Shown here piece after piece: positions 1 through 21,381 of a stretch of 21,381 nt of DNA. Position 1 is the stretch's first letter. The number at the start of each line of letters is the position of its first letter. Under the pieces are notes generated by a model that was not told the DNA's origin, did not search any database, and was given only the letters and a program-made list of their open reading frames with translations. Source of the stretch: a virus; the IMG/VR virus record IMGVR_UViG_3300025252_000003, positions 1-21,381 of that record; one strand, given 5' to 3'. Made by a program: the position numbers and the translations under genes.

Positions 1-934
1 AGAGCCCCGCGAGCCCCGCCTGAAGCACACCCGCGATTTCGGCCATCTCCAGCATGTTGCCCTGCGCGTCGAAGAACTTGAGGCCCAGCTCCTCCATTAC
101 GCCGGCAGCCTTGGCGCTGTCCGGCGTGAGCCGCTGCAGGAAGGTCTTGAAGCTCGTCCCCGCATCCGACCCGCTGGCGAAGCTGGAGGCGGTCGCGGAC
201 AATGCTGTCAGGAAGTCCTCGATTTCGACGCCGAAGGTTCCGGCAACGCCGCCCGCCTGGGCGATCGCAAGCCGGAGATCGTCGAATCCGAACTTCGATG
301 TCTGTGCCGCCCCGGTCAGCCGATCCACGATCATCGGGAGCTGCGCCGCCTCAAGGCGGAACTGCTGCATGAGATCGGTGACCAGATCTGCGGAAGGGGC
401 GACCTCACCGCCGAGCGCGCCGGCAAGCGACACCGACGCATCGAGCGCACCACCGAGGATGTCCGCTACCAAGACACCGTTCTTCGCGAGCACCTCGATC
501 GCTTCGGCGGCCTCCATGGCGGTGAAGGCGGTCGTGGCCCCCAACTCCTTCGCGGCGGCCGAGAGCCGCGCCATGTCGGCCTCTCCGGCACGGGTTGCCG
601 CCTCGACACGCTGCATCATCGCCTGGAACTCACGGCCGACGTTGAGCGCACTACGCCCGAATGCCGCAGCGCCTCCCACCAGGGCCGTCGTGCCCATGAA
701 CCGGGCAAGGCGCTGAAGCGCAGGCAGCTCGGCAGTCAGCGCACCGAGCCCGCCCTTCAGCTCCCGCGCCGCACGATCCGTCTCACGAAGACCCGTGCTG
801 GCCGGCTTCGTCGCCATCTGGATCCGCCGAAGGCTTTTCTCACCGCTGGCGCCGAGCGCGCGCAGGTCCGCTTCCATCTGCTGTTTGCCCGCCGCGGAGA
901 GGCGGATCGTATATTGACGGGTCGTGGTGCTCAT
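1..934 (-). CDS. Phage tail tape measure protein (N-terminal part, cut by window edge)
   Basis: The frame is open from an ATG at 934 to base 1, giving the first 311 residues. The tape measure protein sets tail length and is packed in the tail tube until DNA ejection. Residues 1-60 are charged and helical (start MSTTTRQYTIRLSAAGKQQM). Residues from about 75 on look like the PhageMin_Tail/TIGR01760 core: FGRSALNVGREFQAMMQRVE, then repeated Ala/Gly-rich helices with the typical TAFTAMEAAEA, FGFDDLRLAIAQAG and GTSFKTFLQRL segments. Its ATG overlaps the stop of the tail chaperone T frame as ATGA, which is the lambda G-T-H order. The C-terminus and total length are not visible. The domain match is from memory of the family, not a search. 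Confidence 0.87.
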   Translation of the reverse strand, partial: MSTTTRQYTIRLSAAGKQQMEADLRALGASGEKSLRRIQMATKPASTGLRETDRAARELKGGLGALTAELPALQRLARFMGTTALVGGAAAFGRSALNVGREFQAMMQRVEAATRAGEADMARLSAAAKELGATTAFTAMEAAEAIEVLAKNGVLVADILGGALDASVSLAGALGGEVAPSADLVTDLMQQFRLEAAQLPMIVDRLTGAAQTSKFGFDDLRLAIAQAGGVAGTFGVEIEDFLTALSATASSFASGSDAGTSFKTFLQRLTPDSAKAAGVMEELGLKFFDAQGNMLEMAEIAGVLQAGLAGL

Positions 935-1281
935 TCGGCCTCATCCTCGCGCCGCTTGGCCGCGGCCTCGAGGAGGCCGGTTTCCCAATGCGGCAACAGC
1001 AGAGCTGCAATCCTTTTCGGAATGCCTTGCGCCTCTGTCAGCGCAAGGCAGGCTGGCATGTCGAGCCCGACGTAGCCGCCGGGCCCGATGCGCCGCTGAT
1101 GCGCCAGCTGTCCGCTCAGGGCGGCAAGCGCCCGCCCCTCGACGGATAACGGCGCATGGGTATCTTCCGGGCAGGCGCCCTCGCCCCCGAACCGTGCACA
1201 GGCATAGCCGGGCATCGCCCGGCATTCTGCGCAGTGGCTCAGGCCTCCGCCGTAGCGGTATGCGGCGAGGGCGCGGAGACG
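931..1281 (-). CDS. Tail assembly chaperone T-frame (DUF1799-like), made by -1 frameshift
   Basis: This is the downstream frame of a lambda G/G-T type tail assembly chaperone. It is drawn from the slippery site (1281) to a TGA at 931-933; the fused product would be about 256 residues. The frame contains RALAALSGQLAHQRRIGPGG, then YVGLDMPACLALTEAQGI and LLPHWETGLLEAAAKR, which fit my memory of the DUF1799 phage family. An ATG at 1215 would give only a 94-residue product. The coding-like stretch upstream of it (YRYGGGLSHCAECRAM) has no ATG, GTG or TTG start and includes the first pair of a Cys set CxxC-x7-C-x8-C, so it is best explained by frameshifting. The stop overlaps the tape measure ATG (ATGA). 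The stand-alone 931-1215 version remains possible. Confidence 0.78.
   Translation of the reverse strand, partial: RLRALAAYRYGGGLSHCAECRAMPGYACARFGGEGACPEDTHAPLSVEGRALAALSGQLAHQRRIGPGGYVGLDMPACLALTEAQGIPKRIAALLLPHWETGLLEAAAKRREDEAE
1207..1223 (-). other. Perfect hairpin enclosing the only internal ATG of the T frame
   Basis: Arms GCCGGGC and GCCCGGC (7 bp) flank a 3-base loop. On the minus strand the ATG at 1215-1213 spans the loop/stem edge. It starts 58 nt downstream of the slip site, which is further than a usual stimulatory structure. It could hide the internal ATG from initiation, or may be incidental in GC-rich coding DNA. Confidence 0.4.
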
Positions 1282-1700
1282 TTTCCCTCCATCTCCAACT
1301 CCACCCAGGGGGATTCGAGCGAGATGTGGAGGGTGGACGCGACGCCCGGGAACAGGTCGAGGAACGCGTCGAGTGTCTCTGCGGTCAACGGAGCGGGGCT
1401 ACCGTCTTCGGCCTCGATCCCCTCCCAGCGATCACCGAACCGCAGCAAGAGGAGCTTGACGAGGTGTCGCGCAGCCTGACCGCGCAGCGCCTCTTCGTGT
1501 TCGGGACCAAGGTCCTCGTCGTCGTGGAGCGCCGCATCGAATGCTCGGGCCGCAGGCAGGCTTTCCCGTGCCAGACGGTGCGCCGTCGCCTTGGCCTCGC
1601 ACAGATCCGCGTAGCAGAAGGGGCGATGCGAAACGGAGACCCCGTACCCGAGGTCGATGGTCCGGCTGACGGCCAGCCGGCGAGCCAGTCGCAACACCAT
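1239..1700 (-). CDS. Tail assembly chaperone G-like protein (upstream frame)
   Basis: This 153-residue protein lies between the tail tube and tape measure genes, the place of lambda gpG. Such proteins coat the tape measure protein during tail assembly and are made in two forms, a short one and a frameshifted G-T form. It is acidic and helical (for example LVKLLLLRFGDRW near residue 85 and LTAETLDAFLDLFPG near 109). The start is the ATG at 1700, overlapping the tail tube stop (ATGA). A canonical slip heptamer lies in its last codons (GGA AAC, residues 139-140), 13 sense codons before its TGA. The family assignment rests mainly on position, length and the frameshift signal, because the sequence alone is weakly diagnostic. 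Confidence 0.8.
   Translation of the reverse strand: MVLRLARRLAVSRTIDLGYGVSVSHRPFCYADLCEAKATAHRLARESLPAARAFDAALHDDEDLGPEHEEALRGQAARHLVKLLLLRFGDRWEGIEAEDGSPAPLTAETLDAFLDLFPGVASTLHISLESPWVELEMEGNVSAPSPHTATAEA
1281..1287 (-). promoter_or_regulatory. Programmed -1 ribosomal frameshift slippery heptamer
   Basis: Read on the minus strand the sequence is G GGA AAC, with GGA and AAC as zero-frame codons of the G-like gene (E-G-N). This fits the X XXY YYZ rule for -1 slippage. After slippage the ribosome reads GGG AAA and continues in the T frame, which is open to 931. The T frame has no stop between the slip site and its end. Lambda uses a related site (GGGAAAG) at the same gene junction. Confidence 0.85.
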
Positions 1701-2674
1701 CAGGCTGCGTTCGCGTAATCGGCCGTCGCGTTGACCAGGGTCATCTCGATCATCTGCTGCCCGGCGGCCGGGCGCGCTGCACGCCAGTTGAAGGTCTGCG
1801 CGATGATGTCACGCCCCTCGACCGGAACACCCGTCCGCTCCAGAACCACCCGGGGAACATCGATGGTCAGGCTGTAGTTGGCACTGAGCGTCCAGGCGAG
1901 AGAGAGCGCCATCTCGGTGCCGTCCGAGGCGAGGTCATAGTAGGTCGCATCCCGGAAACGGGCATTCAGAGTGCCCGACAGGTCCCAGATCCCCGGATTG
2001 ATGTCCGATGCTGTTGCGAGACCGTTCAGGGTCTCCTGATCCGCTTCACGCCCGGTGTTGAGCGTGAGAGCACACTGGGTAACGCCAGCCGCCTCGCTGC
2101 CGTCGACACTGAGCAACGATCGGAATCCGACCGGCACCGGATCGGTGCCGAACGAGACCGGCGTCCCATCGAGGGTCGCACCGGCCTTCACCTCTTCGCG
2201 GCCGACCATGTTGAACGTCACGCGTTGACGTTGACCGTTCTTGGCCGCGGTCAGCTCGAGCCCCTGGGCAGCAAGGCTGTCCTGCGTGAAGTGCTGGCCG
2301 ATCCCCGCGTGGCTGATGCCATGCGTCGCCTGCAGGATCGCAGGCTGGGCCGCCGCGCGGAACACATGGCTGTAGGGAGCCCCGGCCCCGGTGGTGGTCG
2401 GCAGGCCGAGCAGCTGGGCCAGGTGCCAACCGATGCTGTCGAGCCCCATGGGCACGACCATGGCGCCACTCAGGTTGCGCAAGCCAGCGACAAGCTCGCC
2501 GGGATAGGCATCCCCGTAGATCGCTTCGTCATTTGCTAGCTCACCGCTCGGCGTGACGTTGTAGCTGTAAAACGGCAGGTTGTAGAACGCGCCCTCTGCG
2601 GCGTTCTCGGCAGTGCCGAAGGTGGTCTGGCGCCGGACGAGCAGTTTCGCCTGGTCTCCGCGTGCATTTGGCAT
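1700..2674 (-). CDS. Major tail tube protein
   Basis: This 324-residue protein would polymerise into the tail tube of a siphovirus. It is a beta-rich protein with no membrane segments, opening MPNARGDQAKLLVRRQTTFG, with two similar halves rich in alternating hydrophobic strands (PAILQATHGISHAG; LSGTLNARFRDATYYDLASD). The C-terminal segment (LERTGVPVEGRDIIAQTFNW, then QQMIEMTLVNATADYANAA) is typical of phage tail tube proteins of this lineage. The start ATG is 4 nt after the stop of the preceding gene, with GGAG about 7 nt upstream, inside that gene's end. It sits between a tail-terminator-like gene and the G-like chaperone, as lambda V does. Confidence 0.82.
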   Translation of the reverse strand: MPNARGDQAKLLVRRQTTFGTAENAAEGAFYNLPFYSYNVTPSGELANDEAIYGDAYPGELVAGLRNLSGAMVVPMGLDSIGWHLAQLLGLPTTTGAGAPYSHVFRAAAQPAILQATHGISHAGIGQHFTQDSLAAQGLELTAAKNGQRQRVTFNMVGREEVKAGATLDGTPVSFGTDPVPVGFRSLLSVDGSEAAGVTQCALTLNTGREADQETLNGLATASDINPGIWDLSGTLNARFRDATYYDLASDGTEMALSLAWTLSANYSLTIDVPRVVLERTGVPVEGRDIIAQTFNWRAARPAAGQQMIEMTLVNATADYANAA

Positions 2675-2678
2675 GGGA

Positions 2679-3113
2679 TTACTCCATCGGGTTTGCGGTG
2701 GTTTCGTAGAAAAGGGTCACGGCGAGGACCGCCTCCTTGAAGGTTTCCGCACCTGGCATCGGCACGACCTCGAACCCGACCGGGGTGTCGAGGTCCAGGT
2801 AGTCGACCGCGCCGCCGAGCGTGCGGTCGGTGAATAGAAGCGTCACGATCGACGAGAGCGCGGTATCCATTTTCTCATTCCGCGCCGATCCAGTGTCATC
2901 CTGCATGACGACCGTCAGACCGATATCCGCCTCCCACTCCCGGCGACCGGTGCCCAGATGCCGGCCAACCTCGCGCGGGTCGTCCGGGACGATGTTGATC
3001 AGCCCCTCCGGTGGGCACGTTTCCGGGAGGTCAGCCTCGCGGATTACAGTGGCGGCGTGACCAGCAAGGGATGCCTGTAGAGCGATGATCGCGGTTTCGA
3101 ACTTGCTGGGCAT
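2679..3113 (-). CDS. Probable tail terminator protein (lambda U position)
   Basis: A 144-residue protein starting MPSKFETAIIALQASLAGHA. Tail terminators cap the tail tube when it reaches full length and join it to the head. The size and the alpha/beta pattern fit: an N-terminal helix, then strands such as EADIGLTVVMQDD, and a C-terminal strand pair FKEAVLAVTLFYETTANP. The position, directly before the tail tube gene and after the DUF6441 gene, is that of lambda U. Its ATG overlaps the upstream stop (ATGA). No catalytic motif is expected or seen. It could instead be another minor tail or joining protein. Confidence 0.62.
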   Translation of the reverse strand: MPSKFETAIIALQASLAGHAATVIREADLPETCPPEGLINIVPDDPREVGRHLGTGRREWEADIGLTVVMQDDTGSARNEKMDTALSSIVTLLFTDRTLGGAVDYLDLDTPVGFEVVPMPGAETFKEAVLAVTLFYETTANPME

Positions 3114-3775
3114 CAGCGGCGCCTCCGGCGGCCAAGGGTGTTAAATGCAGCGTCGATGTCTCCCGCGAGCCCCGAGAGGGCCGCACGCTCAACCTCGTCA
3201 ACGTTCAGGCGGCGGCGAAGGCGGCTCTGAGGAACCAGCCAGAACATTGCCACCGTGTGGAGACCGTATCCGGTTCTCAGGGCCCGCTTGCTGCGCGACA
3301 GCGTATAGCCACCGCGCTTCACGGCGCGTTGATTGTCGACAACCAGCAGGGACGTTCCGCCGCGGACATAGACGAAGCGAAGCGGCCCAAAGCGCTCCTC
3401 AGGAAAGTTCGCGGGGCTCAGGCGGTCACCCTTACGGCCGAGCTTGGGTGCCGATGGTGTCGGGATTGCCAAGAAGCGCTTGTTCCTGGCACGGATCGAA
3501 ACGCCCTGATCGAACGCCGCGACCAACTTCTCTGCCTTCGTATAGACGAATGAAGCAGCGCCAAGGCTGGGAAGATGCTTCGGATAGTCCTCTTGCTGCC
3601 AGCTCTTGGAGAGATTTCGCCCCAACCCGCCAGCGATGACATCCGCGCGCAGCGCATGCTTCAGGGTGGTTGCCCTGCCATGAACGCCCTTCGTGACGGC
3701 TCGCTTGGCGAGATCCAGCTCCTCTTCCATATACTGCTCGAGATTGCCCTCGAGAGCAGCCGTCAACCGGGTCAT
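3113..3775 (-). CDS. DUF6441-like tail-region protein (lambda Z position)
   Basis: A 220-residue protein beginning MTRLTAALEGNLEQYMEEEL. I recognise the pattern of DUF6441 proteins of alphaproteobacterial phages: a helical, charged N-terminus, then AASFVYTKAEKLVAAFDQGV, FLAIPTPSAPKLGRKGDRLS, FGPLRFVYVRGGTSLLVVDN, and a C-terminal VAMFWLVPQSRLRRRLNVDE. In lambda order this is the place of Z, a minor tail protein needed for tail completion. The frame is open further upstream (to 3904), but the ATG at 3775 overlaps the previous stop as ATGA and the extra residues are Arg-rich shadow sequence. The biochemical function is not established. Confidence 0.7.
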   Translation of the reverse strand: MTRLTAALEGNLEQYMEEELDLAKRAVTKGVHGRATTLKHALRADVIAGGLGRNLSKSWQQEDYPKHLPSLGAASFVYTKAEKLVAAFDQGVSIRARNKRFLAIPTPSAPKLGRKGDRLSPANFPEERFGPLRFVYVRGGTSLLVVDNQRAVKRGGYTLSRSKRALRTGYGLHTVAMFWLVPQSRLRRRLNVDEVERAALSGLAGDIDAAFNTLGRRRRR

Positions 3776-4005
3776 CCTCCTGAGACCCCCCTGGACACCG
3801 CGTGAGCGCCGGCATCGCCAACCATCACCGGCCAGGCGTCGAGCTTTGGCTCGCCCTTCTGTCCGATCGCATCGGCAACCGGCTGCAGTATGTGCACGAC
3901 CCATCCCTCCGGGACCCGGCGGACCTCGCCGGGTCCCGTGAGGAAGTCGGCGGATGCGGCGACGATGCTCGCGGCGCCTGACACCTGAGATTTCCTGTGG
4001 GTCAT
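3772..4005 (-). CDS. Small hypothetical phage protein, head-tail region
   Basis: I do not recognise this 77-residue protein. It starts MTHRKSQVSGAASIVAASAD and continues with a compact segment GEVRRVPEGWVVHILQPVAD. The ATG at 4005 has AGGAG 9 nt upstream; an in-frame ATG at 4023 exists but would place the ribosome binding site inside the coding sequence. It starts 22 nt after the head-tail joining gene stop and its TGA overlaps the next ATG (ATGA), so it belongs to the tail-connector block. No membrane segment or signal peptide is visible. Confidence 0.68.
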   Translation of the reverse strand: MTHRKSQVSGAASIVAASADFLTGPGEVRRVPEGWVVHILQPVADAIGQKGEPKLDAWPVMVGDAGAHAVSRGVSGG

Positions 4006-4027
4006 GAGTGGTTCTCCTCTCATGCGT

Positions 4028-4339
4028 TCAAGGCTGCTCTATAGTGTCGAGGACGACCTTGTAGCGGCGAGGATCGCGCACTCTGGCGTGCTGGACCTTT
4101 CGACGCTCACCGCCGAGATCAAGAATGGCGCCCTTCGAGTATCCCGCGAAGTCACTCGCGAGGATTTCGAAGAGGCCGGTTTCGGACTGGACACGCATGC
4201 TCCCGAACCCGGCGACATCATCCGGGCGTGTCGGCAGAAGCCGGACATCACGCGCGACCCCGTCAGGGTCGAGGACAGCCACGATGCCATGACGGCGAAA
4301 GGTGTCCTCGACGCTGCGCAGGAACGGGTCCGCCGGCAT
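4028..4339 (-). CDS. Head-tail joining protein (lambda FII-like)
   Basis: A 103-residue protein starting MPADPFLRSVEDTFRRHGIV. It matches the small head-tail connector group that closes the portal and accepts the tail (lambda gpFII). Features are the N-terminal helix with a LRSVEDTFRRHG pattern, a short beta-rich body (VAVLDPDGVARDVRLLPTRP) and a C-terminal strand pair around RDPRRYKVVLDTIEQP. Its ATG overlaps the stop of the FI-position gene (ATGA). The location between capsid and tail genes fits. The call rests on length, pattern and position. Confidence 0.72.
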   Translation of the reverse strand: MPADPFLRSVEDTFRRHGIVAVLDPDGVARDVRLLPTRPDDVAGFGSMRVQSETGLFEILASDFAGYSKGAILDLGGERRKVQHARVRDPRRYKVVLDTIEQP

Positions 4340-4764
4340 CAGTCGGTGGAAGTGTCGGTGCCGCTCAGCAGGTCGGTCGAGGCCGCTGTGTCGGCCCCGG
4401 CTGCGGGCGCGGCATCGGTCTGGGTGGCGGTGCTGGTTTCGGTTGCCGCGCCATCCGTCTCCCCGGTCGCTGTCGAGCTGCTGCCGGCGGTTGCATCGGC
4501 AGCATCGGTCTTGGCCGCCTTTGCCGTCGCGGCGGTCGCCTCTGCCAAGGCCAGCTCTTCGTCGAAACCTGCATCGCGCCCGCCCTTGCCCTCGGCCTCG
4601 ATCTTGTCGGCGATGGCTGCGGGAACCTTGCCGGCCCAGCCCTTGGGAAGGGTGCGACGCCGGGATGCATCCAGCCGGTATTCGAAGATGTCGGTGAGGC
4701 GCACGCGCACGTCGGACGCTGCAGCCTCGGATTTCTTCGTTGTTTTCGTAGTCTTCTTCGCCAT
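4339..4764 (-). CDS. Low-complexity Ala/Thr-rich protein in lambda FI position
   Basis: A 141-residue protein in two parts. Residues 1-70 are basic then acidic and carry a short ordered segment (DVRVRLTDIFEYRLDASRRR, then LPKGWAGKVPAAIADKIEAE). Residues 75-141 are a low-complexity Ala/Thr/Asp/Ser tail. In lambda, gpFI lies at this place, is Ala-rich, and helps terminase dock on the prohead. I infer a similar packaging-accessory role from position and composition, not from sequence similarity. GAGGAG lies about 10 nt before the ATG. Its stop overlaps the head-tail joining ATG (ATGA). Confidence 0.6.
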   Translation of the reverse strand: MAKKTTKTTKKSEAAASDVRVRLTDIFEYRLDASRRRTLPKGWAGKVPAAIADKIEAEGKGGRDAGFDEELALAEATAATAKAAKTDAADATAGSSSTATGETDGAATETSTATQTDAAPAAGADTAASTDLLSGTDTSTD

Positions 4765-4788
4765 CGATCAGGTCTCCTCTTGTGGCGA

Positions 4789-4810
4789 CCGTCGGCCTGC
4801 TGGCCGACGG
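4789..4810 (-). terminator. Strong hairpin after the capsid gene
   Basis: A perfect 9-bp stem (CCGTCGGCC / GGCCGACGG) with a 4-base loop sits in the 53-bp gap between the major capsid stop (4818) and the next gene. There is no U-run after it on the minus strand, so it is more likely a partial terminator, an RNA processing block or a 3'-end stabiliser than a full terminator. Confidence 0.5.
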
Positions 4811-4817
4811 GTCTGGA

Positions 4818-5855
4818 TCAGTTGGAGGTGTGACCGCGCACGAGCGTGCCGGGGCGCATGCAGATCTGCATGTTCTGCATCATCGCCTCGACATCGACAT
4901 ACCGGTCTTCCTGACGGTCGGGGAACACGGCGGAGTAGAACTCCTGGCCGGGGGTGTTCGCCATGCCGACATAGTCCGGCGAGCCGTTGAAGGTCCGGAA
5001 GGTCTGGCGGGTGCCCAGGGGGAAGAACGCCGCCTCCGCTGCGGGGATGAAGCTGCGGGTGACCGTGGTGCCGTCCTCCTGCGGGACCGGTGCTTCGGCG
5101 AGGTATTCCTTCCAGAGGATGCCGCCGAAGCTGAACCCCGACGACGTGTCGTCGCGCAGCGGATCGCCGCCGTTGGCATTCTGGAAGTACTTGTAGCGTT
5201 CCTTGAAGTCCGCGTGGCCCATGAGCTTGTCGGTGAACTCGGGGTTGATGAGCCCCATGACACCGGTCATCACGTCACCCAGCAGGTTCAGGCGGATGTG
5301 GCGCGTCACCTCGCGGCACTTCGCACCGAGGTCGGTGGTGCCGGTGCCAAACACGAAGTCCACCGATTTGCGGGTGATCTCGAACTTGTCGAAGAGGTCG
5401 ACGAGCTCGGAGCCATCGGCATCGAGAACGACGCCCTGGATCGCCTGGGACCGGTGGTACTCGCGTGTGATGTCGATCGAGCCGCGCAGCTCTTCCTGCC
5501 GGTCCATGACCTCGTCCTGAGCCTGTTTCAGCTCCGTCTCGGAGCCGAAGGCGCGGATGTTGTCGATGTCGTCGGCGGTGATCCGGGATTTGAGGCCGAA
5601 GCGCTCGGTGCGGAAGTCGACCATCTTGCGCTTGCTGCGCGCCTGGCCGGGCATCGGGGTGCCACGCTCCGACGATTGCACGAGCTGCAGCACGCCGTTC
5701 TTGCTCTCGATCGAGAACACGGTGCCCCGGATGCCCTTGGAGCTGAACAGCCCCATGGTGCCGATCGTGCCCCACTGGTTCGGGATCACCCGGATCGCCT
5801 CGCCGAGGGCCATGGCGGAGAAGGCATCCCCCTTGAAGATGTTGATATGGGCCAT
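4818..5855 (-). CDS. Major capsid protein (lambda gpE family)
   Basis: A 345-residue protein forming the HK97-fold shell. It starts MAHINIFKGDAFSAMALGEA and shows the phage_cap_E pattern: an N-terminal arm, then GTPMPGQARSKRKMVDFRTE, RITADDIDNIRAFGSETELK, QDEVMDRQEELRGSIDITRE, and a C-terminal portion with AFFPLGTRQTFRTFNGSPDY. The length matches gpE (341 in lambda). The chosen ATG at 5855 has AGGAGG 6 nt upstream; the frame is open to 6062 but that part is Arg/Ser/Pro-rich shadow. The ribosome binding site lies in a small palindrome, GGAGGCCTCC. It is preceded by the decoration gene and flanked on both sides by hairpins. Confidence 0.93.
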   Translation of the reverse strand: MAHINIFKGDAFSAMALGEAIRVIPNQWGTIGTMGLFSSKGIRGTVFSIESKNGVLQLVQSSERGTPMPGQARSKRKMVDFRTERFGLKSRITADDIDNIRAFGSETELKQAQDEVMDRQEELRGSIDITREYHRSQAIQGVVLDADGSELVDLFDKFEITRKSVDFVFGTGTTDLGAKCREVTRHIRLNLLGDVMTGVMGLINPEFTDKLMGHADFKERYKYFQNANGGDPLRDDTSSGFSFGGILWKEYLAEAPVPQEDGTTVTRSFIPAAEAAFFPLGTRQTFRTFNGSPDYVGMANTPGQEFYSAVFPDRQEDRYVDVEAMMQNMQICMRPGTLVRGHTSN

Positions 5856-5903
5856 CGGAGGCCTCCTGTTCTGGATAAGCGCCAGCGGGCGCGGGAAGGA
5901 ACG

Positions 5904-5923
5904 CGTCGCCCGGCCGGGCGACG
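5904..5923 (-). other. 20-bp perfect palindrome between decoration and capsid genes
   Basis: CGTCGCCCGG followed by its exact reverse complement. As RNA it would form an 8-bp GC stem with a tetraloop. It lies between the decoration stop (5932) and the capsid ATG (5855), with no U-run after it. It is one of three hairpins that delimit the two most abundant virion genes. Confidence 0.5.
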
Positions 5924-5931
5924 GGATGGGA

Positions 5932-6303
5932 TCAGATCGCGACGATGCCGGCGTTGCCGAGCGCGGCACACGCGGTGTCCCGCAGCGCTTCGCTCGACCA
6001 GGTCGCATCGAAGGTGAGCCCGAAGCGGCGCACCTGGGCATGCCGGACCAGGACGATAGCATTCACCACGTCAGCATCGGCCGCCGCTGCGACGCTCAGA
6101 AGGATCGCGACCGGCGTCTCGGAGCCATCGGCGGCATCCTGCGCGCTGAGGACGTATTTGCCGGAGGCGGTCACTTTGCCGAGGACGGCGCCCGGCTCGA
6201 GGTCGGCGCCGGCTGCGATGGTGGCAACCTCGCGGCTGTAATGGCTGTTCTCCTCGAACAGCAGGAAGTCGCCGGGGGTCCGGCCTTCGGTCAGGGGAGG
6301 CAT
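5932..6303 (-). CDS. Head decoration protein (lambda gpD-like)
   Basis: A 123-residue protein, close to the length of lambda gpD (110). Decoration proteins bind as trimers at the capsid threefold positions after expansion and stabilise the filled head. The sequence begins MPPLTEGRTPGDFLLFEENS and follows the family pattern: SREVATIAAGADLEPGAVLG, then KYVLSAQDAADGSETPVAIL, and the C-terminal FGLTFDATWSSEALRDTACA. AAGGA lies 8 nt before the ATG. It sits between scaffold and capsid genes as in lambda, and has a hairpin on each side. Confidence 0.9.
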   Translation of the reverse strand: MPPLTEGRTPGDFLLFEENSHYSREVATIAAGADLEPGAVLGKVTASGKYVLSAQDAADGSETPVAILLSVAAAADADVVNAIVLVRHAQVRRFGLTFDATWSSEALRDTACAALGNAGIVAI

Positions 6304-6337
6304 GGGCTTGTCCTTTCGGGTTCAAGGTCAGGAAGGG

Positions 6338-6358
6338 GGCACGGGCCGACCCCGTGCC
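6338..6358 (-). other. Hairpin between scaffold and decoration genes
   Basis: Arms GGCACGGG and CCCGTGCC (8 bp) with a 5-base loop in the 59-bp gap between the protease/scaffold stop (6363) and the decoration ATG (6303). There is no U-run. It may set an mRNA end or limit read-through into or out of the decoration-capsid segment. Confidence 0.45.
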
Positions 6359-6362
6359 GAGA

Positions 6363-6770
6363 TCACTTCGCGCCGTGGCGCTTCGCTGCGCGCTCGGCGA
6401 TGCTCGGCGCGGCCGAGGCACCAGCATCCGGCGCGGGTGCATCGAGCTCGGTGGCCTCGGCGTCGATCGTCGTCGACAGGCTTGCCGGCGCCGCCGCATC
6501 GCTCTTCGGGGCCGCCGCCAGGTGCTTGATCGCCTCCGCCGAGGGCATGTCGCTGTTGAAGGCGAAGCTCTGCGCCAGATCCTCACGCCCTTTCGCCTCC
6601 GGGCTTTTCAGGATGGCGGCGATGCGCGCCTTGGGATCTTCGGCCGCGGGCTCTGCCGGGGCCGGCGCGGTTGCGGTGGGCGACGCGGCGTCGGGGGCTG
6701 GCGTGGGCGTCGTGGCGGCCGGCGGCGTTGCCGCGGTCGGCGTGGTGGTCTCGGTGGTCGGTCCGCTCAT
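6363..6770 (-). CDS. Nested scaffold protein from internal start (Nu3-like)
   Basis: The ATG at 6770 is in frame with the protease gene (residue 316) and is preceded by AAGGAGG with 7 nt spacing, a stronger ribosome binding site than that of the full gene. It would give a 135-residue protein starting MSGPTTETTTPTAATPP: a low-complexity Ala/Pro/Thr arm followed by a helical part (DPKARIAAILKSPEAKGRED; SAEAIKHLAAAPKS). Lambda makes its scaffold Nu3 from the 3' part of gene C in this way. The arrangement is seen directly; its use is inferred. Confidence 0.78.
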   Translation of the reverse strand: MSGPTTETTTPTAATPPAATTPTPAPDAASPTATAPAPAEPAAEDPKARIAAILKSPEAKGREDLAQSFAFNSDMPSAEAIKHLAAAPKSDAAAPASLSTTIDAEATELDAPAPDAGASAAPSIAERAAKRHGAK

Positions 6771-7715
6771 CGGGGATCCTCCTTTTGCGGTGGGGGTCTG
6801 GGGACGCGCCCGCGCGCGCCCGTTCAATTCATCGGCGAAGGCCTCGAAGGCCTCGCGCGGGTTGGCGATCTCGTCGGCAAGGCCCGCTGCGACGGCATCT
6901 ACGCCAATCAGGCAGCGCGCCTCGGTGGCAAGCGCTGCATCGGCGGTGAGCAGATCGCCACGCCCTTGCCCGACCGTCTCGGCGAAGATGCCGCGCAGCT
7001 GCTCCATCTCGGCCCGCAGATCCTCGCGGACCGCGTCCGGCAGCGGCTCATAGGGGTTGCCGTCGGCCTTGTGGGCCCCCGCGGCAATGACCGTCACCTG
7101 GACCCCCATGTTCTCGAGCGCGGCGGAATGATCCGCATGCATGCAGATCACGCCAATCGAACCCGCCCCGGCCGTGCGCGGCATCACGATGCGCGTCGCC
7201 TGTGATGCGATCGCGTAACCTGCCGAATAGGCGTGGTCGCTGACGAAGGACCACACGGGCTTTTCCTCGCGCAGAGCGCGGATCTGGTCGGCGAGCGAGA
7301 AGCACCCCGCCACCTCGCCGCCGAAGCTGTCGATCTCGAGAGCAACGCCGCGCACCATCCCATCCCGACGCGCCATCTCGAGCTGCGCCGAAAGCCCCTC
7401 GTATGTGGTTTCCCCCGAGGACTGGCCGATCCAGGCGCCGCGATGGATCAGCGTGCCGGTCACCGGGATGACAGCGATACCATCCCGCATCCGGTAGGGA
7501 GACCGGCTTCCGCTGCGGATGTCATCCTCGAGGCGCTCGTCGAGCAGAGACGCCTTGGCGCGGCGACTTGCCTCCGGCGTCGCATCGGCGCCGCGGATCT
7601 CCACGTCCGAGCCGAAGATCCGGGGGCCGAACCCCATGATGAACGCTGCAGCCTTGGCAGGCGCAGCAAGAAGCGGCGTGTGAAACACACGCGCCGCGAT
7701 CTGCGGATGTCGCAT
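6363..7715 (-). CDS. S49-family prohead protease with C-terminal scaffold (lambda C/Nu3-like)
   Basis: A 450-residue protein starting MRHPQIAARVFHTPLLAAPA. The protease matures the prohead and clears the scaffold. Residues 80-250 form the S49/ClpP-like domain: GIAVIPVTGTL near 79, the GG turn DSFGGEVAG near 129, the nucleophile Ser164 in HAYSAGYAIAS, GAGSIGV near 183, and a likely catalytic Lys216 in AGAHKADGNPY. Residues 300-360 are a Thr/Ala/Pro-rich linker, and the tail is a helical scaffold. GAGGA lies 8 nt before the ATG, which is 4 nt after the portal stop; the frame is open 16 codons further upstream inside the portal gene and was not used. An internal start at 6770 can make the scaffold alone. 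Confidence 0.92.
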   Translation of the reverse strand: MRHPQIAARVFHTPLLAAPAKAAAFIMGFGPRIFGSDVEIRGADATPEASRRAKASLLDERLEDDIRSGSRSPYRMRDGIAVIPVTGTLIHRGAWIGQSSGETTYEGLSAQLEMARRDGMVRGVALEIDSFGGEVAGCFSLADQIRALREEKPVWSFVSDHAYSAGYAIASQATRIVMPRTAGAGSIGVICMHADHSAALENMGVQVTVIAAGAHKADGNPYEPLPDAVREDLRAEMEQLRGIFAETVGQGRGDLLTADAALATEARCLIGVDAVAAGLADEIANPREAFEAFADELNGRARARPQTPTAKGGSPMSGPTTETTTPTAATPPAATTPTPAPDAASPTATAPAPAEPAAEDPKARIAAILKSPEAKGREDLAQSFAFNSDMPSAEAIKHLAAAPKSDAAAPASLSTTIDAEATELDAPAPDAGASAAPSIAERAAKRHGAK

Positions 7716-7719
7716 CGTG

Positions 7720-9333
7720 TCAGTCCTCGGGGCTCGGGTTGGGCGCGGCCGGCGCGGGGCCAAGCAGCTTCGCGAAGCTCTCCTGCGCCGGGTGCAGCAT
7801 GCCGTCCGGCATTGCCGTGATCTCCCGGCCGATCTGCTCCATGTTCTCGGCGTAGTCGGTGCCGGTCAGCTCGGCCGCTTCCTCCTCGAGGGTCGACAGC
7901 CCGAGAGCCACGCGCATCGCGGCCGCCTGCGCCTCCTTCACCGGGTCGACGAAGCCCTTGCCCGGGCCGATCCACTTGGCGCGGGCATAGGCGGGCCAGA
8001 AGGTGTGGAAGTCCGGAGCGCCGCGGGGCAGCTCGATATGCCCGTCCAGAACCTGCTCCTCGAGCCAGGCCATGAAGTAGAGCTGGCAGAAGCCCTGCGC
8101 GAAGGCGACCCGCCGGGCGGTCCAGCCGCGCCAGATCTCGATCATCGCTGCCCGGGCGCTCGAATAGTTCGTCTTTGACCAGTCCGAGGCCAGCTGCTCG
8201 TAGCTGATCCCGAGACCCGACGCGATGTGCCGCAGCACGGCCGCCTCGAAGTCCGCGAACTGCGCCGCCGGTCGGGCGGTCGAAACCATGCCGATCTCGT
8301 CGTTGGGATAGAGCGTCTGAACACGGGCGCCGCCGAGCTTCACGCCGCCGCGACCATTGTAGAACGCGGCCCGCTCGCCCTGGTACTGGAGAAACGCCTT
8401 GGCGTCGCCACCATCCCCGAACATCTCGTCCATCATCTCCGGGCCCATCGGGCTCTTGATGAAGGCCGCGAGGATGGCATTGATCACCGCCGCCTGCAGC
8501 TCGACGCGCGAATAATGGTCTTCCATCCGAAGCCGCTCGACGATCGGCGCGAGACGGCTCACGCCCCGGGTCTGGCCGTCGCGCAGCTTGTCGTAGAAGT
8601 GGATGACCTGCGGGCGCCCGTTGAGGCCCTCACGCGCAATGCGCTTCCAGCTCATCGCCTCCGCCACGTTCGGCCAGGCGCTGTCGCGGTGCCCCTGCCG
8701 GAAGTGGTAGGCCGCCGCCACGCCGTCGCGCGTGATCTCGACGCCCCCACGGCGCCGCTCTTCGTCGGCCGCATCGTAGGGGTTGCTCAGCAGGTCCGGA
8801 TCGACGAGGCGCAGCGTCGTCTTGAAGGGGCGCAGACGCCGCCAGTTGACCAGCGCGATCGCCTCGCCCTCGAGGATGTATGTCCGGTACGCGCTGCCGA
8901 AGAGCTGCGGCATGGTCTGCGCGCGCGTCGTGTCGCAGTACCGACGCGGGTCGTCCGCGTGCAGCCGCCACCGCGCCTCGGCCTGTTCCTTGAACTCCTG
9001 TGCCCATTCCGGGTCGAGACCCAGCGCGCGCCAGTCCGGTTTGAGCAGCGGCCGGAAGTTCGCTCCGATGACGCCGTCGACCTCTTTCGAGATCGCGCCC
9101 GCCGCCCATCCGTTGTTTCGGCCGAGGTCGCGCGCCCGGGCCGTGATCCGGTCACGACCGGGCAGGATCTCGGCGTCCGGAGCCCGGTTCGACGGAAGGA
9201 ACCCGCTCAGCGTGTCGATGCCGGTGTCAGCGGCGACATAGGGCGTGCTGCCGTTAAAGCCCGCATCGCGCATGGCGCCGCGCTTGCGTGGCACCAGCGG
9301 GACACGGGTCAGGTCCGCCATGCGGGCCGACAT
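7720..9333 (-). CDS. Phage portal protein (lambda gpB family)
   Basis: A 537-residue protein, matching lambda gpB (533). The portal is the dodecameric channel at one capsid vertex through which DNA is packaged and ejected. Family features are the N-terminal SNRAPDAEILPGRDRITARA and RDLGRNNGWAAGAISKEVDG, GIGANFRP-like VIGANFRPLLKPDW, the central VDPDLLSNPYDA and HFYDKLRDGQTRGVSRLAPI, and the C-terminal SGLGISYEQLASDWSKTNYS, SSARAAMIEIWRGW. The ATG at 9333 overlaps the gpW stop (ATGA), suggesting coupled translation; a second in-frame ATG lies 4 codons on. Acidic and Pro/Ala residues close the protein. Confidence 0.94.
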   Translation of the reverse strand: MSARMADLTRVPLVPRKRGAMRDAGFNGSTPYVAADTGIDTLSGFLPSNRAPDAEILPGRDRITARARDLGRNNGWAAGAISKEVDGVIGANFRPLLKPDWRALGLDPEWAQEFKEQAEARWRLHADDPRRYCDTTRAQTMPQLFGSAYRTYILEGEAIALVNWRRLRPFKTTLRLVDPDLLSNPYDAADEERRRGGVEITRDGVAAAYHFRQGHRDSAWPNVAEAMSWKRIAREGLNGRPQVIHFYDKLRDGQTRGVSRLAPIVERLRMEDHYSRVELQAAVINAILAAFIKSPMGPEMMDEMFGDGGDAKAFLQYQGERAAFYNGRGGVKLGGARVQTLYPNDEIGMVSTARPAAQFADFEAAVLRHIASGLGISYEQLASDWSKTNYSSARAAMIEIWRGWTARRVAFAQGFCQLYFMAWLEEQVLDGHIELPRGAPDFHTFWPAYARAKWIGPGKGFVDPVKEAQAAAMRVALGLSTLEEEAAELTGTDYAENMEQIGREITAMPDGMLHPAQESFAKLLGPAPAAPNPSPED

Positions 9334-9548
9334 CAGAAGATCACCCGACGGGAACCCGGCGCGGTCGCGATCCCGAGTTCACGCTTGAGCACACCGATGT
9401 ACCGACGGAGATCTCCCGCGCTGGCCGGGCTGTATTCGGTCCGGTGACCATCGTAGGCAATGACTGTCACGCTCTCGCCCGTCAGAACACGATGGAGCGC
9501 GGTCTCGGCCTCCTCGAGGCGGGCTTCCAATGTGGTGGTGTCAGCCAT
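9333..9548 (-). CDS. gpW-like head completion protein
   Basis: A 71-residue protein starting MADTTTLEARLEEAETALHR. gpW (68 residues in lambda) plugs the portal after packaging and prepares the head for tail joining. The sequence shows the family's two-helix plus hairpin pattern: an N-terminal helix ARLEEAETALHRVLTG, a hairpin ESVTVIAYDGHRTEYSPA and a second helix DLRRYIGVLKRELG. The ATG lies 8 nt inside the end of the large terminase gene and its stop overlaps the portal ATG. The order A-W-B is that of lambda. Confidence 0.88.
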   Translation of the reverse strand: MADTTTLEARLEEAETALHRVLTGESVTVIAYDGHRTEYSPASAGDLRRYIGVLKRELGIATAPGSRRVIF

Positions 9549-11595
9549 TCTGTTTCCTCAGGAGTTCGGCGAGCTGTTCCGCCTTGCTGGCGGGCTCAGC
9601 TTTGGGCCGGTGTTTGGTCGGAGACGACTGGGCCGCAGCCATGAGCGGAACCGATGCGTCGAAGAGATCTGGCTGGACGTCCGGCGGAGTCGCTCCCCGC
9701 TCGGCATCCAGGGCGTCCCACTGGTCGTCTGTCATGGAGGACCAGCCCTTCCGCATGGCGCCGGCCTCGGCATAGTTCATGGTATCGAGCGCCTCGTTTC
9801 GGCGGGTCGGCTCGACCAGCACCCAGCGGCTCGTCATCACGCCGTGCTTGTTTCGCGACAGCACCCGGTGCTCTGCGGTGAGCATCCGGTAGTATTCGTC
9901 TCCAAGGCCCCGCGCGAACTGGGTGAAGCCCCGCTCCTCGGGATCTTCCTTGCCGAGGTGGGCGTAGAGCCCCGCCTTCATCGACGAGACATTGAGGTTG
10001 AAGGCACGCTTCTGCGCCTTCTTGACCTTGCCGTCCTTGCGCCGGTCGAACTTCTGCAGGGCCATCAGAGGGCCATTTTCCTGCGACCCGCCCTTCACGA
10101 TGATGACGCGCGCCCACGGGTGGGGACGCACCCAGCTCCAGACGTCGTCGGTGTAGGCGCCCCCGTCGATGGCGAGGACATCGATCGCAACCTTGAGCCC
10201 GAGCTGCGTGCGCCACTCCTGCTTCAGCAGAGCGTTCAGGGCCAGCCGCCCCGCCTCATCGCTGATGTGGTACGGGAGAACCCGGTAGTCGATCACCCAG
10301 CGCCGGCGGTTTCTGCCGAAGGCGACGAGCTGCACCTCGATCCGGTCATCTTGGCAGTCGACACCCGCGGCGAAGATGAAGCCGGTCGCAGGGAGCACCC
10401 CGAGGTCGAAGACCGTCCCGGGTTCTGCCAGCTCGGCGCGGTCGCGAAGCTTCTCCCAGTCCGGCGCATCCGTCGCCTGCTCGTAGGGGAGCCCGAGCAC
10501 GTCGTTCCAGAACACCTGCTCGACCTGCGCCTTGATCGGCTTGGCGGTCGCGGTCTTGCCCCTCGCCTTCTCGCCCCCCGCCCCATCCGTCTTGGTCTCG
10601 ACGCCGTGCTCGATCCGCGTCCACCCCATCATCTGGGCGAATTCGACAGCGATCGACGCCCAGTCCCGCTGAGGCGCGTAGGCGCGCCAAAGGTGGAACC
10701 CCGGATGATCCCCGTTGGGGTTCGTCTTCACCCACTTGCCAAGCCGGACGATGCGCTCCTTGTCAGCATGCCGGATCGGCTCGCGGCACCGCTCGCAGGT
10801 GAAGCGCGCAGCATGCAGCCGCTCCGGCTGGATGCTCGCACGAAAGTTCTCCCAGGTCAGCGGCTGCTCGAACCCGCAGGACGGGCACGGCACGTTGAAC
10901 AGCCGCTTGTCGCTCCGGTCGTAGGCCTCGGTGATCCGGCAGGTGCCCTTGATCATCGCCGTCGACACGCGAACGATCTTCGCGTCGTCGAAACCAGACG
11001 CCCGGCTCTCCGCGAGCTTTTCGGGATCGCCCTTATCCGAGGTTTCGAACTTGGACAGGTCATCCATGATCACCAGCCGGCGGCTGGTACCGGTGAGGTC
11101 AGCGGGAGACCCCGACGACGCCACCTTCAGAGAGCCGTTCCTGTCCAACGTCTCCTGATTGAAGATGTTATCGCGGTTCTCGCCACGGCCAGATCCGAAG
11201 ACCTTGAGAAGCCCGGGCGCCTGACGACGCATGGGCATCCACTTGTTGTTGACCCACTCGCTTGCCGCGCTGCCGGTCGGGTGAACGATCAGCGAGTCCA
11301 GCGGCGTGTACTCGTGCCACGCCCCTATCGTGGGCTGGATGATCGAAACCGTCTTGCCCCACTGCGCGGAGCCGCGGATCGTCACCTCACGGCTCGGATG
11401 CTCCGGCGACAGCACCTCGTGGATCTCGCGCAGAAAGGCGAACCGCGAGATGTCAAACGGCCCCTTGATCGGCGAGCGTGCATCGAACTCGATGTTCTCC
11501 ACGCACCATCGGGTGATGTCCGGCGGCAGCGGCGGTGCCATCGCCCCGGCCATCGCCTCGCAAATCACCCGCTCGGCCGACGTCAGGAATCCCAT
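9541..11595 (-). CDS. Terminase large subunit (lambda gpA family)
   Basis: A 684-residue ATPase-nuclease that cuts concatemers and pumps DNA into the prohead; lambda gpA is 641. Seen in order: a Walker A-like segment RGSAQWGKT at 74-82, Walker B LVIMDD at 174-179, a four-Cys knuckle at C237/C240 and C267/C270, and the nuclease part starting GVDCQDDRIE with Asp413, followed by VLAIDGGAYTDDVW. The C-terminal 40 residues are Ala/Lys-rich, where lambda gpA contacts the portal. The GpA family implies cos-type packaging. The ATG follows directly after the small subunit stop (TGA-ATG), suggesting coupled translation. Confidence 0.95.
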   Translation of the reverse strand: MGFLTSAERVICEAMAGAMAPPLPPDITRWCVENIEFDARSPIKGPFDISRFAFLREIHEVLSPEHPSREVTIRGSAQWGKTVSIIQPTIGAWHEYTPLDSLIVHPTGSAASEWVNNKWMPMRRQAPGLLKVFGSGRGENRDNIFNQETLDRNGSLKVASSGSPADLTGTSRRLVIMDDLSKFETSDKGDPEKLAESRASGFDDAKIVRVSTAMIKGTCRITEAYDRSDKRLFNVPCPSCGFEQPLTWENFRASIQPERLHAARFTCERCREPIRHADKERIVRLGKWVKTNPNGDHPGFHLWRAYAPQRDWASIAVEFAQMMGWTRIEHGVETKTDGAGGEKARGKTATAKPIKAQVEQVFWNDVLGLPYEQATDAPDWEKLRDRAELAEPGTVFDLGVLPATGFIFAAGVDCQDDRIEVQLVAFGRNRRRWVIDYRVLPYHISDEAGRLALNALLKQEWRTQLGLKVAIDVLAIDGGAYTDDVWSWVRPHPWARVIIVKGGSQENGPLMALQKFDRRKDGKVKKAQKRAFNLNVSSMKAGLYAHLGKEDPEERGFTQFARGLGDEYYRMLTAEHRVLSRNKHGVMTSRWVLVEPTRRNEALDTMNYAEAGAMRKGWSSMTDDQWDALDAERGATPPDVQPDLFDASVPLMAAAQSSPTKHRPKAEPASKAEQLAELLRKQNG

Positions 11596-12222
11596 TCAGA
11601 AATCCGCCTCGCTCTCGCTGTCGTCGAGATCCGCCGCGTCCGCCTTCTGGCCCAGAGCCTCGGCCCGAAGCGTCCGATGTTCGCGCCACAGATCCAGCAG
11701 GATCTTCCGCGCCGCCTTGAAATCGACGCCGAGGTCATCGGCGATCAACCTGGCGCCCCGACGGAGCAGGTCTTCGACCTGGGCAAGCTCCCGGGAAAGG
11801 GCACGCGCCGCCTCTCGCCCCGCACTCTCCGCCAGGACCAGGCTTCCCTCCGCCAGAAGGTTCTCGCGACGCGACTTGCGGGCGGCCTCCTCAGCGTTCA
11901 GCGTCCGCGCCAGCTCGTAGCGCGACATCGGAGCCTCGGCCGGCGGACTGTCCTCCTCGGACGCCGGCGGCTGCTCGACCGGCAGGGCGGACGGAGCAAC
12001 ATCAGGCTGCGCCGTTCGGATCCGCCGTTTCGTGCTGGCGCCGTTGCCGAGCATCTGGCCGGGATCGAGCCGTTGGTCCAAAGCGGCGCGGACCTTCCCC
12101 ACGTCGAACCGACGCGCCCGGCCGTCACCGGTAAAGCACCCGTCCAGCTTGCCCTCGGAGACGTACTGGCTGACACGGCCCTTTGTAATTCCAAGCTCGG
12201 TTGCCAGTTGCGTCGCGTTCAT
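11596..12222 (-). CDS. Terminase small subunit (Nu1-like)
   Basis: A 208-residue DNA-recognition subunit. The N-terminus MNATQLATELGITKGRVSQY is a winged-helix/MerR-like HTH as in lambda Nu1, followed by RRFDVGKVRAALDQRLDPGQ, a Pro/Glu-rich linker at about 75-98 and a long helix region (LNAEEAARKSRRENLLAEGS, VEDLLRRGARLIADDLGVDF) for oligomerisation and contact with the large subunit. The C-terminus is acidic. It lies directly upstream of the large subunit gene. The four GCTAAAC elements just before its start could be its binding sites. The upstream ribosome binding site is weak (GGGGA). Confidence 0.85.
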   Translation of the reverse strand: MNATQLATELGITKGRVSQYVSEGKLDGCFTGDGRARRFDVGKVRAALDQRLDPGQMLGNGASTKRRIRTAQPDVAPSALPVEQPPASEEDSPPAEAPMSRYELARTLNAEEAARKSRRENLLAEGSLVLAESAGREAARALSRELAQVEDLLRRGARLIADDLGVDFKAARKILLDLWREHRTLRAEALGQKADAADLDDSESEADF

Positions 12223-12242
12223 GTCAGCCGTGTTCCCCGGAT

Positions 12243-12300
12243 GTTTAGCGCCGGTGCCCTTCGTTTAGCCCCGTTGGTTTAGGCTTTTGTTTTTGTTTAG
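12243..12300 (-). repeat. Four GCTAAAC-type direct repeats upstream of the small terminase gene
   Basis: On the plus strand GTTTAG occurs at 12243-12248, 12263-12268, 12277-12282 and 12295-12300, spaced 20, 14 and 18 bp. Three of the four are followed by C. All have the same orientation. They start 21 bp upstream of the Nu1-like ATG. This is the setting of lambda cosB R elements, but a promoter or operator role is equally possible. Confidence 0.5.
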
Positions 12301-12399
12301 CATTTCAAAACTCATGCGCCTCGCGACCCCGTATACGTTCGCCCCCGGGGAAGGACCCGCGGCGATTTTTCCGGGTCGAAGTTCGCGCTGATTTTGAGA

Positions 12400-12413
12400 T
12401 AAGAGATCTCTTA
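12400..12413. promoter_or_regulatory. 14-bp perfect palindrome, possible operator
   Basis: TAAGAGA followed by TCTCTTA, an exact inverted repeat in an AT-rich stretch, directly after TTGAGA (12394-12399). Perfect palindromes without a loop are typical of protein binding sites. It differs from the CI operator sequence. It could serve a late-gene promoter or the plus-strand gene at 12627. Confidence 0.4.
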
Positions 12414-12626
12414 GATCTTTGCTTTTCCAAGCCCACCGCCGTGATCGCCGGAGATCGGCGGTCTCTGGCCCATCAAGCCCGATGACAGACTGCAACCTTG
12501 CATCCGCCTACGCGAATCTGCGAAGTTTGCGCCGCGACGGCAGGATGTGACGCTAGCCCATACGCCCGCGCCCCAGACTTCCAACACATGCCGCCGACAA
12601 ACCATTCCTCACAGAAGGAGGAACAG

Positions 12627-12821
12627 ATGACTCACGAATGGACCAATATTCAGATCATGGAGTGCAACGCCGATGACGGCGCTGTAGTCACGGTCTTCAA
12701 GCAATCCGACGGCGCAGCCCAACGCTACGTCCTAGGGAACGGCCAGACGGTTGAGTACAACACGGATGGCACGTTCACGATCCCGGAGACACAGACCAAT
12801 CTTAGTCTGATGGCCTTCTGA
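12627..12821 (+). CDS. Small plus-strand hypothetical protein (moron-like)
   Basis: A 64-residue protein starting MTHEWTNIQIMECNADDGAV, with a beta-rich pattern (VVTVFKQSDGAAQRYVLGNG, then QTVEYNTDGTFTIPETQTNL). I do not recognise a family. The ATG has an excellent AAGGAGG at 6 nt; the frame is open further upstream to 12498 but without a better start. It runs opposite to every gene around it and is followed by a strong hairpin at 12829-12857, so it is a self-contained unit. Its codons are less GC-rich than the neighbours. This is the usual form of a phage moron, possibly expressed in the lysogen. No function is assigned. Confidence 0.72.
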   Translation: MTHEWTNIQIMECNADDGAVVTVFKQSDGAAQRYVLGNGQTVEYNTDGTFTIPETQTNLSLMAF

Positions 12822-12828
12822 AAGCACA

Positions 12829-12857
12829 GCGCCCGGTGGCATGTCTGCCCCGGGCGC
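12829..12857 (+). terminator. Hairpin terminator after the plus-strand small gene
   Basis: Outer arms GCGCCCGG (12829-12836) and CCGGGCGC (12850-12857) plus an inner GGCA/TGCC pairing with a 1-base bulge and the loop TGTC. It starts 7 nt after the TGA at 12821. The following tract is only ATTTCG, so it is a strong stem with a weak U-tail. It may work in both directions. Confidence 0.6.
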
Positions 12858-12902
12858 ATTTCGTGATGATGACATAGTGCTAAGCGCCGGTGAGGCTAAG
12901 CG

Positions 12903-13766
12903 TCAAGAGTTTTCTTTCGCGCGCCCTCCGACCCCCTGCATGCGATCCAGCGCACCACGCAGCGCATCCCTCAACGCATCGCGGCTTTTCGCATCCACCG
13001 TCCACCCGTGATGCTCAAGCACCGCCGTGAGCGTTCTGCCCCCGAGGCAGACCTGGTCGACAAGCGTCCGCGCCCGGATCGCAGAACGCTTGGCGCCCGC
13101 AGGCCTGATGCGGCGAACCTCCTTCGCAAGGCCATGGCCGATGCGGTGGTGGAACGCCCGCAGCCGCGACATGTCGCGCAGCACGGCAGTCTCGCGGTCA
13201 CCGCCACCCGAGGCCGACGCCTGCAGCGCTTCGAGGCTGGAACACTTGAGCCCGCTCGCATTGCACCGCTCGGTCAGCGCCGCGTAGTCCCGCCCCACCG
13301 CGATCTGCCCAGAGGCGAACGGCGGCACGTAGCGCGGCTCGTGCCAGACCGGCTCCCTCTTTCCCGTCACAGCCGCCTCGGCACAGCGTTCAAGGTGCAC
13401 CTGCCATGCCTTCGCCACCACGCCCTTGTGTCGGCGCCGCGCCTGATCGTCCATCACGTCAAAGGCATCGCCGAGGCGGGCGCGGTCGCCCATCCCGTCA
13501 TCGTCGCGCCGGACGCGCGGCCCGGCCTCGGTCATCACCGCGCGGCGCGGCACCTCGGCAATGACCGTCTGACGCGCAGGCGCCACGGGGATCGCCGAGC
13601 TGCACCGCGACGGGGGCGTGGCCCGGGCGAGGATGTCGCGACATGCCGCATCCGACTCGGCGATCCGGCACAGACCGAGGTCCAGAGCGGTGCGCCCGGC
13701 CGCGACGGCTTCCACCGCCCGCCCGACCCAAGCCCCGCCACGGCTGTCGACGTAGACCACGCTCAT
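12903..13766 (-). CDS. Hypothetical protein, last gene before the packaging region
   Basis: A 287-residue protein starting MSVVYVDSRGGAWVGRAVEA. I do not recognise a family with confidence. Visible parts are an N-terminal segment of about 65 residues, a Pro/Arg linker, a central basic segment (RRRHKGVVAKAWQVHLERCA), and a C-terminal helical part (FHHRIGHGLAKEVRRIRPAG; SAIRARTLVDQVCLGGRTLT, AVLEHHGWTVDAKSRDALRD) that could be a DNA-binding helix-turn-helix. The start overlaps the previous stop (ATGA). It is the last early-side gene before the terminase block, where late regulators such as lambda Q lie, so a late-gene regulator is a positional guess only. Confidence 0.72.
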   Translation of the reverse strand: MSVVYVDSRGGAWVGRAVEAVAAGRTALDLGLCRIAESDAACRDILARATPPSRCSSAIPVAPARQTVIAEVPRRAVMTEAGPRVRRDDDGMGDRARLGDAFDVMDDQARRRHKGVVAKAWQVHLERCAEAAVTGKREPVWHEPRYVPPFASGQIAVGRDYAALTERCNASGLKCSSLEALQASASGGGDRETAVLRDMSRLRAFHHRIGHGLAKEVRRIRPAGAKRSAIRARTLVDQVCLGGRTLTAVLEHHGWTVDAKSRDALRDALRGALDRMQGVGGRAKENS

Positions 13767-14344
13767 GCCAGCCCCTCGGGCAGAAGTGCCATAGCCCTGG
13801 CTTCGTCCCGCCGATGCCACGCCAGCCACTGCAGATCATCGTCGCTTGCCACGCCGCGGCGCTCCCGGTCAGCGCGGACGCGGTAGTCGCTGTCGAGCTC
13901 TCGCGCCTTGTCGCGAACCATGCGCTTCTCACCATCCTTGATCGGCGGTTTCTTGAACTGCTCCCAGAAGCGGAACTCGGCGAGCAGGCGGTTTTCCCGG
14001 TAGGCTTCGGCGCCAGCAGCGCTACGGAACCAGCGCGTCAGAGCAGGCACCTCCTCGAGTGGCCGCGGCTGCGCCGCCTCGGCCAGCGGCATGATCGTCG
14101 CCATGCGCGGCCAGCCCCGCCGATCTTTGCCCTCGCCACGATACTTGAGTGCAGCGCGGAGATCCTCGAGCTTCTCGTCGTGCATGTGGCTCAGCTCGTC
14201 AGTGAGATCCGTCAGGAACTTCGCGTGGCGCTCGGCCGACACGTCGCCGGGCTTTCGGAAGCCGTGCTCGGTCAGCGGGTCGATCAGCAGGCGGCGCACC
14301 CGGTCCCGCTTGGTCTCGGTCTTCGTGGTCTGCTCGTCGGTCAT
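13763..14344 (-). CDS. Hypothetical protein after the O-like initiator (lambda P position)
   Basis: A 193-residue highly charged, helical protein starting MTDEQTTKTETKRDRVRRLL. Visible segments are LTEHGFRKPGDVSAERHAKF, LTDLTDELSHMHDEKLEDLR, and a basic C-terminal half with FWEQFKKPPIKDGEKRMVRD and DDLQWLAWHRRDEARAMALL. I know of no function. It starts 14 nt after the O-like gene, with GAAAGGGA about 7 nt before the ATG. Lambda has the helicase loader P here, so a helicase-recruiting role is possible by position, but no loader motif is visible. Confidence 0.72.
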   Translation of the reverse strand: MTDEQTTKTETKRDRVRRLLIDPLTEHGFRKPGDVSAERHAKFLTDLTDELSHMHDEKLEDLRAALKYRGEGKDRRGWPRMATIMPLAEAAQPRPLEEVPALTRWFRSAAGAEAYRENRLLAEFRFWEQFKKPPIKDGEKRMVRDKARELDSDYRVRADRERRGVASDDDLQWLAWHRRDEARAMALLPEGLA

Positions 14345-14358
14345 CGTCCGTCCCTTTC

Positions 14359-15042
14359 TCAGCAAAGGCCCAACCCGTCACGCTCTTCCGGCGTGAGAAG
14401 GTTCGCAGCGAGGATGTGGTCGAGGATCCATGGCTTGAGGTCCGAGATGGCATCGGCATGCCCATCCCGGAACCGCTCGACGGCGCGCTCAGCATCGCGG
14501 ATCACCATGGGGTTTTCGGAAGGCTTCGACGCGGTCGCGCGCGCCCCATGGTTTTTACATGGTTCTGCCTTTATATAGGCGGGTCCGGATTTGAACCCTT
14601 TTTGGGTCTGATCTGACCCCTTTTGAGATCCGTATAAGGGTTCAGATCGTGACCCTTTTATCGGTCCGGATTTGAACCCTTTTAGGGCAACGACACGACC
14701 CCTCGTCAGGAAGCCGTAGCCGCTCGCCCGGCCCCGCCCGCGCCCTGTGATCCGGGTCATCCATCCGGCCTCGACGAGCTCCGAGATCGCCCGTTTGATC
14801 GTCGAGCGGGAGCGCCCGGTCAGCGCCTCCAAGGCCGGGATCGACGGGTCACACTGGACGGTATGCTTGTTCGCGAAATCGAGCACGAAGACGTGCGCAA
14901 GCACCTGCGCCTGCGCACTGAGATCCGGGTCGCGCCGAACGCTTTCGAGCCAGCCGAAGCGCTGGTGCTGCCACTCGTCGGGCCCGATCAACCTGGTGCC
15001 CTCCGGAGCGGCAAACTCGTATTCTCTCGCAGCATGAGCCAC
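14359..15042 (-). CDS. O-like replication initiator with helix-turn-helix domain
   Basis: A 227-residue protein. Residues 40-105 form a winged helix (LSAQAQVLAHVFVLDFANKH, IPALEALTGRSRSTIKRAIS, ELVEAGWMTRITGRGRGRAS) of the HTH_36 kind found in phage initiators. Residues 118-155 are the repetitive segment KGFKSGP...KGSRSEP...KGSDQTQKGFKSGP, which is the translation of DNA iterons. The C-terminal part (NPMVIRDAERAVERFRDGHA, then WILDHILAANLLTPEERDGL) would recruit the replication machinery. Lambda O has the same layout: a DNA-binding domain, an origin inside the gene, a C-terminal partner domain. The start is GTG at 15042 with GAGAGG about 6 nt upstream; no in-frame ATG lies near. Confidence 0.82.
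   Translation of the reverse strand: MAHAAREYEFAAPEGTRLIGPDEWQHQRFGWLESVRRDPDLSAQAQVLAHVFVLDFANKHTVQCDPSIPALEALTGRSRSTIKRAISELVEAGWMTRITGRGRGRASGYGFLTRGRVVALKGFKSGPIKGSRSEPLYGSQKGSDQTQKGFKSGPAYIKAEPCKNHGARATASKPSENPMVIRDAERAVERFRDGHADAISDLKPWILDHILAANLLTPEERDGLGLC
14551..14683. repeat. Iteron array with AT-rich tract: candidate phage replication origin
   Basis: Four related 20-21-bp units lie inside the O-like gene at 14582-14602, 14605-14624, 14639-14659 and 14663-14683. The first and last are identical (GGTCCGGATTTGAACCC then four T); the middle two read GGTCTGATCTGACCCC and GGTTCAGATCGTGACCC, also followed by TTTT. Each has a GGT...ACC dyad. Beside them, 14551-14580 is AT-rich (19 of 30) with TTTATATA, a likely unwinding element. 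Lambda ori has four dyad iterons followed by an AT-rich stretch in gene O. Confidence 0.72.
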
Positions 15043-15176
15043 GACACACCTCTCGACAGGTTCGGCGCACGACCTCTTCGGGCCGCAGCGCGGGTGATGC
15101 GATCCGGACGGACCGCCTGCTTGTCGTTCTGTTCGCGGGGGCAGGGATCTACGCCCCGGTCCCCCGCTCAGACCCC

Positions 15177-15193
15177 CTCACGTGGCACGTGAG
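15177..15193. other. Inverted repeat in a 161-bp gap upstream of the O-like gene
   Basis: CTCACGTG and CACGTGAG are separated by one base. The gap 15043-15203 contains no ATG on the minus strand and no credible gene. The repeat lies just after the stop of the 15204 gene; as RNA it would form a 7-bp stem with a 3-base loop but has no U-run. It may be a protein binding site or an attenuator before the replication genes. Confidence 0.4.
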
Positions 15194-15203
15194 AAGGAAT
15201 TCG

Positions 15204-15509
15204 TTATCCGCTGCCGCCCAGGGTCGGGTCTCTGGCACGCGCCGCCCAGTAGCGCGCCAGCGCCCTGCCGAGCCGGTCCCGCCCCCGGTCGAACAGCACC
15301 ACGTCGGCGTCGAGACGCGCCTCGACCACGTCAGCGCCCGCCTCGGCGATCTCGACCATCTCAGCGGGCGGCGCCCTCTCCCCGAGTGCCTGAAGTGCAC
15401 GATCAAGGACTCGCACCAGGTCGGTGCAGTCGACGAGACCGCCCCGGCACAAGACGATGGCGGTGGCTGCGGTGATCATCCGCCCGGTAGGCGAGATCTG
15501 GCGGATCAT
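15204..15509 (-). CDS. Small hypothetical early protein
   Basis: A 101-residue protein starting MIRQISPTGRMITAATAIVL. It is helical, with LVDCTDLVRVLDRALQALGE and ADVVEARLDADVVLFDRGRD, and ends LARYWAARARDPTLGGSG. I recognise no family and no motif. Its ATG overlaps the stop of the NUMOD-repeat gene (ATGA), and it ends in a TAA at 15204-15206, followed by a 161-bp non-coding gap. It belongs to the early minus-strand operon. Confidence 0.65.
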   Translation of the reverse strand: MIRQISPTGRMITAATAIVLCRGGLVDCTDLVRVLDRALQALGERAPPAEMVEIAEAGADVVEARLDADVVLFDRGRDRLGRALARYWAARARDPTLGGSG

Positions 15510-16018
15510 GCTCCACGCCCCCTGCGCCGCATGGCCTCGGATTCTCGCCGAGCGAGATACTTCATCACGGCGAGCCGGATGCGTTCTCGCCCCTCCGGCG
15601 TGTCGCGCTTGAGCGCCCGGGAGATGTACTCGACGTTCTTGAACCCCAACGCGCGGCTCGCCTCTGCCCGCGAGCGAAAGGTGACACCGTGGAGCGTGAC
15701 GGGCTTTTCCTGTGCCTGCCGAGGAGCCGCAGGCCGCCCGATCCTGTCCGGGTCACCAGCGTTGATTGCCGACCAGATCGTTTGCGCCGTGACACCGAAA
15801 TGCGCCGCCGCAGCATGTGCATCCGGGAAGTCCTTTCCATGAATGCGCACTGGCATGGGCTCACGCCCCACCCGGCCCGTACCAACACGGTGCAACGAGC
15901 CCCGCCGCATTGCGAGACGAACCGCGTCACTGGTGACCCCGTTCGCCCGAGCAGCGCTAGCCAGGTCAGCGTAGACCTTTCCGCGGATTTCGATGTTGGT
16001 GTAGATCGTCCTGCCCAC
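15506..16018 (-). CDS. NUMOD-like triple-repeat HTH protein without nuclease domain
   Basis: A 170-residue protein built of three similar modules. Each has a short strand pair followed by a helix-turn-helix: GKVYADLASAARANGVTSDA VRLAMRRG (from about 13), GKDFPDAHAAAAHFGVTAQT IWSAINAG (from about 61) and GVTFRSRAEASRALGFKNVE YISRALKR (from about 110). This is the pattern of NUMOD/IENR1 modules, the DNA-binding tails of homing endonucleases. No GIY-YIG or HNH catalytic segment is present here or in neighbouring frames. The start is GTG at 16018 with GGAGG 5 nt upstream, and the stop overlaps the next ATG. It may be a stand-alone sequence-specific DNA-binding protein. Confidence 0.75.
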   Translation of the reverse strand: MGRTIYTNIEIRGKVYADLASAARANGVTSDAVRLAMRRGSLHRVGTGRVGREPMPVRIHGKDFPDAHAAAAHFGVTAQTIWSAINAGDPDRIGRPAAPRQAQEKPVTLHGVTFRSRAEASRALGFKNVEYISRALKRDTPEGRERIRLAVMKYLARRESEAMRRRGRGA

Positions 16019-16036
16019 CTCAGCCTCCGCAAACCA

Positions 16037-16279
16037 TCACGGCCAATCCTCGACCGCCGCGGCGAGCGCCCGGAGCTCGCCCGCCAGATCAGCACGCTGT
16101 TCACCGGTGTCGCCGAATCCCGTGGCAAGGATCACCGGCTTTCCGCCAGTGCCTTCGGGAGGCGCCGAACGAAGCGACCAGATCCTGTTGCCACAGGCGG
16201 ACCGCATCAGCTCGACGTGGACGCCCCCGAGAGGCATCGTCCTGGTTGCGACGAGATCGAGTTTCTGGGCTGCACTCAT
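16037..16279 (-). CDS. Small hypothetical early protein
   Basis: An 80-residue protein starting MSAAQKLDLVATRTMPLGGV, continuing VHVELMRSACGNRIWSLRSA and ending in a helix (RADLAGELRALAAAVEDWP). No family is recognised. The ATG at 16279 overlaps the stop of the GcrA-like gene (ATGA), which is the reason for preferring it to upstream starts at 16297 or 16369. It ends 18 nt before the NUMOD-repeat gene. Confidence 0.66.
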   Translation of the reverse strand: MSAAQKLDLVATRTMPLGGVHVELMRSACGNRIWSLRSAPPEGTGGKPVILATGFGDTGEQRADLAGELRALAAAVEDWP

Positions 16280-16551
16280 GCGCGAGCATTCCACCATCGC
16301 GCCGGCATCCCGCCGTCGCAGTTCTCGGGCTTCAGGCACGCGCAGACCGGTACGCCCCGCCGCGCGCAATCCTCCTCGAACTCTCTCTCGCGCTCCCGGA
16401 CGCGATAGGCCTGACCGATCGCCGCACCACGCGACATGCCCACCATCTTTGCGGCCGCCGCGAGCGACATCCCCTCGTTGTCCCTGTAGTGAAGCAGCTT
16501 CAGCAACCGTTCGTCTTCAGACCGGCTGTAGACCTTGCCTTTACCCGGCAT
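16276..16551 (-). CDS. GcrA-like small DNA-binding protein
   Basis: A 91-residue protein. The N-terminal half, YSRSEDERLLKLLHYRDNEG then MSLAAAAKMVGMSRGAAIGQ AYRV, resembles the HTH of the alphaproteobacterial cell-cycle regulator GcrA (LLKKLW.EG.SA..IA..LG..TRNAVIGK.HR). GcrA binds sigma70 and methylated GANTC promoters; whether this short version does so is unknown. The C-terminus has a small Cys set (VCACLKPENCDGG) absent from my memory of GcrA. AGGAG lies 8 nt before the ATG. It lies in the early operon with Cro, so it may act on host or phage transcription. A generic SANT/Myb-like phage HTH is the alternative. Confidence 0.72.
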   Translation of the reverse strand: MPGKGKVYSRSEDERLLKLLHYRDNEGMSLAAAAKMVGMSRGAAIGQAYRVREREREFEEDCARRGVPVCACLKPENCDGGMPARWWNARA

Positions 16552-16552
16552 C

Positions 16553-16801
16553 TTACATGCTCCTCATGAAGAGCCCCGGCGCCGAGATCGACACCGGGGC
16601 GAGGTCCAACAGGGAGGTGCGCCGAGTCCCGGCGGCGCTCCGGCTCTGAAAGGACGCGCGAGGCGGAGTGGCCATAGGGGAGGAGAGGTGGCCACCGTGG
16701 GACACCGCCCCGCGCGTGAGGTGGCGGAGGGCCTGTTCCCCCGCCTGGCAGGTCCGGACAGGCCGGACATTCGGAAGTCTCGAACCGGAGCGGGCAGGCA
16801 T
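16553..16801 (-). CDS. Possible small early gene filling the gap before the GcrA-like gene
   Basis: An 82-residue frame starting MPARSGSRLPNVRPVRTCQA and ending in TAA one base before the GcrA-like ATG. It is included because its ATG overlaps the stop of the HTH gene as ATGA, as at most junctions in this operon, it fills the gap exactly, and about five sixths of its codons end in G or C. Against it: the composition is Arg/Ser/Pro-rich like shadow frames, no family is recognised, and other frames are also open here. If it is not a gene, 16552-16800 is non-coding and holds nothing else I can name. Confidence 0.42.
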   Translation of the reverse strand: MPARSGSRLPNVRPVRTCQAGEQALRHLTRGAVSHGGHLSSPMATPPRASFQSRSAAGTRRTSLLDLAPVSISAPGLFMRSM

Positions 16802-17130
16802 CAGGCCGCCCTTTTCGCGTCCGTCGCGACAACAGCCGCGAGGTGATCCAGGAAGCCGGGGCATTCCAGCGTCGCGATCATCACCTTGTCGGCGGTCGGG
16901 CGGGTCGTGCCGTTCCACCAGTTCCAGGCCGTGCTGTTTCGCACCTCGAAGAACCCGGCGACATCCTCGGGGCGCCGAAAGGCCCGGCGCAGCCAGTCCG
17001 ACCAGATTTCGGCCGCGATGACTTGCATCCGGTATCGGTCCAAAGCTTTGGACCGCGACACGCGCGGGAACACCGAGTCAGCGTCGCCGCATGGTTCATT
17101 CGATACGACGAGTTTCAGATTGTTGGTCAT
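16801..17130 (-). CDS. HTH DNA-binding protein in CII position
   Basis: A 109-residue protein starting MTNNLKLVVSNEPCGDADSV. Residues 60-90 (RRPEDVAGFFEVRNSTAWNW, then WNGTTRPTADKVMIA) look like a Cro/CI-type helix-turn-helix. In lambda the gene after cro is cII, an HTH activator of the lysogenic promoters; here the same place, size class and HTH suggest an early regulator, but no CII similarity is claimed. The ATG at 17130 overlaps the Cro-like stop (ATGA). The frame is open to 17238 but only as a shadow of the Cro-like gene. Confidence 0.74.
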   Translation of the reverse strand: MTNNLKLVVSNEPCGDADSVFPRVSRSKALDRYRMQVIAAEIWSDWLRRAFRRPEDVAGFFEVRNSTAWNWWNGTTRPTADKVMIATLECPGFLDHLAAVVATDAKRAA

Positions 17131-17327
17131 GCGGCGTCCTCGGTCGGGGGATTCTCGGCCATGAACTCGCGCAGCCTGTCGACGCGGGTCATCGTCGGGC
17201 TGGACTTGCGTGCCTTCCACGATCCCCATTCTCGCCAACCCGCGCCAATGGCATCGCGCAGTACCGCTTGCGGGGTGCGTCCTACCGAGGCTGCGTAAGC
17301 CTCAACTTCTGCGATCAACTGCTCCAT
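17127..17327 (-). CDS. Cro-like early regulator
   Basis: A 66-residue protein, the size of lambda Cro, starting MEQLIAEVEAYAASVGRTPQ. The middle, TPQAVLRDAIGAGWREWGSW KARKSSPTMTRVDRLREFMA, fits a small helix-turn-helix of the kind paired with CI repressors in Rhodobacteraceae prophages. It diverges from cI, with the palindromic operator between them, and is the first gene of the long minus-strand operon. No ribosome binding site is visible; the predicted -10 lies so close that the message may be leaderless. Cro identity rests on position, size and HTH. Confidence 0.75.
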   Translation of the reverse strand: MEQLIAEVEAYAASVGRTPQAVLRDAIGAGWREWGSWKARKSSPTMTRVDRLREFMAENPPTEDAA

Positions 17328-17334
17328 AGCCAGC

Positions 17335-17364
17335 TTTATGGGGTATCAATACCCCATATGGCAA
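17335..17364 (-). promoter_or_regulatory. Predicted early promoter of the Cro-side operon
   Basis: On the minus strand TTGCCA (17364-17359) is followed after 18 nt by CATAAA (17340-17335). The CI operator lies in the spacer, so bound repressor would exclude RNA polymerase. Transcription would begin near 17328, at the Cro ATG (17327). The boxes are read by eye and not proven. Confidence 0.5.
17337..17358. promoter_or_regulatory. CI operator (OR-like), 10-bp perfect arms
   Basis: TATGGGGTAT and ATACCCCATA are separated by CA, in the cI-cro divergent gap. The core GGGGTATCAATACCCC recurs in two further copies at 19279-19323 and, as far as I can see, nowhere else in the window. A poor variant, AGGGTAATTTGCACCCCT, lies at 17364-17381 and may be a second weak site. 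Binding by the CI protein is inferred from the layout. Confidence 0.8.
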
Positions 17365-17397
17365 GGGTAATTTGCACCCCTAGCGAAGCCGGACGCC

Positions 17398-18051
17398 ATG
17401 ATTGACAAAATCGCTATGGCCCGCACGTTCATCGAAGCGCTACAACACGCCCTTGCTGTGACCGGGCGCTCCGTCCGCAGCTTAGCTTCGGAGACCGGCA
17501 TCCCGTATGAGCGCTTAAAACAGGTGGCTCGTGGACGAACTGCGACAACGAATGCTGATGACGCCTATCTCATCGCAAGGGCATTCGGCGGGACTTACGA
17601 GCAGTTCATGGACGGCAGCCTGATACACCCCCAGACAATTGCGATTGCGGGCAAGGTTGGGGCTGGCGCCAAGGTTCCCGTTTTTGACGCCTACGTGAAG
17701 GGCGACGGCCCTCAGGTTGAGTGCCCCCCGGGTCTATCAGCATCTGGCGTGGTCGCAGTAGAAATCGAAGGCGACAGCATGGAGCCGATCTATAGCGACG
17801 GCGACCTTCTCTTCTATACCCGAGTCAGTCACGACGGCGTACCGGATGACGTAGTTGGGCACCGTTGCGTTGTGGAGGACGAGGACGGGATGGGCTGGGT
17901 TAAGCAAGTAAAGCCTGGAGATGAACCCGGCCTGTTCCATTTAATCTCGCTTAACCCTGGAGCCACCACCATGTGGAACAAGCGGCTCAAGTGGGCCGCT
18001 GCAGTCCGCCTTCATTGGCCAGCAGACCTCGCTCGGAAATCACACAGCTAG
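17398..18051 (+). CDS. CI-type prophage repressor (HTH plus S24/LexA-like peptidase)
   Basis: A 217-residue protein. Residues 10-60 form an XRE helix-turn-helix (VRSLASETGIPYERLKQVAR). Residues 85-205 form an S24 domain with the nucleophile Ser127 in GDSMEP and the likely general base Lys169 in MGWVKQV. An Ala-Gly at 84-85 (IAIAGKVGAG) is the likely self-cleavage site, so induction through RecA after DNA damage is expected. The gene diverges from the Cro-like gene and lies between operator sets at 17337 and 19279. The ribosome binding site is weak. Its GC is lower than that of the late genes. It is followed, 78 bp on, by the nuclease-like gene in the same direction. Confidence 0.92.
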   Translation: MIDKIAMARTFIEALQHALAVTGRSVRSLASETGIPYERLKQVARGRTATTNADDAYLIARAFGGTYEQFMDGSLIHPQTIAIAGKVGAGAKVPVFDAYVKGDGPQVECPPGLSASGVVAVEIEGDSMEPIYSDGDLLFYTRVSHDGVPDDVVGHRCVVEDEDGMGWVKQVKPGDEPGLFHLISLNPGATTMWNKRLKWAAAVRLHWPADLARKSHS

Positions 18052-18129
18052 CGCAAAAAAACCTAGACTCCCGCAGAACGCGCATCTCACGCTTATTCGG
18101 CACCCGAATCGCATCGTTAGGAGTAAAGA

Positions 18130-19197
18130 ATGAGCAGTTTCGCCGAACAGATGGGAACCCTTGCTGCGAGATCGAAGTCAGCGGAGCGCCAAGCCCTGAC
18201 CGAAGAAGCGACAAAAACCGCGGTCGTCCTCCCGTTCATCCAATCCCTTGGCTTCGACGTCTTCAATCTAGACGAGGTAATGCCAGAGTTCGTCGCCGAC
18301 GTCGGAACCAAGAAGGGTGAGAAAGTTGATTTCGCGATCAAGATCGATGGCAAGATTGCCATGCTCGTTGAAGCAAAACCGATCAACAGCAAGCTCGGCG
18401 AAACTCAGTTCAGTCAGCTTTTCAGATACTTCCACGTCACTGAAGCTCGCCTCGCCATACTCACCAATGGCAAGGAGGCCTGGTTCTTCTCAGACATTGA
18501 TGAACCGAACAAGATGGACAGCAAGCCCTTCTTTAAGTTCGATTTCCAAAACCATGACCGAGCACAGGTTCAGGAGATTGCCCGCTTCCAGAAGGAGTGC
18601 TTTGCCATTGACTCGATTGTCGAAGCGGCATCCAATCTTAAGTACACGCGCGCAGCCGCCAACTATCTTTCACAGCAAATGAACGAACCGGATGACGACT
18701 TCGTACGGCTTGTCGGACGACAGATCCACGAGGGTCCGATAACGAAGTCCGTGTCCGAGCAGCTTAAGCCCGCCATTCAGGCCGCACTGAATGAGATCAT
18801 ACGCAATCAGATCCAAGATAAATTAAGCATCACACTGGGCAGCTCAAATACCGCCCCCACACCGAAGCCCACGCCGACACATGAAGCGCCACAAGCCGAC
18901 ATCGAAACCACTGAGGAAGAGATTGAGGGCTTCATGATCGTACGCGCTATCGCCGCAAAGCTTACCCCGGTCAGCCGCATCACCATTCGTGACGCCAAAA
19001 GCTACTGCGCCATCCTAATGGATGATAACAACCGTCGCCCGATTTGCAGGCTATACTTCAACTCTGCGACAACGAAGAATATTGGACTCTTTGACGAGAG
19101 CAAAACGGAAACAAGGGTTCGCGTAGAAGGCCCAGGCGACATCTACAGCCACGCCGATGCAATCGAAGCGGTGGTGCAGAGCTATCTGAAAACCTAG
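18130..19197 (+). CDS. HsdR_N / type IV restriction-like PD-(D/E)xK protein in the rex position
   Basis: A 355-residue protein. Residues 18-125 resemble the HsdR N-terminal nuclease domain (COG2810, predicted type IV restriction endonuclease): ALTEEATKTAVVLPFIQSLG with Glu25/26, then Asp67 in EKVDFAIKID and Glu81/Lys83 in MLVEAKPIN, followed by QFSQLFRYFHVTEARLAILT. A helical middle, a Pro/Thr linker near 235-255 and a C-terminal beta domain (DAKSYCAILMDDNNRRPICR) follow. There is no helicase, methylase or specificity subunit nearby. AGGAG lies 6 nt before the ATG. GC is clearly lower than in the flanks. Placed after cI inside the operator-flanked cassette, it is likely expressed in the lysogen, and a role in superinfection exclusion is an inference. 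Confidence 0.82.
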   Translation: MSSFAEQMGTLAARSKSAERQALTEEATKTAVVLPFIQSLGFDVFNLDEVMPEFVADVGTKKGEKVDFAIKIDGKIAMLVEAKPINSKLGETQFSQLFRYFHVTEARLAILTNGKEAWFFSDIDEPNKMDSKPFFKFDFQNHDRAQVQEIARFQKECFAIDSIVEAASNLKYTRAAANYLSQQMNEPDDDFVRLVGRQIHEGPITKSVSEQLKPAIQAALNEIIRNQIQDKLSITLGSSNTAPTPKPTPTHEAPQADIETTEEEIEGFMIVRAIAAKLTPVSRITIRDAKSYCAILMDDNNRRPICRLYFNSATTKNIGLFDESKTETRVRVEGPGDIYSHADAIEAVVQSYLKT

Positions 19198-19278
19198 TCA
19201 ACCCACATCTCGGCACACCAAAAGGCTGCACACAACGCTCCGCCGCCGGCCCCGGCACGATGCTGCGCCGATCATTAT
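19198..19278. other. Gap between the nuclease-like gene and the right operators
   Basis: I see no gene, hairpin terminator or repeat in this stretch. If the cI message ends here, the signal is not an obvious intrinsic terminator. Confidence 0.4.
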
Positions 19279-19294
19279 GGGGTATTGATACCCT
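19279..19294. promoter_or_regulatory. CI operator, right control region, distal copy
   Basis: GGGGTATTGATACCCT has 6-7-bp arms and is the reverse orientation of the same core as the site at 17337; its left flank TAT also matches. It lies 8 bp upstream of the TTGACA box and 29 bp from the next copy, about three helical turns, allowing side-by-side or cooperative binding. Confidence 0.75.
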
Positions 19295-19301
19295 TTTTCT
19301 A

Positions 19302-19330
19302 TTGACAGGGGTATCAATACCCTACTAGCG
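19302..19330 (+). promoter_or_regulatory. Early promoter of the right operon (PL-like)
   Basis: A perfect TTGACA (19302-19307) is followed 15 nt later by TACTAG (19323-19328), the best -10 candidate (CTAGCG at 17 nt is the alternative). A CI operator fills the spacer. The first gene begins at 19358 with GGAGG in front. Confidence 0.6.
19308..19323. promoter_or_regulatory. CI operator, right control region, promoter copy
   Basis: GGGGTATCAATACCCT matches 15 of 16 bases of the core at 17340-17355. It occupies the spacer of the TTGACA promoter, so CI binding would switch off the right operon in the lysogen. Confidence 0.8.
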
Positions 19331-19357
19331 TGCCTTCATCAACCGATGGAGGCACTC

Positions 19358-19693
19358 ATGCCGAACAAGTACGTTCTCCCCGAAGAGGCGGCCTTCCTGA
19401 CCAACCCGGAGGCCGCCGCCGCTGACCGCATCACCCGCCAGGATTTCTGGTTGCTCGCAAAGCAGCGGCAGGGACACCCGATTACCCACGAGGCAGGGAA
19501 CCGCCTCCACGACCTTGAAGTCCGCATTTCCGGACGCCCGACGCTGGTGCACGTCGTCACCGACAGCGACCCCGAGCCCGAACCGCCCACCCCGGCGATG
19601 ACCGAGGTCGAGGCCGGGCGCCTGCGTGCCCTGCCCGCCATCCGCGCCGCCGTCGCCCGCAAGCTCCATCTTGGCGGTGGCGAGGCAGCATGA
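19358..19693 (+). CDS. First gene of right early operon, hypothetical
   Basis: A 111-residue protein starting MPNKYVLPEEAAFLTNPEAA, with a helical N-terminus (DRITRQDFWLLAKQRQGHPI), a short middle, an acidic Pro-rich hinge (DSDPEPEPPTP) and a C-terminal helix (AGRLRALPAIRAAVARKLHL). I recognise no family. The start at 19358 has GGAGG at 5 nt; an in-frame ATG at 19346 would overlap that ribosome binding site. It lies about 30 bp after the predicted -10 and is therefore among the first products made on induction. Its stop overlaps the next ATG (ATGA). Confidence 0.74.
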   Translation: MPNKYVLPEEAAFLTNPEAAAADRITRQDFWLLAKQRQGHPITHEAGNRLHDLEVRISGRPTLVHVVTDSDPEPEPPTPAMTEVEAGRLRALPAIRAAVARKLHLGGGEAA

Positions 19694-19974
19694 ACGCGCT
19701 GCGCCCTTCCCGCCGTGACGTGGCAGAGCTCACCTCGGACATGAGCAAGGCCCTCGAAGATCTGCGCAAGACCGAGGAGGCGCTTGTCGCCCGAAAGGCC
19801 GACGAGAGCGCAGCGCGTCAGGCGGCGACTGACGCCCTGAACGCCCACAACGACGCCCAGAAGCGGGTCGACGAACTCGTCGAGCAGCTGCGTGACACGC
19901 GGCACGGCGACTGGGCGCAGCGGAAGATGATCCCTGCCCGCGTCGGGCATTGCTCCGATGAGGCATCCGAATGA
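19690..19974 (+). CDS. Small coiled-coil protein
   Basis: A 94-residue protein of almost continuous charged helix: ELTSDMSKALEDLRKTEEAL, ARKADESAARQAATDALNAH and DAQKRVDELVEQLRDTRHGD, with heptad-like hydrophobic spacing, so probably a dimeric coiled coil. No family is recognised. It overlaps its neighbours on both sides by ATGA and belongs to the right early operon. Confidence 0.72.
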   Translation: MNALRPSRRDVAELTSDMSKALEDLRKTEEALVARKADESAARQAATDALNAHNDAQKRVDELVEQLRDTRHGDWAQRKMIPARVGHCSDEASE

Positions 19975-20219
19975 CCGCGCATGCCATCACTCACGGACCC
20001 GCGCCTGTCCCGCTGCCGGGCGACCAATTGTGGTATGCCCGGCAGCTTCGATCCCTGCCCGGCTGGCAGCTCGACGCGATCCCGGACGAGGTGATGCTCG
20101 AGGCATGCGCCGCGGTGATCGCGCTGTCTGGCGACGACGCCGAGATCGCCTCGGCGCGCCGCCTGGCGCACCTGCTCTACGGCGAGATCGCCGCGAGCGC
20201 CTGCGAGGTGCTGGGATGA
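19971..20219 (+). CDS. Small hypothetical early protein
   Basis: An 82-residue protein starting MTAHAITHGPAPVPLPGDQL. After a Pro-rich N-terminus it is helical (WYARQLRSLPGWQLDAIPDE, VMLEACAAVIALSGDDAEIA, ARRLAHLLYGEIAASACEVL). The function is unknown. Its ATG and stop both form ATGA overlaps with neighbours. Confidence 0.7.
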   Translation: MTAHAITHGPAPVPLPGDQLWYARQLRSLPGWQLDAIPDEVMLEACAAVIALSGDDAEIASARRLAHLLYGEIAASACEVLG

Positions 20220-20473
20220 CCAGCGCGCGCCGCAACTCTGCGCAGCAGGCCGGAATCCTCTGCAACGACAAAGGGTTTCAACGCTTCGTCGCTGAGCGCT
20301 GTGGCTTCCCGGGCGAGGAGTTCGGCGCCAGCGCCGCGGCCCAGTTCCTGCGCAGTTTCTGCGGCATCAGCAGCCGCCGCGCGCTCGACGCCGACGAGGC
20401 CGCACAGGCCCGCTTCGGCGTCCTACGGACAGAGTTCGACGCCTGGGCCGGTCGGATCGCCGCCCCGAGATAA
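20216..20473 (+). CDS. Small hypothetical early protein
   Basis: An 85-residue protein starting MTSARRNSAQQAGILCNDKG, with FQRFVAERCGFPGEEFGASA and AAQFLRSFCGISSRRALDAD. It has the look of the small accessory proteins of recombination or replication blocks, but I recognise no family. The ATG at 20216 overlaps the previous stop, and the frame upstream of it is a shadow. It is followed by an 88-bp gap in which I see no convincing gene (a 32-codon frame from 20477 is discounted). Confidence 0.7.
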   Translation: MTSARRNSAQQAGILCNDKGFQRFVAERCGFPGEEFGASAAAQFLRSFCGISSRRALDADEAAQARFGVLRTEFDAWAGRIAAPR

Positions 20474-20561
20474 CCCATGCCGGGCGAGGTGCCCGCATCC
20501 CCCTACCGCAGATGCGATGCCGTTGCGCGTGGCAGGGGGCAACAGATCACAGGAGGGGCCG

Positions 20562-20891
20562 ATGCCCAGAGATGAACTGAACTTCCTCGAGTTCGTGCAG
20601 AGCTTCCGCCGCGGCGAGCTGCTGCGCGAGGCGGATGCCCGGATGTCCGAGGTCCTTGCCGCGATTCAGGAGACCGGAAACAGCGGGGAGATCACGCTCA
20701 AGCTGCCGTTCAAGGTGAACAAGGCCGGCCAGATCGAATGCGTTCCGCAGATCACCGCCAAGAAGCCGAAGCGTGAGCTCGGCGCAGGCATCTACTTCCT
20801 GAACGACGACGCGCGCCTCACCCGCCGCGATCCGAACCAGCAGGACTGGCTCGACGACATGGAAGCGCGCCGCGACCGCGCCGCCGAGTGA
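20562..20891 (+). CDS. Hypothetical early protein
   Basis: A 109-residue protein starting MPRDELNFLEFVQSFRRGEL. It has an N-terminal helix region (LREADARMSEVLAAIQETGN), a strand-rich middle (SGEITLKLPFKVNKAGQIEC VPQI) and a C-terminus with LGAGIYFLNDDARLTRRDPN and an acidic/basic end. The function is unknown. AGGAGG lies 6 nt before the ATG, a strong site that follows the 88-bp gap, so it restarts translation within the right operon. The frame is open upstream but that part is a shadow. Confidence 0.76.
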   Translation: MPRDELNFLEFVQSFRRGELLREADARMSEVLAAIQETGNSGEITLKLPFKVNKAGQIECVPQITAKKPKRELGAGIYFLNDDARLTRRDPNQQDWLDDMEARRDRAAE

Positions 20892-21008
20892 GCCGTGTTC
20901 TTCGGACCTGGCGAACCTGAGCGCCCCGACTGCGCTGAATACCGGGGCCAGATCCACTGCACCATGAGCTGCGGCCCGAAGGTCGCGACGAACCAGAAGG
21001 ACCTCAGA

Positions 21009-21266
21009 ATGACCGAACACGTCGACAGCACTGGCGACAAGCGCACTGCGAACAACGCAGTGCGCCACAACTACCGGATCCTCTCCGACGCCGAGAAGGC
21101 GCAGATGCAGGAGATCAAGGACATGGGCGCCGCGTTCATCGCGAAGCTCCATGAAATCGGCGGGACAGCCCCCGAGGGAGACCGCTTCGCATCGCGCGAC
21201 CTGTCGCTTGCCAATACCCACGCCGAGGACGCCGTCATGCGCGCCGTCCGCCACATCACCGCCTGA
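21009..21266 (+). CDS. Acb2/Tad1-hairpin-family protein, probable anti-CBASS sponge
   Basis: An 85-residue protein. The core NYRILSDAEKAQMQEIKDMG (21-40), AAFIAKLHEIGG, then SRDLSLANTHAEDAVMRAVR HITA fits my memory of the Acb2 helical hairpin: Y-x-L-s-x-x-E near the start, K-x-x-G, and a final helix L-A-x-T-x-x-E-x-A-x-M-x-A-V. Tyr22 and Lys37 are 15 apart, as are the Tyr11 and Lys26 that I recall as nucleotide contacts in phage PaMx33 Acb2. Acb2 hexamers bind cyclic di- and trinucleotides and block CBASS defence. AAGGA lies 7 nt before this ATG. The frame is also open and coding-like back to a GTG at 20895 (38 extra residues with three Cys), so a longer form is possible. Confidence 0.72.
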   Translation: MTEHVDSTGDKRTANNAVRHNYRILSDAEKAQMQEIKDMGAAFIAKLHEIGGTAPEGDRFASRDLSLANTHAEDAVMRAVRHITA

Positions 21267-21300
21267 GCGCGGCCAACCTCCCATCTAGCAGGAGCCCCCC

Positions 21301-21381
21301 ATGAGTGACCTTCCCGAAATCGCGGAGATCGAACCGCCGTATGACCCGCGTTCCGCGCTCGAGGTCGCGCTGACCTCGGCT
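21301..21381 (+). CDS. Start of a further right-operon gene (cut by window edge)
   Basis: Only the first 27 codons are visible: MSDLPEIAEIEPPYDPRSAL then EVALTSA. AGGAG lies 8 nt before the ATG and the frame is open to the edge. Composition matches the neighbouring genes. Too little is present to name it. Confidence 0.65.
   Translation, partial: MSDLPEIAEIEPPYDPRSALEVALTSA

Follow-up and report, generated by a model that had tools for sequence, protein, structure and literature searches.

A candidate defence slot between CI operators in lambda-like prophages of Rhodobacterales, and the putative antiphage nuclease that occupies it

Gene order and operators of the immunity region

The window studied here, that is, the whole stretch of viral DNA with its 21,381 bp, contains a repressor gene, cI (17398..18051, plus strand, 217 aa), followed on the same strand by a gene of 355 aa (18130..19197) encoding a phrog_4225 nuclease, which we call the cargo gene. 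To the left, a small minus-strand ORF of 66 aa (17127..17327) opens the left operon in the position of cro; it matches no Pfam or PHROG family over the cut-off, and its putative function is taken from its position. To the right, an ORF of 115 aa (19346..19693, plus strand) is the first of the right operon, and look-alikes open the right operon in two related loci (L111 and L041).

A motif scan of the whole window placed the 16-bp operator core GGGGTATCAATACCCC between cI and the cro-position gene without mismatch (OR1, 17340-17355), as a perfect palindrome whose arms reach 10 bp if extended, and twice in front of the right operon with one mismatch each (OL1, 19279-19294, in minus orientation, and OL2, 19308-19323). 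These are exactly the three positions given by an earlier sequence-only reading of this DNA. A scan for further copies found no fourth within three mismatches anywhere in the 21,381-bp record, an IMG/VR fragment, where shuffles expect 0.05 copies. Its three core sites thus stand, but its view of the OR side as a single site does not: it overlooked a degenerate OR2, AGGGTAATTTGCACCC, at about 17364..17380, with a 24-bp spacing that is kept across the CI family. We recognised no third site on the OR side of the window, unlike in many relatives, which have one at 58-59 bp. A -35 box, TTGACA (19302..19307, plus strand), lies between OL1 and OL2, with OL2 immediately 3' of it, and belongs to the predicted promoter of the right operon; its position is kept in nearly all of 58 related loci.

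Both genes between the operators are on the plus strand, and the cargo gene has the lower GC content (0.53, against 0.58 for cI and 0.66 for the window), as had been read from the sequence. The distance of about 1.95 kb between the operator sets was likewise accurate: OR1 lies 1939 and 1968 bp from OL1 and OL2, start to start. We found no terminator-like site in the 78-bp gap that separates cI from the cargo gene; the first one downstream on the plus strand is OL1 itself, whose hairpin and 3' T-run (19279-19299) read as an intrinsic terminator. Across the CI family, T is enriched 3' of OL1 (4.2 of 9 nucleotides, against 2.0 after OR), and OL1 may double as the terminator of a cI-cargo transcript.

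The repressor was identified by profile searches (PF00717, E = 4e-8; phrog_4, E = 3e-13) and by conserved columns. All the features of an SOS-cleavable repressor of the lambda type are present: an S24 domain, an Ala-Gly cleavage site (A84-G85) and a Ser-Lys dyad (S127/K169), the last two invariant among 19 homologues. In the same alignment the C-terminal half is highly conserved while the DNA-binding half is divergent, which is the pattern expected if the operator sequence is phage-specific. The nearest CI that we located, at 98%, is that of Salipiger thiooxidans DSM 10146, whose cassette (L096) is almost identical to the one described here.

Operator layout across the CI family

We collected relatives of this CI from IMG/VR and from GTDB genomes and obtained 93 loci, mainly from Rhodobacterales, once duplicates were removed. 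The scan of each locus looked for a palindrome that stands upstream of cI and appears again downstream as two copies 27-31 bp apart. The layout score, with a threshold of at least 8, was developed from the initial 23 loci before being run on all 93, and 465 locally shuffled controls served as the null; a null of reversed sequences was dropped, since palindromes remain palindromic when reversed. The window-type layout was found in 58 of the 93 loci, against a single one of the 465 controls, and the other 35 fell below the threshold.

Operators differ from locus to locus, with a mean of 6.1 mismatches between loci against 1.8 within a locus, a value that none of 2000 permutations matched. This within-locus match hints, indirectly, that CI may bind these palindromes, which we take as its predicted operators. 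In nearly all 58 loci a TTGAC(A) -35 box is found between OL1 and OL2, and OL2 abuts it. On the OR side, OR1 is joined by a weaker second site at a distance of 24 bp and, in many loci, by a third at 58-59 bp, forming a lambda-like cluster.

One member of the family is Paracoccus phage Pyei1, which is mitomycin-inducible (PMC6536676). Its immunity region (L223, MK291445, 4903-7012) shows the window-type layout, with OR sites at 4903 and 4929 and an OL pair at 6968 and 6997, and its slot holds three small ORFs to which we assigned no function.

The similarity to the OR-cI-rexAB-OL region of lambda is one of architecture. In both, cI and cargo lie in the same direction between two operator sets, the cargo being placed like rexAB between cI and OL on the cI strand; OL fronts the opposite operon, and OR comprises several sites. 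The differences are that lambda has three OL sites where the window has two, that the cargo is unrelated to RexA and RexB, and that the CI family and the host clade are others. The earlier proposal of a rex-position cargo gene between two sets of CI operators is strongly supported by the 58 related loci.

It had also been suggested that CI bound at both sets may form a DNA loop. The lambda OR-OL loop spans about 2.4 kb, and looping at 1.95 kb is possible. Across the family, the OR-OL spacing ranges from 734 to 5888 bp and shows no helical phasing (resultant 0.14); being variable and unphased, it speaks neither for nor against looping.

An exchangeable slot behind cI

Across the 58 loci, the interval from the cI stop codon to OL1 can be as short as 23 bp, in which case it is empty, or as long as about 5 kb. 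No ORF is present in ten of the slots; more than 40 contain cargo, mostly unannotated, and almost all cargo clusters are singletons. The variable cargo between conserved flanks that characterises prophage hotspots is therefore present here, and is best seen by comparing L150 with L105: these loci share 90% nucleotide identity in cI, 97% in the OR region and 92% in OL, yet their cargo is unrelated. In all 47 of 47 comparisons the GC content of the slot was lower than that of the right flank.

Several slots hold genes with a recognisable link to defence. We found PD-Lambda-5 A and B (L108; E = 4e-150 and 1e-120), an AriA/ATPase-Toprim-like protein (L150), an AAA/STAND-like ATPase (L103), a UvrD helicase with DarT and an ADP-ribosylglycohydrolase (L139), a PDC-M04A-like DUF3800 protein (L098) and, less certainly given its truncated cI match, a cytosine methyltransferase with a HATPase protein (L190). 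PADLOC matched 8 of 20 cargo proteins at E<1e-5, a rate biased by the fact that most were picked by size, against none of 10 right-flank genes. Cargo with no clear link to defence also occurs, namely GGDEF/CBS, glycosyltransferase and VasI genes. On the whole, sequence comparison portrays the slot as exchangeable and often occupied by known or likely antiphage genes. In several slots (L150 and L105, for instance) cargo genes are on the minus strand and need a promoter of their own, so that co-transcription with cI is no rule of the slot.

Two other kinds of cargo deserve mention. The largest recurrent cluster has five members, all small proteins, in slots including L035, L148, L168 and L183; several visibly combine a coiled coil with one membrane segment, making this a candidate exclusion family. 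Two-gene cargo of sizes similar to RexA and RexB is seen in L154 (6761-8096, 282 and 164 aa) and L163 (6680-8075, 303 and 160 aa), and the second protein of L154 has several membrane segments. Homology to RexA/RexB was rejected at the sequence level for these pairs, as searches of PDB sequences, PHROG and PADLOC all came up empty; the window cargo is no RexA/RexB homologue either, since it belongs to phrog_4225.

The nuclease of the window

The cargo protein matches phrog_4225, annotated as 'endonuclease', over residues 2-353 of 355 (E = 2.2e-105), and the HSDR_N domain PF04313 (E = 7e-11). Its predicted architecture is a PD-(D/E)xK domain of HsdR_N type (residues 1-170), a helical linker and a C-terminal alpha-beta5-alpha domain (residues 260-353), in an AF2 model with a pLDDT of 84 at full length. 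Across 28 homologues, the most distant at about 29% identity, residues E25, D67, E81-x-K83 and Q96-x-x-R-Y100 are invariant; together they make up the complete PD-(D/E)xK and QxxxY signature known from HsdR nuclease domains. The modelled fold of residues 1-170 matches those of DrdV (Z = 12.5) and HsdR (3h1t, Z = 11.8). Between the window gene and its L096 counterpart we counted 30 synonymous and 3 nonsynonymous differences, a dN/dS of 0.027, and the gene is under strong purifying selection. The cargo is a conserved and probably active DNA-cutting enzyme.

Although it shares the nuclease fold and catalytic pattern with HsdR (EcoR124I, 3h1t) and DrdV, this protein differs from both in its lack of a helicase motor and of a methyltransferase or HsdM/HsdS partner in the slot. 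Pfam and NCBIfam detect no SF2 helicase or translocase motor in the 355 residues, and the slot, a single gene flanked by cI and OL, includes no hsdM or hsdS. We therefore rejected membership of type I restriction-modification, for want of motor, methyltransferase and HsdM/HsdS partners. For the nuclease itself, PADLOC gave only a poor hit to type IIG enzymes (E = 1e-4), confined to residues 28-137. We rejected this assignment too, as there is no methyltransferase, and the place where a IIG enzyme would have its methyltransferase and specificity domains is taken by 95 aa of alpha-beta5-alpha fold.

That domain folds confidently on its own in AF2 (pLDDT 94.5; 95 aa). It has no sequence match in the PDB, and the best Foldseek hit has an E-value of 0.3. 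The structural matches in VIA (CapZ, best Z = 6.4; T4 MotA and YjbR, Z = 5-6) are all in the range of chance, and a MotA-like double-wing DNA-binding fold is only a lead.

PD-(D/E)xK nucleases are carried by many phages, and an enzyme with conserved catalytic residues could serve the phage's own cycle, in recombination, packaging, host DNA breakdown or replication control. We think this very unlikely: the gene belongs to the operon on the CI side and runs on the lysogenic strand, outside the replication and packaging modules, and close relatives do without the nuclease, having other cargo or none in its place.

Distribution of the phrog_4225 family

Viral homologues of the cargo protein occur repeatedly behind repressors. 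In 15 of 26 viral loci, annotation or PHROG matches place a repressor just upstream of the homologue, in some cases together with an ImmA-type protease, and by reading the loci we recognised a repressor upstream in about five more, bringing the total to about 20 of 26. The repressors are unrelated, and these loci span Firmicutes, Fusobacteria, Actinobacteria and Proteobacteria. In six viral loci (L003, L014, L015, L017, L018 and L028) the homologue is not behind a repressor.

The family also exists outside phages. We found it in 15 of 395 Rhodobacteraceae genomes, in only one of which it adjoins a window-type cI; nearly all the other copies are solitary among apparently chromosomal genes, as seen in views of about 4 kb, and homologues are also found on plasmids. 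The idea that the family is restricted to phages was rejected on account of these solitary chromosomal and plasmid copies. In three Rhodobacteraceae genomes copies are split or truncated (L221/L222, L219 and L220), which suggests gene decay or loss. Judging from these contexts, phrog_4225 is a mobile single-gene function common to hosts and phages. Such shared use fits defence better than a role in the phage cycle, though it is no proof.

Could the gene be a moron, selfish or neutral, which moves about as a nuclease gene, settles at tolerated sites that are expressed in the lysogen and confers no defence against phages? Its sparse and patchy occurrence in Rhodobacteraceae would agree with this, as would the lone chromosomal and plasmid copies and the other positions taken in phages, beside HicAB in L003 and beside a tail-assembly-like gene in L014. 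Yet strong purifying selection and the repeated placement right behind unrelated repressors speak against it, and we saw no signs of homing, for instance a conserved gene split by the insertion of an endonuclease gene. We regard this explanation as unlikely.

In L015 (3200-6077) the homologue lies directly 3' of umuD/umuC-like genes, which suggests an SOS-linked expression. This location, and the fact that the window cargo adjoins cI, would also suit a protein that influences the lysogeny switch or takes part in host repair, perhaps by responding to DNA damage. A role of this kind has been proposed for RexA, which is reported to bind DNA non-specifically and to bias the lambda switch (PMC11077077). 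The conserved active site argues for catalysis instead, and relatives run an equivalent switch with other cargo or with none. We think this explanation, too, very unlikely.

A proposed role for the slot and its nuclease

We consider it fairly probable that the window carries the lambda-like immunity region of a Salipiger-type (Rhodobacterales) prophage, whose rex position is an exchangeable slot and whose present cargo is a single-protein antiphage nuclease expressed in the lysogen. CI bound to OR and to both OL sites would repress the left and right operons, as the placement of the sites suggests. The cI and cargo genes would be transcribed together in the lysogen, given their common strand and the short, terminator-free gap between them. 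The nuclease would recognise its target through the C-terminal domain, and its most likely action would be to cleave the DNA of an invading phage, or DNA in the infected cell, in a type IV-like or abortive manner. With no methyltransferase partner, restraint would have to come from target modification, an infection signal or the specificity of the C-terminal domain. Cleavage of CI on induction would silence the shared promoter and may in this way limit damage to the phage itself. Prophages of S. aureus are known to shut down their own defence upon induction (PMC11087260).

The earlier suggestion of a lysogen defence factor thus gains indirect backing from the recognised defence systems in the slots of relatives and from the recurrence of the nuclease family behind unrelated repressors. 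A tie to lysogeny finds no support in Rhodobacteraceae, where the family (15 of 395 genomes) is mostly solitary and apparently chromosomal, and so is not bound to the lysogenic state.

Defence slots next to repressors are already known from enterobacterial lambdoid and Vibrio phages. The cI-to-n interval of the former is a diversity hotspot that includes rexAB and bstA (PMC8585504). BstA of the Salmonella prophage BTP1 (PMC8585504) is, like our cargo, the product of a single gene directly 3' of cI, and is expressed in the lysogen; it differs in belonging to another protein family. BstA has a self-immunity element, aba. Defence hotspots are also described in P2/P4 and in P2-related prophages of Vibrionaceae, the latter between cI and integrase (PMC9122126). 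There, too, the defence cargo varies while the phage genes on its sides are conserved, and one of these hotspots lies beside cI. The present slot differs in having the operators of the repressor itself as its borders and in residing in lambda-like prophages of Rhodobacterales. GiPD474 of a Gifsy prophage (PMC12724215) is again a lone defence gene close to the repressor within the immunity region, with an integrase downstream, but it encodes an ATPase-domain protein and comes from Enterobacteriaceae. Our literature search found no paper on phrog_4225 as a defence gene, nor on this slot in Rhodobacterales, and in the text of a survey of Rhodobacteraceae prophages the words 'defense' and 'restriction' are both absent (PMC8224337). 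The operator-bracketed version in Rhodobacterales and the nuclease family both look new.

A broader claim, that the Rhodobacterales interval from cI to a two-site OL is a modular, CI-bracketed defence slot and that phrog_4225 is a single-protein antiphage nuclease, so far unrecognised, whose recognition domain is of a new type and which was recruited beside repressors in phages of several phyla, is in our judgement evenly balanced. The operators would give the slot sharp and computable borders: wherever this CI family and two OL sites are found, the interval is candidate defence cargo. If this is true, new antiphage systems could be found by reading between the operators, and the idea of a rex position would reach beyond the lambdoid phages of enterobacteria into a marine clade. 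Confirmation of the nuclease would turn an annotation carried in many genomes, 'type I restriction endonuclease', into a defined single-gene antiphage system.
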